DNA of 64,000 nucleotides from Paracholeplasma brassicae. GTDB taxonomy: Bacteria > Bacillota_I > Bacilli_A > Acholeplasmatales > UBA5453. Location of the stretch: contig NC_022549.1 of the NCBI RefSeq assembly GCF_000967915.1, forward strand, positions 124,001-188,000, given 5' to 3'. The position numbers and the translations under genes were made by a program. Each line of letters starts with the position of its first letter. Position 1 is the stretch's first letter. Positions 1 through 64,000 of this stretch are shown here, in pieces. A model generated the notes under the pieces. The model saw nothing but the letters and a program-made list of their open reading frames with translations, had not been told where the DNA came from and ran no database searches.

Positions 1-1676
1 CAAATATGGCGTATGCGCTTAAATACGATAATCACTTTGATGAAATCCTTGCACAAGAAAACCTACTAAAGGGGATTAAGTGTTTTAGCGTTGCCGATAG
101 CCTTATTGAAAATGACGTGATTAAAAGACCGTTAGAGCCACTCAGTGATTTTATTAAACACGCGACATGGATTGATTCATCGAATCCATCGTTTAGTGAC
201 TATTCAGGGTTACTGATTATGCTAGGGTTACTGCACCAAAAAATAAAGGACTACCCAATCGGTTTGATTGACGTCTCAGTGCCTGGTTGTTCGATTGAAG
301 GCTTTTTACCAATTGAAACAATCGAAAATAATCCAACCATTAAATCGTATTTAGAAGAAAACGGGTTTCTAAAATACCCTTTATCAACAATTAATGACTA
401 TACAGTAGCTTCGGGTATCTACAATGAAAAGATTGCACCAATCATTGGTTTTCCAATTGATCAGTTCTTGTGGTATCAAGGTGAGCATCACGTGGGTACT
501 AATAGAGAGTATGATTACTATAAAGAAGCGTTAAAAAGACTAATTGAGTCCTATCGTGTGCTCTATCAACAAAAAGTACCTGTGATTCTAATCTATATCA
601 ATCAAACATATTACCCACAAGATGACAATTATTCGGTTTCAAGAATCAATTTAGCAATACAAGACAACCAAAATATAGAAGATGAGATTTATGCCATTCC
701 AACGTATGATGTGATTCCAACCTGGAAAAACAGCCATACGAAGGGCATTGAAAATCCGATTCACCCAACCAATAAGTTCTATATCGCAAACCGAATCCAT
801 CAAGTGATTCATAAACAATCAAGTCCTGTTTTGGTGACTGAGGTAAGGGTACTAACACACGCGATTGAAATCACGTTTGATCAAAGATTAAAACAAGATA
901 AAGGATTGGTTGAAGGTTTTACAATTGCAGGTGATGATCATATTTATCAGCCAGCAGAAGCACAACTAATTAACCAAAACACCATTATTTTATCTAGTCG
1001 GTTTGTTGATCATCCGGTTTATTTCACCTATGCATTTCAGCTTGATAATCACTCGTTTACTTTAAAGTCAACCAAAGGAATGCCTTTACCGATTCTTCAT
1101 AGTGATGAAGATTTATCTAGAGGGCGTTATTATGCCTATTACGGCTATGAACATTTTAGTCATCTTGATTACTTTGAAACGGCATTTGATCCACTCTATG
1201 GTACACCTAGAATTAAACCGCTCTTATTTTTAGGTGAGCTACATCATAATCGTGACCTTAAGATCATCAAAGGAAAACACCACATTCAAATTCATTATCA
1301 AGCTAGTGCGCAAAGAGATTATAAAGAACGGTTTGGAGTCTCTCTTGACTTATCAAAGACTGGCTTTCAACTGATGTTTTCTTCTTTCAAGAAAATAGAG
1401 TTAAAATCGACATTTGAGTCAAAAGACGAAGTAGCCTTTTTAGGACTCTTATTTAAAGATGTTAGAAATCAAGTATGGCTTGTAAAACCAACAAGTCATA
1501 ACAAAGTTGATAACGAAGAAGTCTATGAACTTGATTTATGTGAGATTTCTTATGCAGATTTAAATAAAGAGACAATTGAACTTAGTAAATACAATCAAAT
1601 CAAACAAATGGAGTTGGTGTTTGAAGCGAGTGATAATGCAGTGATTGAACTTGTTTCAATGATTCATCATTTATAG
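1..1676 (+). CDS. Sialate O-acetylesterase-like SGNH hydrolase, 5'-truncated by window edge
   Basis: The frame is open to the left edge, so the real start lies outside; the ATG at 6 is only the first one in view and has no ribosome site. Counting from that ATG, the protein shows the later blocks of the SASA (DUF303) branch of SGNH hydrolases: GLIDVSVPGCSIEG near residues 86-99, WYQGE at 156-160 and HPTNK at 253-257, where the family keeps its catalytic His. The block with the nucleophilic Ser should lie upstream of the window. The remaining 300 residues look beta-rich and carry no motif I know. Family members remove O-acetyl groups from sialic acid or other acetylated glycans; the substrate here is not readable. 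A bidirectional terminator follows. Confidence 0.7.
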   Translation, partial: NMAYALKYDNHFDEILAQENLLKGIKCFSVADSLIENDVIKRPLEPLSDFIKHATWIDSSNPSFSDYSGLLIMLGLLHQKIKDYPIGLIDVSVPGCSIEGFLPIETIENNPTIKSYLEENGFLKYPLSTINDYTVASGIYNEKIAPIIGFPIDQFLWYQGEHHVGTNREYDYYKEALKRLIESYRVLYQQKVPVILIYINQTYYPQDDNYSVSRINLAIQDNQNIEDEIYAIPTYDVIPTWKNSHTKGIENPIHPTNKFYIANRIHQVIHKQSSPVLVTEVRVLTHAIEITFDQRLKQDKGLVEGFTIAGDDHIYQPAEAQLINQNTIILSSRFVDHPVYFTYAFQLDNHSFTLKSTKGMPLPILHSDEDLSRGRYYAYYGYEHFSHLDYFETAFDPLYGTPRIKPLLFLGELHHNRDLKIIKGKHHIQIHYQASAQRDYKERFGVSLDLSKTGFQLMFSSFKKIELKSTFESKDEVAFLGLLFKDVRNQVWLVKPTSHNKVDNEEVYELDLCEISYADLNKETIELSKYNQIKQMELVFEASDNAVIELVSMIHHL

Positions 1677-1791
1677 AGATTTAAGAATTAGTTATAGTTA
1701 ACATAAAACCTTAAAATGGATTTACTGTAACACATAATATTGAACTATATCATTTATTTCTAATATGTTGGACATTAGTTCAAGTAATAAT

Positions 1792-1819
1792 AAAAAAACT
1801 CATTGAATTGAGTTTTTTT
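1792..1819. terminator. Bidirectional terminator
   Basis: AAAAAAACTCA pairs with TGAGTTTTTTT around a short loop. The hairpin has an A run on one side and a T run on the other, so it can end both the esterase gene on the left and the SAVED gene transcribed leftwards. Confidence 0.75.
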
Positions 1820-1862
1820 ATAAATGAACGATTAATTGAATCATGAAGTTTAAAATTGGTAA

Positions 1863-2681
1863 TTATTCACTTATTTCACCATTTTGAATATTTAATTTCC
1901 ATGTATATTTATCTATAATCATTTCATATGCATACACCAATACGTCATACTTGTTTATTGCTTGTCCAATCACGAATGATTGTGATTGACGACTTGCAGA
2001 AAATAAGTGTATTTTTTTATAACCTTTCTCTTTAATATCGTTTAAGGTTTTCTTAACTTTGGTATACAAATCATCTAGTAATTCATATGAGAAAACATAA
2101 TCTATACCTGAATAATTATCGTTTATATAATATTTATCAATGATACCTATTCTCGAACTGACAGAATCAATCACTATTTTATAGGATAAAGATATGATTA
2201 ATGCGGCTTCTGAAGTATTTTTTGTACTAGGATATTCAACCACTAATCTTGAACACTGGTTTGATTCATACTCAATTAAATAATAATCATTGCGATTTCT
2301 GTTATATTCAATAAAACGAATTTTTTCTGTATCGCCTATTGTGTGACCATCTAAAATTGAAAAGGGAACACTAGAAAAACCAGTATAATAAATTGGTGAG
2401 TTATACCTTCTTTTTATTAAAGTGAGTTGTATTTTTTTCATTTTATTTAGGTGCTTATATGGATCACTGTGTAAATTTATGTTAGTTAATACAATTTTAT
2501 TATTCTGAATTTTTTCGAATATCTTTTGTTCATCGACAGGTTTTTTATTGGAATTAATATATATAATATTTTTGTTCTTGGATGAATATCTTACAACAAA
2601 TCTTGATTTATATTTGTCTACTAAATCAATAAAACTAAATATGTTTAATACTAATTCCGCAAAGATAATACATATTTTCAT
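1863..2681 (-). CDS. SAVED-domain cyclic-oligonucleotide sensor (CBASS-type), no effector domain recognised
   Basis: 272 residues, started by an ATG 6 nt after AGGAGG; the stop of the upstream CD-NTase overlaps that ribosome site, so the two are translationally coupled. The C-terminal half matches the SAVED fold: GFSSVPFSILDG at 101-112, a long strand-rich middle, and HLFSAS at 225-230 followed by the hydrophobic VLVYAYE strand at 247-253. SAVED domains bind cyclic di- or trinucleotides made by the neighbouring CD-NTase. In many relatives SAVED is fused to two membrane helices or a nuclease. Here the first 20 residues are only moderately hydrophobic and no nuclease, TIR or protease motif is visible, so the effector is missing, very short or unfamiliar. 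The N-terminus may be shortened relative to membrane-anchored SAVED proteins (inference). Confidence 0.75.
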   Translation of the reverse strand: MKICIIFAELVLNIFSFIDLVDKYKSRFVVRYSSKNKNIIYINSNKKPVDEQKIFEKIQNNKIVLTNINLHSDPYKHLNKMKKIQLTLIKRRYNSPIYYTGFSSVPFSILDGHTIGDTEKIRFIEYNRNRNDYYLIEYESNQCSRLVVEYPSTKNTSEAALIISLSYKIVIDSVSSRIGIIDKYYINDNYSGIDYVFSYELLDDLYTKVKKTLNDIKEKGYKKIHLFSASRQSQSFVIGQAINKYDVLVYAYEMIIDKYTWKLNIQNGEISE

Positions 2682-2691
2682 TATATGCCTC

Positions 2692-3932
2692 CTAAGAAAC
2701 TCTTACTTTAAATGGTGTTGAATAGTATTGATGATTAGATTTATCAGTGACTTTTGAAATTACATAGTGAACACCTGAATATGAGGTATGTTCTGTTTTT
2801 CTCTTTCTAAGGTTTATTGGTATCTCATCTTCAACTTCAGATGATTCAAATAAGTTACCACGTAGTTGATTAGATTTTCGAGCTTCATACCCTGTATTGA
2901 CAATTAACCATTCTATTTTTTTGACTTCAATGTACCCAGGAAAGCTGACTTTGAATTCAAGTTTGGTATCCTTTTCAATCACTTCAATGTCTGAATAGTC
3001 AACATATGTTTTATAATTTTTACTGAATTTTCTAGCCTTAATTCGAATATCACTGTATTCAGTCGGTCTTTCAATTATATTTTTAAATATTTGAGACTTT
3101 TGTACTGCATAATCATAGTAATATTTCTCTGTATCTAATTGCATTTGAGTGTTTATCAAATCACTTAAAGCCTTTGAATTATCTGTTTTAAGCGCTTCAA
3201 GTACTCTTGTTAGGTGATATTTAATCATTTTAATCTCATAATCATTATGCAATTCTGTTAAGTCATTGTTAGAATTTGCTGGATCATACAGTCTAATTTC
3301 ACCTAGTTTTTCTATATCTGAACATACTTTATGTAATTTATCTACGATATCATCATCTTCACAAAAAGTCACATAGTCTACAATGAATAACTCTAATAAG
3401 AATGATCTGAATTCAAAATTTAATAGATGTCTTAGTATTTTTATGATTCTAATTACATCTCTATGTTCATACTCAGTAATCTTAGAAATTTGTTTATCAG
3501 GATTTGTTTTCAGTTTCTTTTTATCTTTATTACACCATAAAAAACGTCATAAGAAGATTCGTAATTTACATATTTTCCAGGAACGATGTCTATGCGATAA
3601 TCCCAAGAATAATCATCTTGTTTGCCTAATATTTCTATGGCACTGTTTTTCTTATTTACTATATATGTCTTAGATAAGACTAAATAAGTATCTTCATAAA
3701 TTTGCTCTAAGGTCATATTCGTTGAATCATCTAGATAACAAAGTAAGTCAATATCTGCATCATAAATGTTAGCAGTTTTTTTAGCTAACGAACCACCTCG
3801 TCTAAAATATACTGGAGCATCGAATTGACTACCTAGTAATTTTTTAATATCATCGATAATTGAAGCATTCTCTTGTCTTTGAACGCTTGTTATCTTAGCT
3901 TTTTCAAGTAATTCATTTAAGTATTTTTTCAT
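2692..3932 (-). pseudogene. CBASS CD-NTase (cGAS/DncV-like nucleotidyltransferase with AGS-C sensor domain), frameshifted
   Basis: The first part (from the ATG at 3932, 6 nt after AGGTG) carries the polymerase-beta-like core: GGS followed by the hDhDh motif in YDADIDLL, and the third acidic residue in YRIDIVPG. The frame stops near 3510. Shifting by one base at the A run at about 3526-3530 reopens it and yields EHRDVIRIIKILRH and a continuous protein of about 413 residues, a usual CD-NTase length. The C-terminal part matches the AGS-C domain: IEWLIVNTGYEAR, then LRG, then a Tyr-Ser-Gly-Val-His stretch. These enzymes make the cyclic nucleotide that activates the downstream SAVED protein during phage infection. 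One added A in the run restores the gene, so sequence error is a serious alternative to true inactivation. Confidence 0.8.
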
Positions 3933-3941
3933 TATCTGCAC

Positions 3942-4323
3942 CTATTAATTATATTTATCCATATAATATTAATTATACAACATTTGATGAAATATGATTA
4001 ATATATATCTATATTTTGATACAATTAACAATAAATAGGAATTTAAACGATTTTCAATTATTGAAGTTTTCATAAGAAAAGTCATATTATAAGTTGCAAA
4101 AAACTTTTATTACAAGAATTTTTATTTGTTTTTGTAGAATTGGTTTGTAGAAATTATGAAATACATTGTGATTCTAGTTTTAATAATTTGATCTGAAATT
4201 ATTAAGATGTATTTGACAAAAAATACAATAAATATTAAACTAAAGATAGTTATGAAGAATAACTAGGATGGGGTAGCATGGCGTCGTCATGTCCCATCTT
4301 TAATTTATATGGGGGATATAATT
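3942..4323. other. Intergenic stretch with promoter-like sites and a hairpin before the orphan gene
   Basis: No gene is seen. It holds a likely rightward promoter (TTGACA at 4213-4218, 17 nt, TAAACT at 4236-4241) and, in the transcribed leader at 4267-4298, a hairpin with outer arms GATGGG/CCCATC and an inner CATG/CATG pairing. The hairpin lies just before the ribosome site of the next gene, where it could act as a terminator-like or translational control element. Confidence 0.45.
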
Positions 4324-5265
4324 TTGAGATATTTTAAATACTTAAGTAATAGTGCGTTTAAATTGCATACTGATAGTGTATTTAATGAAAAAAAGCATAG
4401 TTTTGAAATTAATCTTTCAAAATCTAGTTCAAAAGTTTATTCGGATTATCAAGAATTAATTAATTATGTTTGTCTAGCTTTTTTAAATTCAATTCTTATT
4501 AAAGAGCCTTTAAGAAATGATTCTTCAGATTTATCAAATAAGTTAAATGAGTTTCAGAAACAAAAAGGAAAGCTATCAAGCTCATCAAATGCTTTTCCAG
4601 CACTTCAACTTGTCTCAAATGTAATAGATAACAAATCATTTTATGACATAATCGTAAAATCAAAAGTACTAGATGCAGCAAACACAAATAAGCACGCTTT
4701 TAAACAAATAGACTTTAATAAGGACATCGTCCAAAAAGCCATATTAGGTTATAATAAAATGATTGAGGTTTTATCGACTGATGTTCAATCTATTATTACT
4801 CGAAAATGTATTCTACAAACTTCCGTAGTAAATAAAAACATACCAAAAGTAGAGATCAATACTTCAGTTAATCTCTTAACAGATAAGATAAATAAGAATA
4901 TAGACATTGTCTCTGAACTAATTAAGCAAATAGATGAATATAATGATGTAAAAAGCATACTTAAAGTAATGAAACAAGTCAATGATTTTAGAGGCATGAT
5001 TGCAAGATATCAAGAACTAACTGGCCAAAATTATAATAACAAAGGGATCACTATTTACTCCATCGATAAAACACTCAAAAGATTAAAAAGAAAGAAAGCT
5101 GAATTGAATATAATAAAATCTAATTTACATAATCAAACACTTTCAAAAAAATACAGTAAAACTAAAAAAGACAGCACAAACACAACAAATGATAAAAATA
5201 GTAGAAAAGAATATAGCCTTATTCAAACACTTAAAAAAATTATTAGAAACAAGAGAACTAAATAA
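4324..5265 (+). CDS. Hypothetical protein, Lys/Asn/Ser-rich, 313 aa
   Basis: I do not recognise the family. The in-frame ATG at 4309 is disfavoured because the strong GGGGGA ribosome site at 4311-4316 lies after it; the TTG at 4324, 7 nt downstream of that site, is the better start. The product is hydrophilic, has no signal peptide or membrane span, and is predicted by eye to be mostly helical, with a strongly basic tail from about residue 240. Expression of a 50-residue basic protein 22 nt downstream is probably coupled. The position beside a CBASS locus hints at a variable island, but nothing in the sequence assigns a role. Confidence 0.5.
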   Translation: MRYFKYLSNSAFKLHTDSVFNEKKHSFEINLSKSSSKVYSDYQELINYVCLAFLNSILIKEPLRNDSSDLSNKLNEFQKQKGKLSSSSNAFPALQLVSNVIDNKSFYDIIVKSKVLDAANTNKHAFKQIDFNKDIVQKAILGYNKMIEVLSTDVQSIITRKCILQTSVVNKNIPKVEINTSVNLLTDKINKNIDIVSELIKQIDEYNDVKSILKVMKQVNDFRGMIARYQELTGQNYNNKGITIYSIDKTLKRLKRKKAELNIIKSNLHNQTLSKKYSKTKKDSTNTTNDKNSRKEYSLIQTLKKIIRNKRTK

Positions 5266-5287
5266 AATCATTGAAAGGAATGATATT

Positions 5288-5440
5288 ATGACAATTGGTA
5301 AAAAAGATCATACAAAATCTCCTAGTGAAACAAATGGTCCGGTTGTAAAAACAGGGCCAACAAGTGGGAAAAACAGGACAAGAAAATTAACTGGTGAATG
5401 GAGAAAAAAAAGGTCTGATTCAGGACAAAAAAGAAAATGA
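5288..5440 (+). CDS. Small basic hypothetical protein, 50 aa
   Basis: The ATG at 5288 follows AAAGGA at proper spacing and lies 22 nt after the preceding gene, so the two probably share a transcript. The product begins MTIGKKDHTK and ends in repeated Lys/Arg, with many Gly, Ser, Thr and Pro. It looks disordered and very basic, as expected for a small nucleic-acid-binding protein, but no family is recognised. A small hairpin (GCAATCT/AGATTGC, 5455-5473) follows without a clear T run. Confidence 0.5.
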   Translation: MTIGKKDHTKSPSETNGPVVKTGPTSGKNRTRKLTGEWRKKRSDSGQKRK

Positions 5441-5473
5441 TTAGGGTTATACTAGCAATCTTTAATAGATTGC

Positions 5474-5691
5474 AGTGATGCTAAGTTATTTAAAGTAACG
5501 TGTAACTTACTATAAAAATTAATCTAAAATATAATACATTCACTTAATATGTAGTCCGTAAATTATCCAAAAAGAACCCATCCTTAGACACTTTATTAGG
5601 AACTGACCCAATATAGTGGTTGGGTTGGGCTTTATAAATTTTTGATACGGACTTAGATAGAATATATGTCGCTGTCTTATCTCAAGTAAGA
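5474..5691. other. Intergenic stretch with imperfect inverted repeats
   Basis: GTCCGTA (5553-5559) is repeated inverted as TACGGAC (5645-5651), and between them ACCCAATATAGTGGTTGGGT forms an inner hairpin. The layout could be a scar of a mobile element end or a folded RNA. It also marks where the next gene appears to have lost its 5' part. Confidence 0.3.
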
Positions 5692-6210
5692 ATGCAGCCA
5701 GCAGAATATGTTCTAGATCATCGTTTTTTTAATAAAACAGCAACGATTGTATCAAATGTAAATACACAAGCTGTTCAAAGCATAAAGTATACACCTGGCA
5801 CATCAACTTCACAAATAACTGAGACCTATGGACAAACAATCAATGGTGGTTTCACAATTAAAGAGGAAGGCGCGAGTGTCTCTCTAGGATTTGCAGTATC
5901 TCAAACAAAGAGTATTACTACTGATGAAATCACGATCTCGATACGGACAGTAGATGGTTCTACTACGAGTACAAATCACTTAGAAACTAAGTTTTCGTTT
6001 CAACAGTATAAATCCAAGACGGCGACAAATAGAAGTTTGATGAGGTTCAATCAAGTACATGTCTATTATGTTGATAAGACAACTTATTCAAATGATGTTA
6101 TCGCTACATTTAAAGGTAGTTTATCTGTTTCATTTTACAGGAATGGTTTTTGGAATAATCATACGATGGATGATTATACGCCATTTGAAATAAGAGGTAT
6201 TAAACTTTAA
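5692..6210 (+). CDS. Hypothetical beta-rich protein, probably an N-terminally truncated gene
   Basis: The frame is open upstream to about 5638 and reads smoothly as DTDLDRIYVAVLSQVR before the first ATG, and there is no convincing ribosome site at 5692. This suggests the C-terminal part of a larger gene. The visible 172 residues are rich in Thr, Ser and alternating hydrophobic residues, as in amphipathic beta hairpins (for example ASVSLGFAVSQ). That pattern is seen in pore-forming and adhesion proteins, but no specific family can be named. No signal peptide is visible because the true N-terminus is missing. It sits 51 nt before a pair of exporter genes. Confidence 0.4.
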   Translation: MQPAEYVLDHRFFNKTATIVSNVNTQAVQSIKYTPGTSTSQITETYGQTINGGFTIKEEGASVSLGFAVSQTKSITTDEITISIRTVDGSTTSTNHLETKFSFQQYKSKTATNRSLMRFNQVHVYYVDKTTYSNDVIATFKGSLSVSFYRNGFWNNHTMDDYTPFEIRGIKL

Positions 6211-6261
6211 TGTAAAAGAATCAGAGGAATCTATCCATAGTGCCTATAGGAGTGTAAAAAA

Positions 6262-7929
6262 ATGCTAGAAATCAAAGACTTTAAGAAAGTATATGAAGAT
6301 GAAACAGAAATCACGTATGACACACAGTGTTTTCCAACTCAAGGCCTCATCCATTTTAGTGGCGAAAACGGGATTGGTAAGACAACTTTCTTTAATGTGA
6401 TAAGCGGCTGTGATAAAGAAGCTAGTTTAGTAATTATAAATGACTCGGTAAGTGAATCAGTTGATCGTTTTAAAAACAGGGTCAGTTATCTTAAACAAGA
6501 AGTTCATTTAATTGAAGAAATGACAGGTTATGAAGCACTTATCTTAATGCATCAAATTGAAGGTGTGTTATATGACAAAGACTTAATAAGTGACATACTA
6601 GTTAGTCTTAACCTAAACCATGTGATCGATAATCCGGTTAAATCCTATAGTGTCGGACAAAAAAGAAAACTAGAATTCGTTAGACTGTTAATCTCAAGAA
6701 AAGAGATTCTTATTCTAGATGAGCCTTTTGCTCAAGTAGATAAAGAATCGGTCGTAGAGATGATGAGTTACTTAGACACCTTATCAAAAGACAAGCTAAT
6801 CATATATTCGAATCATGAAGCGATCAATGTAACGCCTGTCAATAAGGATATGTTTCAAGTTAAAGAGAAAGCATATGTCGGATTTTTATTTAAACATTTC
6901 TTAAAGAAAGGTTATATCTATCAACTACTAACGATGATCATTTTAATCTTAGGGATGTCTATCTTTCTCTTTTATTTGACAACCAACGAAATTAATCAAA
7001 GGCACGTCGTTCGTGAGTTTTATCAAACGGTTGATTATGGGTTGTTTGAAAGCCATAAGGCAGATTTAAATGCGTCATTATCAACCGGATTAACCTTGTC
7101 ATTTGAGACAAGTGATTACATGAGTTCAAACGTGAGTGCTTTAGTATCAAATAGCGTTAATGAGTTATCGCTTTTATATGGCGTTTATCCAAGTGATAAA
7201 AATGAGATACTGATGAGTTATCATTTTGCCATCTTTAACACGGATAGATTAGGCATAGAAATGAATTCAATGCTTGGAGAGTGGGTAATGATCGATGAGG
7301 TTAGGTATCAAATCAAAGGTATTCTTGATAATCCATTGAAAAGAAATCTATTTACAAGTGATTATCATTATCAAGTGTTCTTGAACACATATCCTGATTT
7401 CTATTTAAGAGAAAGTGATCATTTTAATGCCCCACTAAGTCTTAACTTATTAACCAACCATGAGATTGCCAAATTATCAGATAAAGAAACAATGGATAAC
7501 GGTTATTTTTACTTGTCATTTAATGAGGCGTTAGAATCCGATGGATCACTAAGTATCGCCATATTTATTGTGATGATTGTTATCGTAACGGTGGTTACTT
7601 TTACACTAGGTTTAGAAAGAACTAAGCGATTAAAAGCGTTATTTCAAGGCTTATATCATCAAGGCGTCTATAAGAAAAAGTTAATAAGTTCAGTTTTTTG
7701 TCTTGAAGTAGTCTTAATCATTTTATCGATCGGTATGAGTTTATTGGTGTCTGCTTACTTGATTGGATTAAGAAATGAAGAAGTAAGAAAGACTTTCTTT
7801 ATCGATGTTAATGTCTATAAGATAGGCTTTAGTCAATTGATATGGTTAGTAGTACCAGCTTTAGCATTACTACAAGGCATATTCATTGGTATTCGTTATA
7901 ATTTGAATGGAAATGAGGCGTCTTCATGA
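6262..7929 (+). CDS. ABC transporter half, ATPase fused to FtsX-like permease (first of pair)
   Basis: The ATG follows AGGAGTG. Residues 1-195 are an ABC ATPase: Walker A GENGIGKT at 34-41, a degenerate signature YSVGQ at 129-133 (LSGGQ expected), Walker B ILILDEP with Asp153-Glu154, and a His-containing switch at NHEA. A membrane helix at about 214-236 opens the permease part, an external domain of about 190 residues follows, and three helices close it (about 428-450, 472-495, 520-545). This order matches MacB/FtsX-type exporters with ATPase and permease in one chain. The stop overlaps the start of the next gene (ATGA), and the two products probably form a heterodimer. A substrate such as an envelope-active peptide or lipoprotein is inference only. 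Confidence 0.8.
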   Translation: MLEIKDFKKVYEDETEITYDTQCFPTQGLIHFSGENGIGKTTFFNVISGCDKEASLVIINDSVSESVDRFKNRVSYLKQEVHLIEEMTGYEALILMHQIEGVLYDKDLISDILVSLNLNHVIDNPVKSYSVGQKRKLEFVRLLISRKEILILDEPFAQVDKESVVEMMSYLDTLSKDKLIIYSNHEAINVTPVNKDMFQVKEKAYVGFLFKHFLKKGYIYQLLTMIILILGMSIFLFYLTTNEINQRHVVREFYQTVDYGLFESHKADLNASLSTGLTLSFETSDYMSSNVSALVSNSVNELSLLYGVYPSDKNEILMSYHFAIFNTDRLGIEMNSMLGEWVMIDEVRYQIKGILDNPLKRNLFTSDYHYQVFLNTYPDFYLRESDHFNAPLSLNLLTNHEIAKLSDKETMDNGYFYLSFNEALESDGSLSIAIFIVMIVIVTVVTFTLGLERTKRLKALFQGLYHQGVYKKKLISSVFCLEVVLIILSIGMSLLVSAYLIGLRNEEVRKTFFIDVNVYKIGFSQLIWLVVPALALLQGIFIGIRYNLNGNEASS

Positions 7930-9572
7930 TTGAAGTTAAGCACTTAACTAAACGAAATAAAGAAAAAACGATCATTGATGACTTCTCGTACACGTTCTTA
8001 AAGAATCAGGTGTATATTTTAGAGGGGAAAAATGGCACTGGTAAGTCGACGCTTCTTAAATTGATTACAGGTATGATTAAATCTGATGATGGAAACATCA
8101 TCGTCAATGGAATAAACACCAATGATGACATAGATGGTGATGCTAGAAGAGACTTAGTATGTTATATTGATCAATCGATTGATTTAATCCATCACTTGAG
8201 CATTTATGAGAATCTTGTCCTTGAATCAAAGGTCTTGGATTATCAAGTAGATGAGGTAGAGCTAGATAGGTTACTAAGTTTGTTTAGATTAAACCATCTA
8301 AAAGAAAAGAAAGTCAAACACCTATCAGGTGGTCAAAAAAGGATAGTGTCCTTTATTAAGGGGTTATTATCAAATAAGATGATATTGCTATACGATGAAG
8401 TGTTATCTTCGATGGATAATAAACGTAAAGAGATTGCTATAGCGTTACTTAAAGAAAATAAAAAGGAAAAGACAATCATCATCACATCGAATGATGAGTT
8501 AATGATTGGAACTAAGGTGACACTAAGTGAGAAGTCTACAGCTAGCGTAGGCGAAACCATACCTTATCAAAAAAGAGTAGTTAATAAAGACTTTGTTTTT
8601 AGGCAAAAACAGGTCAGTAAAGAGCGAGTACTACTTTATTCGTTATTCGTTATCTTTATGGCAGTTTTTAGTTTAACCATGAACATATCGTTTTATAATC
8701 AAGGCAGTCACTTACATCAAACGTTCTTAAAAGAAGAAAATAAGCACGTATTAATCAATAATAGTAAGTTGACATCGCTTGATTCAGTTGAGCTACATAA
8801 CCATAGCTTATATGAGATTGAAAGAACGACGTTAGAAATTAATGAATCACTTAAGAGCTATGTGATCGGCTATTCGAACGACTTAAACGATAATGAAATT
8901 TATCTGATTGAAGCAATGGGCGATGATTACGGTTTAGCTATTAATGATGAATTCATCATTAATAACAAAACCTATGTCATCAAAGATATTTATGCATCAC
9001 TTGAAAGGATCACACAGCCGGTGATATTCTTTTCTATTGATCAAACATTTGCTGATGGTGTTAAGCTAAATCAATACGCTTCTTATCAGCCAAGTAAGGA
9101 AATGTTTGATTATGCTTATCAAAATGGTATTTTTTCTGGCATTATTTTTCTTGGCAATGATTCGATTGATCTTTCAATCAATCAAATGAAGGTGTATCAA
9201 ATTGGGCTTTACTTTGTTTTTGCATTCTTAGGATTAAGTGTTCTTATTTTGGGGTACTTGTCTTTTAGTAATACAAGAAGTTCATTATATAGAGTTTTAT
9301 ATGTGATGTCCTCTATGGGTGTAGATGATCATACGATTAATCAAGTTCATAAAAAACAATTAAAAGTTCTTTTGTTTTTTTCTTATATCATTGGATTTTT
9401 AGTATCACTTGGGTTGGTATATATAATGAATCAGTATTTTAGAAGTGCTAATCAGTTGGCTATTAACCTAATAGGATTTAGTGGACTTGGTATTGTAATA
9501 CCACTATTTTTCTTTGTCTTAATGTATGTGCTTCTAGGGTATAAGAAAGTTCAAGTAAGAGGCTTGTACTAA
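7926..9572 (+). CDS. ABC transporter half, ATPase fused to FtsX-like permease (second of pair)
   Basis: Starts in the ATGA overlap with the previous gene. The ATPase part has Walker A GKNGTGKS at 34-41, a canonical LSGGQK signature and Walker B with YDE. A helix near residue 235 is followed by a compact external domain and three C-terminal helices. It has the same architecture as its neighbour but is clearly diverged. The canonical signature here and the degenerate one in the partner fit an asymmetric ABC heterodimer. No terminator is obvious directly after it. Confidence 0.8.
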   Translation: MIEVKHLTKRNKEKTIIDDFSYTFLKNQVYILEGKNGTGKSTLLKLITGMIKSDDGNIIVNGINTNDDIDGDARRDLVCYIDQSIDLIHHLSIYENLVLESKVLDYQVDEVELDRLLSLFRLNHLKEKKVKHLSGGQKRIVSFIKGLLSNKMILLYDEVLSSMDNKRKEIAIALLKENKKEKTIIITSNDELMIGTKVTLSEKSTASVGETIPYQKRVVNKDFVFRQKQVSKERVLLYSLFVIFMAVFSLTMNISFYNQGSHLHQTFLKEENKHVLINNSKLTSLDSVELHNHSLYEIERTTLEINESLKSYVIGYSNDLNDNEIYLIEAMGDDYGLAINDEFIINNKTYVIKDIYASLERITQPVIFFSIDQTFADGVKLNQYASYQPSKEMFDYAYQNGIFSGIIFLGNDSIDLSINQMKVYQIGLYFVFAFLGLSVLILGYLSFSNTRSSLYRVLYVMSSMGVDDHTINQVHKKQLKVLLFFSYIIGFLVSLGLVYIMNQYFRSANQLAINLIGFSGLGIVIPLFFFVLMYVLLGYKKVQVRGLY

Positions 9573-9725
9573 ACAAATATCTTTAAAAAGTTATTAATTA
9601 ATTTTATTATAAATTACTTGAATATTCGTGTTTGATGCTAGTATAAATAGCGGATAAGTTAAACATAGAGTGTTCATGCTAAATAATACATGAAAAGGAA
9701 GTGAATTAATCAATGGCGAAGACTA
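9573..9725. other. AT-rich gap before the IS3 remnant
   Basis: No gene supported. A TTGATG/TATAAA pair near 9635-9655 could be a weak promoter. The stretch runs directly into the truncated end of the IS remnant. Confidence 0.3.
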
Positions 9726-9860
9726 TATTCACTTGGCGGACGTTTCATCCATTCGTAATAGCCTCCGCGAGACACCTTGAGTATTTTGCATAATAGGCGA
9801 ACATTATATCGGCGTTTGTGTTCGTGAATAAAAGCGAATCTTACTTCTTTCTTTGCTGCA
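9710..9860 (-). pseudogene. IS3-family transposase OrfB, N-terminal fragment
   Basis: In the -1 frame relative to orfA the sequence reads VRFAFIHEHKRRYNVRLLCK, then KVSRGGYYEWMKRPPSEYS, the usual start of IS3 OrfB. It stops at 9710 long before the DDE catalytic core. Confidence 0.75.
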
Positions 9861-10183
9861 CAAACGCCTCGAATTTTTTTAGGATTTCATTCTCCTCTTT
9901 CAGTCGTTTGTTTTCCTGTTCTAAGGTATAAAGTTTAGCTTTATCTGGTAATCGTTTGCCACGCCCCGTAAATGCTTTATTTTTGTATCGTTTATATTCA
10001 GCTACCCATCTAGAAACCATGGGTCTAGTTATTCCATATTCTTTGGACACCTGACCCACCGTTGATAGTTCATTAATGATGTCTTTAGCCACTTTAACCT
10101 TAAATGCTTTATCATATGTCTTTCTCATACACACCTCATACAGGTATCTTATCTAACTGTCAACATTATTGTATCATGTCCCA
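9726..10183 (-). mobile_element. IS3-family insertion sequence remnant
   Basis: The element is transcribed leftwards. It keeps its left end (reading TGGGACATGATAC leftwards from about 10183, with a TTGACA promoter motif just inside), a complete orfA, and only the first 40 or so codons of orfB. The orfB reading frame then runs into unrelated sequence and stops at 9710. Boundaries are approximate. Confidence 0.65.
9841..10134 (-). CDS. IS3-family transposase OrfA
   Basis: 97 residues with the typical N-terminal helix-turn-helix (AFKVKVAKDI to ITRPMVSRWVAEYK, about 10-50) and a C-terminal leucine-zipper-like coiled coil (YTLEQENKRLKEENEILKKF). OrfA binds the terminal repeats of IS3 elements and is normally joined to OrfB by a -1 frameshift. 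Here OrfB is truncated, so the remnant cannot transpose by itself. It could still interfere with related elements in trans (inference). Confidence 0.85.
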   Translation of the reverse strand: MCMRKTYDKAFKVKVAKDIINELSTVGQVSKEYGITRPMVSRWVAEYKRYKNKAFTGRGKRLPDKAKLYTLEQENKRLKEENEILKKFEAFVQQRKK

Positions 10184-10558
10184 TACTCTTAATTAAATAT
10201 GTCCATTTTATTGACTTAGTATCGAACTTAACAACTGATTGAATGAATGATTTATGAAGTAATATATGTGTGAAAGTTTTAGTTCACGGATATTTAGTAA
10301 AAAGTAAAAAAAACTATTCATTAATACTTGATTCAAAACGAATTTGCTATTATGATGTAATTAATAAGAAAAATAGTTGATGAATATCAAAGATAATTCA
10401 GATAACATGCACCATATAGCGTTTGTAATAAATTATCGTTTTTGAGTGTTCTTAACGACGGTTTAGGTAATCTACTTGATGTTGAAAGTGATTATTATAG
10501 CTCATTTATTATATATAAAACTATAATCAAGAGAAAAGCAGTTTTAGAAGGTTTTATT

Positions 10559-10590
10559 AAACTTAGCACTCAAATTTGAGCGCTAAGTTT
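10559..10590 (+). terminator. Hairpin, likely terminator
   Basis: Almost perfect inverted repeat: AAACTTAGCACTCAAA pairs with TTTGAGCGCTAAGTTT, followed by GTTTATG. It separates the gene-like remnant before it from the polysaccharide operon. Confidence 0.55.
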
Positions 10591-10648
10591 GTTTATGTAA
10601 CTCGATATTATTCGTAACATCGATAACATGCCTATATAAACATAATTT

Positions 10649-10677
10649 TTGTTAATATGTTATTTATAATTTATTAT
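10649..10677 (+). promoter_or_regulatory. Candidate promoter of polysaccharide operon
   Basis: TTGTTA at 10649-10654 and TATTAT at 10672-10677 with 17 nt between. The transcript would have a leader of about 65 nt before the GGAGGGG ribosome site of the first gene. Confidence 0.45.
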
Positions 10678-10747
10678 GTAAAATAACAACATTTGAAATA
10701 TAATATATCTGTATGTCAATTTATATAACATATGATGGAGGGGTTTC

Positions 10748-12214
10748 ATGTCAAAAGATTTTTTTAAAAAGCATTATGCATTGATTAGATTATTTGAGAT
10801 TACATTAGACTTGTTTTTTCTTTTATTCTCATTTCTCTTAGTTGTTCAAGTAAAAGCTTATTTCGAGACTGGTGATTTTGTGCAAAGTTTCATTAATATA
10901 TTTAGTAACTTTTTAGGAGCTAAATTAGAAGTTCTTAGGACTCAAATATTATATATCGTAGTTGCTATTGTTTTATTCATGGTATATCAAGTCTCTGTGA
11001 CTAAAAAACGTTACAGTCAAGCAATGGCTGGGACGATATTAGCATTAGTGATGACGAATGTTTTTGTTTTTTTCTTGTCTGCAATGATGAAGCGTGTGCT
11101 AGTCGATTCTATGACTATAGGTTTTACACTGGTTTCTCAATTAGTATTATTTGCAATTTATAAATATGTGTTTTACCGTATTATTTTAAAGATTGATAAA
11201 CGTTGTGTGTTAATTATAGGACCAGAAAGTGAAGCTAAGTTAATCGCAACTAAGTTTTTAATGGATAAAGAAGAACACAGGCATTTGAAATATGTTTTAT
11301 TTGAATCACTTATTAAGGACTCGAATGATTTAATTAAATACATTGACATAGCTGATGATATCATTTTACTTGAAGGGTTAAGCGAACGGTATAAAAATAA
11401 CATCATGACTTATTGTTTATCTAAGATGCACAAGAGAGTCTATTTAATACCTAAGTTGTATGAGATTAATATTGTGAATTCAAAGATTGATCAAATTAGA
11501 GATACACCTGTCTTTGTTTCACAATCCTTACATTTATCTCTGACACAACGTTTTATCAAACGTGCGACAGATATCATTATCGCAATTATTGGATTAATTA
11601 TATCTGCGCCGATCTTGGCTGTTGTGGCACTTTTGATTAAGTTTAGTGATAAAGGACCGGTGTTTTATAAACAAGAACGTGTAACGAGAAATAATAGATA
11701 TTTTACGCTCATTAAATTCCGTACGATGATTGTTGATGCTGAAAAACACACAGGTGCTGTGTGGCAATTGGAAAATGATCCTCGTGTTACAAAAATTGGT
11801 AAGCTTTTACGCGCTACACGAATTGATGAACTACCACAGCTAATTAATGTGTTAAAAGGTGAGATGTCATTAATAGGGCCAAGACCTGAACGTGAAATAT
11901 TCATTCAACAATTTGTTCAATCGATTCCTGATTTTAAATTTAGAGTCAATGTTAAGCCAGGTATTACTGGTTTAGCTCAAGTGCTTGGTAAATATAACTC
12001 AGAACCCGTGGACAAACTCCGTTTTGATCTACTCTATATCAGAAATTATAGTTTCTTACTAGATATTAAGATTTTATTCTTAACGGTTAAAGCTGTTTTA
12101 GATAGAGATGCTTCTGCAACACTAGGTATCCCAAGCTTTGAATCTATATTAGAAAAAGAGAACCTTGTGGCAACGCCATTTATACTGGGTGTAGAAATTA
12201 AAAAGGGGCTTTAA
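10748..12214 (+). CDS. Undecaprenyl-phosphate sugar phosphotransferase (polyisoprenyl-phosphate hexose-1-phosphate transferase)
   Basis: 488 residues. Four hydrophobic segments lie in the first 150 residues, followed by a soluble linker and a re-entrant hydrophobic segment near 285 (IIIAIIGLIISAPILAVVAL). After it comes the catalytic domain with KFRTM, the RIDELPQLINVLKGEMSLIGPRPE block and a C-terminal YIRNYSFLLDIKILF segment, all hallmarks of the WbaP/CpsE family. The enzyme moves a sugar-1-phosphate from a UDP-sugar to undecaprenyl phosphate and so starts repeat-unit synthesis at the membrane. It is the first gene of a tightly packed operon. The sugar cannot be told from sequence, although the following UDP-HexNAc genes suggest a HexNAc type. 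Confidence 0.9.
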   Translation: MSKDFFKKHYALIRLFEITLDLFFLLFSFLLVVQVKAYFETGDFVQSFINIFSNFLGAKLEVLRTQILYIVVAIVLFMVYQVSVTKKRYSQAMAGTILALVMTNVFVFFLSAMMKRVLVDSMTIGFTLVSQLVLFAIYKYVFYRIILKIDKRCVLIIGPESEAKLIATKFLMDKEEHRHLKYVLFESLIKDSNDLIKYIDIADDIILLEGLSERYKNNIMTYCLSKMHKRVYLIPKLYEINIVNSKIDQIRDTPVFVSQSLHLSLTQRFIKRATDIIIAIIGLIISAPILAVVALLIKFSDKGPVFYKQERVTRNNRYFTLIKFRTMIVDAEKHTGAVWQLENDPRVTKIGKLLRATRIDELPQLINVLKGEMSLIGPRPEREIFIQQFVQSIPDFKFRVNVKPGITGLAQVLGKYNSEPVDKLRFDLLYIRNYSFLLDIKILFLTVKAVLDRDASATLGIPSFESILEKENLVATPFILGVEIKKGL

Positions 12215-12215
12215 G

Positions 12216-13355
12216 ATGAAAAAGAAAATATTGTTTGTTGCCCACATGGATTCTCATATCGCTAACTTTCATTTGCCATATTTAGAATGGTTTCAAAGAC
12301 AAGGCTATGAAACGCATGTGGCATCTAACAGTTTAGAAAAAACGAGAGACATAAAATACTGTGATGTTAAGCATCAAATTGATTTTAAACGTTCACCTTT
12401 CTCAAGAGGTAACTTAAAAGCATATAAACAGTTTAAAAGACTCATTAAAGCAACTCAATACGAACTTGTGCATGCCCATACACCTATGGGAGGCATATTT
12501 GTTCGTATGGCTTTTAGAAAAACTCGTGTGCCTGTTTTTTATACGGCACACGGCTTTCACTTTTTAAAAGGTGGATCAAAACTGAGTTGGCTATTATATT
12601 ATCCAGTAGAAAGATGGTTATCAAGATATACAAATGAAATCATCACCATCAACGATGAAGATTATCAGATTGCTAAAAAGAAGTTTAATAAGAAGTGTCA
12701 TGTTACTTATGTCCCAGGTGTTGGGGTTGACTTATTACAATATCAAGATATCTCCGATACCAAGAAGAAAGAAGTTAGATCGAGTCTAGGCCTAAAAGAC
12801 GATGACTTTTTATTGGTTTATGTGGCAGAGCAAACCGTAGGAAAAAACCAAATGTTTTTAATTGATATGATGTATCAATTAAAGGGCAAATATCCGAATA
12901 TGAAATTATTATTAATAGGTTATGGCAAAGAGGCAACAAATCACAAGGAAAAAATTAAAGCATTTGATCTTGAAGATACCGTATTACAACTCGGTTTTAG
13001 ATATGATATCGTTGAACTGACTAGTATTGCAGATTTGATTGTCTCTGCATCGCTTAGAGAAGGCTTACCGAAAGCCTTACTTGAAGCGTTATCGATTGGT
13101 AAACCGATGTTAGTGACCAATATTAGAGGCAATAAAGATATTGTTATCAATGGCTTTAATGGCTGTCTATATGAACCAAATGATGCCTCAAATTTCAAGT
13201 CATATTTGGATCTAATGTACCATAATAAAGAATTATTAGAGCAGTTTTCTACTAATTCAAAACAGCATGCTAAAAAATTCGATATTAATCGCGTATTAAA
13301 ACAAATCACTCTCCTTTATGATGAATACTTGAAAGAAGGTAATATAAATGAATAA
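12216..13355 (+). CDS. Glycosyltransferase, GT4 family (EpsD/EpsF-like)
   Basis: Starts one base after the stop of the sugar transferase. 379 residues with two Rossmann halves: KILFVAHMDSHIANFHLPYL at the N-terminus with VHAHTPMGG and YTAHGFHFLKGG acceptor-side blocks, and the GT4 donor-binding region with VGKNQMFLIDMM, then SLREGLPKALLEALSIGKP, where EX7E gives the conserved glutamates. It acts on the cytoplasmic face and adds a sugar to the lipid-linked repeat unit. Confidence 0.85.
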   Translation: MKKKILFVAHMDSHIANFHLPYLEWFQRQGYETHVASNSLEKTRDIKYCDVKHQIDFKRSPFSRGNLKAYKQFKRLIKATQYELVHAHTPMGGIFVRMAFRKTRVPVFYTAHGFHFLKGGSKLSWLLYYPVERWLSRYTNEIITINDEDYQIAKKKFNKKCHVTYVPGVGVDLLQYQDISDTKKKEVRSSLGLKDDDFLLVYVAEQTVGKNQMFLIDMMYQLKGKYPNMKLLLIGYGKEATNHKEKIKAFDLEDTVLQLGFRYDIVELTSIADLIVSASLREGLPKALLEALSIGKPMLVTNIRGNKDIVINGFNGCLYEPNDASNFKSYLDLMYHNKELLEQFSTNSKQHAKKFDINRVLKQITLLYDEYLKEGNINE

Positions 13356-14637
13356 ATCATTAAAAATAGCGATCATAGGTTTAGGATATGTCGGACTACC
13401 AATTGCCTATGCATTTGCAAGAAAAGGCCTTGATGTGATTGGGTTTGACGTCAATCAATCAAAGATCAATCAGTATAAGGCAGGCATTGATTCAACCAAT
13501 GAAGTTGGTAGTGACAAGCTTAAAATGGTTAAAACACTTACCTATACCCATGATGAAAAAGACTTAGATGAAGCTAATTTTTTTATCATTGCCGTTCCAA
13601 CCCCAATTAATACAGATACAACGCCTAATTTAACCCCTGTGATTAAAGCAACAGAAACAGTCAGCCGTCATCTTAAAAAAGGAGACACCGTTGTCTTTGA
13701 ATCAACGGTATATCCGGGGGTAACAGAAGATATTTGTCTACCCATTTTAGAGGATAGTGGACTTAAAGGTGTCGTTGATTTTAAGTATGGTTATTCACCC
13801 GAACGCATCAACCCAGGTGATAAAATACACCGGTTAGAAACAATTATTAAGGTTGTATCAGGTTGTGATCTAGAAGCACTAGAGCATATCGCATCAGTAT
13901 ACAGTATTGTGGTTGAAGTTGGCGTCTTTAAAGCGAAATCCATCAAAGTGGCCGAGGCTGCTAAAGTCATTGAAAACACACAAAGAGACATTAATATCGC
14001 TTTTATGAATGAACTTGCGATGATATTTAATCTAATGGATATTTCTACAAGTGATGTCTTAGAGGCTGCATCTACCAAATGGAACTTTCTACGTTTTACC
14101 CCAGGTCTGGTTGGTGGTCATTGTATTGGTGTTGACCCATACTATTTAACTCATAAAGCACAAGCCTTAGGTTATCACCCACAAGTGATTCTGTCAGGAC
14201 GCCGGATAAATGATGGTATGGGCAAATGGATTGCTGAAAACACAGTTAAGAAAATGATTCAAAATGATATTGCCGTTAAAGGTGCTAAGGTACTTATCCT
14301 GGGTTTAACATTTAAAGAAGATTGTCCTGACTTAAGAAATTCAAAAGTGGTAGATATCATCAATGAACTAAAATCATATGGCATTAATCCGGTTGTTACA
14401 GACCCGCTGGCATCTATTGAAGAAGCTAATCATGAATACGGGATCGATTTACAAAGTTTAGCTGATGTAAAAGATGTTGATGCTGTAGTATTTGCAGTCG
14501 CACATCAAATTTATAGAGATTTAACGAGTGAATATTTACTATCACTATATAATGAAAAACATCAAAAAGCAGTCATGGTTGATGTGAAGTCTGTGACCTC
14601 ACTTCAAAATGACAAGTTTGATTGTTGGAGGGTTTAA
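13348..14637 (+). CDS. UDP-N-acetylhexosamine 6-dehydrogenase (TviB/WecC-type nucleotide-sugar dehydrogenase)
   Basis: Overlaps the previous gene by 8 nt. 429 residues with the NAD-binding IIGLGYVGLPIAYAFA motif, the central domain with IKVAEAAKVIENTQRDINIA, and the catalytic Cys in GLVGGHCIGVDPYY. The C-terminal UDP-binding domain has LILGLTFKEDCPDLRNSKV. Two successive oxidations turn UDP-HexNAc into UDP-HexNAcA. Together with the next gene, a TviC/WbpP-like 4-epimerase, it would supply UDP-GalNAcA, as in Vi antigen synthesis (inference from pairing). Confidence 0.88.
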   Translation: MNKSLKIAIIGLGYVGLPIAYAFARKGLDVIGFDVNQSKINQYKAGIDSTNEVGSDKLKMVKTLTYTHDEKDLDEANFFIIAVPTPINTDTTPNLTPVIKATETVSRHLKKGDTVVFESTVYPGVTEDICLPILEDSGLKGVVDFKYGYSPERINPGDKIHRLETIIKVVSGCDLEALEHIASVYSIVVEVGVFKAKSIKVAEAAKVIENTQRDINIAFMNELAMIFNLMDISTSDVLEAASTKWNFLRFTPGLVGGHCIGVDPYYLTHKAQALGYHPQVILSGRRINDGMGKWIAENTVKKMIQNDIAVKGAKVLILGLTFKEDCPDLRNSKVVDIINELKSYGINPVVTDPLASIEEANHEYGIDLQSLADVKDVDAVVFAVAHQIYRDLTSEYLLSLYNEKHQKAVMVDVKSVTSLQNDKFDCWRV

Positions 14638-14639
14638 TG

Positions 14640-15611
14640 ATGTTAGATATGAGATTTGAGAAAAGCACTAAATTTTTAGTGACTGGTGTTGCTGGTTTTA
14701 TCGGTACAAATACAGCAGAATATTTACTTAAAGAAGGTTACTTAGTTCGTGGGTTAGATAACTTTTCGACGGGTAAAAAATCCAATATCAGTGAACTTAA
14801 TTATCCAAACTTTGAGTTCATTGAAGGCGATATTAGAGATGTTGAGACATGTATAAAAGCAGTTAATGGGATTGACTATGTCATCCATTTAGCCGCTTTG
14901 GGTTCGGTCCCAAGATCAATTAAAGATCCTAAAACATCCAACGATGTCAATGTGAGTGGGATGCTAAATATGTTAATCGCTTCAAAAGATGAAGGGATAA
15001 AGACGTTTGTTTATGCATCAAGTAGTTCTGTATATGGGGACGAACCTAACCTACCTAAAACAGAAGAACGAATCGGTAAGCCCTTATCACCTTATGCCGT
15101 TACTAAATACGTCAATGAGTTATATGGTCATGTGTTTCATAAACTGTACGGTCTAAGAACCGTTGGCCTTCGTTATTTTAATGTGTTTGGTCGTCGTCAA
15201 GACCCAGATAGCATTTATGCAGCTGTTATTCCTCAATTTGTGAAGAAATTATTAATGAATGAATCACCACTGATTCATGGGGACGGGACACAAAGTCGAG
15301 ACTTCACTTATATTGATAACGTCATTGAAGCTAACCTAAAAGCTTGTCTTGCAAAAGAAGATGCATTTGGTAAAGCCTATAACGTTGCATTTGGTGGACA
15401 AGTGGATGTGAATACACTTTTTAATACCATGACACAACTACTTAATAAAGACATTAAACCTGTTTATGGGCCAACTAGGCCAGGTGATGTGAAGCATTCA
15501 AATGCTGATATCAAAAAAGCGAGAGATGCTTTTTCATATGATCCATCTGTTGATTTTAAACAAGGTATTAGTCTTACCATGGATTGGTATGTTAAAACAT
15601 TATCCGTATGA
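14640..15611 (+). CDS. UDP-N-acetylglucosamine 4-epimerase-like SDR (TviC/WbpP family)
   Basis: GGAGGG at 14627-14632 places the start at the second of two adjacent ATGs (14640, 7 nt spacing); the ATG at 14637 overlaps the previous stop and is possible. The product is an extended short-chain dehydrogenase: VTGVAGFIGTNTAEYLL for NAD, the Ser-rich ASSSSVYG strand, YAVTK with the catalytic Tyr and Lys, LRYFNVFGRRQDP, and GDGTQSRDFTYIDNV. These match WbpP/TviC enzymes that interconvert UDP-GlcNAc and UDP-GalNAc or their uronic acids. The next gene overlaps its stop by 4 nt. Confidence 0.87.
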   Translation: MLDMRFEKSTKFLVTGVAGFIGTNTAEYLLKEGYLVRGLDNFSTGKKSNISELNYPNFEFIEGDIRDVETCIKAVNGIDYVIHLAALGSVPRSIKDPKTSNDVNVSGMLNMLIASKDEGIKTFVYASSSSVYGDEPNLPKTEERIGKPLSPYAVTKYVNELYGHVFHKLYGLRTVGLRYFNVFGRRQDPDSIYAAVIPQFVKKLLMNESPLIHGDGTQSRDFTYIDNVIEANLKACLAKEDAFGKAYNVAFGGQVDVNTLFNTMTQLLNKDIKPVYGPTRPGDVKHSNADIKKARDAFSYDPSVDFKQGISLTMDWYVKTLSV

Positions 15612-16696
15612 TTAAAATTGCATTTATCATACCTTCTCTAGAAATGGGCGGTTCTGAACAAAAAGTGATTGATCTGGCTAGTGGATTAGATCCTAAAGTG
15701 TTTAAGCCAATCATTATCACCGTTACTAAATTCGGCGCTTTATTACCAAAAGCTGAAGCTTTAGGCATTAGAGTGCTATGCACAAATAAAAAAGGGAAGT
15801 TTGACTTTAGTGTTAAAAATAGAATTGCAAAAATCCTTAAAGATGGACAAATAGATATTGTTCAGGTATTTACGAGTACTGGTAAAATTTGGGGAAGGTT
15901 GGGTGCAATCAAAAATCACACCAAAGTAATAATTTCTACTGAGGAGTCTTTATTTAGAAATGGCTTTATCGACCGATTTCTTGAAAGAAGATTAAACTCG
16001 AAGACAGATTGGATTATCGCCAATTCACAGGCAACAAAGAGGAGTGCGCTTGGTGCGACTAAAATTAGTGAAACAAAATACCAAGTCATTCACAACGGGA
16101 TTCGTCTTGAACCATTTTTATCATCAAAACCCACTAGTGCCATTAGAACTTCTAAAGATGAGTTTATCATTACAACGGTTGCTAGATTTGATCCAAGAAA
16201 AAGATTAGACTTACTCATTGATGCTTTTTCTAAATGTCCTTCTCATACAAAACTCGTTTTAATTGGTAGTGGTAAACTTGATCAAGCATTAAAAGATCAA
16301 GTTAAAGGATTGAATTTAGAATCTAGGGTAGCGTTTTTAGGCACTAGAAATGATATTCCAACTTTATTAAAAGAGTCTGATTTATTTGTCTTACCTTCAG
16401 ATGAAGAAGGTTTTGGTAATGTCATTTTAGAGGCAATGGCAAGCAATTTAGCTGTGGTGGCATCCAACGTCGGTGGGATTCCTGAAATTATTCAACATGA
16501 GCGTAACGGTTTACTCTTTGAAAAAGGTAATCTTGAAGCTCTGACAAATTCGATTAACCGAATGATTGATGACCATTTGCTAAGAGAGAAGCTAAAAACA
16601 CAAGCATCAAAGGATGTTTATCAATATCGCTTAAATGAGATGGTTAAAGCACATGAGAAAACATATCTAATGCTTTATCAAAGTAAGGTGAAATAA
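15608..16696 (+). CDS. Glycosyltransferase, GT4 family
   Basis: Starts inside the stop of the epimerase (ATGA overlap) and ends inside the start of the deacetylase. 362 residues: N-terminal IPSLEMGGSEQKVIDLA, the typical GT4 opening with the GGSE/GGAE loop, a central VARFDPRKRLDLLIDAF, and the donor motif SDEEGFGNVILEAMASN with the two conserved glutamates. It adds a sugar to the growing repeat unit in the cytoplasm. The donor sugar is not readable. Confidence 0.87.
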   Translation: MIKIAFIIPSLEMGGSEQKVIDLASGLDPKVFKPIIITVTKFGALLPKAEALGIRVLCTNKKGKFDFSVKNRIAKILKDGQIDIVQVFTSTGKIWGRLGAIKNHTKVIISTEESLFRNGFIDRFLERRLNSKTDWIIANSQATKRSALGATKISETKYQVIHNGIRLEPFLSSKPTSAIRTSKDEFIITTVARFDPRKRLDLLIDAFSKCPSHTKLVLIGSGKLDQALKDQVKGLNLESRVAFLGTRNDIPTLLKESDLFVLPSDEEGFGNVILEAMASNLAVVASNVGGIPEIIQHERNGLLFEKGNLEALTNSINRMIDDHLLREKLKTQASKDVYQYRLNEMVKAHEKTYLMLYQSKVK

Positions 16697-17576
16697 TGAA
16701 AGAGTTCTTAACAATCATTGGGATTTTTATCGCATTATTTTTTACATACCACCTCGTGTGGTTTTTAATCTTTAAAAGGACTTTTAAACCGGTACTAATG
16801 TATCACCGCATCACAGATGAAGAAAAACCCATTGACATTCGTTATCAAATACATAAAGGAAAACCATTAAACTTAGATTCGATGAAGGTTAGACCAAGTG
16901 AGTTTGAATCCCAATTAAAGTATTTAAAGCAAAAAGGATTTATCACACCTAGTTTAAGAGAAGATCTATTTAAAATTAAGGATAAAGCAGTCTATATGAC
17001 ATTTGATGATGGCTATGTGGATAATTACACAAATGCATTTCCACGCTTACAAAAATACGACTTTAAGGGGATATTTTACATAACCGCTGGTTTAATAGAG
17101 AATGGTTTTATGCCGATTGATCAAAATGATCAACAAGTATCCAATAGACTTATGAATCATGAAGAATTAAACATACTTAATCGTGCAGGCATGCAAATAG
17201 GATCACATTCGATGACACATCCGTGGCTAAATGACATTGGTATTGATCTTAATATAGAGATTGTTCAATCAAAATTAATACTAGAAGAAAAGCTAGGTAT
17301 TAAGATTGATACTTTTGCATACCCAGGGGGATTATATGATAATGAGGTATTAAACCTTGTAAAAAACATTATCAAACGGCCGTGATTACTTCACGAGGAT
17401 CTGATTTTAAATTGATGAATCAAGACCTTTTTGAAATTGAACGAGAAACCATCAGTCGTGGTGAAAGTATGTTATCATTTAAACTGAAGGTTTATGGTGT
17501 GCACCGTTTTATTAGAAAGCTTCGCTGGTTAAACGTATTAAGGCGGGTGATTAAATGGCTGTTAAGACGCTCTTAA
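16696..17576 (+). pseudogene. NodB-type polysaccharide deacetylase, frameshifted near the C-terminus
   Basis: One N-terminal membrane helix (about 4-26) anchors an external or periplasm-like catalytic domain with MYHRI, the metal-site TFDDGY, SHSMTHP (His-x3-His) and AYPGG motifs. The frame breaks at the A6 run at 17361-17366, after about 222 residues. Adding one A restores HYQTAVITSRGSDF and about 65 more residues to 17576. The enzyme would remove N-acetyl groups from the exported glycan. All metal-binding motifs precede the break, but the C-terminal strand and helix are lost, so activity is doubtful if the indel is real. It overlaps its neighbours at both ends. Confidence 0.8.
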
Positions 17577-18509
17577 AAGTAGAATATGATTTATACAATC
17601 AGTTGATAATTAAATCAAAACAAAAAACAGTTTTTCAAACCATTCCTTATCTTGAATCGCTTGTCAAACTAGGTTATTCATTTGAGATATTAGGGTATTT
17701 TGTTTTAGGTGAATTAAAGTATGCATTGCCAGTTCAAAAGAAGAAAATACCGTTTGTTAATCGTTTTTATTATGCCATACCTTATGGCATCATTAGTGAA
17801 GCAGAAACAGTGGATAGAGATGTCTTAAACCAATTTATTAAAAGACTAAAACAAAAAGGATGGATCATTAATCTATCCTTACAAGAAAAACAAGAGATAC
17901 CAAAATTTAGTCACCCAACATACCATACCACGTTAATGATTGACTTAAATGAAACCCTAGATTTAATCTTCGATTCATTTTCTAAAACACATCGAAATTG
18001 TACTAGAAAAGCAATAAAAGAAGGCGTAAGTGTGAGAATGTCTCGTGATTTGAATGACATCGATCTGTTTATTTATATATATGAGTCGATGCTCGATGAA
18101 AAATCATTTGATGGTATTAAACCGAGTCTTGTAAGAGACATTATGGCTAAGTTAATCGAATCCAACTTTAGGTTTTTTTGCCATTGCAAGTTATGAAGGT
18201 ATTGTATATAATATGGCATTCATATCAACCATCGGTACAGATGCACGTTATTTGTATGGATCAAGTTTAAGAGTTCAAGATAAACTACCGCCTATCGGAC
18301 AATACCTACATTATGAAATCATTAGATATTTAAAAGATGAAGGCTACAAGTCTTATGATATGGGTGGTATTCCTAATTTACCGATGGATGATAACCATCA
18401 ATCTTATCACGTCTATAAGTTTAAGAAAGGGTTTGGTGGAACACCAAAGATTCTTTCTTATGATTACAAGTACGTAAGATTTAAATTATTGAGATTATTA
18501 AATCGTTAG
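17555..18509 (+). pseudogene. FemAB-like peptidyl/acyl transferase (GNAT fold), frameshifted
   Basis: The first part (213 residues from the ATG at 17555) and the part ending at 18509 join into one FemAB/CelD-like protein if one T is removed from the T7 run near 18173-18179. The joined sequence reads NFRFFAIASYEGIVYNMAFI. It then continues with the FemAB-type second acetyltransferase fold, ending in a YDMGGIPN, then YKFKKGFGG stretch that is very typical of the family. FemX/FemAB proteins add amino acids to lipid-linked wall precursors; relatives in polysaccharide loci decorate glycans. The exact substrate is unknown. The 5' end overlaps the deacetylase gene by 22 nt. Confidence 0.8.
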
Positions 18510-18518
18510 AGGCATAAA

Positions 18519-20081
18519 ATGAAACCAAAACCAAAGCAGTTTCTATCTAGTCTAGTTAAGACAGTCAGTCTTTTAACACTAATTACAATTTCATCTAAGA
18601 TGTTAGGACTATTAAGAGAAGTGGGTATCGCTTCTTATTTTGGCGTTGGTTTAACGAGTGATGCATTTTATGCAGCACTGATCATTCCTGCTTTACTGTT
18701 TACTTCTGTGGGTGTCGCAATCCAAAATTTATTTATGATTGAATTCACGGCGGTTAAAAACCAGTTTGAAGACATCGATCATCAAAGTAGATTATCAAGT
18801 AATGTTTCAAACATATTGGTGATTATCGCGATTATAATCGCTTCTTTTTCTTTTATATTGACGCCCTATATTGTCAAAGTGATCGCCCCTGGTTTTACAG
18901 ATCCTGATAAGTTTAATTTAACAGTTAAATTGACTAGAATATTGATTCCAACGATGGTGATTATTCCAGTTTATCAAATTAGAGCGTCCATGCTTAGGGT
19001 TTATGAACGATTTGTTACGGTTGCGCTCATTGACTTATGCTTTAATTTATTTCAAATTTCATATTTATTCATTTTTGCTGATCGATTTGGGATTGAAGGT
19101 TTGGCTTACTCAATCTTATTTGCATATTTGACTCAGTGGTTAACCATTGAAATTATAGCCCACAAAATGGGCTTTAAAATCAAAAAAATACTTGATTTTA
19201 AAGATCCCCACTGGGTGATCATCTTTAGGTTATTTATACCTACGATGATTAGTTTTGGAATTATCCAAGTGAATTCTATGGTCGATAAAATCATTGCCTC
19301 AAACTTAGGTGATGGGGCTATTTCAGCTTTAAACTATGGATTTATGATTAGAAATTTGATTTATACTGTGGTAATATCAACGATATTGATGGTAGTCTAT
19401 CCGATTTTACTTAAATCAAAAGAAGCCAATCAAATGGATAGTTATCATGAGGTGGGCAATAAAACACTTGAGATTTTATGGGTACTTACGCTACCGCTTA
19501 CAACCCTTTTGATGATATTTTCTAAACCAGTGGTAAGCATTTTATTTGAACGTGGTGAATTTACAGATATGGCAACGAAAATCACCAGTGATGTGTTATT
19601 CTATTATGCTATTGGGATTGCATTCTTTGCAGTTAAAGAATTCTTAGTCATTGTGTCTTATACACATAAGAATAGAAGATTACCTTTATTTATTACACTG
19701 ATAGGGGCATTACTAAATATCGGTTTTAGTCTAGTATTAAAACAATCAATGGGGGTTAATGGGATTGCGTTTGGTCTTGCAATCTCTGAAATCATTTCTG
19801 TGGTGATTATGGTTATTTATATTTATAAGAATCAGTATCTACAAGTACAGTCTTCATTTAGGGAATTGATGGTTATTTTTTTGATTAATGTTGTCCTTGC
19901 CTATGGGTTATATAGCATTTACCCACGGTTGGGTTTAAGTTCACACAAACTAATTGAATTATCGTTACTGATTTTATATGGCACGATATTTATGACAGTC
20001 TATGCACTTATGCTTCATCTATTTAAGATTAGATTGTTTAGGGATTTTTTTAAGCAAATTAGGAGGAAATCTGATGTTTGA
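18519..20081 (+). CDS. MurJ/MviN-like lipid-linked oligosaccharide flippase
   Basis: 520 residues with about 14 hydrophobic helices. The N-terminal pattern SSKMLGLLREVGIASYFG followed by TSDAFYAALIIPALLF is the MurJ/MviN signature of the MOP exporter superfamily. Such proteins flip undecaprenyl-linked precursors outwards. In this operon it most likely takes the role of Wzx for the polysaccharide repeat unit rather than lipid II (inference from context). It starts 9 nt after the FemAB-like gene, and its stop overlaps the following start by 8 nt. Confidence 0.87.
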   Translation: MKPKPKQFLSSLVKTVSLLTLITISSKMLGLLREVGIASYFGVGLTSDAFYAALIIPALLFTSVGVAIQNLFMIEFTAVKNQFEDIDHQSRLSSNVSNILVIIAIIIASFSFILTPYIVKVIAPGFTDPDKFNLTVKLTRILIPTMVIIPVYQIRASMLRVYERFVTVALIDLCFNLFQISYLFIFADRFGIEGLAYSILFAYLTQWLTIEIIAHKMGFKIKKILDFKDPHWVIIFRLFIPTMISFGIIQVNSMVDKIIASNLGDGAISALNYGFMIRNLIYTVVISTILMVVYPILLKSKEANQMDSYHEVGNKTLEILWVLTLPLTTLLMIFSKPVVSILFERGEFTDMATKITSDVLFYYAIGIAFFAVKEFLVIVSYTHKNRRLPLFITLIGALLNIGFSLVLKQSMGVNGIAFGLAISEIISVVIMVIYIYKNQYLQVQSSFRELMVIFLINVVLAYGLYSIYPRLGLSSHKLIELSLLILYGTIFMTVYALMLHLFKIRLFRDFFKQIRRKSDV

Positions 20082-22431
20082 TAAATTACTGACTAAGGAT
20101 AATAGAAGTAACTTTTTAGCTGTTGTTTCTGTGATGTATCTACTGATGATGTTTGTCATATGGCAAATTGGCATCGAAGATATATTACTACATAATTCAA
20201 ACATCTTTCTATATGCGAATTATATATTTATTTTCACGCTGTTATTGAACTTTGATCGTGTGATAGAAGAAAAACGGCTTAAATCAATATCGATTTTGAT
20301 TTTGGTGATGGGTTTGTTGCTTTTTAATAGTTTATATGTCGATTTCGGTGATCGATCAAGAATCTATATTTTTTCTATTATACCGATATTCATGGTATAT
20401 CTCCTGGCATATCAGTTAGAGTTTAAAAAGGTCATTAAACATGGATTATTTAGTCTTTTAGTTTTACTGACACTATATAATGTGGTTGGTATCATAGGCG
20501 CTATTTTTAAGTTTGATTACTTTTTATTCAATATTCCAAACACACTTACAGATAATTATCGCTATAGCTCGATTTTGACTAATTCAAATGCCTGGGGTGA
20601 ATTTGCGCTTATCAGTTTATGGATTGGTACCCTTTTTATGATTAAATCAGATGTATTATGGCAACGCATTACCTATACAGTAGTGATTGCTATATCAGTC
20701 TTAGCATTGGTTGCTTCAATGTCTAGAACGTCTCTTTTAATGACAGCGGTGTTATATGTGTTCCTGCTTGTTTTTTCAGGGAGATTAAATCTGATGGTTA
20801 GGCGTTTACTTAGATTAAGCTTAGTTCTAATTGTGATTGGTGCTATCATGTTAGTTGTAATTGACTTTGAGTATGTGGTTAGTTTATTTAGACTGAATCA
20901 AGGCTTAACCGATCGTGATCAAATATGGGTGTATTTAGTTGATCAAATCAAGGAGAATCTATTTTTTGGTGTCGGTTATGGCAATAGCACGATGCTCTTG
21001 ACCTCATCAAACCACTTTAAAGTATCTTCACCTCATAATCTTTATTTGGCGATGTTATTTGAAATGGGGATAATCCCATTTATGGTAATCATGGTTTATT
21101 TGATTAGAAAAATGGTCATTAATTTCAAGTTTTTATCTTTGACGCATAAATACGATATGGATTTAATGTGGATTTCAGGATTTATGATTGCCTTTTTAAT
21201 CGGGCAATTCTTTGAATATTCATTCTTTACAATTGGCGCAATGAATACCTTTGTTTTTGTATTATTAGCCATTTCATTAGGCATCATTAAAGAGGTTAAA
21301 AAAGAAGGTATTTATAAAATCAAAGTGACACACATGATCACAGGCTTAGATAATGGTGGTGCGGAATCAATGTTATATAAGGTTTTAAAACACGGTGATC
21401 AATCTAAGTTTGATTTTAAAGTCATTTCACTATCTCATGAGGGTTTTTATGGGAAAAAAATAGAAAGCCTAGGAATTAAAGTTATCACATTAAATCTTGA
21501 AGATAAAAAGAAACTACCAAAGGCAGTCTATTTATTAATCAAACATACCTCAAAAACCGATGTCCTTCAAACTTGGTTATATCACGCTAACTTTATTGGA
21601 ACACTTGTTGGTAGATTATTATGTGTTGAAAAAGTCATTTGGGGTGTAAGACAAGCTGATGTCTCAGTACGACATAATAAACCATCGACAGTTAAATTTG
21701 CACAGTGGTCTAAGTACATCGCATTCATGAGTTCAGTTATTTTGAGCAATTCTGATGAAGTCACGAATGCACATGTGGCTTTAGGTTATTCAAAAAATAA
21801 ATTCGTAACGATTTATAACGGATTTGATTTAAGTTTATTCAAACATGAACCTGGTAGTAAAGAAGTCATGAGAAACCAATTAGGGATAGATCAAGATAAG
21901 CTTGTTTTTATCCAAGTCGCAAGATATGACATTCAAAAAGATCATGAAACGGCATTTAAGGCTTTAGCGTTATTCAAATCTAATGTCAAAATACCATTTG
22001 AAATGATATTTTGTGGGATGGGGATGGCACCATCTAATGTTAACTTAGTCAATCAACTAAAGTCCTATGACTTATTTGATGAGGCGCATCTATTAGGGGT
22101 TAGAAGTGATGTGCCAGCGTTATTATCTGCAGCGGATTATTTTATTTTATCTAGTTTAGGTGAAGGTTTTCCTAATGTCTTAGGTGAGGCGATGTCAAAT
22201 CAATTAATACCCATTGTCACTGATGCAGGGGATTGTAAAATGATTGTGGGTGATGCTGGGTTTGTTTGTGATAGACAAAACGCAGAAGCATTATATGAAG
22301 GGCTCAAAAAAGCGTATCAACTAAGTGCTAAAGAGCAAATAGAAATAAGAGAAAAAGCTAGAAAACGAATTGAGAACAATTTTGATATTACCCATATTAC
22401 CAAACAATATGAAATGCTATATCACTTATGA
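20074..22431 (+). CDS. Fusion of Wzy/O-antigen-ligase-like polymerase with GT4 glycosyltransferase
   Basis: The start at 20074 is set by AGGAGG at 20061-20066; ATGs further upstream lie in the flippase gene. Residues 1 to about 410 carry some ten membrane helices with a large loop containing LFRLNQGLTDRDQIWVY, then FFGVGYGNSTM and SPHNLYLAMLFEMG, typical of the Wzy_C (O-antigen ligase/polymerase) family. From about 415 a complete soluble GT4 enzyme begins (THMITGLDNGGAESMLY), with VARYDIQKDHETAF and SLGEGFPNVLGEAMSNQ. The two parts are joined in frame without an internal ribosome site. The chain would link repeat-unit polymerisation and sugar addition at the membrane. It overlaps both neighbours. 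Confidence 0.87.
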   Translation: MFDKLLTKDNRSNFLAVVSVMYLLMMFVIWQIGIEDILLHNSNIFLYANYIFIFTLLLNFDRVIEEKRLKSISILILVMGLLLFNSLYVDFGDRSRIYIFSIIPIFMVYLLAYQLEFKKVIKHGLFSLLVLLTLYNVVGIIGAIFKFDYFLFNIPNTLTDNYRYSSILTNSNAWGEFALISLWIGTLFMIKSDVLWQRITYTVVIAISVLALVASMSRTSLLMTAVLYVFLLVFSGRLNLMVRRLLRLSLVLIVIGAIMLVVIDFEYVVSLFRLNQGLTDRDQIWVYLVDQIKENLFFGVGYGNSTMLLTSSNHFKVSSPHNLYLAMLFEMGIIPFMVIMVYLIRKMVINFKFLSLTHKYDMDLMWISGFMIAFLIGQFFEYSFFTIGAMNTFVFVLLAISLGIIKEVKKEGIYKIKVTHMITGLDNGGAESMLYKVLKHGDQSKFDFKVISLSHEGFYGKKIESLGIKVITLNLEDKKKLPKAVYLLIKHTSKTDVLQTWLYHANFIGTLVGRLLCVEKVIWGVRQADVSVRHNKPSTVKFAQWSKYIAFMSSVILSNSDEVTNAHVALGYSKNKFVTIYNGFDLSLFKHEPGSKEVMRNQLGIDQDKLVFIQVARYDIQKDHETAFKALALFKSNVKIPFEMIFCGMGMAPSNVNLVNQLKSYDLFDEAHLLGVRSDVPALLSAADYFILSSLGEGFPNVLGEAMSNQLIPIVTDAGDCKMIVGDAGFVCDRQNAEALYEGLKKAYQLSAKEQIEIREKARKRIENNFDITHITKQYEMLYHL

Positions 22432-23903
22432 GTGTTAATGTTAAGAAATCATTGTTAGGCTTAAGATTCTTTGCTAGTCGTTTCTTAGATATATTTTCGG
22501 TTTTATTTTTGATTCTAAATTTCATCATATGGCATTTAAATAACAAAGAACTTGACATCTCTAAATATCGTCTTTATCACCAAGGGATTCAATTGTTATT
22601 TGCAGTTGTGTTAATCAATTTTGATAAGTTTAACCCTAAGAAGTTTATAAAAGATAATTTGATCTTCATTTTAATCACTATCTTAGGGTTATACAATTCA
22701 CTTAACATCGTCATTGATTTTAATGGTCAAAGCGTTGATATGGGCATGCGTTCGTTTGAACTCATGCTGGAAGCATTTCCTTCATTTATATTAATCATCG
22801 TAGCCTATAGAATGGCTAATCGGAGGGCATTTGTTACTGGACTAAGTATTGTCTTGGTTTTAATCCTTGGGTATGCTTTATTAGCAATCGGTCAGGATCA
22901 ATTTAACTTAAACACATTTTTTGGTCAAGTCATTACAAGTAGTGGTAATAGGCATCAATCGATTTTAAATAATTCTAATGTCCTTGGTGAATATGCATTT
23001 ATCGGGATATTTATATCGTTCTTTTTGTCATTCTTAATCTCACCTTTATGGTTGAAGTTAGTGATTTTATTACCAGTGCCTATATTAGGTCATGTGATGG
23101 TTTTATCGGGCAGTAGAACTGGCCTATTTATGACGGCTTCATACTATGCAGTCATTAACCTGTATTACAAGTATTTTAAAAAAACGTCTAAAATGATATT
23201 GATGATAGGTAATCTTATTTTATTTTTTAGTGTCATCTTGCTAATAATGGGTTATCTAGATTTTTATGTAGACAGTATTAGGTCTGAAATAAGTTTATCC
23301 GGTAGAGATACAATTTGGTTTAATGGGTTCAAGATAATCGAACAGTTTCAGTTTAGCGGCATTGGGTATAATAACTTCACCTACGTTTACAACGAATGGT
23401 TTGGTGTGCTAACTTCACCACACAACATGTTTATTGGAATGACCGCGGAATTTGGGATATTAGCCTTAGGATTAACCACCGTGTGGTTTGGTGTTTTATT
23501 CATACGCAATCATAATCAAATCATCACAAATGTAAATTCGAAATTTACAACCTATCTAATTTTTTTTAATGCGTTTTATCTGACTTTTTTTATCGGTCAA
23601 ATGACAGAGTATTCACTACTTAAATTCTCTTCAATTAATACATTATTTCTTGCACTTCAAGGATTAAACTTCCAAATGATTGAGTTATCTAAAGAAAAGA
23701 AGTATGAACCATTAAAATTATCTGTTTTATATTTAGTCATGTTTGGATGCTTTTATGTTATCGTATTAAGAGGGTTAAATAGCGGTGCAAAAAGATATTT
23801 ATATTCACTGGTGTTTTTTGTGCTATTAACTGGTTGTATATCTATTAGTAATGGTCTAATAAAACATATAACTGTCTATAAAAAGAAAAAATCTATTAAT
23901 TAA
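22428..23903 (+). CDS. O-antigen ligase/polymerase (Wzy-like) membrane protein
   Basis: Starts in the ATGA overlap with the fusion gene. About 12 membrane helices. The central external loop contains SIRSEISLSGRDTIWFNGF, FSGIGYNNFTYVYN and LTSPHNMFIGMTAEFG, the Wzy_C pattern of a sugar-binding Arg and the SPHN motif. It is a paralogue of the N-terminal part of the preceding protein. It may polymerise repeat units or ligate the glycan to an anchor. It is the last gene of the operon, before a bidirectional terminator. Confidence 0.82.
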   Translation: MSVNVKKSLLGLRFFASRFLDIFSVLFLILNFIIWHLNNKELDISKYRLYHQGIQLLFAVVLINFDKFNPKKFIKDNLIFILITILGLYNSLNIVIDFNGQSVDMGMRSFELMLEAFPSFILIIVAYRMANRRAFVTGLSIVLVLILGYALLAIGQDQFNLNTFFGQVITSSGNRHQSILNNSNVLGEYAFIGIFISFFLSFLISPLWLKLVILLPVPILGHVMVLSGSRTGLFMTASYYAVINLYYKYFKKTSKMILMIGNLILFFSVILLIMGYLDFYVDSIRSEISLSGRDTIWFNGFKIIEQFQFSGIGYNNFTYVYNEWFGVLTSPHNMFIGMTAEFGILALGLTTVWFGVLFIRNHNQIITNVNSKFTTYLIFFNAFYLTFFIGQMTEYSLLKFSSINTLFLALQGLNFQMIELSKEKKYEPLKLSVLYLVMFGCFYVIVLRGLNSGAKRYLYSLVFFVLLTGCISISNGLIKHITVYKKKKSIN

Positions 23904-23920
23904 ATGAAAATGAATAATCA

Positions 23921-23967
23921 AAAAACGATGTTAACTCACAATTGCTTGGGAGATTTAACATCGTTTT
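23921..23967. terminator. Bidirectional terminator between convergent wzy-like genes
   Basis: AAAAACGATGTTAA (23921-23934) pairs with TTAACATCGTTTT (23955-23967). A and T runs flank both sides. The right arm overlaps the stop codon of the leftward gene. Confidence 0.85.
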
Positions 23968-25315
23968 ATTGTTTTTCTTCATTGTTCTCTAAGAGACTAA
24001 AGAGGATGAGTGTTGCAATCGTGTATAGCAACATATACATGGTATTATCAACCAAACCAACGACTTGAGATGCGATGATACCAATAAGTAACATATCTTT
24101 TATCAAAGAACGGTTTTTAAAAAGGTATTTGAATGTTTGAACAAAATAGTAAATTAATGAAATTAACCCAAAAATGCCCATCACTGCAAGTGTTTGGAAG
24201 ATGGTTGAATGAAAGACTTGGATTCGATCAGGGTTAACTCTATCTACCATGGCTTCCCAACCACCACCAAATACTGGATACTTTTTAAATACGGTTAAGG
24301 CGTTTTTATATAGAATGGTACGGTCTGATGTGAAGTTATCAAGATTATCAAATCCGCCTTGGATGGCTAAATTAAAAGCAATCTTCATCAAAGGGTTCAA
24401 TACGATTAAGGCACTACAGACCAGAAGTAAAACATAGAGTGCATTCTTTTTACCTATTTTGGTTGTGTTTTTAATCATATATGGGATAAAAATAATGTAA
24501 GCCGTCAGTATCCCAATATAACCACCCCTAGAAGCGGTCAATAAGATAACGAATCCAGAAAATAAGGGGACAATCCAGTAAAGAATTTGTTTTGGATATT
24601 TTAAGACGTAATAGAACTGAGCACTAATCAGTAGTGTTAAATGAATCGCCACATCATTGATGTTTCCAAAACCGTAGTCCTCACGATACCAAGACTCTTC
24701 CATCCCAATTAAAACACGATTAATTAATGAAAGAGATGTATTTTCAGTAAAGAAACCAAATGCAATTGAATATGTAAATTCTAAAACGAGTAATAATGAA
24801 GCGAAGAACAGTATGCGAACCAGATAAGATTCATCCGTATGACTGGTTTGCAGGTAAAATTGATAAAGAAGCAGGTAGATAAACCCCATAAATGATAATT
24901 GAATGTAGGTTATCGTGATATCTACATAAAATATTGAAGCGATATAGGCAATAGCAATCCATAAGTAAGGTTTTGTTAAGACACCCATTTTAAAGGTTGG
25001 TTTAAATCTAATCAAATGAATAATAATAGAGGTAAAAAGAAATGCAGGAATCAAATAGATAAAATTAAATCCATCGATCATGTTTGAATTTGGGTTTAAC
25101 TGATTATAACTATACATTAAAGCAAATATGACGGGGATGGTATAAATGGTGTTTTTAAAGCTGATTAATAAAACCGATAAGATGAGTAAGAAGCTAACGA
25201 ATATATACTGATTAACTATCTGGAAAGGACCTGTCGATATAAACGCAAAAAAAGCCATCACATAGATGGTAATCAAATAGTAATTAGATTTTAAATAGTG
25301 TTCAGTGATTTTCAT
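23966..25315 (-). CDS. O-antigen ligase/polymerase (Wzy-like) membrane protein, divergently placed
   Basis: 449 residues, about 11 membrane helices. The loop between helices holds NFTSDRTILYKNAL, then VFGGGWEAM and a VFHSTIFQTLAVMG segment in place of the usual SPHN block, consistent with the Wzy_C superfamily. It converges on the polysaccharide operon from its own promoter (TTGTTA, 17 nt, TATAAT, 25364-25336 on the minus strand). It is the third Wzy-like protein in 5 kb; it might ligate or make a second glycan (inference). Confidence 0.8.
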   Translation of the reverse strand: MKITEHYLKSNYYLITIYVMAFFAFISTGPFQIVNQYIFVSFLLILSVLLISFKNTIYTIPVIFALMYSYNQLNPNSNMIDGFNFIYLIPAFLFTSIIIHLIRFKPTFKMGVLTKPYLWIAIAYIASIFYVDITITYIQLSFMGFIYLLLYQFYLQTSHTDESYLVRILFFASLLLVLEFTYSIAFGFFTENTSLSLINRVLIGMEESWYREDYGFGNINDVAIHLTLLISAQFYYVLKYPKQILYWIVPLFSGFVILLTASRGGYIGILTAYIIFIPYMIKNTTKIGKKNALYVLLLVCSALIVLNPLMKIAFNLAIQGGFDNLDNFTSDRTILYKNALTVFKKYPVFGGGWEAMVDRVNPDRIQVFHSTIFQTLAVMGIFGLISLIYYFVQTFKYLFKNRSLIKDMLLIGIIASQVVGLVDNTMYMLLYTIATLILFSLLENNEEKQ

Positions 25316-25335
25316 ATAAACGACCCTCGCTTGAT

Positions 25336-25364
25336 ATTATAGAGCATTATGATTATTTTAACAA
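25336..25364 (-). promoter_or_regulatory. Promoter of leftward wzy-like gene
   Basis: On the minus strand, TTGTTA (25364-25359), 17 nt, TATAAT (25341-25336), about 20 nt before the start codon. Confidence 0.65.
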
Positions 25365-25398
25365 CACATTCAAGAAGCCTCCTTACGCTATTGGTAGT

Positions 25399-25430
25399 GG
25401 GCGTTTCATTAACTGAAACTAAAAACGCCC
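25399..25430. other. Orphan hairpin
   Basis: GGGCGTTT pairs with AAACGCCC, with a nested TTTC/GAAA. A second hairpin, GGTAAT/ATTACC, follows at about 25441-25459. No gene runs into them, so they may belong to an unannotated RNA or mark the left edge of the defence island. Confidence 0.35.
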
Positions 25431-25558
25431 CGCTAGTGTTATGGTAATTCATGATTACCTGTTGATACTGCATATAAATAAAGCATGACTGATTTATTAA
25501 TCAAAATAAAAATAACTAGTAGTAAACTGCTTATATACAGCTATATTAACAAACAACG

Positions 25559-25596
25559 CGCATTAATTTGCGTATTTAATATATTCAAGATATAAT
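25559..25596 (+). promoter_or_regulatory. hipBA promoter with operator-like palindrome
   Basis: TTGCGT (25568-25573), 17 nt, TATAAT (25591-25596). CGCATTAATTTGCG (arms CGCA/TGCG, 25559-25572) overlaps the -35 and is a plausible HipB operator for autorepression. Confidence 0.6.
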
Positions 25597-25613
25597 AGTA
25601 TCAGGTGATAAAT

Positions 25614-25946
25614 ATGAAATTACAAGGATTTGAAACAAACAGTCAAATTATTAGTGAATTAGGCAAGCGAATTAAAGAAAGAAGAATCGCTTTAAATATG
25701 ACACAAAGAGATGTTGCTAAGGATTCTGGCGTTTCTATAAGAACAATCAGTGGATTTGAGAATGGCGAAAATATATCTCTGGATAACTTGATTTCAATAC
25801 TAAGAGTATTAAGATTATTGCAAGAATTTAACGGCCTATTTCCTAAAAAAATGATTGATCCTTTTGAGGTGCTCGAGCAAAAACAAACCCAAAAAAGAGT
25901 TTATCGTAAACGTGCAAACGACAAATCTTGGCAGTGGGAGGAATAG
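25614..25946 (+). CDS. hipB: HipB-like XRE antitoxin and autorepressor
   Basis: 110 residues. The ATG at 25614 sits 6 nt after AGGTG; a GTG at 25605 is a weaker option. Residues 15-75 form an XRE helix-turn-helix (IKERRIALNMTQRDVAKDSG and VSIRTISGFENGEN). The C-terminal tail is basic. HipB proteins bind the kinase HipA, neutralise it and repress their own operon. The HipA gene follows immediately, its ribosome site lying inside this gene's last codons. Confidence 0.85.
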   Translation: MKLQGFETNSQIISELGKRIKERRIALNMTQRDVAKDSGVSIRTISGFENGENISLDNLISILRVLRLLQEFNGLFPKKMIDPFEVLEQKQTQKRVYRKRANDKSWQWEE

Positions 25947-25948
25947 TC

Positions 25949-27226
25949 ATGAGGGTTGCTGAGGTGATGTTATGGGGAAAAAGAATCGGGGCTGTATCGA
26001 TAAGTGATGAGTCACCCTATGTCTATTTTAAGTATGACGAAGCGTTTCTTAATAGTGGTATACAACTATCTCCAATCATGATGCCACTATCAAGTGAAAT
26101 ATTTCAATTTAAAAATTTGCCGCTAAAAACATTCAGAGGATTACCTGGGCTATTATCTGATTCTCTACCTGATAAATATGGTAATCAAATCATTAATGCA
26201 TGGTTAGAATCACAAAATAGATCAATCGATTCTTTTAACATCATTGAACGACTTTGTTATGTAGGTAAAAGAGGTATGGGTGCACTTGAGTATGTCCCTA
26301 ACAAGCAAGGCGGTTTTAATCAAGTTGATGAAATAGAGATTGCTCATCTGATTAAACTTAGTAATGATATATTGAATCATAAAGAAGGCATCGAAGCTAA
26401 AGAGGCGGATGAACTTAAGGACATTCTAAAAGTCGGTACATCCGCAGGTGGCGCTAGAGCAAAAGCAATCATTGCATACAACGAGACAACTGGTATTATC
26501 AAGTCTGGACAAATTGATGCTGGGTCAGGATTTACTTATTGGTTATTGAAACTCGATGGAGTTAATCAACAAGAAGAGACCTCATTTACAAGGTTAGAGT
26601 ATGCCTACTATTTAATGGCAACAGATGCGAAGATTAACATGAGCGAATCTAGGTTGCTAGAAAAAGACGGACTGTACCATTTTATGACAAAAAGATTTGA
26701 TCGAATTGTGAACTCTAATGGATTGATGGAAAAAATACATATGCAAACCTTAGGCGCAATTGCGCATGTTGATTATGATGAACCGGGATTAATGAGCTAC
26801 GAACGTGTCACAGATATTATGTACATGATGGGTATTAGATTAAGTGAAAACAAACAGTTTTTCAGAAGAATGGTTTTCAACGTTATGGCAAGAAATCAAG
26901 ATGACCATGTTAAAAACATTTCCTTTCTGATGGATAAAAATGGGAAATGGACTTTATCCCCTGCATACGACATAACCTATGCATACAATCCTGAAGGAAA
27001 ATGGACGTCTAGACATCAAATGACCATCAACAATAAAGACTATGATTTTACGATAGATGATTTATTGAAGTGTGGTAAACATATGAAAATCAAACCTGAA
27101 GAATCAATGATAATCATTAATGAAGTGTTAAGTTCAATTAAGAAGTGGGCATTCTTTTCAGAACAAGCGCACGTAACTCCTGCGTTATCTAAGTTTGTTG
27201 AGAGTCAATTCGTTCTTATTAAGTAG
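25949..27226 (+). CDS. hipA: HipA-family serine/threonine kinase toxin
   Basis: 425 residues from the ATG at 25949, preceded by GGGAGG. It has the HipA N-subdomain (FRGLPGLLSDSLPDKYGN), the TSAGGARAK phosphate loop around residue 170, the catalytic loop RNQDDHVKNISF and the metal-binding PAYDITYAYNP motif. In E. coli, HipA phosphorylates glutamyl-tRNA synthetase and induces dormancy; target specificity of this branch is unknown. All kinase motifs look intact, so the module is probably active. It forms the left end of a defence island with the AAA/subtilase pair. Confidence 0.9.
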   Translation: MRVAEVMLWGKRIGAVSISDESPYVYFKYDEAFLNSGIQLSPIMMPLSSEIFQFKNLPLKTFRGLPGLLSDSLPDKYGNQIINAWLESQNRSIDSFNIIERLCYVGKRGMGALEYVPNKQGGFNQVDEIEIAHLIKLSNDILNHKEGIEAKEADELKDILKVGTSAGGARAKAIIAYNETTGIIKSGQIDAGSGFTYWLLKLDGVNQQEETSFTRLEYAYYLMATDAKINMSESRLLEKDGLYHFMTKRFDRIVNSNGLMEKIHMQTLGAIAHVDYDEPGLMSYERVTDIMYMMGIRLSENKQFFRRMVFNVMARNQDDHVKNISFLMDKNGKWTLSPAYDITYAYNPEGKWTSRHQMTINNKDYDFTIDDLLKCGKHMKIKPEESMIIINEVLSSIKKWAFFSEQAHVTPALSKFVESQFVLIK

Positions 27227-27601
27227 CAAATAAACACTAATTAAAGGTATTTTTTCTTTATAAGTAGAACTATATTGCGTTTACTATAAAATGATAGATG
27301 AACTTTTTACCTAGTGATTACGCATAAAAAAACAAAAAGCTATGTCTAGTAAAACGAAGCAATAAGCAAGTAATCAAAGTTCTCGAGTAATTAGGTTGTT
27401 TCGTTATCCGCAGTTTATAACCTAATCAACAAAACTAATATAACGGCATTATTACTAATAAAAGACGATGTGATCTTAGCTAAAATTACCTAAGCGTAAG
27501 CCAACCGATGCGTTTTCGCCAAGAGTGTCGGTAAGTATGACGGTAAGAATGTCGGTAAGGTTTAGTCATTAAATCAAACTTTAATTTAGAGGTAAACAAA
27601 A
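27227..27601. other. Intergenic stretch with hairpin and 12-nt tandem repeats
   Basis: No gene. An 8-bp inverted repeat ATTAGGTT/AACCTAAT (27390-27397, 27419-27426) and three tandem copies of a G(T/A)CGGTAAGNNT unit (27527-27562) are visible just before the next gene. Confidence 0.4.
27527..27562 (+). repeat. Three tandem 12-nt repeats
   Basis: GTCGGTAAGTAT, GACGGTAAGAAT and GTCGGTAAGGTT follow each other without gaps, 39 nt before the start codon of the next gene. They could be regulator sites. Confidence 0.55.
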
Positions 27602-28075
27602 ATGGGAAATTATCAGTTCATCAATTATTTTGATAAAACGTATGTATACAATCTTTATAAAAGAATTGTACAAAACAGAAAGCCTTATGAACAAGTTACT
27701 AGAATAAAGATGTTAGAAGCGATTAATGGTGAATATGCCCAAAATCCGTATATCATTGAAGGCTGTGTTTCAAAAGAAGCATTGTCTTTACTCTTAGATC
27801 ATATAAAGCTTGGAAAAATAAAAGTTAAAGATAAAAAACATCAAAGACATCTATATTTTGAACTAAACTCAGTGTTTTTGATTGAAGATGTGGATTACGA
27901 TACATATGTCATTCCTAACAAAGTGTTTTCTATCTTTAGCGGTTATGAACTAAGTGATGAACATGAAACACTGGATGAAGTTCATGATTTCATCTATGGT
28001 GTCATATTAACACACGGGTCTATTGGCTTTAATGAGTTAATGACTAAATATTTGAAAGAATTAAGAAAAGATTAA
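27602..28075 (+). CDS. Hypothetical protein, 157 aa
   Basis: I do not recognise the family. The product has no membrane span or signal peptide and is a mixed helix/strand soluble protein with many Tyr, Lys and Glu. The ribosome site is weak (GAGGTAAAC). A strong terminator follows directly, so it is a single-gene transcript. Its place between a HipBA module and an AAA/subtilase pair makes a defence-related role possible, but this is context only. Confidence 0.55.
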   Translation: MGNYQFINYFDKTYVYNLYKRIVQNRKPYEQVTRIKMLEAINGEYAQNPYIIEGCVSKEALSLLLDHIKLGKIKVKDKKHQRHLYFELNSVFLIEDVDYDTYVIPNKVFSIFSGYELSDEHETLDEVHDFIYGVILTHGSIGFNELMTKYLKELRKD

Positions 28076-28080
28076 CATAT

Positions 28081-28130
28081 AAAAGGCTGTAACTGATTGA
28101 AGTTTTTTCTTCTCAAAGTTACAGCCTTTT
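28081..28130 (+). terminator. Terminator
   Basis: AAAAGGCTGTAACT pairs with AGTTACAGCCTTTT. It ends the hypothetical gene. Confidence 0.8.
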
Positions 28131-28549
28131 ATATCTAAAACACTGTAATGTCTCACAAAATAACAACATCTAGATAAGTTTAATATTTCAGGGTAATGCT
28201 TGCATTGTTATAAGCATCAGCAGGGCGAGGTTGTTTGGAGTTGGGTAGTCTACCATTCTGTTCTTTTGTTATCCAACAATATTCTTGTTTTTCTATTAAG
28301 CTTCGAACATTGTTAATATTAAGTTGATTGTTTTCCCATAATCTTTTTAATGAGGAAACAAATGATGATGTTATGCTTGCCAAATCTAGCGGGAAATATG
28401 GGGGAAGCAGAATAGAAAGCATTTCTTGGATAAGGAATTATGTACACAAAAAGTCATATGATTTCACAGTTAGTTTTTATCATGCAATAATTTGTCTCAA
28501 ATTTAGTAATTTTGTCCCAAGATAGTGTATAATGAAATTGGTGATATAA
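28131..28549. other. Upstream region of the AAA/subtilase pair
   Basis: No gene is well supported. A leftward frame (28422-28180) ends in a protein-like tail, LPNSKQPRPADAYNNASITLKY broken here as LPNSKQPRPADAY then NNASITLKY, and may be a remnant. The right part holds the promoter and direct repeats listed separately. Confidence 0.3.
28492..28533 (+). promoter_or_regulatory. Promoter with direct-repeat operator before ietAS
   Basis: TATAAT at 28528-28533. Two direct repeats, TTGTCTCAA (28492-28500) and TTGTCCCAA (28512-28520), are exactly 20 bp apart, two helical turns. They overlap the -35 region, which is otherwise poor, and so look like sites for a dimeric regulator. Confidence 0.5.
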
Positions 28550-29590
28550 ATGAAGAAAAAAAATATAATCAACTTGATTAAATACTACACAGAAAAGAAC
28601 GATTTATTGTTTAAAAATGAGGCGTTTGAGATTGCTCGTTTTTTTGATGCGCATGGCGATCAAGAACTAGCTGAATACATTATGTCTTTGTTATCAGATG
28701 TGAACACATTTGTGCCACAAGAAATAGAAATCAATTCTAGTTTCATGAAGAAATTAGAATTAACTACTGAACCACTACCACTACCTGAATTAATAACAGG
28801 TGACATTAAAGGGATGATTAATGCAATCAACCATAAGATTGGCATGAATAAGTACATATTCGAAGGGGCGCCAGGCACAGGTAAGACGGAAACAGTTAAA
28901 CAAATCGCCCGTTTACTGAATAGACAATTACTATCAATCGAAACAAGCGAATTAGTTGATAGTAAACTAGGACAAACTGCAAAAAATATAGTATCTGTCT
29001 TTGATGAAATAAATAAGCTACGCTATCCTACAAATTATGTCATCTTACTTGATGAATTTGACACGATTGCAATGGATAGAGTCAATGAAAATGATTTACG
29101 CGAAATGGGCAGGGCAACAAGCACCATATTAAAAGAGCTAGATAGACTAAATGAGGGCATTGTTTTAATCGCAACGACAAACATGTATAATAAATTCGAT
29201 AAAGCGCTTATTAGAAGATTCGATGCTGTAATTAACTTTAATCGTTATACACGAGAAGATTTAATTGATATTGCTGAAATCATACTTAATTCATATTTGT
29301 CATTATTTTCTAATGCTAGAAGAGACATCAGATTATTCAGAAAAATCATCAATTTATATGAGATAATTCCTTATCCTGGTGATTTGAAAAATATCATAAA
29401 AACTAGTCTTGGTTTTAGTAACCCTAACAGTGAATATGACTATTTGACTAGATTATTTTCACATGTCAAAGGGGATGTCAAAAAATACGCTTTGACTGAA
29501 CTATATGACTTAGGGTTTACCGTTAGAGAAATAGAAACATTAACGGGTATTTCAAAAAGTCAAGTCTCTAGAGAAATGAAGGAGGATTAA
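28550..29590 (+). CDS. ietA: AAA+ ATPase of an IetAS-type defence pair
   Basis: 346 residues. Walker A GAPGTGKT at 106-113, Walker B VILLDEFD with Asp168-Glu169, sensor-1 ATTN, and an arginine-finger region in ALIRRFDAVINF. About 90 N-terminal residues are helical and have no known motif. The last 35 residues (LGFTVREIETLTGISKSQVSREM) look like a helix-turn-helix, which suggests DNA or partner binding. The gene sits 2 nt before a subtilisin-like protease gene. An AAA ATPase paired with a subtilase is the IetAS phage-defence and plasmid-stability arrangement known from published surveys. The ATPase is thought to control the protease, but mechanism is not settled. Confidence 0.8.
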   Translation: MKKKNIINLIKYYTEKNDLLFKNEAFEIARFFDAHGDQELAEYIMSLLSDVNTFVPQEIEINSSFMKKLELTTEPLPLPELITGDIKGMINAINHKIGMNKYIFEGAPGTGKTETVKQIARLLNRQLLSIETSELVDSKLGQTAKNIVSVFDEINKLRYPTNYVILLDEFDTIAMDRVNENDLREMGRATSTILKELDRLNEGIVLIATTNMYNKFDKALIRRFDAVINFNRYTREDLIDIAEIILNSYLSLFSNARRDIRLFRKIINLYEIIPYPGDLKNIIKTSLGFSNPNSEYDYLTRLFSHVKGDVKKYALTELYDLGFTVREIETLTGISKSQVSREMKED

Positions 29591-29592
29591 TT

Positions 29593-31800
29593 ATGAATGA
29601 TATACTTCACATCAAAGGTATATTTGAACCTAGAGGTAATCCATCCACTCCCGGGGCACCTAAATTGTCTTCAACTGCAAGTCTCAGTGTTGCTCATCTA
29701 GAAAAATTAAAGGCAGATTTAGAAAGCGTAAGTAACAGCTTTTTGAGACAGTCAAAAAAAATAGTTGATGGTGCGATGGTTAGCATATACTATAACAAGG
29801 TTGTTGCTAAAAGCAATCGAACAAGTGCTTTATTTAAACCTCAAGGTGGTAAATCAAATGATACCATTGTTGGTGCTAAATATTCAGACGACGGTAAACA
29901 CATCATTACACACTATGTTACTCATAAACTACTTAATAAGGCTATAAATCTACTTGATCAGGCGATTGACTATACGATTAAGTACTTTAAAGATCCTATT
30001 ACACCTAATGAGTTTAATAATAAGGAAAAGTTCGAAGATATAAAGTTTAACAAGACTGTTTTTTCTAAGAGCACATTTCAAACGATTATTGTTGATTGCT
30101 CCTACATCAACAGTTTTGGTATTGAATACCCTTCATTTGATGTTAAAAAGGATTCTGTTGTGACTTTCTATAAAACAGAGTCAAAAATTGATGAGATCTT
30201 TAAGAAGATTAACTTATCAATTCCTGTATCAAAGATACTTGATCAAACCACAGTTGTACTGACAAAAGAAGAAATAGAAATTCTACTTGAAAATATTCCA
30301 TACCTAATCTCTATGGCAGTTGAAGATTTATCGACATATTCACCAAGTGATTTTCATGAGTCTTATAAAAACGAAACCATAACAATACCAAAACCGAAAG
30401 ATGAACCTACCATTGGTGTAATTGATACACTATTTGATGATAGAGTGTATTTTAGTGAATGGGTAGACTATCATCAATTAGTGAGTAATGATATTGCGAC
30501 TGAAAAAGATAAGACGCACGGAACAAGAGTAAGTTCAATAATCGTTGATGGGCATAGACTAAACCCACAACTAGATGACGGATGTGGCCATTTTAAAGTA
30601 AGACATTTTGGTGTAGCAACAGCAGGTAGATATAGCTCTATTACCATTATGAGAGAAATCAAAAAAATAGTGATTAATAACCCCGATATCAGGGTTTGGA
30701 ATTTATCACTTGGATCTAATGAAGAAATTCATCGAAATTTTGTGTCTATTGAAGCTGCAGCACTAGATGAGCTTCAATATGAACAAGATATTATTTTTGT
30801 CATCGCCGGGACAAACGACAATCAACATTTACAAAGAAAAATCGGTGCACCCGCTGATTCAATTAATGCAGCAGTCGTAAATTCCGTAAAGAAAAATCGT
30901 GAACCTGCACTATACGCTAGAAAAGGACCTGTTTTAGACTTTTTTACTAAACCTGACATTAGCTATTATGGAGGCACATCAGATAATCCTTTAAGAGCAT
31001 GTGATGGAAATGGAGAAGCACTCGTTGCAGGTACATCTTATGCTAGTCCCTGGATTGCAAGAAAACTATCGTATTTAATTGATGTTCTAGGATTTAATAG
31101 AGAAATAGCCAAAGCAATGATAATTGATTCAGCTGTTGGATGGCATCATTCAACAAACGTTTTTACAGGACATGGTATTGTACCGATAAAAATCGACGAA
31201 ATTGTAAAATCAAAGAAAGATGAAATCAGATTTGTGTTATCTGGAGTTTCAACTGCTTATGAAACGTACAACTATAGATTTCCTATTCCATTTTATAAGA
31301 ATGAGTACCCGTTTATTGCAAGAGCAACGCTTTGTTATTTTCCTAAATGTTCAAGAAGTCAAGGTGTGGATTACACAAATACAGAGTTAGATTTATATTT
31401 TGGCAGAATCAATGATGAAAACAAGCTGAAGTCAATTAACAACAATAAGCAAAGCTCTAATGAAGGTCCTGTTGATGAAGAAACCAGTAGAAAAGAATTC
31501 GGCAAATGGGATAATGTTAAACATATTCAAGATAAAAGTGTAAGTTCACCAAAACCCAAGAAAGTATATTCATCCAGATTATGGGGAATGAAAATTGTAT
31601 CTAAGGATAGACTAGGGTATAATGATGGTTTAGATATTAGATTTGGCGTCGTAGTGACATTAAAAGAGTTAAATGGCATTAATAGGATAGAAGATTTCAT
31701 TCAACTATTCAGTTTAAATGGATGGATAGTAAATAGAATAGATATCAAATCCAGAATTAATATTTATGAAAAAGCAGAGGAAACGATTGAGTTTGAATAA
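29593..31800 (+). CDS. ietS: Subtilisin-like serine protease of an IetAS-type defence pair
   Basis: 735 residues, with GGAGG just upstream overlapping the end of the ATPase gene. The S8 catalytic triad is complete: Asp278 in IGVIDT, His309 in KTHGTRVSS, Ser482 in GTSYASPW; the oxyanion Asn lies in VIAGTNDN. About 270 residues precede the catalytic domain and about 200 follow, with a KRK-rich linker near 610-650. There is no signal peptide, so the protease is cytosolic, unlike most secreted subtilases, as expected for the IetS partner of the AAA ATPase. A terminator follows. Confidence 0.85.
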   Translation: MNDILHIKGIFEPRGNPSTPGAPKLSSTASLSVAHLEKLKADLESVSNSFLRQSKKIVDGAMVSIYYNKVVAKSNRTSALFKPQGGKSNDTIVGAKYSDDGKHIITHYVTHKLLNKAINLLDQAIDYTIKYFKDPITPNEFNNKEKFEDIKFNKTVFSKSTFQTIIVDCSYINSFGIEYPSFDVKKDSVVTFYKTESKIDEIFKKINLSIPVSKILDQTTVVLTKEEIEILLENIPYLISMAVEDLSTYSPSDFHESYKNETITIPKPKDEPTIGVIDTLFDDRVYFSEWVDYHQLVSNDIATEKDKTHGTRVSSIIVDGHRLNPQLDDGCGHFKVRHFGVATAGRYSSITIMREIKKIVINNPDIRVWNLSLGSNEEIHRNFVSIEAAALDELQYEQDIIFVIAGTNDNQHLQRKIGAPADSINAAVVNSVKKNREPALYARKGPVLDFFTKPDISYYGGTSDNPLRACDGNGEALVAGTSYASPWIARKLSYLIDVLGFNREIAKAMIIDSAVGWHHSTNVFTGHGIVPIKIDEIVKSKKDEIRFVLSGVSTAYETYNYRFPIPFYKNEYPFIARATLCYFPKCSRSQGVDYTNTELDLYFGRINDENKLKSINNNKQSSNEGPVDEETSRKEFGKWDNVKHIQDKSVSSPKPKKVYSSRLWGMKIVSKDRLGYNDGLDIRFGVVVTLKELNGINRIEDFIQLFSLNGWIVNRIDIKSRINIYEKAEETIEFE

Positions 31801-31876
31801 CATTTAGCTTGGAAATAGTAAGAGATTTGATTTTCAAATACATATTATTTTACGAAGTAACTATATACTAGATACT

Positions 31877-31907
31877 ATAAAACACTATATTTTTTATAGT
31901 GTTTTAT
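31877..31907 (+). terminator. Terminator of ietAS operon
   Basis: ATAAAACACTATA pairs with TATAGTGTTTTAT around a T-rich loop. Confidence 0.8.
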
Positions 31908-32326
31908 TTGTTTATTGCCATTTTTCGTCAAAATCACAAAATGAAAATGTTATTATTTATCATTAATTAATCCAACCGATTAAATAATTAAATATCATCC
32001 TTTCAGTCGGTTTCAAAATGCAAATTTCCATTTGTGTCTAGAAAAATCTAAATAATGACAAATATGGCCTATACAAAAGTGTAAAGATATGAAATAATAA
32101 ACTTACTATGGTTTTAAAAATGATATCAAAATTAGTGAATTGAAGTTTATAACTTATCATTAATCTCATGATCTATACAATAGATTTTACGGTTATAAAA
32201 CAATCCCTGTTCAATTCTTGTCAGACATTGTATAGATAATGTTGTGTTAATGAGAGGATTGTGAAGACTGTTTCGTCTGAACATTGATATTTAATCGAAA
32301 CGAACTATAAAGGAGAGAGTAATTAT
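31908..32326. other. Long leader region before ABC exporter
   Basis: No gene. It holds the box promoter at 32057-32098, leaving a leader of about 230 nt. Inside the leader are a second possible promoter (TTGTCA near 32218) and a small hairpin AGAC/GTCT near 32266-32280. Confidence 0.4.
32057..32098 (+). promoter_or_regulatory. Promoter with shared box (site A)
   Basis: Box GACAAATATGGCCTA (32057-32071), 21 nt, -10 AATAAT (32093-32098). Same box and spacing as at five other promoters in the window. It lies upstream of the ABC exporter gene at 32327. Confidence 0.6.
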
Positions 32327-34447
32327 ATGATCATACTTCAAAATATACTTAAAACATACGACAATAAGACAACGACACTAAAGATTGATGAACTCACTTT
32401 TGAGTCAACAGGGTTAGTATCGATTATCGGTGATAATGGTAGTGGTAAATCAACCTTGTTAAATATCATTGGGTTATTAGACATGGATTTCACAGGTGAT
32501 TACACGATTAATTCACTTAATGTAGAAAACTACAGTATCAGTAAATTAAGAGGACAAGTCTTCGATTATATATTTCAAGATTTAAATTTGATTGAAGATA
32601 TCTCAATCAAGGATAACATTAATCTAAAATCATCGTTATATAACTTACCAATAATCAGTGACACTGATAAACAAAAACTCAAAAGAAGACCTAATCAATT
32701 AAGTGGTGGAGAAAAGCAGCTACAAGCTTTAAACCGTGTTTTATACTCTAATTCACAAATTGTTATTTGTGACGAACCAACAGCTAACCTTGATGTCACA
32801 AATAAAAGAATTGTATTTGAAAAGTTAAAGGATTTATCAAAGACAAAACTTGTTCTTTTAGTATCACATGACATTGAATTAGTAAATGAATTTTCAGATA
32901 GAGTAATTACCCTAAGACAAGGTGAAGTTATATCAGATGTTTTAATTAATGAAACCAAACCAATAGATAAGATAGAAGTAAAAGATTTAAAACTGAATCA
33001 TAAACCGATAGTTAGACTGGCTTTAATCTATATGAAAAACCACTTGATGAAATTGATCTCAATGACGAGCATTTCATTACTATTCTTACTGTTGACGTTA
33101 ACACTGGTTTCATTTATCAATTTTGATCTAGTTAATGCAATTTCAACAGTGATAAAAGAAGACACTTATATCACCGTTGAAAGAAGAGCGTATGAGATAT
33201 TTGAGTATATAGATTATGAGACTTATATCACATCAAGTCTAGATTATATACCAATGACAAATAGTTTAATCGATACTGATTATGATGTGATTGTGGGTAA
33301 AGTCAGATTTACAGACACGGTATCACTAGGTGAAAGTGAAGCCTTAATCAATAAGGATTACTTCATAGAGTACTATCAAAAAGATGTGATAGATAATGAT
33401 ATTTATGTCGTTAATGGCATCAATCGTTATGAATTAAGATTAGTCGGGTTTACAAACGAAGAAGGTGTCATCGCTTCTAAGAAATCATTAAAGAGTGAAT
33501 TAGACCTCTATTCAAGACCAACCATCACAGGGGGATTATTTCTTATTTCAAATACTCAAGATGATTATGGTTATTTGACAAAGAATATTACTTATATTTC
33601 ATTGTCACAACTGAAAACCATGACAGGTTATACTTATGAAAATGAAATAACGGGTAATGAAGTATTACTTTCAAATGACCTTTATCAGTATATAGGTGGT
33701 TCTAACATAGGTACAGTATTAACATTTAATTCTTTTGAATCTATACAATCTAAAAACTTACACAAGAGTTTAGTTAACCTTAATGACTATTATCCAAATG
33801 GTGCCATTTATCATGGGATTGTAACGAGTCCTGCCGGTACGCTCTTTAATCGAACGATTGTCGTCTCAGATGAAGTATTTATGGATTTAATTGATGAAAT
33901 ACCTTATTTTGATCGTATTGAACTTAGAGTAACAAAAGATAACAAAGAAAGAATTGCACAGTTTATTGTGGATAATAATCTAGATAGTGAAAATCCTGAA
34001 CTTGGATTCTTATTAAATCATTCAAATGAGATTAACAAGATCAAAAACATTGTTGTTATCTTGATTGTATTATTTGTCGCTGCAACACTCATATTAATGG
34101 TTAATTATGCTAATGAGGTTATCCTTAATAAGCGAATCGAGATTGGCTTATTACAGACTTATGGTGTCTCAAAACCAGGCTCACTGTTATCCACGGTTAT
34201 TTGTATTCTAGTGCCCTTACTTAGTGTGATTATACTGAGTCTAATACTTTCATTTGGTGTGTTTGATGTTATAAATTCAACAATGAAGAGTATCAATAAT
34301 CAATATAGCTTCAAGGTACTTGTATTAACAAATGAACATATACTGATTTACGGGTTATTAGTATTGATGATATTTGTGATGACTTCTACAATAGCTATGA
34401 TTAAAATATCTAAACTGTCACCAAAAAACATATTCAACTTAAATTAG
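32327..34447 (+). CDS. ABC exporter, ATPase fused to FtsX-like permease
   Basis: 706 residues after a GGAGAGAG ribosome site. N-terminal ATPase: Walker A GDNGSGKS near 36-43, LSGGEKQ signature, Walker B VICDEPTANLD and SHD switch. A helix near 240 starts the permease, an external domain of about 300 residues follows, and three C-terminal helices end it, with an FtsX core (LIVLFVAATLILMVNYANEV). This is the MacB-like layout in one chain, a family that exports peptides or toxins or senses antimicrobial peptides. A box-type promoter lies upstream. No partner gene is adjacent, so it probably forms a homodimer. Confidence 0.85.
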   Translation: MIILQNILKTYDNKTTTLKIDELTFESTGLVSIIGDNGSGKSTLLNIIGLLDMDFTGDYTINSLNVENYSISKLRGQVFDYIFQDLNLIEDISIKDNINLKSSLYNLPIISDTDKQKLKRRPNQLSGGEKQLQALNRVLYSNSQIVICDEPTANLDVTNKRIVFEKLKDLSKTKLVLLVSHDIELVNEFSDRVITLRQGEVISDVLINETKPIDKIEVKDLKLNHKPIVRLALIYMKNHLMKLISMTSISLLFLLLTLTLVSFINFDLVNAISTVIKEDTYITVERRAYEIFEYIDYETYITSSLDYIPMTNSLIDTDYDVIVGKVRFTDTVSLGESEALINKDYFIEYYQKDVIDNDIYVVNGINRYELRLVGFTNEEGVIASKKSLKSELDLYSRPTITGGLFLISNTQDDYGYLTKNITYISLSQLKTMTGYTYENEITGNEVLLSNDLYQYIGGSNIGTVLTFNSFESIQSKNLHKSLVNLNDYYPNGAIYHGIVTSPAGTLFNRTIVVSDEVFMDLIDEIPYFDRIELRVTKDNKERIAQFIVDNNLDSENPELGFLLNHSNEINKIKNIVVILIVLFVAATLILMVNYANEVILNKRIEIGLLQTYGVSKPGSLLSTVICILVPLLSVIILSLILSFGVFDVINSTMKSINNQYSFKVLVLTNEHILIYGLLVLMIFVMTSTIAMIKISKLSPKNIFNLN

Positions 34448-34467
34448 ACATAAGTGATTATGAAATC

Positions 34468-34503
34468 AAAAAAACAAGTGCCATTTTTGAGCACTTGTTT
34501 TTA
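34468..34503. terminator. Bidirectional terminator
   Basis: AAAAAACAAGTGC pairs with GCACTTGTTTTT between the ABC exporter gene and the convergent FAD dehydrogenase gene. Confidence 0.85.
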
Positions 34504-34517
34504 CGTTTAGTTGAGTA

Positions 34518-36116
34518 TTATAAACCATAAACTTTGATTAGTCGTTCAACTTGTTTTAATCCATCAACGGCAGAAGACATAATACCACCTGCATAACCAG
34601 CACCTTCACCCATTGGGTAGATGCCTTTGATGTTTGACATGCCTTCGTCATCTCTTAGTATTCTAATCGGTGATGAACTTCTGGTTTCTACACCAGTTAA
34701 TACGGCATCAGCCATCGCAAAGCCTTTAATCTTATGATCAAAGTCAATGAGGGCTTCTCTTAAGGTATCAGTGACGTAGTTAGGTAGGATATCTGAGAGT
34801 TTTACAAAACGATAACCAGGTAGGTAGGTTGGTTTAACACTACCGATCTTAGTAGATACTCTATCTTCTAAGAAGTCACCGACTAATTGAATAGGTGCGT
34901 AGTAGTTCTTACCAACAACTTCAAATGCTTTTTGTTCAATTGCTCTTTGGAAATACATCCCAGCAAGTGGGTGATCACTATGAAAGTCTTTTGGTAGAAC
35001 GTTCACTAGTAAGGCTGCGTTTGCGTTATCGCCATCTCTTTTTGATTCGCTCATGCCGTTAGTAACAACCCCACCTTCTTCAGAGGTCGCACACATCACA
35101 TAACCACCAGGGCACATACAGAAGCTATAAGCGCTTCTACCGGTTTTACTTTGATAACTCAGTTTATAGGCTGCTGGTTCTAAGTACTGTGCAAAGTCAC
35201 CATACTGTGACTGATTGATTAAGCTTTGTGGGTGTTCGATTCTAACACCCAATGAAAAAGCTTTTTGTTCAATGTTAAGACCTTTTTGATAAATTGTCTC
35301 AAAGGTTTCTCTTGCGCTATGGCCAATACCCATTAAGCATAGATCGGTTAGAATGACTTCCTTGTGGTTAACCACTAAGGATTTTAATTCATTATTTTCT
35401 ATGTTGAAGTCAGTCACGAAACTATTAAAACGAACTTCACCACCAAGAGAGATGATTTCTTTTCTGATGTTTTTGATAATTTCCTTTAAGACGTTTGTAC
35501 CAACGTGTGGTTTATTGTTATATAAGATTTCTTTTGGTGCGCCGTGTTTGTGTAGGGCTTCTAAGACGTAGTGACAACGGAAGTCATTGATGAGTGTGGT
35601 GAGTTTACCATCACTAAAGGTACCGGCACCACCTTCACCAAATAAAATCGTACTTGATTCATTGTAGTTTCCTGTTTGCCAGAAGGCTTCGACGTTTTTT
35701 GTTCTAGTATCGGCATCAAGACCGCGCTCTAAGACGATGGGATTATAGCCAAGTCTTGCGAGTAATAGACTTGCGAATATACCTGAGGGGCCAAAACCGA
35801 TTACGACTGGTCTGTGTTTGAGTTTTAAATCGCCTGTAATCGTAGGGTTGAAGTTTGGTGTTGTAGCTATGCTGCAATTAGGGTATTTACGGGATAAGAT
35901 TTTTTGTTCATCTCTACAGACTAAATCAACTGAATAGACATAAATGACTTGATGCTTTTTTCTAGCATCGATGGCTTTTTTAAATATGCTTAGTTCGATG
36001 ACATCCGATTTCTTGATTTTGTATTTATCATTTAAGAGTTGGTATAATAACTCAATTTCTTTATTGTCGTCAGTCACCAATTGGACAGGTATTTTTAGTT
36101 CAGTTAATCTAATCAT
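34518..36116 (-). CDS. FAD-dependent dehydrogenase (COG2509-type)
   Basis: 532 residues. An N-terminal domain of about 95 residues precedes the FAD-binding Rossmann motif VVIGFGPSGIFASLLLARLG near 104-123. LFGEGGAGTFSDGKL and the C-terminal GEGAGYAGGIMSSAVDGL, which closes the FAD site, are typical of the uncharacterised FAD dehydrogenase family COG2509. It is cytosolic; the substrate is unknown. The gene is transcribed alone towards the terminator shared with the ABC gene. Confidence 0.85.
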   Translation of the reverse strand: MIRLTELKIPVQLVTDDNKEIELLYQLLNDKYKIKKSDVIELSIFKKAIDARKKHQVIYVYSVDLVCRDEQKILSRKYPNCSIATTPNFNPTITGDLKLKHRPVVIGFGPSGIFASLLLARLGYNPIVLERGLDADTRTKNVEAFWQTGNYNESSTILFGEGGAGTFSDGKLTTLINDFRCHYVLEALHKHGAPKEILYNNKPHVGTNVLKEIIKNIRKEIISLGGEVRFNSFVTDFNIENNELKSLVVNHKEVILTDLCLMGIGHSARETFETIYQKGLNIEQKAFSLGVRIEHPQSLINQSQYGDFAQYLEPAAYKLSYQSKTGRSAYSFCMCPGGYVMCATSEEGGVVTNGMSESKRDGDNANAALLVNVLPKDFHSDHPLAGMYFQRAIEQKAFEVVGKNYYAPIQLVGDFLEDRVSTKIGSVKPTYLPGYRFVKLSDILPNYVTDTLREALIDFDHKIKGFAMADAVLTGVETRSSSPIRILRDDEGMSNIKGIYPMGEGAGYAGGIMSSAVDGLKQVERLIKVYGL

Positions 36117-36236
36117 AGGGTTTCTCCTTTATATGTAGTTAAGTTCTAACCACATCGTTTTGTTTTCCTAATAAATTATACACTAAAAGCACTCATTAAT
36201 ATAGAAATAGATAAATGAGTCGTTTATAAATAAAAT

Positions 36237-36278
36237 AAACAAGAACGCCAACGATTCAATACCTTGGCGTTCTTGTTT
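36237..36278. terminator. Strong bidirectional terminator
   Basis: AAACAAGAACGCCA pairs with TGGCGTTCTTGTTT. It ends the leftward small membrane protein gene and shields the FAD dehydrogenase promoter. Confidence 0.85.
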
Positions 36279-36341
36279 ACTTTAGTGTTTAGGAATCAAA
36301 AAATGATCCAAATTAAAAAAAGAGCTTAATCGTTGATTGAA

Positions 36342-36464
36342 CTATAGTAGTTTATCATCGTCTTTATCATCATCATCTTCATTGATTGCGCCCATGATGA
36401 CTTTAAATAGACCAAAGAGGACTAGTAAACCTACCATACCGATAAGTAACCAAGAGGACATCAT
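36342..36464 (-). CDS. Small single-span membrane protein with acidic tail, 40 aa
   Basis: Too short for usual gene finders. Starts at one of two adjacent ATGs (36464 or 36461). One membrane helix (WLLIGMVGLLVLFGLFKVIM) is followed by NEDDDDKDDDKLL. The start lacks a good ribosome site of its own. However, a strong AAAGGAGAT site and an ATG lie upstream in the same frame, separated by a TGA (see the leader ORF). A terminator follows at 36237-36278. Without the TGA the product would be 54 residues. The role is unknown; tiny membrane proteins of this kind often modulate larger membrane complexes. Confidence 0.55.
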   Translation of the reverse strand: MMSSWLLIGMVGLLVLFGLFKVIMGAINEDDDDKDDDKLL

Positions 36465-36479
36465 TTGATTTTCAATGCT

Positions 36480-36506
36480 TCAAAGTAAATCATTACAAGG
36501 AAGCAT
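36480..36506 (-). CDS. Eight-codon leader ORF in frame with the small membrane protein
   Basis: MLPCNDLL then TGA. It has the best ribosome site of the locus (AAAGGAGAT, 36517-36509). Five sense codons separate its TGA from the next in-frame ATG. It may act by termination-reinitiation, be read through, or mark a point mutation in a once longer gene. Confidence 0.4.
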   Translation of the reverse strand: MLPCNDLL

Positions 36507-36791
36507 TGATCTCCTTTCATTAAAAGTTGTATCTTTCTAGAATAAATTGATAATTGAAACTAGATGTTGCACTCAAATGTGTTTGAATCTTGTGATTGAT
36601 GTGTTTTTTATCACTAATGGTTTGATGACTTTATTGTATCATAAGAAACGTAGAAATAAGTATTATCAGTTGATAAACGATTAGAACGAAAAGACTTATA
36701 ACAATCCTTAGTTTCCTAAATCATATGGTATTTGTTATCAAATAAAACTGGATGAGGTAATGAGAGTACTTCAATAAATTAATTATAATAA

Positions 36792-36833
36792 TCACTATGC
36801 GCCCTATGAAAATGGTTAGATTAGTGATATGAT
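36792..36833 (+). promoter_or_regulatory. Promoter with shared box (site B)
   Basis: Box TCACTATGCGCCCTA (36792-36806), 21 nt, -10 TATGAT (36828-36833). It is the most diverged copy but keeps the CCCTA end and the exact spacing. It lies 76 nt before the DUF5131 gene. Confidence 0.5.
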
Positions 36834-36909
36834 TAGATATGAAGGTAAATAAACTAAGAAGTGCAATAAGATGGAACGATATGTTCTATTATAGATTGAA
36901 GGTGAAGAC

Positions 36910-37629
36910 ATGATATGGAACCCGTGGCGAGGCTGTCATAAGGTGAGTGATGGTTGCAAGTATTGTTACACCCACAAAGGCGATATCAAACGCAATATGG
37001 ACACCAATCAAATCATAAAAACCAAAGATTTTTATAAGCCGATTGAAAAAAAGAAGGACGGCTCCTATAAGATTGCCCCAGGCAGTCTTGTTTATGTCTG
37101 TTTTAGTTCCGACTTTTTGATAGAAGAGGCGGATCCTTGGCGTATGGAAGCCTATTTGATGATGAAAGAACGACCTGACTTACACTTTCTATTTTTAACC
37201 AAGCGCATCGAGCGGTTTTATGAGGTTTTACCAAGTGATTATACAGAATCACTAACACATTTAACGATTGGTGTATCGGTTGAAAATCAAGAACAAGCAG
37301 ATAAACGATTGGCATTCTTTAGTAAACTACCCATCAAACATAAAAACATCATCTGTCAGCCACTGATTGGGCCAATCAACCTAGAACCCTATTTGGATGG
37401 GGTAGAACTGGTTGTGGTTGGCGGTGAACAAGACATAAACGCAAGACCACTCGATTACAACTGGGTCTTAGGAATAAAAGAGGTTTGTATCAAAAAGAAT
37501 GTGTCTTTTTCCTTTAGACAATGTGGCACACATTTTATTAAAGATGGATTGAGTTATCAAATACCAACCAGAGAGTTGATGAAACAAGCAAGAAAAGCCT
37601 CAATTGATTATGTCGCACTTAAAGAATAA
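36910..37629 (+). CDS. DUF5131 family protein (phage Gp37/Gp68-like)
   Basis: 239 residues starting MIWNPWRGCHKVSDGCKYCY, the diagnostic DUF5131 opening with Cys-x6-Cys-x2-Cys that may bind a metal or iron-sulfur cluster. FLFLTKRIERF and the C-terminal RQCGTHF with further His/Cys follow the family. These proteins resemble reduced radical-SAM-like TIM barrels and occur in phages and bacteria; the reaction is not known to me. Single gene, downstream of a box-type promoter. Confidence 0.8.
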   Translation: MIWNPWRGCHKVSDGCKYCYTHKGDIKRNMDTNQIIKTKDFYKPIEKKKDGSYKIAPGSLVYVCFSSDFLIEEADPWRMEAYLMMKERPDLHFLFLTKRIERFYEVLPSDYTESLTHLTIGVSVENQEQADKRLAFFSKLPIKHKNIICQPLIGPINLEPYLDGVELVVVGGEQDINARPLDYNWVLGIKEVCIKKNVSFSFRQCGTHFIKDGLSYQIPTRELMKQARKASIDYVALKE

Positions 37630-37717
37630 GCCAATCAATCATTCTTAAAGATCTCATGAATGTAATTACCTCTTCATAAGAGGCGTGAGAATAATTAATT
37701 CATAGTTATTTCTTTGT

Positions 37718-37746
37718 TTGCATAAATCAACTAGTTAGTATATAAT
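37718..37746 (+). promoter_or_regulatory. Promoter of lipoprotein gene
   Basis: TTGCAT (37718-37723), 17 nt, TATAAT (37741-37746), 36 nt before the start codon, which follows GGGAGGAAAG. Confidence 0.65.
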
Positions 37747-37782
37747 AATCTTATCGTATTAAATAACGGGAGGAAAGAACAA

Positions 37783-39018
37783 ATGAAGAAAATAGGTTTA
37801 TTTGTTTTATTTGTTTGTCTCATCACCGCATTAGCGTCATGTGAGCAGTCAAACAAAGAAGAACCAAAAACAATCAAAGAAGCCGTTAGTTTGTATTATG
37901 GTGAATTAAGCGAGCTTCTAATTGAAGACGATGAAAAAAGAAATAAATTAACAAGCACTCATCAAGAATCAACGACTAATGAAGACAAGTTTATTTCTCG
38001 TGAAACACTTGTCGACGTGTATGAAACATTAGATGATGACACGTTTGATGTCAATTTATCGATGTATTTGTCCTATTACCAACGATTATTAAATCAACTT
38101 AGACTTAAATTAGAAAATGACACAACCACAAAGAAAACGTATGAAGGAAACTTAGAAACCAATCAAGGCATGACGGTTTTATTTAAGGTGACTTTAACAG
38201 AGGATGGTAACCTTGTTTTTGACTATAACGATGTCTTATCAAATGGTAAAGATGAAAATGCGTTTGTGGCTAGTATTAAGATGGGCTTTGATGATAACGA
38301 TTTTTATCTAAACGAATTAAGGCATATTGAGGAAATAAACGGCTACGACTACTTTGAGTTTATTGAGCAGCAGTCGATTCATCAAATCAGTTATTCAAAT
38401 GAGAATAACTATCAATATAAAGCAGATAACTTAAAAACCAATCAGTATGCCTCTTTACTGGTTAGAGAGGACTTCAACAAAAATGTCGAATCCACGGTTG
38501 TTTGGATTAATAGCGATAATCAAACAAGAACAATCCTACGTAATGGTATTAATCAAACAAGACAACTGGCTTTATATAATGAACATGGCATGGTGTTTAC
38601 CTACGCAGACGATCAAGAGGAGCAAATCAATCTTTGGTTTCAACTCTTAGAGGCAACCGGATGGGACCGTGCTTACTTTGACACCAGTGACGATTTAAAC
38701 GTAGGGGTATATAAAGACGGGCTTCGCTTATTTAGTGAAGGACAATACAAAGACTTTAATTCTAATTTTGATGCATTAAACAAACAAGCAAGTTATGGGG
38801 TATTTATTGAGCTAGCAGAAAACGAGCTATCCAATGACATTTTAAATTTAAGCGCGTATCAACTAGCCTTCTATGACAATAAAGTGACAAAAGAGTGGGT
38901 TTCATCGGTGCTTGATGGTGCTTATAGTGAGGCGTCCTCATTGATGGTTTATCAAGACGTCGATTTTACTAATGCAAGTACTATCCTAGGATTTTTTCAA
39001 GCCCTAACAAACGATTGA
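37783..39018 (+). CDS. Lipoprotein, paralogue of the next gene
   Basis: 411 residues. A lipoprotein signal peptide ends in the lipobox ALASC at about residues 18-22, followed by an acidic Asn/Gln/Lys linker. No enzyme motif is visible. The central and C-terminal parts (for example WFQLLEATGWD, then GVY, then LFSEGQYKDFN) are shared with the next gene, so the two are tandem duplicates. The protein should be anchored on the outer face of the membrane. Function unknown. Confidence 0.75.
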   Translation: MKKIGLFVLFVCLITALASCEQSNKEEPKTIKEAVSLYYGELSELLIEDDEKRNKLTSTHQESTTNEDKFISRETLVDVYETLDDDTFDVNLSMYLSYYQRLLNQLRLKLENDTTTKKTYEGNLETNQGMTVLFKVTLTEDGNLVFDYNDVLSNGKDENAFVASIKMGFDDNDFYLNELRHIEEINGYDYFEFIEQQSIHQISYSNENNYQYKADNLKTNQYASLLVREDFNKNVESTVVWINSDNQTRTILRNGINQTRQLALYNEHGMVFTYADDQEEQINLWFQLLEATGWDRAYFDTSDDLNVGVYKDGLRLFSEGQYKDFNSNFDALNKQASYGVFIELAENELSNDILNLSAYQLAFYDNKVTKEWVSSVLDGAYSEASSLMVYQDVDFTNASTILGFFQALTND

Positions 39019-39065
39019 TTTACCCTATCATTGAAGTGAAGAAATAACAAGATTAGACAATAGAT

Positions 39066-39097
39066 CGACCAAGAGGCTCTAGCCTCTTGGTCGTTTT
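39066..39097 (+). terminator. Terminator
   Basis: CGACCAAGAGGCT pairs with AGCCTCTTGGTCG, followed by TTTTCTTTT. It separates the two lipoprotein genes into independent transcripts. Confidence 0.9.
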
Positions 39098-39203
39098 CTT
39101 TTCCTATCTAAGTTCTTTTTTAAAATATTAGAAAACTAAACCAATGTTTATGATTTTTGATATAATGAAGGTAAGAAATACGATTTCAAATGGGAGGTTA
39201 GGT

Positions 39204-40448
39204 ATGAAAAAATTAGTATTATTGGTTGTTTTTATGTTATCTTTTAGCGTCTTTTCGTGTGAAAAGAGCTCTAGTGGCTCATCTAAAACATTATTAGAAG
39301 CCACCACCATCTATAAAGATAAAGTATCATCGATTTTAGAGAATAAAGAGACAAAAACTAAAAAGGGTCGTTTTTATAATGACACACCATATAATGAAGA
39401 AGACATGTTACCAAGAGAAACCTACCTATCTGTTTATGAGAACCTCGTTGATAACTCCAACGATGTGGTATTGACGCCTTATCTACTAACTTATAAGAAT
39501 TTACTAGATGAGCTTTATCTTTCACTTGAGGATCTTGATGTATCGATTGTAGAGGCGGATTTATCACTAGTATTTCTAGGCGGCAATACGATTGATATGC
39601 ATGTCTTCGTCTCTAAAGACGATGGGGTTGTTTTTGAGTTTGACTATTCACAAACCATTTTTCAAACGACCATTACATCGACGTATCGTCTTAAAATGGG
39701 CTATGAAGATGACTTATTTTATATTAAACAACTTGCTTATACTAAAAACGAGGACCGTTACACCTATTTTGAGTTTTTAGAAAACACATCGATTATAGAC
39801 ATGACCTACAAAGATGAAGCAAACTTCAACTACAAATACGTCAATCAAACAACGGCTGAGTTCTTTCAAACCTCACGGATGTCAGATGGTTATAATGAAC
39901 CATATTCACACCTCATGTGGTTTAACCCAAAAACAATGGTAAGAACGATTTATGCCGATGGGGTTGACCCCATCAGACACATCACCGTTTTCAATGAGAA
40001 AAGCATGATATTTAGTTATTCAGATTACCTAGATGGCAAGATTAGCTTGTGGTTTCAACTCTTAGAAGCGACGGGCTGGGATCATGCGTATTTGGATGCG
40101 AATGCACATCGGAATCAAGGGGTTTATTCTAATGGGGTCATGTTGTTTAAAGAAGACGAGTACCGTCAATTTAACGTCGATCTTGTCCCTAGTATTCATT
40201 TTGCCAACGTCAGCGTTACCCTAGATTTTAATCAAGATGAGTTGAGTGATGATATCTTAAACTTAAGTAGGTATCAAATGAATTTCTATGAGGGGAAAAT
40301 CACAAAATCGTTTGTGATGGATACCATTAATCATTCCTATGAGGAAAGTAAACACTTAGCGGTATATAGAGGGATTGATTTTTATAGCGGTAACGTTAGA
40401 AGTGAATTTATTAATCAAATGGATAAAGACATCAAAATTACAGATTAA
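39204..40448 (+). CDS. Lipoprotein, paralogue of the preceding gene
   Basis: GGGAGG at 39192-39197 sets the start at 39204; the in-frame ATG at 39144 is upstream of the ribosome site. 414 residues with a signal peptide and lipobox VFSC. It shares the scaffold of the preceding lipoprotein, including TRETYLSVYENL-like and WFQLLEATGWDHAY segments. No domain is recognised. It has its own extended -10 promoter (TGATATAAT near 39157). Confidence 0.75.
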   Translation: MKKLVLLVVFMLSFSVFSCEKSSSGSSKTLLEATTIYKDKVSSILENKETKTKKGRFYNDTPYNEEDMLPRETYLSVYENLVDNSNDVVLTPYLLTYKNLLDELYLSLEDLDVSIVEADLSLVFLGGNTIDMHVFVSKDDGVVFEFDYSQTIFQTTITSTYRLKMGYEDDLFYIKQLAYTKNEDRYTYFEFLENTSIIDMTYKDEANFNYKYVNQTTAEFFQTSRMSDGYNEPYSHLMWFNPKTMVRTIYADGVDPIRHITVFNEKSMIFSYSDYLDGKISLWFQLLEATGWDHAYLDANAHRNQGVYSNGVMLFKEDEYRQFNVDLVPSIHFANVSVTLDFNQDELSDDILNLSRYQMNFYEGKITKSFVMDTINHSYEESKHLAVYRGIDFYSGNVRSEFINQMDKDIKITD

Positions 40449-40460
40449 ACGATTAAGAAA

Positions 40461-40495
40461 GCCCATCCGAATAGAGTTCGGATGGGCCTTCTTTA
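40461..40495 (+). terminator. Terminator
   Basis: GCCCATCCGAA pairs with TTCGGATGGGC around TAGAG, followed by a T-rich tail. Confidence 0.9.
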
Positions 40496-40511
40496 TCTTT
40501 GGGGGGGATAA

Positions 40512-41801
40512 CTATTGGAATTTAAAGCTTGTTTTAATGACAAGTCCGTAGGTTTGGTGTTCGTTGATGTCAATCAAATCACCTAAATAGAGCTTATGAG
40601 TTGTTGAGTAATGCTGGTAGTTAGGTAGGACATTGCCTTTATAATAATTGACTTTTACTATCGCATAAAGCGTTTCAACTGTTGGTTCATAGTTATACAT
40701 GTCTGTTGCATTTAAAAGGGTCGTTTCCTTGATCAAAAGGTTATTTTTATCGTACTCATAAATGAGGATTTCCTCATATGCGTCGGTTTCTCTGATGTTC
40801 ACATCAAAGGTAAACGTAATTGTACTACTTGTGTATTTACTGGTTCTATCATAGTGGAGGCTACCTGTAAAACGTTGTGAAGTGACGATTTGTTCAAAGA
40901 CTAAAGCGTCCTCGTAAATTAAGATAAGTTTTGGTTCATGGGTAAGTTTGTCTTTATCATAAAAGATGGTTAGTTCAATGTCTTGATGTTGTCCGATGAT
41001 TTTATTATTCTCTGAGTATTTATAGGTCTTCTTGCTAGTAACATCAGATATACCTAGGTTGAAGCTAACTGAAGACGAACCTTCTTTGTAACGACTTGTG
41101 TAGTATTTGATGCCTTCTTCGTAGTTGTTGATGTCATCAAGTAGCGCATTAGTGGTTTGATAGTCTTTACCGTTAGACACAAAGGCAACACCAAGCAGGC
41201 TTTTGTCTGTTTTTTTATCGACTAGAATGGTTTGTTTGATGATGGGGTTATTTAGTCTTTGTTGGTATTTGATGTAGATTAAGTCAGAAACACCTAATAA
41301 ATCAAATTTGATGGGTTTTAGGTCATTGTTATAGATTAGATCTGTACTTTGATAGTTTAGTGTATAAGTAGTAAGAGAGTACTCGGTTGAAATCACAATT
41401 GAGTAGTTTATGTAATCAATAGCCTCGATGATGGCATAGGTATCATAGGTATTTTTATCGCTACTAGCATCTAATCGTTTATTTAAGATAAAGAAGGATA
41501 GGCTCATTAAAAAAAGAAGCAGTACGAAAGACACACTTAAAATAAAGACATGTTTTCTTTGGTTCTTTGTTTGTCTATTAGCAGTTAGTGTTAGTTCTTT
41601 TAATGTGTCTTCTTCAAAGATGTCATTAATAGAACAGTTAAAGACCAAAGCGAGTTGTTCCATGGATTTGATGTCAGGGATGGTTTTACCGCCTTCCCAT
41701 CTTGAGATGCACTGCCTAGTCACAAACAGTTGGTCTGCGACTTCTTGTTGGGTTAAGTTACGTTCAGTTCTAAGTCTTTTGATGTTTTCATTGATGTTCA
41801 T
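40512..41801 (-). CDS. Membrane-anchored XRE-family regulator
   Basis: 429 residues. Residues 5-62 are an XRE helix-turn-helix (RLRTERNLTQQEVADQLFVT, then RQCISRWEGGKTIPD). One membrane helix follows at about 84-106 (VFILSVSFVLLLFLMSLSFFI). About 320 residues outside the cell carry no known domain. It is therefore a candidate one-component transmembrane sensor that reads an external signal and binds DNA inside. Its promoter region (41860-41880) contains repeated TTGTT/AACAA half-sites, as expected for autoregulation. It lies convergent to the second lipoprotein gene. Confidence 0.75.
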   Translation of the reverse strand: MNINENIKRLRTERNLTQQEVADQLFVTRQCISRWEGGKTIPDIKSMEQLALVFNCSINDIFEEDTLKELTLTANRQTKNQRKHVFILSVSFVLLLFLMSLSFFILNKRLDASSDKNTYDTYAIIEAIDYINYSIVISTEYSLTTYTLNYQSTDLIYNNDLKPIKFDLLGVSDLIYIKYQQRLNNPIIKQTILVDKKTDKSLLGVAFVSNGKDYQTTNALLDDINNYEEGIKYYTSRYKEGSSSVSFNLGISDVTSKKTYKYSENNKIIGQHQDIELTIFYDKDKLTHEPKLILIYEDALVFEQIVTSQRFTGSLHYDRTSKYTSSTITFTFDVNIRETDAYEEILIYEYDKNNLLIKETTLLNATDMYNYEPTVETLYAIVKVNYYKGNVLPNYQHYSTTHKLYLGDLIDINEHQTYGLVIKTSFKFQ

Positions 41802-42066
41802 AGTTTATACCTCACAACGTTATTCTAAGCGATTTCGTTTGATTTGTCACGCAAACGATTGTTAACACGTTGTTTACAAGCAAGTATTCGAAAATATTAA
41901 CAGAGGAAAGACTAGTCAAAGGATAGGTGTGGTAATAGAAAAACACTTATTAGTTTATTAATAATTAAATTCATAATTTAATGGATTTATTAAAATTATC
42001 TATGATATAATCGAATTAGGGTATTTTACTTTTCTGACAATTCATTCGTATGTATATTCAACGTCT

Positions 42067-42091
42067 AGTTGATAAAATCAACTGACAGTTG
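42067..42091 (+). promoter_or_regulatory. Operator-like overlapping palindromes
   Basis: AGTTGAT, AAA, ATCAACT (42067-42083) is followed by CAACT, GAC, AGTTG (42079-42091): three half-sites in alternating orientation just upstream of a gene for an HTH protein, hence probably its own binding site. Confidence 0.5.
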
Positions 42092-42153
42092 AGTTACAAT
42101 TTAGTTTTCTTCGTGTAGAATAAAAGTAAGCAACAACAAAGGAGGTACGGATT

Positions 42154-42948
42154 TTGGCGAATTATGGCGAAGTCATTTCAAAAAACAGAAAAGAATTGAA
42201 TTTAACACAAAAAGCATTGGCGGATTTACTTTATGTCTCCCCGCAAGCAGTATCCAAATGGGAGAATAATTTATCAGAACCAGATTTAGAAACACTTAAG
42301 AAACTATCACAAATCTTTGGGATCACGCTTGAAACATTTTTTAATGAAAAAGATAAAAAACAAACGGCGCTGTCGGATATATTTGAGTGCAGTCTTTGTG
42401 GCAAGTCATATCGGGCATTTGAACTCTATCAACTACACCCCACAATACGTTGTCGAAGTTGTCATGAGAAACTTGTTAATGAAGCGCTCTATATTAAGAA
42501 TCAACAAGAACAAATCGGTCAAACTGCTAGTAAGAAGCGTATGATTAGCAAAATTAACCCATACATTCTTGGGATGATCACAGGGCTATTGGTTTTTATT
42601 CTTATGGTCGTTAATGACGACTTAAGTGATATTAAGCGTAATGATTTCTTATTATCTGGTGTGGTTTTTGGTGTTCTAAGCATGACGTTAAGTACCCAAT
42701 TATTCTATGAAACCAAGTTAAAGAAATTTATCCGTATTTCGACATTCGGTTTTCAAAACAACCCTTGGTTTAGTGATGAGTTTCATGGATTACTAGGATT
42801 TATCTTCGTTCAGCTATTTTTCGGTACCTTCTTGTTGTTGCTCAATCTCGGGATATTCTTTTTGTTTATCTTGGTGGCTTATCTCATTTCACCATTCATG
42901 TATTTCTATGAATTGATTATCTACATATTTTCTAAGGAGAAACAGTAA
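42154..42948 (+). CDS. XRE regulator with zinc ribbon and membrane segments
   Basis: 264 residues from a TTG start after AAAGGAGGT. Residues 5-65 form an XRE helix-turn-helix. Residues about 74-102 hold four cysteines (CSLCGKSYRAF and RCRSCHEK) as a zinc ribbon. The second half has about four hydrophobic helices. A DNA-binding head, a zinc knuckle and a membrane body in one chain suggest a membrane-bound regulator. It is the first gene of a three-gene operon ending in an InlB-repeat lipoprotein. Confidence 0.7.
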   Translation: MANYGEVISKNRKELNLTQKALADLLYVSPQAVSKWENNLSEPDLETLKKLSQIFGITLETFFNEKDKKQTALSDIFECSLCGKSYRAFELYQLHPTIRCRSCHEKLVNEALYIKNQQEQIGQTASKKRMISKINPYILGMITGLLVFILMVVNDDLSDIKRNDFLLSGVVFGVLSMTLSTQLFYETKLKKFIRISTFGFQNNPWFSDEFHGLLGFIFVQLFFGTFLLLLNLGIFFLFILVAYLISPFMYFYELIIYIFSKEKQ

Positions 42949-43520
42949 TGAATTATGAACAACGAATTGAAGTAGTCAGCCTATTTGCTGGAGCAAGTCA
43001 TCAAAAACGAATTGATGACATGCAAGCGCTAGGCTTTGAATTGGTTAGTTCAACAATTAACCAAACAGAAATGGGTAACCAAATGGTTCTAACGTTTAGA
43101 AGAAATAAAGACCTCAAACTTTATGAGCGATTTCTAGACTTGGATCAAAAAGTACAAGCAATCAACGGTTTGATCACTCAAGCGTACCAAAATGAAATAA
43201 GCAGGCAAAATAAAAATCAAGTTAGTCGATTTGTTGAATCGGTACTCTCGTCGGCTTTATTACCAATGTTGATTATCCTTGATTTGTTACTTTTACTTAT
43301 CATTTATAACACAAAGAAATGGACCATTGATGAGTGGCTCTCGTTGATGCTGTTTTTGGGTTTCTTAATTTTGATGCATGTCATCGAACGCTTTTGGAAA
43401 AAACGCGTTAAAGGGTTCGATCAATCAAAACAGGTGGAACTACAAGTAAGAGAGTTGACTCAAAAAAGAGAAGAACTCATACAAGAAGCAAGGCAATTAG
43501 ATCATCAGATCAAAACATAA
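42948..43520 (+). CDS. Hypothetical membrane protein with C-terminal coiled coil
   Basis: 190 residues, starting inside the stop of the HTH gene (TAATG), hence coupled. A soluble N-terminal domain of about 95 residues, two membrane helices (about 102-121 and 132-150), and a charged heptad-like tail (VRELTQKREELIQEARQLDHQ). Family unknown. Coexpression with a membrane-bound regulator and a lipoprotein suggests a sensor complex (inference). Confidence 0.65.
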   Translation: MNYEQRIEVVSLFAGASHQKRIDDMQALGFELVSSTINQTEMGNQMVLTFRRNKDLKLYERFLDLDQKVQAINGLITQAYQNEISRQNKNQVSRFVESVLSSALLPMLIILDLLLLLIIYNTKKWTIDEWLSLMLFLGFLILMHVIERFWKKRVKGFDQSKQVELQVRELTQKREELIQEARQLDHQIKT

Positions 43521-43541
43521 AAAACATTGGGAGGAAAAAAG

Positions 43542-45512
43542 ATGTTTAAGAGATTTGGAATTGTTCTATTTTTACTTTTAGTCTTACTATTTACCACCGG
43601 TTGTGGTAAAAAGGAAGATAAAACGAATGAGTCACCTAAAGACAAGGGTTTTACCATTACATGGCAAAATGATGATGGGACAGTCTTAGAAGTCGATACC
43701 GATTTAATTGAGGGTGACACCCCAGTTTATGACGGTAATACGCCAACTAAAAGTACAGGTAATGATTATAGTTTGTATGTATTCAAGGGCTGGAGTCCTA
43801 CCATAGGACAAGTGAATAAAAACCAAACGTATCAAGCAGTGTATGAACTTGTTATGGATACCTATGAGATTACTTGGAAAGATGCCGAAGGAAACAACCT
43901 AGATGTCACAACGGTAAAACATGGGGATTTACCAAGGTATATCTTACCTAAGGACACAGAAGAATGGGACTACGTTGGTTGGGATAAAGAAGTTGTGATA
44001 GCTACGGCTGATACTACTTATCATGTTGTTAGAAAAAAACAATTATATGAAGTAAGCTATAATTCAAACGGTGGAAGTGAGGTAATTTCAGTTTCAACCG
44101 AATATAAGACATTGGTTAACGAACCTGCCGAACCAACCAAAGAAAATCATCGATTTCTTGGTTGGTACACCGATGAGACATTAGCGAGTGAAGTTGTTTT
44201 TCCATTTGAAGTCAAATCAAATCAAACATTCTATGCGGCTTGGAATGAACAAGTCCCTTATTTAGACTACTTAAATCAATTACTTACGACGTATCAAGTT
44301 AATCCGTACTCGTTTGTCCCTAATCGATTGTTGCCAGGTGCGAACATAAAACAAGAAAACACGCTAGACTTAACCTATGAATCAAATACAAATCTTGGAC
44401 TAGTGCCATTTGGTGGTTATGGAGAACAGTGGCAAATGGTTCTAGAAAACCTAAACCAAGCGACGTTGTTCTTTAATGCATTTTCTAGTGTTGAGGTGAT
44501 TGCAACCTCAAGTGTGGTTGCTTTTCATAACTATTTGGATTCGAATCCAGATGATGAGGCAAATTATGAATTCAAACAGGGCATTTATACAGTCAACATT
44601 TCGATTGATGGCGAGACAGTTAGTTACAACCTCGCCTATCAAACAAATTTGTTCGGATTTGGTGAGGTCAGGGTAGAAATCGAACTTAACTATGACACAC
44701 TAAATAAGACTAAAGAAGGCCGTATTCAAGCGGGCGAGCCGAATGCACTTAAGTATAAGGTGGATGAATCAAACTTCGAAATGGCTATCAAATATGGCGG
44801 GATTAGAAGATCCTACCTTGAATTAAACCGAATGGATGACGTTGTCGAAGGAAAAATTGTTGAATACTTAGGGTTAGATGGCCAGTTTAGTACGAACTCA
44901 AGTGCTATGTTCTTTATTGATTCAAGTCACGTACAAGTCGTAGGTAACAAATCAAGTTCAATGATTGGTTGGTCAGGGACGATCGTAGAACTATATCAAA
45001 TAAGTGATGGGTCATTAATTGGCTATGAGGTAAGAGAGACGATTTCATCAATCACCTACAATACGTTATGGTTTAATTTGACAGATACCACTGGCATCAC
45101 TTCGATTAGAAAAGAAGTGGCTCCGATAGAGAATGCTAACAAGCATTTGATTTATGTGAATAACCAATCCACTGTTTTTAAAACAAAGACGTTTGGTGGT
45201 TTCACTTTAAAGAATCTATCCAGACGGTATGATGTTGAATTTAGAACTCAGTACTTTTACTATTTAGACATGAATAATGAGTTGAAATCAAAGTCAGTTC
45301 TGATTCCAATGCTTTTTATTCAACAAGAAAAAAGAACTGAACTGCTCACTGATGTTATGAAAGAAAATAGCTATCTATTGACATTTAACCTAAATGTAAC
45401 AGAGGCAAATCAAAACAATATCATCACGGCTTATGAAACATTGGTGGATCCTTTTATTCTACAAAAAGATGAAATCACTGTATCAGTCATAATCGAATAC
45501 ATCGGAAAGTAA
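43542..45512 (+). CDS. Lipoprotein with InlB-type repeats
   Basis: GGGAGG at 43529-43534 sets the start at 43542. 656 residues: signal peptide with lipobox TTGC, then three Listeria-Bacteroides (InlB B/Flg_new) type modules at about 30-235, recognised by TWQNDDGTVLEVDTD, FKGWSP, YNSNGGSE and FLGWYTDE patterns. A large C-terminal domain of unknown type follows. InlB-type modules are beta-grasp-like and often mediate surface adhesion. The protein should sit on the outer face of the membrane. Its terminator has been split by an IS element (see mobile element). Confidence 0.8.
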   Translation: MFKRFGIVLFLLLVLLFTTGCGKKEDKTNESPKDKGFTITWQNDDGTVLEVDTDLIEGDTPVYDGNTPTKSTGNDYSLYVFKGWSPTIGQVNKNQTYQAVYELVMDTYEITWKDAEGNNLDVTTVKHGDLPRYILPKDTEEWDYVGWDKEVVIATADTTYHVVRKKQLYEVSYNSNGGSEVISVSTEYKTLVNEPAEPTKENHRFLGWYTDETLASEVVFPFEVKSNQTFYAAWNEQVPYLDYLNQLLTTYQVNPYSFVPNRLLPGANIKQENTLDLTYESNTNLGLVPFGGYGEQWQMVLENLNQATLFFNAFSSVEVIATSSVVAFHNYLDSNPDDEANYEFKQGIYTVNISIDGETVSYNLAYQTNLFGFGEVRVEIELNYDTLNKTKEGRIQAGEPNALKYKVDESNFEMAIKYGGIRRSYLELNRMDDVVEGKIVEYLGLDGQFSTNSSAMFFIDSSHVQVVGNKSSSMIGWSGTIVELYQISDGSLIGYEVRETISSITYNTLWFNLTDTTGITSIRKEVAPIENANKHLIYVNNQSTVFKTKTFGGFTLKNLSRRYDVEFRTQYFYYLDMNNELKSKSVLIPMLFIQQEKRTELLTDVMKENSYLLTFNLNVTEANQNNIITAYETLVDPFILQKDEITVSVIIEYIGK

Positions 45513-45531
45513 AAAACAAAGAAACATTAAC

Positions 45532-45544
45532 AATAAAACCACTC
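45532..45544 (+). terminator. Left arm of a terminator split by the IS element
   Basis: AATAAAACCACTC is the left arm; the right arm GAGTGGTTTTATT now lies 1.7 kb away at 47244-47256. The hairpin can no longer form locally, so the InlB-repeat lipoprotein transcript may read into the transposase gene. Confidence 0.8.
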
Positions 45545-45622
45545 AAACTGATATGATCCCCTTAAAGTAGACACTACAAATAATTAAAGTTTGTAGAAGT
45601 GTACAGAGAGGGGATTTTTCTT

Positions 45623-46342
45623 ATGTCAAGAACACCAAGATTCAGTAAAGAAACAAAAATCAAAGCAATCAAAGCATATCAAACAGGAATCAAGTCAATG
45701 TTAGAAATCGCATGTGAATTAGGATGTGACGTATCCAGTGTTAAACAATGGGTCAGGAACTATGAATCGATGGGAAGTATGGCATTTGAGGATAAACCAA
45801 GAAACCAAAGTTATATGAAATCATTCAAATTAGAGGTGATTAAAGCTTACCACGATGGCAAAGGATCATACGCAGAACTGGCCAAACAATATCAAATAAC
45901 ATCAGACTCAATGATTAAGAGTTGGGTTTCCAAGTATAATAGACATAACGAGATCAAAGCGTATGATCCAAAGGGGTATGTTTATATGGCGAAATCAAGA
46001 AAAGTGAGTTATGAAGAAAAGTTAGATATAGTGAAATGGACGATTGAACATAACTTTGAATATAAACTCGCAGCGGAGAAGTTTGAGACAGCCTACTCAC
46101 AAGTGTATAACTGGGTCAGAAAATACAACGTAGAAGGTGAAGCTGGTTTAAAGGACGAACGAGGCAAGAGAAAGCCTGTAGAGAATCTAAGTGAAATTGA
46201 GAAACTAAAACGTGAAGTTGAGCTTCTAAGACGGAAGAATGAACGTCTGGAGATGGAGGCTGAAGTCATAAAAAAATTCCAGGAGATCGAAAGGAGGGAT
46301 ATTTTAGCAAGATCCGCCAAGAAGCCAAATACAAAACGATAA
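45623..46342 (+). CDS. IS3-family transposase OrfA
   Basis: 239 residues from the ATG at 45623 after GAGAGGGG. It holds repeated helix-turn-helix units (near 10-50, 65-105 and 125-165), as in the longer OrfA proteins of IS150-like elements, and a coiled coil with LKREVELLRRKNERLEMEAE. The slippery A_AAA_AAA heptamer at 46270-46276 lies near its end, followed by Shine-Dalgarno-like AGGAG and AAGGAGG that may stimulate a -1 shift into OrfB. Confidence 0.9.
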   Translation: MSRTPRFSKETKIKAIKAYQTGIKSMLEIACELGCDVSSVKQWVRNYESMGSMAFEDKPRNQSYMKSFKLEVIKAYHDGKGSYAELAKQYQITSDSMIKSWVSKYNRHNEIKAYDPKGYVYMAKSRKVSYEEKLDIVKWTIEHNFEYKLAAEKFETAYSQVYNWVRKYNVEGEAGLKDERGKRKPVENLSEIEKLKREVELLRRKNERLEMEAEVIKKFQEIERRDILARSAKKPNTKR

Positions 46343-46374
46343 AAGGGCTTCATGAGGCAAAAAACTATCCTATT

Positions 46375-47205
46375 TTGGTGTTATGTGAAATCCTTTTGAT
46401 TGTTCGTAGCAGCTATTATAAGTGGTTAAAACATGAAGAAACAAATGAAGAAAAGATTAATCATGAGTTATCTCAATTGATTCTTGAATATCATGATGAG
46501 TTTAAAGGTATCTTAGGCTATAGACGGATGACTTTATGGATTAATAAGCGGAATCAAACGAACTATAATGTAAAACGCATCAGACGATTGATGAAGAAAT
46601 TAGGTGTATCGTCGGTTATCCGTAGAGTGCGTAAGGGGTATATTAAAGTAAGACCAGAGATCACAGCAGAGAATGTCTTAAACAGACAATTTGAGGCTAA
46701 TAATCCCAATGAGAAATGGTTAACAGACGTTACCGAGTTCAAGGTGATTGGATCGAATACTAAGTTATACTTAAGTGCCATCATCGATCTGTGTGATACC
46801 AGTATTATCAGTTACAAAATGGGTATATCGAATAATAACCAACTGGTAAATGAAACCTTCGAGAAAGCATTCCAACTTAATCCGGAAGCCAAACCGATGG
46901 TACACAGTGACCGCGGGTATCAATATACGAATAAAGTGTTTCAAAAGAAGCTCACTTCTAGAAGCATGACAGTCAGTATGTCTAGAGTTGGTAGGTGTAT
47001 TGATAATGGACCGATGGAGAGTTTTTGGGGTACACTTAAATCAGAAATGTACTATTTAACCCAGTTTCACGACATCAATCAACTCAAAGTAGCGATTGAT
47101 CAATACATCCAGTTTTATAATAAACAAAGGTACCAAGAAAAACTAAAAGGCTTAACTCCGATGGAATTTCGGAATCAAGCCTTAAAAATTGAATCAGTTA
47201 TTTAA
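46375..47205 (+). CDS. IS3-family transposase OrfB (DDE integrase)
   Basis: The OrfB frame is open upstream and reads SKIRQEAKYKTIKGLHEAKN before the TTG/GTG at 46375, so the active protein is most likely an OrfAB fusion made by -1 frameshifting. The HTH_21 region (LGYRRMTLWIN) precedes the rve core with Asp in WLTDVTEF, Asp in VHSDRGYQY and Glu in GPMESFWGTLKSEMY, the DDE triad. The C-terminus has the typical YIQFYNKQRYQEKLKGLTP. Confidence 0.9.
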   Translation: MVLCEILLIVRSSYYKWLKHEETNEEKINHELSQLILEYHDEFKGILGYRRMTLWINKRNQTNYNVKRIRRLMKKLGVSSVIRRVRKGYIKVRPEITAENVLNRQFEANNPNEKWLTDVTEFKVIGSNTKLYLSAIIDLCDTSIISYKMGISNNNQLVNETFEKAFQLNPEAKPMVHSDRGYQYTNKVFQKKLTSRSMTVSMSRVGRCIDNGPMESFWGTLKSEMYYLTQFHDINQLKVAIDQYIQFYNKQRYQEKLKGLTPMEFRNQALKIESVI

Positions 47206-47282
47206 TTATTTCCACTGTCTACTTGACAGGGGGCGGTTCAAACGAGTGGTTTTATTAGCATTAAATGATTAACTTGAGTTAA

Positions 47283-47909
47283 TTAATCTTTAACTTTGAC
47301 ACCTAGTAAGCCAACAAGCATCGAAGCTTGATTGGCATCAATGATTAAGCCTCTTAAGCTCTGGTAGTCAAAATTAACCCCATCGATGATAGAGTCACTT
47401 AAGTCAACGCCTTTTAGATTGGCTTGACTAAATTCAGCTTTATTTAGATCGCAGTGATCAAATTCAAGCTTTTGAATGTTTGGTTCAATGAAGTACGCTT
47501 CTTGTAAGTTGGTCTGTTTAAATAAAACTAGGTTGAATTTTGTTTTTGTAAAATTCAAATACTTGGTTTTTGAGTTTAGAAATGACACATCTTTAAATGA
47601 GGCTTCACTAAAAGAAGTAGCAAGTAGTTTACACTCGTTAAATTGAACCCTTTGAAATAAGGTGTGATCAAGTTTTAGGTTGGATAAATCACATGAGTCA
47701 AACAAACAGTCGATGAATGTACAGTTGCTAAACTTTGCGAGGTTAAATATAATTCTATCAAAAATAACGCCATTAAATGTGTAATTTTTAACGTGAAATG
47801 GTGGGTAAGCTTCGTTCGTAAACTTAATGTTTTCTATGAATGTATCATAGGCGTTTAAGTCTAGGATCTCTTCATCAGTAATTCTTAGGATTGGGGCTTT
47901 AATGTTCAT
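47283..47909 (-). CDS. Pentapeptide-repeat protein (Qnr/YjbI-like)
   Basis: 208 residues built from A(D/N)LXX-type five-residue repeats with central Phe/Leu (for example FSNCTF, FDSCDLSNLKL, LNKAEFSQANLKGVDLSDS), forming a right-handed quadrilateral beta helix. The C-terminal helix LIIDANQASMLVGLLG resembles the dimer-forming tail of Qnr-type proteins. Qnr and MfpA mimic DNA and protect gyrase; whether this one does is not decidable. It has its own promoter (TTGATG, 17 nt, TATAAT on the minus strand near 47935-47965). Confidence 0.75.
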   Translation of the reverse strand: MNIKAPILRITDEEILDLNAYDTFIENIKFTNEAYPPFHVKNYTFNGVIFDRIIFNLAKFSNCTFIDCLFDSCDLSNLKLDHTLFQRVQFNECKLLATSFSEASFKDVSFLNSKTKYLNFTKTKFNLVLFKQTNLQEAYFIEPNIQKLEFDHCDLNKAEFSQANLKGVDLSDSIIDGVNFDYQSLRGLIIDANQASMLVGLLGVKVKD

Positions 47910-48086
47910 GTATATACCTTCTTTGTTAGTCTTATTATAAAGGAATCAGAGGAAGACATCAAGGGTAAGAAAAATCATTTCTAATACCGTTTCTATCGAC
48001 AAGATAAGAGGATTTGGGCTATAATTGAGTTAAGAATATGTCTTTAAGATACAAAATATAGAGATAGTTTGAAAGAAGGTACGACC

Positions 48087-48200
48087 ATGCGTCTTTGTCC
48101 AACATCAAAAACCAACGAAATAATTGGTAACTTTCCGCTTGTGTCAATAGCGTTTATCAAAAAAAATGAATTCTATGTTAATCAAACACGATTATCCTAA
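48087..48200 (+). CDS. Possible micro-ORF, 37 aa
   Basis: Starts MRLCPTSKTN after GAAGG at 48075-48079 and lies behind a plausible promoter. No recognisable family, no terminator directly after. Weak support. Confidence 0.25.
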   Translation: MRLCPTSKTNEIIGNFPLVSIAFIKKNEFYVNQTRLS

Positions 48201-48370
48201 GAGGCTACTAGCGAGTTTATTAGATGAGTTGAGCAAGAAAGGTCAAATTTGTTAGTACACCACTAGTAACTATAATTTATCGTTATCGTGATTATTTAAA
48301 AATGGCGTAACCTTCAAAACATCACTTTTTGATTACTTTTATTCGTAAAATTGAAAGATTTGAAATTTTG

Positions 48371-48412
48371 TTCAAATATGGCCATACATAAACTTGATAA
48401 GAAGCGTACTTT
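48371..48412 (+). promoter_or_regulatory. Promoter with shared box (site C)
   Basis: Box TTCAAATATGGCCAT (48371-48385), 21 nt, -10 TACTTT (48407-48412), 43 nt before the Lys/Ala/Pro peptide gene. Confidence 0.5.
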
Positions 48413-48454
48413 ATTGTAGAATGAAGGCGTCTTTTTAGACAAGGAGGCAACACC

Positions 48455-48556
48455 ATGAACAAACAAACACAAAAACCAGCAGTAAAGGCAGCCCCACAAA
48501 AACCAGCACCTAAACAAGCAGAACCTGCCAAAAAACCTGCAAACGTTAAGAAATAG
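48455..48556 (+). CDS. Tiny Lys/Ala/Pro-rich basic protein, 33 aa
   Basis: ATG at 48455 with AAGGAGG at 48441-48447, a box-type promoter upstream and a strong terminator directly downstream, so this is a complete single-gene transcript. The protein (MNKQTQKPAVKAAPQKPAPK and on) consists almost only of Lys, Ala, Pro, Gln and Asn. It has no hydrophobic core and resembles the tail of histone H1-like proteins, so nucleic-acid or polyanion binding is a reasonable guess. Too short for most gene finders. Confidence 0.7.
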   Translation: MNKQTQKPAVKAAPQKPAPKQAEPAKKPANVKK

Positions 48557-48571
48557 AACATTTAAAGATTA

Positions 48572-48615
48572 TGCCTCAACCGATGAGTAAACATGCCGGT
48601 TGAGGCACTTTTTTA
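48572..48615 (+). terminator. Terminator of the tiny basic protein gene
   Basis: TGCCTCAACCG pairs with CGGTTGAGGCA, followed by CTTTTTTA. Confidence 0.9.
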
Positions 48616-48622
48616 TTTAATG

Positions 48623-48664
48623 GACAAATATGCCCTACAATTTCGTTTGATTTTATGTCATAAT
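48623..48664 (+). promoter_or_regulatory. Promoter with shared box (site D)
   Basis: Box GACAAATATGCCCTA (48623-48637), 21 nt, -10 CATAAT (48659-48664). The best match to the consensus. It lies 123 nt before the ABC exporter gene. Confidence 0.6.
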
Positions 48665-48787
48665 GAGTTTAGAAGACTTTATTATAAAGCGTAAATAAAT
48701 TTTACATAAATAAGGTTTCTTGTCACGGTTTTGACACAACAGATGTTTATAATGAGAATTAAACAACGACAAAGGATGGCAAAAAGA

Positions 48788-51732
48788 ATGATTAGATTAA
48801 ACCAAATCACCAAAACGTATGAATCAAAAGAAGGCATTAAGACGGTTGCACTAAGAGATGTCTCATTAACCATTGAGGCTAAAGGATTAACATTTATTGT
48901 TGGTAAGTCTGGTAGCGGAAAAACAACCCTTCTCAATTTGATTGGTGGGCTTGATCAAACGTTTTTGGGTGAATTAACGATCCTAGATAAATCAACCCAA
49001 TCCTTTAAGACTAGTGATTATGACACATATCGAAACACGATGGTTGGATTTATTTTTCAAGAGTATAATCTGCTAGATGGTTTGAATGTGTTTGACAACA
49101 TCGGGTTTGCCTTAGAGCTACAAGGCCTTAAAAAAGATTCTAAAATCATCAAAGAGGTTTTAGAAGAAGTCGGACTAGAAGGCTTTCAAAACCGATACCC
49201 CAATGAGCTATCGGTTGGACAAAAACAACGAGTGGCCATCGCGAGGGCTTTAGTGAAAAAACCAAAAGTAATTTTGGCCGATGAACCTTCTTCTGCCTTA
49301 GACAGTGAAACATCAAATCAAATATTCGCATTACTAAAAAAAATAAGTCAGAAACACTTAGTACTTGTCGTTTCACACGATGAAGAATACGCAAAATGTT
49401 ATGCCGATCGAATCCTTACCTTAAAAGATGGTAGTCTCATTAAAGACGAGGTAATAGAGGCGAAAGAAACGACGGTAAGTGATGGCTTAGAAACCTACCA
49501 TCCAATCAAATCACACATGCCATTTTATGTGTCATTTAAGTTAGGGTTAAGCGCCTTAATTAAAAAGCCATTTAAAGTGTTTTTATCGGTCATACTGACC
49601 TCATTTGCATTAATGCTATTTGCGTTTAGTGATCATCTCAGTACTTATGACAAACAAGAAGCATTTACCTACGCCACTAAGGCAAAAAATGATGTGTATT
49701 TTGGGACATTGAAACATGAGACACCATTAAACGGCTCTAGGAATCGTGTGTTAATGAATGATGAGGATTATCACACATTATTTAACCAACACCAAGACAT
49801 ACACTTTTATCCAGTTGAAACCTACCAAAACGAAAATTATTACTTAATTGATCACTACAAACAAGAAAGCGACTTATCTGAACACTTAGAGTCCGATCAG
49901 TATCACACGCATCTACTTAGAGGATATCTTAAGATCGATGATGCGATTATGAATGACTATGAGTATTCTTTAGCGATTGGTAGATTACCTAGTAAACCAA
50001 CAGAAATGGCGATTAGTCTTTATACGGCCTCACATTTTTAACCTACGGGTATAGAGAAAACCTAAATCTTAATGGTGTGACATTATCAAGTCTAGAAGAG
50101 CTCATCGGTCTAACTGTATTCAATAAAACCATTGTTGGTATTATTGACACAAAGCTCGAGGCTAAGTATGAATCCCTAAAGACAACAACAAACGATATCC
50201 TTAGGTCGTTTTTGTTTGATGAACTAGACAGAAAGCCCCACAACGTTGCGTTTTTAAGTGAATTCTCAACGCCGCTTAAAACGAATAGATCTAAAAGCTA
50301 TGAGTTAGAAATGGCAACTAGTGATGATGGGGTCACTCGCTTTAATGAGTTTCGTTTTCTAAGTGAAAGAAACCAAGAACAGTTTCATTTAAAAACAGGG
50401 GTGACGTTTGATAACCTTAAATCAAATGAATACCTTGTGAATTTTACGGATTATTACTTCTTAATTAGACTAGAAATCGAAAATAATCATGAGGTTAGGA
50501 AGCAATTATTCAAAGACAAGTACATGGATTATTTTGAGATTGCTAATGCGTATGACGCAATAAACTATGATGAGGTTAGAAATTCAACTTGGTATCAAGA
50601 AACATTTCCTAACTCAAATCATACGGAGCTTCAAATATACGAAGATGTGATTGGTTATGGTTTTGATACGAACGAGACCATGTTCTTTTATGGTGGTCAC
50701 TTACAAGTATTTGAAGAACTTGCATCGGTGATACAAAAAACAAACACACGTATTTCTTATGAGCAAGTGATCAATGAAGAGGTCATCAAAGAACGTTATT
50801 ATCTTAGATATATAGGCTATAACATCGAACAAAATAGTGAACTTAGTTACCTAGACTACATGACTTATATTCAGAACCCTTACTTAACCTACATTCATTA
50901 CTTTGATTTATTGAATGAGGAAACGCTAATCACACAACATGAGTATTATAGAATACAAAAGGATGTTCAAATTGAACTGATGCTTGACACACTAAAATAC
51001 GAGTTTGTGAGATTTTTATACCAAGACAATAAAGGATCTGGGTTAATTCCTGATCAAACCATCGCTGGATTTTATGAGGACGGTGAGTTTGTAGAAAAAA
51101 CCTCAATTCTATTTGGGAAAGAAGACCCTGCACAGGTGGTGTTTCCAGCGTTATTTGATTCAAGATATGAGGTAATCTACGGTGTATTAAATGACCGTTA
51201 TGAAGGCCTTTCTTCATTATCAAAGATGCATTACGAAGGTTATGATAACGGATATTCAGTGAATAACTTATCGAGTGATGAGCTTTATCAAGCAAGTTCA
51301 CTCATCAAAGATTTAGGCAATATAGGAAAAATTGCCTCCTATGTGTTACTAACATTTTCTTTTCTACTGATTGTAAACTTGATTGTTTTTAGTATTAAAG
51401 ATAAGAAAAAAGAGATTGGTATTATTCGTGCCCTTGGCGGTAGAAGAATTGATCTCTTAGAAATGTTTTTAACTGAAAATTTGATGATATCCATAATAAA
51501 CGGCTTAGTGACTAGTGCATTATATATTTATGTTCACGATTATTTTGGACAAGTATTCAAAAATGATTTTGGGATTGATATAGCGATTATCTACATATCA
51601 GTACGAGCGTTCGTTTTGATTTTTTTCATTAGCGTCTTGTTAAGTGTAATTACGACTGTCATACCTGTGTATCTAATCAACAAAAAAAGAACCCATTCAT
51701 CAAGTAGAAAACAGAAGATAGAGGAACTTTAG
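48788..51732 (+). pseudogene. ABC exporter, ATPase fused to FtsX-like permease, frameshifted
   Basis: The start at 48788 follows AAAGGA; ATGs at 48776 and before are possible but less typical. The ATPase has Walker A GKSGSGKT, the signature variant LSVGQKQR, Walker B VILADEPSSALD and SHDEE. One helix near 275 is followed by a long external domain. The frame ends at 50041; adding one T to the T5 run at 50035-50039 restores HFLTYGYRENLNLNG and the rest, including three C-terminal FtsX helices (LTFSFLLIVNLIVFSIKDKKKEIGIIRALGG broken into LTFSFLLIVNLIVFS and KEIGIIRALGG). The full chain is about 980 residues, as in lantibiotic or bacteriocin-type FtsX exporters. It has a box-type promoter. Confidence 0.82.
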
Positions 51733-51842
51733 TTTCTTAATACGATTGTTATGAAATAAAAAAAATACATGAATTTCAACGTCTATTGTGATTCGGATAG
51801 ACTTGATATTATTTAGATGATAGAGATTAGTGGAGGAAGAAA

Positions 51843-52448
51843 ATGAAAAAAAGACTGATTTGGCCATACATCGTAGGCTTATCCCTTTTAATCATTGTGG
51901 GCATTTATTATTTGACAAGAGAGACGAGTATTTATGAGACCGACATTAAAAATCAAACGAAGTACTTTAATACGCTAGAGATGACGACGTTTTATTTTAG
52001 TGAAGACACCTTTGATCAAACCAATCAATCAATCCGAAGAAAAGAACGCTTTTCATTTGATCGAACAATCCCATTTAGGGCAGGCCTTAATGTCTATATC
52101 ATTGATTTAGAAGAAAGACAACTGACGCAAGAGGACTTCAATAAACTCTATGATTTACTCAATTCTAACGTCAAAGCTTCGATTTATCTGGTTGGTGCTA
52201 CCGACTTTTCATTTCTTAAACCATATTTCTCTTTAGGGACAGACAAAGAAGGTAATGAGGTTTATACGAATACAGAAAAATACATGCATCACTTTTATAA
52301 TCATTCTGGTGTAATAGAGATGAGTTCAACAGATTACAGTAACCGAGAAAAAGAACAGATCTTTGGTGATACTTACTACTTGTCATACCTTGTGTTCTTC
52401 AACATTGAAAAAGACCTAAGAAGTTATTACCGGTTTGTTGGTGCGTAA
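51843..52448 (+). CDS. Hypothetical membrane-anchored protein, 201 aa
   Basis: GGAGG lies 8 nt before the start. A signal-anchor helix (LIWPYIVGLSLLIIVGIYYL, about 4-23) is followed by an external domain with no known motif. It lies 110 nt after the ABC exporter with no clear terminator between, although a separate promoter is possible (TTGATATTATTTAGATGATAG region). A functional link with the exporter is plausible but unproven. Confidence 0.6.
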   Translation: MKKRLIWPYIVGLSLLIIVGIYYLTRETSIYETDIKNQTKYFNTLEMTTFYFSEDTFDQTNQSIRRKERFSFDRTIPFRAGLNVYIIDLEERQLTQEDFNKLYDLLNSNVKASIYLVGATDFSFLKPYFSLGTDKEGNEVYTNTEKYMHHFYNHSGVIEMSSTDYSNREKEQIFGDTYYLSYLVFFNIEKDLRSYYRFVGA

Positions 52449-52466
52449 GCGTTATTAAAAAAATGA

Positions 52467-52504
52467 GGCTTCAAGTCTATAAAATAAGGCTTGAAGTCTT
52501 TTTG
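52467..52504 (+). terminator. Terminator overlapping the guaB promoter
   Basis: GGCTTCAAG pairs with CTTGAAGTC (one G-U pair), followed by TTTTTG. The right arm contains the -35 of the guaB promoter. Confidence 0.65.
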
Positions 52505-52519
52505 TTGTTTTGATATAAT
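52491..52519 (+). promoter_or_regulatory. guaBA promoter
   Basis: TTGAAG (52491-52496), 17 nt, TATAAT (52514-52519) with an extended TG at 52511-52512. The transcript starts just before the purine aptamer. Confidence 0.75.
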
Positions 52520-52532
52520 AGGTTCAATATAT

Positions 52533-52593
52533 GCGTATATCGCTTGAATATGGCAAGCAGTCTCTACCCTAAACCATGAATTTAGGACTACGC
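52533..52593 (+). ncRNA. Purine (guanine-type) riboswitch aptamer
   Basis: P1 GCGTA/TACGC; P2 GCTTG/CAAGC with loop AATATGG; J2/3 AGTCTCTACC; P3 CCTAAA/TTTAGG with loop CCATGAA; J3/1 GGACTAC. The AATATGG and CCATGAA loops form the usual kissing contact. The base that pairs with the ligand (position 74 of the xpt numbering) is C, as in guanine/hypoxanthine riboswitches, whereas adenine ones have U. High guanine should favour the terminator downstream and lower guaBA expression. Confidence 0.92.
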
Positions 52594-52604
52594 AAAAGAA
52601 CCAA

Positions 52605-52656
52605 ACGTATGGTTTTTTTGCACACGCGAAAAAGAGAAAACCATACGTTTTTTTTA
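52605..52656 (+). terminator. Riboswitch-controlled terminator
   Basis: ACGTATGGTTTT (52605-52616) pairs with AAAACCATACGT (52637-52648), followed by a run of T. It is the expression platform of the purine riboswitch. Confidence 0.85.
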
Positions 52657-52677
52657 TGTATATAGGAGGGGTAACAC

Positions 52678-54138
52678 ATGAAAAAGGGGTTAACGTTTGA
52701 TGATTGTTTATTAGTACCAAGCTATTCAGAGGTACTACCAAGTGAGGTTTCACTTAGAAGTGAGTTAGTTAAAGGGGTATGGTTAAACATACCAATTACC
52801 TCAGCTGCCATGGATACCGTCACCGAAAGCAAGCTTGCGATTGCCATCGCAAGAGAAGGCGGTATCGGGTTTATTCATAAAAACATGAGTATTGAAAAAC
52901 AGGCAAAGGAAGTAGATTTGGTCAAAAGAAGTGAGTCTGGAATGATCACTAATCCAATCACCTTAAGAAAAACAAATACACTAAAAGAGGCAGAAGTACT
53001 CATGTCGACATTTAAGATTTCAGGTATTCCAATTACCGATGAAAAAGGGCTACTCTTAGGGATTGTGACTAACCGTGATTTAAGATACCGAGTACTTGAT
53101 GACACGATCATTGATGAAGTCATGACTAAAACAAACTTAGTTACTGCAAATGTCGGTACGACACTAGAAGAAGCCAAAGTGATTTTAATGAATCATCGTT
53201 TAGAAAAACTGCTCATTGTGGATGAAAAGAATTTTTTAAAAGGATTGATTACATCGAAAGACATTAACAATGTGCTTGATTTTCCAAATGCCGCAAAAGA
53301 CGCTAATGGTAGACTGCTCTGCGGGGCAGCCATTTCACCATCATCAGATGTCTTAGACCGTGTGAAGGCTTTAGTTGATGCAGGGGTTGATGTCATTACA
53401 CTAGATAGTGCACATGGGCATTCAAAAAATGTCATTGAAGCCGTTATACTAATCAAAGCCAATTACCCGGACTTAAAATTAATCGGTGGTAATATCGCAA
53501 CCAAAGAAGCGGCACTTGCGCTAAAAGATGTTGGGGTTGATGCGGTGAAAGTTGGTATTGGACCCGGTTCAATCTGCACGACAAGAGTCGTTGCTGGTAT
53601 CGGTGTGCCACAATTGTCTGCGATCATGGAAGTCAGTGAAGCTCTAAAGGATACCAACATCAAACTCATTGCCGATGGGGGCATTAAGTTTAGTGGGGAT
53701 ATCACCAAAGCACTTGCTGCTGGGGCAGATACCGTGATGCTTGGCTCACTCTTAGCTGGGACAAAAGAATCCCCAGGCGAAGAAATTATCTACCAAGGCA
53801 GGTCTTATAAAACCTACGTTGGTATGGGCAGCCTCGCTGCGATGAACCGAGGTTCAGCGGAGCGCTATTTTCAAAAAAACACCACCGAACAAAAGAAACT
53901 GGTCCCAGAAGGCATTGAAGGTAGAGTCCCTTACCGTGGGCTATTAAGTGATGTTTTATATCAACTCTGTGGCGGACTACGTTCAGGCATGGGTTACGTC
54001 GGGGCAAAAACCACCAAAGAACTACATGAAAAAGCAAGCTTTGTAGAAATCACATCAGCGGGTTTAATTGAATCGCACCCGCACGATGTGATGATCACAA
54101 ACGCCGCACCAAATTATAGGGGAAATAAAAATGAATAA
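52678..54138 (+). CDS. guaB: Inosine-5'-monophosphate dehydrogenase
   Basis: 486 residues after AGGAGGGG. The TIM barrel starts [20 protein letters not shown], is interrupted by a CBS pair (about 90-205), and continues with the catalytic loop [13 protein letters not shown] (Cys in SICTT) and the flap [11 protein letters not shown]. It oxidises IMP to XMP with NAD, the committed step of GMP synthesis. The gene is under a guanine-type riboswitch and overlaps guaA by 8 nt, so both steps to GMP are coexpressed and feedback-controlled. Confidence 0.97.
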
Positions 54139-55654
54139 AGTGATTGTCATTGACTATGGTTCACAATATAACCAACTGATTACCAGACGAATCAGACACA
54201 AAAACGTCTTTGTCGAAGTCGTATCACCAACGGCGCCAATTGAGTTGACCAAAGACCTCAAAGCCATTATTTTATCGGGTGGGCCAAGCTCCGTTTATGA
54301 AGAGGGCGCACCAAGGCTAAGTGAGGCCATCATCAACTCAGGTTTACCAATCTTAGGTATTTGTTATGGCATGCAGTTGATTGCTCAGTACTTTGGTTCT
54401 AGGGTAGAAAAAGGCGTCGTCAGAGAATATGGTAAAAATGAAATCACCCTGCTTAAAGAAGACGTCCTCTTTAAAGGCCTCTCTAAGGTTCAAACGGTCT
54501 TTATGTCACACAGTGATCACGTCACTGATGTCATAGAACCACTTGATCTTCTTTCCACCTCCGCTTATGCCAATGCGATCATCAAACACACTTCAAAACC
54601 AATTTATGGCCTTCAGTTTCATCCAGAGGTCACGCACAGTGTTGAGGGCGAACAATTAATTGAAAACTTTTTGTTTGAGGTCGCAAAAATTCAACCCGAT
54701 TGGAACATAGAGGATTTTATCACAAACAAAGTCAGTGAAATCAAAGACGTTGTTAAAGACCAACACGTGATTTTAGGGTTATCTGGCGGGGTTGATTCAA
54801 CCGTTTGTGCGGCTCTTCTTCATAAAGCAATTGGCAATCAATTGGTTTGTATCTTTGTTGATACCGGATTACTTCGAAAACACGAAGCCATTGAGGTTTT
54901 AAAGAACTACGAAGTCTTTAAGGATTTAAACATCATTAAAGTCGATGCCAAAGAGCAGTTTTACCAAGCATTAAAAGGTGTTAAAGACCCAGAAGAAAAA
55001 AGAAAGATTATCGGTCGTGTCTTTTTTGAAGTCTTTGAACAAGAAAAAGAAAAACACAATTACGCATCATTTCTAGCTCAAGGCACCATTTACCCAGATG
55101 TGATTGAATCCTTATCGACTAATGGGGGAAAAACAACGATTAAATCACATCACAACGTGGGTGGTCTACCAAAACAAAGCACATTTAAGATCTTAGAACC
55201 ACTAAGAGAACTATTTAAAGACGAGGTTAGAAAAGTCGGATTTGAATTAAACCTAGATGAAACCCTAGTTAACAGACACCCATTTCCAGGGCCAGGTTTA
55301 GGGGTTCGAATTCTTGGAGAGATTGATGAGTCTCGTGTCAAAATCTTACAAGAGGCTGATGATGTATTTATTACGCTCTTAAGAAAACATCAGTTATACG
55401 AGAAAGTCTCTCAAGCCTTCTGTGTACTATTACCAGTCAAAAGCGTGGGCGTCATGGGTGATAACCGCACCTATGAAAATGTACTTGCCATAAGAAGTGT
55501 TGATACGACTGATTTTATGACCGCGACGTTTTCTAGACTGCCATTTGAATTTTTAGAAGAAGTTGCAACCACAATCATTAACAAAGTCGAAGGCATCAAC
55601 CGAGTGGTTTATGACATTACATCTAAGCCACCGGGAACGATTGAATGGGAATAA
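54131..55654 (+). CDS. guaA: GMP synthase (glutamine-hydrolysing)
   Basis: 507 residues. The N-terminal class I amidotransferase has the nucleophile Cys in LGICYGMQLI and the His/Glu pair in LQFHPEVTH. The ATP-pyrophosphatase domain begins near 200 with the P-loop LSGGVDSTVCA. The C-terminal dimerisation domain ends in the invariant KPPGTIEWE. It converts XMP to GMP using glutamine and ATP. It overlaps guaB and ends in a hairpin (AGTGACT/AGTCAT with flanking A and T runs, 55714-55740). Confidence 0.97.
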   Translation: MNKVIVIDYGSQYNQLITRRIRHKNVFVEVVSPTAPIELTKDLKAIILSGGPSSVYEEGAPRLSEAIINSGLPILGICYGMQLIAQYFGSRVEKGVVREYGKNEITLLKEDVLFKGLSKVQTVFMSHSDHVTDVIEPLDLLSTSAYANAIIKHTSKPIYGLQFHPEVTHSVEGEQLIENFLFEVAKIQPDWNIEDFITNKVSEIKDVVKDQHVILGLSGGVDSTVCAALLHKAIGNQLVCIFVDTGLLRKHEAIEVLKNYEVFKDLNIIKVDAKEQFYQALKGVKDPEEKRKIIGRVFFEVFEQEKEKHNYASFLAQGTIYPDVIESLSTNGGKTTIKSHHNVGGLPKQSTFKILEPLRELFKDEVRKVGFELNLDETLVNRHPFPGPGLGVRILGEIDESRVKILQEADDVFITLLRKHQLYEKVSQAFCVLLPVKSVGVMGDNRTYENVLAIRSVDTTDFMTATFSRLPFEFLEEVATTIINKVEGINRVVYDITSKPPGTIEWE

Positions 55655-55713
55655 TAATCAATCGAAATGAAGACCAATTGAAAAGAATATGAAGTATTTG
55701 GCTTAAACTAGCC

Positions 55714-55740
55714 AAAAAGTGACTTTTTAGTCATTTTTTT
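55714..55740 (+). terminator. Terminator of guaBA
   Basis: AAAAAGTGACT and AGTCATTTTTTT pair with one bulged G; the T run follows. Confidence 0.7.
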
Positions 55741-55865
55741 CGTAAGTTATGCATAAAAAAGAGCATTTCATGTGATTATTATTTTTTTAAAGAGCAGCCA
55801 TTTTAAAGTAGTATTTTAAAAAAATAGCGTATAATAAGAAATGTATATGTCAAGTGGAGGGGACT

Positions 55866-55901
55866 ATGTTTGTCTATTCACCCATATATAAATATAGCTA
55901 G
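55866..55901 (+). CDS. Eleven-codon micro-ORF ending in a terminator stem
   Basis: MFVYSPIYKYS. It has a good ribosome site (GTGGAGGGG), an upstream -10 (TATAAT, 55830-55835), and its stop codon TAG (55899-55901) ends on the first base of a strong terminator. The next gene has its own promoter downstream, so this seems to be an independent short transcript and not an attenuator. Three of eleven residues are Tyr. Confidence 0.4.
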   Translation: MFVYSPIYKYS

Positions 55902-55942
55902 AAAGACCAAGCTGGTGGGGCAGTTTGGTCTTTCAATTTTTT
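55901..55942 (+). terminator. Strong terminator after the micro-ORF
   Basis: GAAAGACCAA pairs with TTGGTCTTTC, with an inner CTG/CAG pairing, followed by AATTTTTT. Confidence 0.85.
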
Positions 55943-55948
55943 ATGCTA

Positions 55949-55977
55949 TTGAGTCCTTTATAAAGCTTTGGTATAAT
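55949..55977 (+). promoter_or_regulatory. Promoter of PrsW-like gene
   Basis: TTGAGT (55949-55954), 17 nt, TATAAT (55972-55977), followed by GGAGGT at 56012-56017. Confidence 0.7.
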
Positions 55978-56065
55978 TAATGAAACAAACGATAGCGAAT
56001 CATTTTATCATGGAGGTATTTGAAATTGAATCAAACAAAAACGAAAAAAACAAATCGAAGGTCAA

Positions 56066-57178
56066 ATGGCCCATTTGGGGTACGATTTTGATTTGTTGAA
56101 AGAAGTGTTAGGGCTTGAAGAAACAGTTCTAAGCAAATATTTAACAGGAAGAACATATCCTAAAGAACTTTCTTATCAGACTTTTTTGATGTATCTAGAA
56201 CTTGATGTACAGGACTATGGTTTTAGAGTCGCTTCAAGTGAAAAGCGATTTGAGACATCAAAGCTATTTCGTATCAAAAAAGAGCGAATCAAACCGCTTG
56301 TCAAATCAGGCTATCAGTTATTTCTAAGTTTATTTAAGAAATCTGAAATCTCTACAAAAGATGTCTTTTTATCCTATCAAATCGAAAAAGATGTCATCAT
56401 CGAACCCGTTTTGTTTAAACGTGTCCTTTATGGATTATTAACGCTAAGTATATTAAATGTGATTCTTTCTAATTTACTCGTTTTAACACCACTGCTCATC
56501 AGTAGTATTGTGCCATTGGTGTTTTTGGTCTACTTATATGAATTAGAAAAGAAGGACCTAGGGTTGATTCATTTATTATTGATTACGCTCTTAGGTGGGA
56601 TTTTATCGATTGGATTAACGCACTTAATTAGAGAACTGACCGGCTATCCTGCGGGTTTAACTGGTGATGTGGTTACTGGGCTGGTTGAAGAGGGTGCTAA
56701 ACTATTAGTGGTGTTTGGTCTATTGAAGTATTTTAAGATCAAACACGTCTATCAAGCACTTTTGATTGGGTTTGCTGTAGGTGCAGGATTTGATATATTA
56801 GAGACGGCAGAGTATGGACTTAATGCACTATTTAGTGATAATGGATCATATAGACAAATGATAGAGACACTACTCTTAAGAAGTGTCTTTGCCCTAGGCA
56901 TTGGACACCATTTTTGGACCATGACCTTAGCAGTAATCTTACATAACGCAAAAAAATTCGAAGTTATTGAGTTTAAGGCTTTGATCCAACCACCTGTAAT
57001 ATTTGCCTATGTGTTTGTCTCATTATTTCATGCGCTTTGGAATAGTGGCATACTAGGGTTATTCTATTTACTACAACTGGTTGTCGGATTTGTTTTGTTT
57101 GTGCTTGTGGTTGATAACGTAAGGGCACATATAAAACCAAAAGAAATTAAAGAAGAAGTTAGTCATTACGTTTCTTAA
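56066..57178 (+). CDS. PrsW-family intramembrane metalloprotease with cytosolic HTH-like N-terminus
   Basis: 370 residues from the ATG at 56066, but that ATG has no ribosome site. GGAGGT at 56012 points to a TTG at 56026 in another frame; removing one A from the A7 run at 56044-56050 joins the two (KKQIEGQMAHLGYDFDLL). The N-terminal 110 residues are soluble and look like an XRE-type fold. About seven membrane helices follow with the PrsW motifs EEGAKLLVVFG, FDILETAEYG, GIGHHFWT and FHALWNSG, which hold the metal site. PrsW proteases cut membrane-bound anti-sigma factors or regulators, so an intramembrane signalling role is likely (inference). Confidence 0.8.
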   Translation: MAHLGYDFDLLKEVLGLEETVLSKYLTGRTYPKELSYQTFLMYLELDVQDYGFRVASSEKRFETSKLFRIKKERIKPLVKSGYQLFLSLFKKSEISTKDVFLSYQIEKDVIIEPVLFKRVLYGLLTLSILNVILSNLLVLTPLLISSIVPLVFLVYLYELEKKDLGLIHLLLITLLGGILSIGLTHLIRELTGYPAGLTGDVVTGLVEEGAKLLVVFGLLKYFKIKHVYQALLIGFAVGAGFDILETAEYGLNALFSDNGSYRQMIETLLLRSVFALGIGHHFWTMTLAVILHNAKKFEVIEFKALIQPPVIFAYVFVSLFHALWNSGILGLFYLLQLVVGFVLFVLVVDNVRAHIKPKEIKEEVSHYVS

Positions 57179-57193
57179 AAAAAATCAAATAGT

Positions 57194-57235
57194 GACAAAT
57201 ACGCCCTGTTCACTTTCATTTAATGGTGATAGAAT
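57194..57235 (+). promoter_or_regulatory. Promoter with shared box (site E)
   Basis: Box GACAAATACGCCCTG (57194-57208), 21 nt, -10 TAGAAT (57230-57235), 27 nt before the small membrane protein start. Confidence 0.6.
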
Positions 57236-57261
57236 TAGCCCATAGAAAAGTGGTGGGGGCT

Positions 57262-57657
57262 ATGACAAAAGATATTAAATCCAATGTGATCATGTGTTTT
57301 GTGTTTTTGATTGGGTTTTCGTTATTGGTGTTATTTTTAGTCGGTTCTTTACAAAATGAAGACAGGAAAAATAGCTATTTAAATGAACTTCAATTTGTAA
57401 TCGATGAGATCAAGGAGAAACACCCAACGTTGGTTTTATACCGAGTGAGTGTGTTTGAAACCAGTGAGAATACCTATTATTCAATCACATATCTGATGGA
57501 CTCTATTAAAGAAGAAGCCATTTACAATGAGTCATCAAAAACATTACTATATTTATCTCAGTTAAACCATAGTGAAACCATTCTTTATGAAGTGATTGAA
57601 AAAGAAATGAAGGATGCCACACATGTGTATTTGTATGAACTAAATCTTTTTGACTAA
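57262..57657 (+). CDS. Small membrane-anchored hypothetical protein, 131 aa
   Basis: GTGGGGG sets the start at 57262; the in-frame ATG at 57223 lies before the -10 and cannot be used. One membrane helix at about 9-30 (VIMCFVFLIGFSLLVLFLVG) is followed by about 100 external residues of mixed strand and helix. Family unknown. A box-type promoter precedes it and a strong terminator follows, so it is a single-gene transcript in the presumed box regulon. Confidence 0.65.
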   Translation: MTKDIKSNVIMCFVFLIGFSLLVLFLVGSLQNEDRKNSYLNELQFVIDEIKEKHPTLVLYRVSVFETSENTYYSITYLMDSIKEEAIYNESSKTLLYLSQLNHSETILYEVIEKEMKDATHVYLYELNLFD

Positions 57658-57686
57658 GTGAGGCATAATGCCTCACTTTATCTTTT
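57656..57686 (+). terminator. Terminator
   Basis: AAGTGAGGCA, TAA, TGCCTCACTT, then a T-rich tail. Confidence 0.9.
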
Positions 57687-57746
57687 ATTGATACTAAATA
57701 TATGTTAAGATAAAGTATAAATAGACAAATTAGGGAGAAAAAAACA

Positions 57747-58464
57747 ATGGAAATAAGAAAGAAGATAGCATTATTAATTGATTACGATAATTTTAATCAA
57801 GTGAAGTACTTTCCGGTCCTCTTTGAGGAGTTAAATGAACTAGGGGATGTATTGATTAAATATGCCTTTTACTCGAACTTAAATGATTCAACCATTAAAG
57901 ACAAGTTTATTGAATATGGGATTGAGCCAATGGCACAAATCGCTTATTCAAAAGGCAAGAATGCCGTTGATATCAGAATTACAATTGAAGCAATGAGTCT
58001 ATTAAACAAAGACTATATCGATGCGATTTGTTTAGCAACAAACGACAGTGACTTTACACCGCTCGTTTATCACCTTCAAAAAAGCAATAAATACGTCATA
58101 GGCGCAGGAGACAACAAAGCTCAAGACTCCTATAAGAATACATTTAATACATTTATAAGTGTTGAGAAAATCACGATGGAAAGCAAGACGGTTGCTGAAA
58201 AGAAGAGCAACACAAACTCGGTGAATGAATTAATTAAAGTGATCAATAAGATCATCGTATCAAACCACGATAGAAAAAAACTACGCGGATTTTTCTTACG
58301 TCATTCAAACACTTAAAAATCAAATGAAGGACTTTAACCCGAAGAACTATGGCGCAAGCAATAAAAACGCTCTACCATTCTTCAAAGAATTCTTAAAAGA
58401 ACATTATGAACTTAAAAAAGAAGGTACGATGTACTTCATTAAAGAAAAGATGCATACTAAGTGA
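57747..58464 (+). pseudogene. LabA-like NYN-domain RNase, frameshifted
   Basis: GGGAG precedes the ATG. The first 140 residues are an NYN/PIN-like nuclease domain: LLIDYDNF, VDIRITIEAM and ATNDSDFTPLV with the conserved aspartates. After a linker the frame breaks at the A7 run at 58275-58281. Removing one A gives NYADFSYVIQTLKNQ and about 60 more residues to 58464, matching the OST-HTH/LOTUS domain that ends LabA-like proteins. The catalytic domain is unaffected; the RNA-binding tail is lost if the indel is real. Confidence 0.8.
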
Positions 58465-58649
58465 ATAAAGATACAAAGCATCTGTTCATGAACTTTGTCG
58501 ACTAATAATTCGAATGTAGAATAACACACCGTATATTCAATAAGGATTCCTAAAAATCAAATCCCTCAAAATTACATATCAATAATATTATCTCAACATA
58601 AATGTTATAATTGAAGTAATTGAATTTGAGTTGTTGGGGAGGCAAAGTA
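58465..58649. promoter_or_regulatory. Promoter region of the first RRNPP-like regulator
   Basis: TATAAT at 58606-58611 overlaps a palindrome AACAT, AA, ATGTT (58595-58606), a candidate autoregulatory operator. GGGGAGG at 58637-58643 is the ribosome site. Confidence 0.5.
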
Positions 58650-59567
58650 ATGAATTTAATGAATCATTCTAGAGAGTTGGTGCTTTATATTGATAGACTA
58701 AGACTCGATCGTAATATTTCGCAGGATATTTTTCTAGAGAATATTGTGTCTTCGAGACAATATCGGAGATATTTAAGCGGGGATTCAACCTTATCGTATG
58801 TTGTCTTAGATAAGTTATCAAAAAGGTTAGGATACAATGCAGAGTTTGTCATTATGGAAGTGGAAGCGGAGAGAATTAAGCACTCGTTTGAAATTCATAC
58901 ACTTTATAATGCTATTGCTTCTAAGAACAAAGTATCCGCTGATATGATTTTAAATGAGATAAAAAAACACCCAATATATTTGGAAAGTAATGAAATGCTT
59001 TACCACCATTGCTTGAATATGTATGATTATCATTTTTCTAATTCAAGCCAGAAATCATTAATTGATAAAACAAAGAAGCTTGTTGGGTTAGACAAACTAT
59101 TGCTTAAAAAAGTTCTATCTACTACTGAACTTTTAATCATGGTCACTTTCTTTAATTTAGACCAATTCGAACATATTGATTTGATAGCAAATAAACTGGA
59201 ATCATACTTAAAAAATGATTTTATTATTGTTTCAGGTCAAAATGTTAAAGTAATTATACTTGTTTATGAAGAACTAAGTAGATATTACAGTATTAGAGAG
59301 AATTATATCAAAATGTATGAGTATGCGATTATGGGTATTAATTACGCAAATGAAGTGGAGTCAATCTATATGCTAGAAGCATTGTATTTTTTTGCTGGAG
59401 CAGCATCGTTTGAGTTAAATGAGTTGGAGCGGTGCAAGAAATACTTAATACAATGTTATACTGTTTTATTATCTGAAGACAACTTAGTAAAAATGGCATC
59501 TTATAAATCGTTTTTTAAGGATGCGTTTGATATTGATATAGCTGAAGAAATTAGAAATTTAATATAA
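58650..59567 (+). CDS. Rgg/PlcR-like (RRNPP) HTH-TPR regulator, copy 1
   Basis: 305 residues from the ATG at 58650 (GGGGAGG, 7 nt). Residues about 9-68 form a helix-turn-helix (YIDRLRLDRNISQDIFLENI, then SSRQYRRYLSGDSTLSYVVL). The rest is all-helical, with TPR-like repeats (for example YEELSRYYSIRENYIKMYEY) and no other domain, as in Rgg, PlcR and related peptide receptors of about 290-310 residues. It converges on a paralogue of identical length. In such proteins the TPR domain binds a short imported peptide and changes DNA binding; the peptide array 1.2 kb away supplies candidates. Confidence 0.75.
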   Translation: MNLMNHSRELVLYIDRLRLDRNISQDIFLENIVSSRQYRRYLSGDSTLSYVVLDKLSKRLGYNAEFVIMEVEAERIKHSFEIHTLYNAIASKNKVSADMILNEIKKHPIYLESNEMLYHHCLNMYDYHFSNSSQKSLIDKTKKLVGLDKLLLKKVLSTTELLIMVTFFNLDQFEHIDLIANKLESYLKNDFIIVSGQNVKVIILVYEELSRYYSIRENYIKMYEYAIMGINYANEVESIYMLEALYFFAGAASFELNELERCKKYLIQCYTVLLSEDNLVKMASYKSFFKDAFDIDIAEEIRNLI

Positions 59568-59605
59568 AAAAACCGGTTAGTTCAAAATTGAACGTGACCG
59601 GTTTT
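59566..59605. terminator. Bidirectional terminator between twin regulators
   Basis: AAAAAAACCGGT pairs with ACCGGTTTT, with an inner TTC/GAA pairing. Confidence 0.85.
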
Positions 59606-60521
59606 ATTCTTTCTCAATTAATAAATCGTTAATATCTATATTAAATCGATTTTTATAAATTTGCTTAAAACGTTGTTGTTTAGTTTTATTGTTATCAATC
59701 ATGAGTAGAATGTAGCATTTTTTTAAGAAATCATCTCTCTGATCGTATTTTTGTAGTTCATGAGAAGAGGCAGCAGCGAAATAATATAGTGTATCAAGTA
59801 AATAGAACGATCGGACTGAAAGCGAATATTTAATCCCTTCTAGTGAATAATAGAGCATTCGTTCATAATTTTCAGAAATACTGAAGAATCTTGCGAGTTC
59901 TTCAAGGACTAGGGTAACGATTTTAATGTTATGGCCGGTAACGACTGTAATGTTATTTTCGATGAATGATGCTAGTTTTTCTGCAATAACATTAATTTCT
60001 TTGAATGAATCAAAATAAAAGAAGGACACTAGAATTAATAATTCTGAAGAACTAAGTGCTTTTCGTTTTAGTAGTTTGTCGTAATCAACAAGTTCTTTTG
60101 TTCTTTTTATTGTTTCAACCTGTGAAGAACTACCTGTTACATACTGGTACATATTTTTAGAGTGGTTGTATAAAAGGATTTCATTTGTCGAGATTACATG
60201 TGAAACATCGATTGACTTAAATAGTTCAGAGGCTTTGTCATAGTTTCTTCCTACAACTGCATTATAAAGATTATTAATTTCTTGTGCTTGTTTAATTTTT
60301 TCAGCCTCATACTCCATAATAATGAGCTCAGCGTCAAAATCCAATCTTCTCGCCAATTTATCTAGGATCATATAGGACATCGTTGAATCGCCATTCATAT
60401 AACGTCTATATTGACGCATTGACACAATGTTATGAAGAAAATTTTCTTGTGTCATGTTTCGATAAGCTCTTAACTTGTCGATGAATGTAATTATTTCTCT
60501 TGTTTGATCAATTTCGTTCAT
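59604..60521 (-). CDS. Rgg/PlcR-like (RRNPP) HTH-TPR regulator, copy 2
   Basis: AGGGAG fixes the start at the ATG at 60521, giving 305 residues; upstream in-frame codons would run through the promoter. It is a close paralogue of copy 1: FIDKLRAYRNMTQENFLHNI and SMRQYRRYMNGDSTMSY align without gaps to its HTH, and the TPR part shares RYY/RFFSI-EN-Y motifs. It is divergent from the peptide array, the classic arrangement of Rgg-shp and similar pairs. Promoter on the minus strand: TTTATT, 17 nt, TATAAT (60587-60559). Confidence 0.78.
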   Translation of the reverse strand: MNEIDQTREIITFIDKLRAYRNMTQENFLHNIVSMRQYRRYMNGDSTMSYMILDKLARRLDFDAELIIMEYEAEKIKQAQEINNLYNAVVGRNYDKASELFKSIDVSHVISTNEILLYNHSKNMYQYVTGSSSQVETIKRTKELVDYDKLLKRKALSSSELLILVSFFYFDSFKEINVIAEKLASFIENNITVVTGHNIKIVTLVLEELARFFSISENYERMLYYSLEGIKYSLSVRSFYLLDTLYYFAAASSHELQKYDQRDDFLKKCYILLMIDNNKTKQQRFKQIYKNRFNIDINDLLIEKE

Positions 60522-60813
60522 TAGATACTCCCTTATAATGGCGGTTTTCGGTTTAATAATTATAATGTAGCACTTTCTGGGAATAAAAACAATGGAAAGT
60601 AGAACCATTTGTTGAATTAATAGTGAAGCTAGTACTCATTATCTTAACATGAATTATCAAGAATTATGAATAGATTATATCAAAAATAGGAGAAAAATGA
60701 TGCAAATAGTGACATATGTGCTCTACTCAAAGCTTAAATAATAGCACATAATAGAGTTAGAAAAGATTATCTAAGACAGTAATCGGGACTGTAGACAAGT
60801 GGAGGAATATAAA
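60522..60813. promoter_or_regulatory. Divergent control region between regulator 2 and the peptide array
   Basis: Contains the leftward regulator promoter, two direct GAATTAT repeats 10 bp apart (60651-60657, 60661-60667) and the rightward box promoter at 60711-60752. GGAGGA at 60801-60806 is the ribosome site of the first array gene. Confidence 0.55.
60711..60752 (+). promoter_or_regulatory. Promoter with shared box (site F) of the peptide array
   Basis: Box GACATATGTGCTCTA (60711-60725), 21 nt, -10 CATAAT (60747-60752), 61 nt before the first peptide gene. AATAGTG directly precedes it, as at site E. Confidence 0.6.
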
Positions 60814-60972
60814 TTGGGACAAAATGAAAAACAATTCATCATCAATCAATCAGAGTTATTAGAAGGGATCGCTTTTGATTCAAAATTCTATTATGAGGAT
60901 TTCACAGAGAGTGAAACAAACAATCGTGGTTATTTAAACGATGTAGGATTACCAGAAGGATTTAGTATTTAA
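60814..60972 (+). CDS. Array peptide A1, 52 aa
   Basis: Starts with TTG, unlike the ATG of the other A copies. No signal peptide. The N-terminal 35 residues are polar and acidic (MGQNEKQFII, then EDFTESE), and the C-terminus is RGYLNDVGLPEGFSI. It shares this core with peptide B. It is the first gene of the array operon and presumably stays in the cytosol unless exported by an ABC system. Possible roles are a non-secreted decoy or ligand of the HTH-TPR regulators, or a propeptide. Confidence 0.7.
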   Translation: MGQNEKQFIINQSELLEGIAFDSKFYYEDFTESETNNRGYLNDVGLPEGFSI

Positions 60973-60995
60973 GGAAACCAAGGAGAAAAGAAAAC

Positions 60996-61154
60996 ATGAA
61001 AAAGATAATTATTAGTTTATTCGTAATCGTAGCAAGTTTGGGTGCTATCGTAGGGCATTTAAGTCAAAAAGAAGCAAAAGTTTATGAAGCAGAAGTAACG
61101 ATGCACCGTGGGTACATTGAAGACGTAGGACTACCTGATGGACCAGGACGATAG
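60996..61154 (+). CDS. Array peptide B1, 52 aa, secreted pre-pheromone candidate
   Basis: MKK followed by a hydrophobic stretch (IIISLFVIVASLGAIVG) is a Sec signal peptide or membrane anchor; the tail ends RGYIEDVGLPDGPGR. Size and layout match Phr, PapR and NprX-type pre-pheromones, whose C-terminal 5-10 residues become the signal. The start lies 23 nt after the A1 stop with its own AAGGAG site. Confidence 0.75.
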   Translation: MKKIIISLFVIVASLGAIVGHLSQKEAKVYEAEVTMHRGYIEDVGLPDGPGR

Positions 61155-61179
61155 AAAACAATAATAGGAGGAATAGAAA

Positions 61180-61338
61180 ATGGGACAAAATGAAAAACAA
61201 TTCATCATCAATCAATCAGAGTTATTAGAAGGGATCGCTTTTGATTCAAAATTCTATTATGAGGATTTCACAGAGAGTGAAACAAACAATCGTGGTTATT
61301 TAAACGATGTAGGATTACCAGAAGGATTTAGTATTTAA
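61180..61338 (+). CDS. Array peptide A2, 52 aa
   Basis: Identical to A1 in protein sequence but with an ATG start, after AGGAGGAAT. Confidence 0.75.
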   Translation: MGQNEKQFIINQSELLEGIAFDSKFYYEDFTESETNNRGYLNDVGLPEGFSI

Positions 61339-61361
61339 GGAAACCAAGGAGAAAAGAAAAC

Positions 61362-61520
61362 ATGAAAAAGATAATTATTAGTTTATTCGTAATCGTAGCA
61401 AGTTTGGGTGCTATCGTAGGGCATTTAAGTCAAAAAGAAGCAAAAGTTTATGAAGCAGAAGTAACGATGCACCGTGGGTACATTGAAGACGTAGGACTAC
61501 CTGATGGACCAGGACGATAG
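61362..61520 (+). CDS. Array peptide B2, 52 aa
   Basis: Identical to B1 at the nucleotide level as far as read by eye. Confidence 0.75.
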   Translation: MKKIIISLFVIVASLGAIVGHLSQKEAKVYEAEVTMHRGYIEDVGLPDGPGR

Positions 61521-61545
61521 AAAACAACAATAGGAGGAATAGAAA

Positions 61546-61704
61546 ATGGGACAAAATGAAAAACAATTCATCATTAATCAATCGGAGTTATTAGAAGGGA
61601 TCGCTTTTGATTCAAAATTCTATTATGAGGATTTCACAGAGAGTGAAACAAACAATCGTGGTTATTTAAACGATGTAGGATTACCAGAAGGATTTAGTAT
61701 TTAA
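61546..61704 (+). CDS. Array peptide A3, 52 aa
   Basis: Same protein as A2; two silent differences (an Ile and a Ser codon near residues 10-13). Confidence 0.75.
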   Translation: MGQNEKQFIINQSELLEGIAFDSKFYYEDFTESETNNRGYLNDVGLPEGFSI

Positions 61705-61727
61705 GGAAACCAAGGAGAAAAGAAAAC

Positions 61728-61886
61728 ATGAAAAAGATAATTATTAGTTTATTCGTAATCGTAGCAAGTTTGGGTGCTATCGTAGGGCATTTAAGTCAAA
61801 AAGAAGCAAAAGTTTATGAAGCAGAAGTAACGATGCACCGTGGGTACATTGAAGACGTAGGACTACCTGATGGACCAGGACGATAG
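61728..61886 (+). CDS. Array peptide B3, 52 aa
   Basis: Identical to B1 and B2 at the nucleotide level as far as read by eye. Confidence 0.75.
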   Translation: MKKIIISLFVIVASLGAIVGHLSQKEAKVYEAEVTMHRGYIEDVGLPDGPGR

Positions 61887-61911
61887 AAAACAATAATAGG
61901 AGGAATAGAAA

Positions 61912-62064
61912 ATGGGACAAAATGAAAAACAATTCATCATCAATCAATCAGAGTTATTAGAAGGGATCGCTTTTGATTCAAAATTCTATTATGAGGATTT
62001 TACTGAAAGCGAAACAAACAATCGTGGTTATTTAAACGATGTAGGATTACCAGAAGGATTTTAA
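61912..62064 (+). CDS. Array peptide A4, 50 aa, shortened end
   Basis: Four silent changes in the DFTESE codons relative to A1. It ends GLPEGF, lacking the final Ser-Ile. No B gene follows; a membrane protein gene begins 54 nt later. Confidence 0.72.
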   Translation: MGQNEKQFIINQSELLEGIAFDSKFYYEDFTESETNNRGYLNDVGLPEGF

Positions 62065-62118
62065 GCAACATAGGATTATTGAAGGTTTGATTAAACCTTA
62101 TAGAAGTGGGGAAATTAT

Positions 62119-62925
62119 ATGATTAACTATAAAACAAATAAAATTGGGATCACAATCACATTAACCGCCGTCTTTCTTACGCTTATGGGGTTTCTTCTTC
62201 ACGCAAGAAGCGGATACTTAGAAGAAGGTGTCTATTTTAGACAAACCTATGGCTATATCGGCGTTAATGAATCAGAAGACATTGTCTTAGATTTCACCCT
62301 ATATAGTTTAGGGACTGAAAATTTGACCTACTTTGATGAACCGACCTTCTTCGATGTTGATAACGACCTTGTGTTTCTTAAAGACATCGAGGTAAGAAGT
62401 ATTCAAAGAGCAAAAGACATTGATGTGATCGAACTAAGGGTAACTCTTTACATGAGTGATTATGGCGTGACAACGATTGAACGCCTTAGACAAAAAAATA
62501 TAAACAATAAACCAATCAAGAGTTATGAGATTGGCAGTATTGTGATTGAAAACATTCAAGCAAAACCACTAATGGTTTCGCACCAAGTCAATCAACAGTT
62601 CTTTGATCAAGCCGAATACAACATGAACTTAGATAGTCATCTAAGTGAAAGCTATTTGATTAAAGACGTCATCATCAACCATGAAAAGATTCTTTTTAAC
62701 AAAGAATTTTTACCCCTTTTGGTCGTTCCTGGACAAAAAACAGAACTCTCTTTCGAACTGGATTTTAAAGACATTAATTACGATGTGATCGTTGTAAAGC
62801 CGCTCATTTTTCTTTCAAAAGAAGGGGATGAAACAAGTTATTTATTAAAGATATATACCCAAACAAGGTATGATATGCCGCTCAGTTACCAAGAAATCAT
62901 TTCCTACATCGAATACAGTATCTAA
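62119..62925 (+). CDS. Membrane-anchored hypothetical protein ending the peptide operon
   Basis: 268 residues after GTGGGGA. One N-terminal helix (about 9-27, ITITLTAVFLTLMGFLLHA) is followed by an external domain rich in beta strands. No enzyme motif or known family. No terminator lies between the array and this gene, and one follows it, so it is probably cotranscribed with the peptides. It could process, bind or sense the peptides outside the cell, but that is inference from position. Confidence 0.6.
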   Translation: MINYKTNKIGITITLTAVFLTLMGFLLHARSGYLEEGVYFRQTYGYIGVNESEDIVLDFTLYSLGTENLTYFDEPTFFDVDNDLVFLKDIEVRSIQRAKDIDVIELRVTLYMSDYGVTTIERLRQKNINNKPIKSYEIGSIVIENIQAKPLMVSHQVNQQFFDQAEYNMNLDSHLSESYLIKDVIINHEKILFNKEFLPLLVVPGQKTELSFELDFKDINYDVIVVKPLIFLSKEGDETSYLLKIYTQTRYDMPLSYQEIISYIEYSI

Positions 62926-62927
62926 TC

Positions 62928-62955
62928 AAATGGCCTATATATTTTGGCCATTTTA
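62928..62955 (+). terminator. Terminator of the peptide operon
   Basis: AAATGGCC pairs with GGCCATTT, followed by TTATG. Confidence 0.75.
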
Positions 62956-62993
62956 TGTTATCTTTATTATAGAAGACAAAGTGGGGTAGAACT

Positions 62994-63764
62994 GTGTATC
63001 AAAAAGAACTCGATTTACTAAAAGAAGTCGTCCCTCGTATTTACGAAGACGCAACAAAAATCAAAAAAGAGATTGCCTATAAAGAAGGTAACGAAGTTGT
63101 TACAACCATCGATTTATTCATTGAACAAAAAGTGATTGATGCCGTATTAAAGGCGTTTCCAAACGATACGTTCTTAAGTGAGGAATTTCATAAAGACGGT
63201 CTTTTACAAAACCGTACTTGGTTGATTGACCCAATCGATGGGACGTCTAACTTCTCTGTAGACTTGGATTTATTTGTGATTCAAATCGCGCTTTATGACC
63301 AAGGTGATTTCGTGTTAAGCTACATTTTTCACCCAAGAAATAAAGACACCTACGTGGCAGTAAGAAATAAAGGCGCGTTTTTAAATGACGAACGTTATCA
63401 TTTAAAAGACAAAAAAAATAATCGTCACGTCTTGATGTCTTTAGTTGGTATAACAACCAAAGACAAAGAAAAAGATTACTATAAGCAATTAATCGACTAT
63501 GGCATGTCTAATCAAACCAAACTCAGAATCTTAGGCTCCATCGGTCTTGAATTATCGCTTGCAAGCCAAGGCATCTTAAATGTCTTTTATTCGGGTGTAA
63601 CGAATCTTTGGGACATTGCGCCTGGGATACTACTATGTAGGGAATCAGGCACACAACTATTTAATGAACATGGTAAAGACTATCAATTAGGTGATAAGCA
63701 TCTCTTTATCACAGATAATGAAACAAGAAAGAATTTAATCAAAGATATCTTACAATTAAAGTAG
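62994..63764 (+). CDS. Inositol monophosphatase family phosphatase
   Basis: 256 residues from a GTG start, 7 nt after GTGGGG. It has the metal-binding motifs of the FIG superfamily: SEEFH (Glu of site 1), WLIDPIDGTSNF (the DPIDGT motif) and, towards the end, NLWDIAPGILLCRESG (WDxAPG). It hydrolyses a sugar or inositol phosphate, or 3'-phosphoadenosine phosphate. The exact substrate cannot be told. The gene has its own terminator. Confidence 0.9.
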   Translation: MYQKELDLLKEVVPRIYEDATKIKKEIAYKEGNEVVTTIDLFIEQKVIDAVLKAFPNDTFLSEEFHKDGLLQNRTWLIDPIDGTSNFSVDLDLFVIQIALYDQGDFVLSYIFHPRNKDTYVAVRNKGAFLNDERYHLKDKKNNRHVLMSLVGITTKDKEKDYYKQLIDYGMSNQTKLRILGSIGLELSLASQGILNVFYSGVTNLWDIAPGILLCRESGTQLFNEHGKDYQLGDKHLFITDNETRKNLIKDILQLK

Positions 63765-63786
63765 TATTCGTACTGCTTTTTTTATT
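63760..63786 (+). terminator. Terminator with UUCG loop
   Basis: AGTAGTA, TTCG, TACTGCT (one G-U pair), then a T8 run; the left arm contains the stop codon of the phosphatase. Confidence 0.8.
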
Positions 63787-63801
63787 TGTCCTTAGCGGCT
63801 G

Positions 63802-63830
63802 TTGAATCTGATTTGATTATAAGATATAAT
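63802..63830 (+). promoter_or_regulatory. Promoter of the glutamate dehydrogenase gene
   Basis: TTGAAT (63802-63807), 17 nt, TATAAT (63825-63830). Confidence 0.75.
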
Positions 63831-63859
63831 TATCTAAATAACCAAAGGGAGTGATTTTT

Positions 63860-64000
63860 GTGAATTACATTAAACGAATCGAAGAAGAAGTCAAAAACAA
63901 CTATCCAAATGAGCCAGAGTACGTTCAAGCCGTTTTGTCTTTTTTAGAATCGATTGAAGGTTTGAATCTGGATTTAGAACAACTCGAAAAAATGGCGGTT
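63860..64000 (+). CDS. gdhA: Glutamate dehydrogenase, N-terminal part, cut by window edge
   Basis: GTG start at 63860 after AAAGGGAGTG. The 47 visible residues (YIKRIEEEVKNNYPNEPEYV, then QAVLSFLESIEG, then EKMAV) match the N-terminal helical part of hexameric NADP-type glutamate dehydrogenases, in which an NEPEF-QAVEEVL motif and an ER(M/L)-x-PER turn follow each other. The enzyme interconverts 2-oxoglutarate and glutamate. The catalytic region is outside the window. Confidence 0.7.
   Translation, partial: MNYIKRIEEEVKNNYPNEPEYVQAVLSFLESIEGLNLDLEQLEKMAV

Follow-up and report, generated by a model that had tools for sequence, protein, structure and literature searches.

Surveys locate RRNPP pheromone systems chiefly in Bacillus, Streptococcus, and further members of the Bacillota, and a word search of these surveys, which give incomplete coverage of the literature, found no mention of Acholeplasma, Mycoplasma, or Tenericutes. 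Repeated signals within one precursor are described for Rap-Phr, with up to 8 Phr copies (PMC11343458), and also for NprR, PlcR, and AimR systems (PMC9765709), and both pheromone copies are active in phi3T and phi105 (PMC11343458; PMC9765709); for Rgg and ComR, no duplicated signals are reported (PMC9765709). Here, we describe a tandem array of small genes in a 64,000-nucleotide stretch of Paracholeplasma brassicae DNA (the window, meaning throughout the whole stretch that was analyzed). The array is very probably an auto-inducing RRNPP-type pheromone operon, one in which the precursor has been split into a leaderless and a leader-bearing half and the two halves amplified as a gene pair. Together with the homologous loci surveyed below, it points to an RRNPP branch that is widespread in small-genome mollicute relatives and unreported in the literature searched, and in which signal copy number appears to have been raised repeatedly: within the precursor, as whole genes, and as a split gene pair.

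Architecture of the array and origin of its peptides

TRF places the array at 60801-62061, with a period of 366 bp, 3.4 copies, and a 98% match, and finds it to be the sole high-scoring tandem repeat of the window (Table 1). The initial annotation had given this period with units starting at 60814, 61180, 61546, and 61912, which both TRF and the gene calls reproduce exactly, and it had proposed separate ribosome sites, which are indeed present as a Shine-Dalgarno-like site before every A and every B gene (AGGAGGAATAGAAA-ATG and CCAAGGAGAAAAGAAAAC-ATG, one per A and one per B). Its count of three units and a partial one holds in the form of four A and three B genes, the last A having no B behind it, and its description of 52-codon gene pairs fits the first three copies of each gene and fails for the shortened fourth A.

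Table 1. Features of the array and its surroundings, in window positions
Feature	Position	Strand	Remarks
Second box copy, GTGACAAATACGCCCTGTT	57192..57210	+	TAGAAT 19 nt on
Predicted second target, 131-aa protein	57262..57657	+	One N-terminal hydrophobic segment
P0001, paralogous regulator	58650..59567	+	45% identical; without own propeptide
P0002, HTH + TPR-like regulator	59604..60521	-	Divergent from array; profile, fold, tree
Operator-like 19-bp box, GTGACATATGTGCTCTACT	60709..60727	+	5' of array; also in L073-L075
-10-like CATAAT	60747..60752	+	19 nt past box
Peptide gene A, copy 1	60814..60972	+	TTG start, 52 codons, leaderless; GGAGG just 5'
Peptide gene B, copy 1	60996..61154	+	52 codons, Sec leader, C-terminus RGYIEDVGLPDGPGR
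Peptide gene A, copy 2	61180..61338	+	ATG start
Peptide gene B, copy 2	61362..61520	+	Identical to other B copies
Peptide gene A, copy 3	61546..61704	+	2 synonymous changes
Peptide gene B, copy 3	61728..61886	+	Identical to other B copies
Peptide gene A, copy 4	61912..62064	+	50 codons, last 2 residues lost, 4 synonymous changes
268-aa orphan protein	62119..62925	+	N-terminal hydrophobic segment; 54 bp 3' of last A

The A copies differ at six sense codons, every one of them synonymously, and all three B copies are identical. Four of the six changes are adjacent (codons 30-33 of copy 4) and may stem from a single conversion event, which leaves the argument for selection weak. The genome is a single 1.88-Mb contig in which the array, with all four copies, lies at one place and nowhere else, so a gross assembly artifact is unlikely, with the exact copy number taken as assembled. 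Units that are 98% alike and B copies that are identical imply that the amplification is recent or has been homogenized, and they would fit an ordinary peptide locus of one copy that underwent a recent neutral duplication or was misassembled. We nevertheless consider this explanation very unlikely, as the copies lie on one contig, can be told apart by SNPs, and include distinct first and last members, and as a second gene-level array (in L217) and the internal tandem copies of 39 of 90 propeptides in related loci indicate that copy increase is recurrent. The gene for the 268-aa protein is probably in the same transcript as the array, no terminator being seen between them. Pfam and NCBIfam hold no model for A, B, or this protein. 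Inside B, the minus strand has terminator-like sites, which were dismissed because their frequency is no higher than chance.

The two peptides, A (MGQNEKQFIINQSELLEGIAFDSKFYYEDFTESETNNRGYLNDVGLPEGFSI) and B (MKKIIISLFVIVASLGAIVGHLSQKEAKVYEAEVTMHRGYIEDVGLPDGPGR), have C-termini of the form RGYxxDVGLP[E/D]G, or more exactly RGY[LI]xDVGLP[ED]G, a motif that they have in common with their homologues. B begins with a typical Sec leader and A is leaderless, both assignments being made by sequence, from hydrophobicity and not from SignalP. The loci that carry the closest relatives of the array's regulator (L073, L074, and L075) help to make sense of this difference. Each has one divergent propeptide, composed of a leader, a pro-region (EFDTxFN...), and an end reading SDDVGM[SP]EW or similar, so that homologues with related C-termini, as looked for on the strength of the initial annotation, are present in relatives beside the receptor. 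A aligns with the post-leader part of the L074 propeptide, that is, the pro-region and the end, with a score of 89 that 0 of 5000 shuffles reach, and residues 1-38 of A, with the pheromone end removed, still align to the L075 propeptide (0 of 5000 shuffles). B retains the leader and terminus of the relatives' propeptides without the pro-region, and its alignment score against the L074 propeptide is reached by 1 of 5000 shuffles. The simplest account of these alignments is that A is the precursor minus its leader and B the precursor minus its pro-region, and that the pair would have arisen through duplication, complementary loss, and amplification of the two genes together, probably in that order. 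In the 12 sister genomes of the family, no intact A/B homologues with both features were found, and a search of the sister genomes for the DVGLP pattern returned only reading frames unlike A and B.

Several other origins and identities were considered and set aside. A match of B to AimP in NCBIfam (0.048) was discarded as weak and covering the leader only, and a lasso-type or otherwise modified peptide was rejected because no modifying enzyme adjoins the array. A phage or plasmid origin is unsupported, with no relatives found in viral contigs or in phage and plasmid collections, and P0002 used as a query against genome contigs found no relatives.

The adjacent regulators and their family

The regulator transcribed divergently from the array, P0002, is most likely its pheromone receptor, a prediction that draws on several lines of sequence comparison. 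A profile of nine homologues matches the solved structures of PlcR (2qfc, 3.4e-5), Rgg2 (4yv6, 5.6e-5), and 5v5t (1.8e-7), the PlcR match spanning 7-283. HTH_3 is matched by five of the nine homologues (best 5e-5) and weakly by P0002 itself (0.07); the N-terminal helices of the receptor model are covered by full-length PlcR and ComR matches. The AlphaFold model, for which the input was the two window proteins alone (pLDDT 77), is all-helical and has the C-terminal TPR-like domain that characterizes RRNPP(A) members. Its best fold matches in the PDB are PlcR-PapR-DNA (3u3w, 5e-5), PlcR (2qfc), and ComR-ComS-DNA (5jub), followed by Rgg and PrgX, all full-length in Foldseek. Sequence and predicted fold thus agree in placing the regulators in the RRNPP family. 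In the regulator tree, P0002 groups with the receptors of L073, L074, and L075 (SH-aLRT 95-100), which come from another family of the order; identity between P0002 and the L073 receptor is 62%. The gap between P0002 and the first array gene is ~290 bp, compared with a usual ~86 bp. In addition to P0001, a third paralogue elsewhere in the genome is 51% identical and has no propeptide of its own. A fourth regulator of the family in the same genome (L023:5440-6147) is truncated by an internal stop; ~28 bp upstream of it, the minus strand encodes a divergent leader peptide of its own, which ends in DPGDIYYPPLPPGKVTS.

Of 160 genomes from the order, 52 encode homologous regulators, which also occur in several more families of the class. 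Ninety of 118 regulators surveyed have a divergent, leader-bearing small ORF, at a median distance of 86 bp. Under one fixed rule applied to both sets, a divergent leader peptide lies within 200 bp of 87 of 113 testable regulators and of 8 of 303 control genes, which were other genes of the same loci (Fisher p 8e-56). At least two copies of one short motif are present in 39 of the 90 propeptides and in no control gene, examples being L080, with five copies of LDFDDSGYPELIR, L083, with eight exact copies of DFHNSGNPEYEEL, and L252, with nine of DFDDRDEPEFINI. The motif [DNS]xGxP[ED], which was picked after inspection, is found in 32 of 90 propeptides against 2.3 expected on shuffling, and it is present in both A and B. 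Copy increase also takes place at the level of whole genes, as L217 has at least three repeats of a leader-bearing propeptide gene with a 142-bp period. On the regulator tree, the multi-copy and single-copy states of the propeptides require six changes, so the increase in copy number would have arisen or been lost several times.

The surveyed loci also vary in other respects. Polyprotein-type propeptides, in which 4 to ~10 tandem repeats of a motif of 13 residues, such as that of L080, come after a leader, are encoded at L080:3851-4186, L088:1979-2392, and L091:2390-2764, in L083, L252, L257, and L262, and at others. Divergent peptides without a leader lie beside family receptors in L077, L078, L085, L117, and L118, some of them with a DVGxP-like motif near the N-terminus. 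In many loci, the propeptide is followed on its 3' side by a conserved small protein of ~92 residues (DPYxxSYLxxLK ... LxEWYxxN ... HxKTxxLL; L024:7750-8049, L025:8753-9043, L240, L246, L249, L251, L258, L267, and L271-L278). It has no Pfam family match and is likely a third component or a target.

What lies downstream in the propeptide operons of the closest relatives suggests that their systems control exported products: the operon continues into a C39-peptidase protein in L075, an ABC-FtsX protein in L073/L279, and, in L074/L280, an ABC exporter clustered with S66 peptidase, class II aminoacyl-tRNA-synthetase-like, kinase-like, and methyltransferase genes. The cluster at L280:8180-17520 (G051) also includes AbiEii-like nucleotidyltransferase and ParA/NUBPL-type ATPase genes and is reminiscent of a nucleotide-peptide antibiotic cluster. 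These neighbors bear on the suggestion, already raised in the initial annotation, that the array may encode antimicrobial peptides. If the pair were an antimicrobial or a toxin and its antidote, B would be membrane-active and A a cytoplasmic immunity peptide, with amplification serving dosage; B is short with a hydrophobic N-terminus, and bacteriocin-type exporter and peptidase genes do adjoin homologous propeptides in L075 and L280. However, the hydrophobic part of B is the leader common to the relatives' propeptides, and the motif of A and B is the very one that is repeated in receptor-adjacent propeptides across the class. No exporter or modification enzyme adjoins the array, and in the relatives the exporters are located 3' of the propeptide, where regulated targets would be. 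The antimicrobial alternative is thus not favored, and we regard it as extremely improbable.

The operator-like box and its candidate regulon

The sequence upstream of the array (CAAATAGTGACATATGTGCTCTACT) also matches the promoter of the gene that neighbors the third paralogue. In all three close relatives (L073, L074, and L075), this box occurs in the interval separating receptor from propeptide, and the array and the relatives together give the consensus GTGACAnATRYGCnCTRYT. Searching the complete genome with GTGACANATRYGCNCTRYT returned exact matches at the array, at window position 57192, and at G000:C1:63121, as well as a site with one mismatch at 1843131 and two weaker sites inside genes, and the reversed pattern, searched genome-wide as a control, gave 0 sites. 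The window contains two matches against 0.10 expected by chance, a comparison to be read knowing that the box was defined from sequences in which it was then found; the independent support consists of its exact recurrence in three relatives, its presence at two additional genomic sites, and its constant spacing. The distance from the box to a -10-like hexamer is exactly 19 nt in seven of seven promoters (four sites in this genome and three in relatives). A related box of the AGGGCGTATATGTCCTAT type lies ~40 bp 5' of many of the family's other receptors, with 65 of 118 within six mismatches, compared with 9 of 118 for shuffled sequence.

The box and its fixed 19-nt spacing predict a regulon beyond the array. 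The 131-aa protein, which has no family match, is taken to start at the ATG behind GGTGGGGGCT, as the ATG at 57223 falls within the predicted promoter. A predicted target beside the third paralogue is a 244-aa protein whose resemblance to the CoiA N-terminus is weak and below the cut-off, and the one at G000:C1:1843131 (L295, an ORF at 386-1000 past the box) is a secreted 204-aa protein of no family. A dyad upstream of the array (TATGTGCT-N20-AGCACATA) was dropped, since its chance expectation is an estimated ~0.25 and its left arm is explained by the box. Loci L080-L110 (genus g14) have a palindrome between receptor and propeptide, CCTAATTG-TATTAT-CAATTAGG, which has a -10-like center and adjoins a AGGGCGTATACGCCCT box.

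Elsewhere in the window, a purine riboswitch aptamer (52513-52610; Rfam RF00167, 63.8 bits) lies directly 5' of an IMP dehydrogenase gene (52678) and guaA, and an ATPase-FtsX-type ABC transporter is apparently split into two frames (48731-50041 and 50077-51732), possibly representing a single frameshifted gene.

Proposed circuit and comparison with described systems

The initial annotation had read the array as a multi-copy pheromone operon, and this reading is strengthened by receptors that resemble PlcR, Rgg, and ComR in both profile and fold and by a box common to the array, the receptors, and the relatives. A correction to it is that, of the two peptides, B alone has a secretion leader, so A is no normal pre-pheromone. 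In the circuit that we propose, B would be exported via Sec and processed by signal peptidase and further proteases, and a C-terminal piece around YIEDVGLPDG would be re-imported by Opp to bind P0002 in the cytoplasm, and possibly the paralogues as well. The genome encodes the parts for these steps, namely signal peptidase I, an M50 protease, and an Opp operon whose binding protein is 534 aa long. The complex of P0002 and peptide would then act at the box in front of the array and switch on its transcription, closing a positive feedback loop, and would also turn on the gene at window 57262, the CoiA-N-like gene, and the gene for the secreted 204-aa protein. The array promoter has no good -35, and the box occupies its place; from the poor -35, we infer activation rather than repression. 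Head-to-tail amplification of the pair would raise the signal dosage. Several facts speak against this circuit: A is leaderless, and hence four of the seven array genes are not Sec-exportable; the sister genomes yielded no intact A/B homologues; the gap between receptor and first gene is longer than usual; and neither P0001 nor the third paralogue has a propeptide of its own.

The role of A can be pictured in three ways to which we give similar weight: as an agonist or tuner inside the cell, as an antagonist inside the cell, or as a second signal that is exported by a different route. Within the proposed circuit, A would most likely give a ligand of the same code that is kept in the cell, or leaves it otherwise, and tunes the response. 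A producer cell would accordingly make both a public, exported signal and a private ligand, written in the same code and read by one set of receptors, an idea that we put forward tentatively. If true, the public and private pair would constitute a genetically fixed offset between self and non-self in quorum sensing. As an antagonist, A would instead occupy the receptor inside the producer and block self-activation, so that only cells with enough B respond. That A has the B terminus RGY[LI]xDVGLP[ED]G without a leader, opens both the operon and every unit, and has leaderless, divergent, DVGxP-like counterparts next to further family receptors (L077, L078, and L085) is consistent with such a role. 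We find it doubtful, though, because amplifying the seven genes leaves the ratio of agonist to antagonist unchanged, and because the leaderless peptide in those loci of relatives is the sole candidate signal and can hardly be an antagonist only.

Alternatively, A and B could be two pheromones, with A taking a leaderless route to P0001 or the third paralogue and B addressing P0002. Small leaderless signals, ComS among others, are found in streptococci. Rgg peptides are exported by PptAB (PMC7564271). The presence of three receptors (45-51% identical) and of two termini that differ after DVGLP fits this alternative, but the boxes in the genome are nearly one sequence and so indicate one shared target code, and we judge it unlikely. 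Under the preferred reading of a self-inducing operon, the pheromone motif is open to synthesis and assay, and it becomes possible to test the open question of whether the number of signal copies determines the quorum threshold.

Among described systems, PlcR-PapR of the Bacillus cereus group is similar in its receptor, which combines HTH and TPR-like parts and is equally long (best fold 3u3w/2qfc; profile E 3e-5), in its small propeptide with a leader, as B has by sequence and A does not, and a putative C-terminal signal, and in the positive feedback proposed here. The two differ in layout, papR lying directly downstream on the same strand whereas the array and the surveyed propeptides are divergent, and in the operator-like box, GTGACAnATRYGCnCTRYT here as opposed to the PlcR box consensus TATGNAN4TNCATA. 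The DVGLP[ED]G motif is also unrelated in sequence to PapR, and the genes here are amplified together with a leaderless sibling. The streptococcal Rgg2/Rgg3-SHP and ComR-ComS systems resemble the locus in having a divergent or adjacent small peptide, a cytoplasmic receptor, a box near a poor -35, and several paralogous receptors with near-identical signals, and ComR is among the fold matches (5jub). Unlike those of Rgg and ComR, the signals here are made with Sec leaders ~20 residues long and are often present in many copies, and in contrast to the very short, hydrophobic, unduplicated SHP, the precursors have 52 residues, polar acidic C-termini, and duplicates. Rap-Phr is comparable in its propeptides with several copies of the mature signal, but Rap lacks an HTH and the repeats are inside the precursor, whereas here two separate genes are repeated as a pair and one of the two is leaderless. 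The propeptides of the relatives (L080, L088, L217, and others) have the same receptor family, divergent layout, [DNS]xGxPE-type motif, and repeats, although these repeats are mostly within the precursor, or of whole genes in L217, and the A/B split is seen in none of them. Compared with these systems, what appears to be new is the lineage, how often signals are repeated, the box together with the regulon that it predicts, and, most of all, an amplified unit that pairs a leaderless with a leader-bearing gene.
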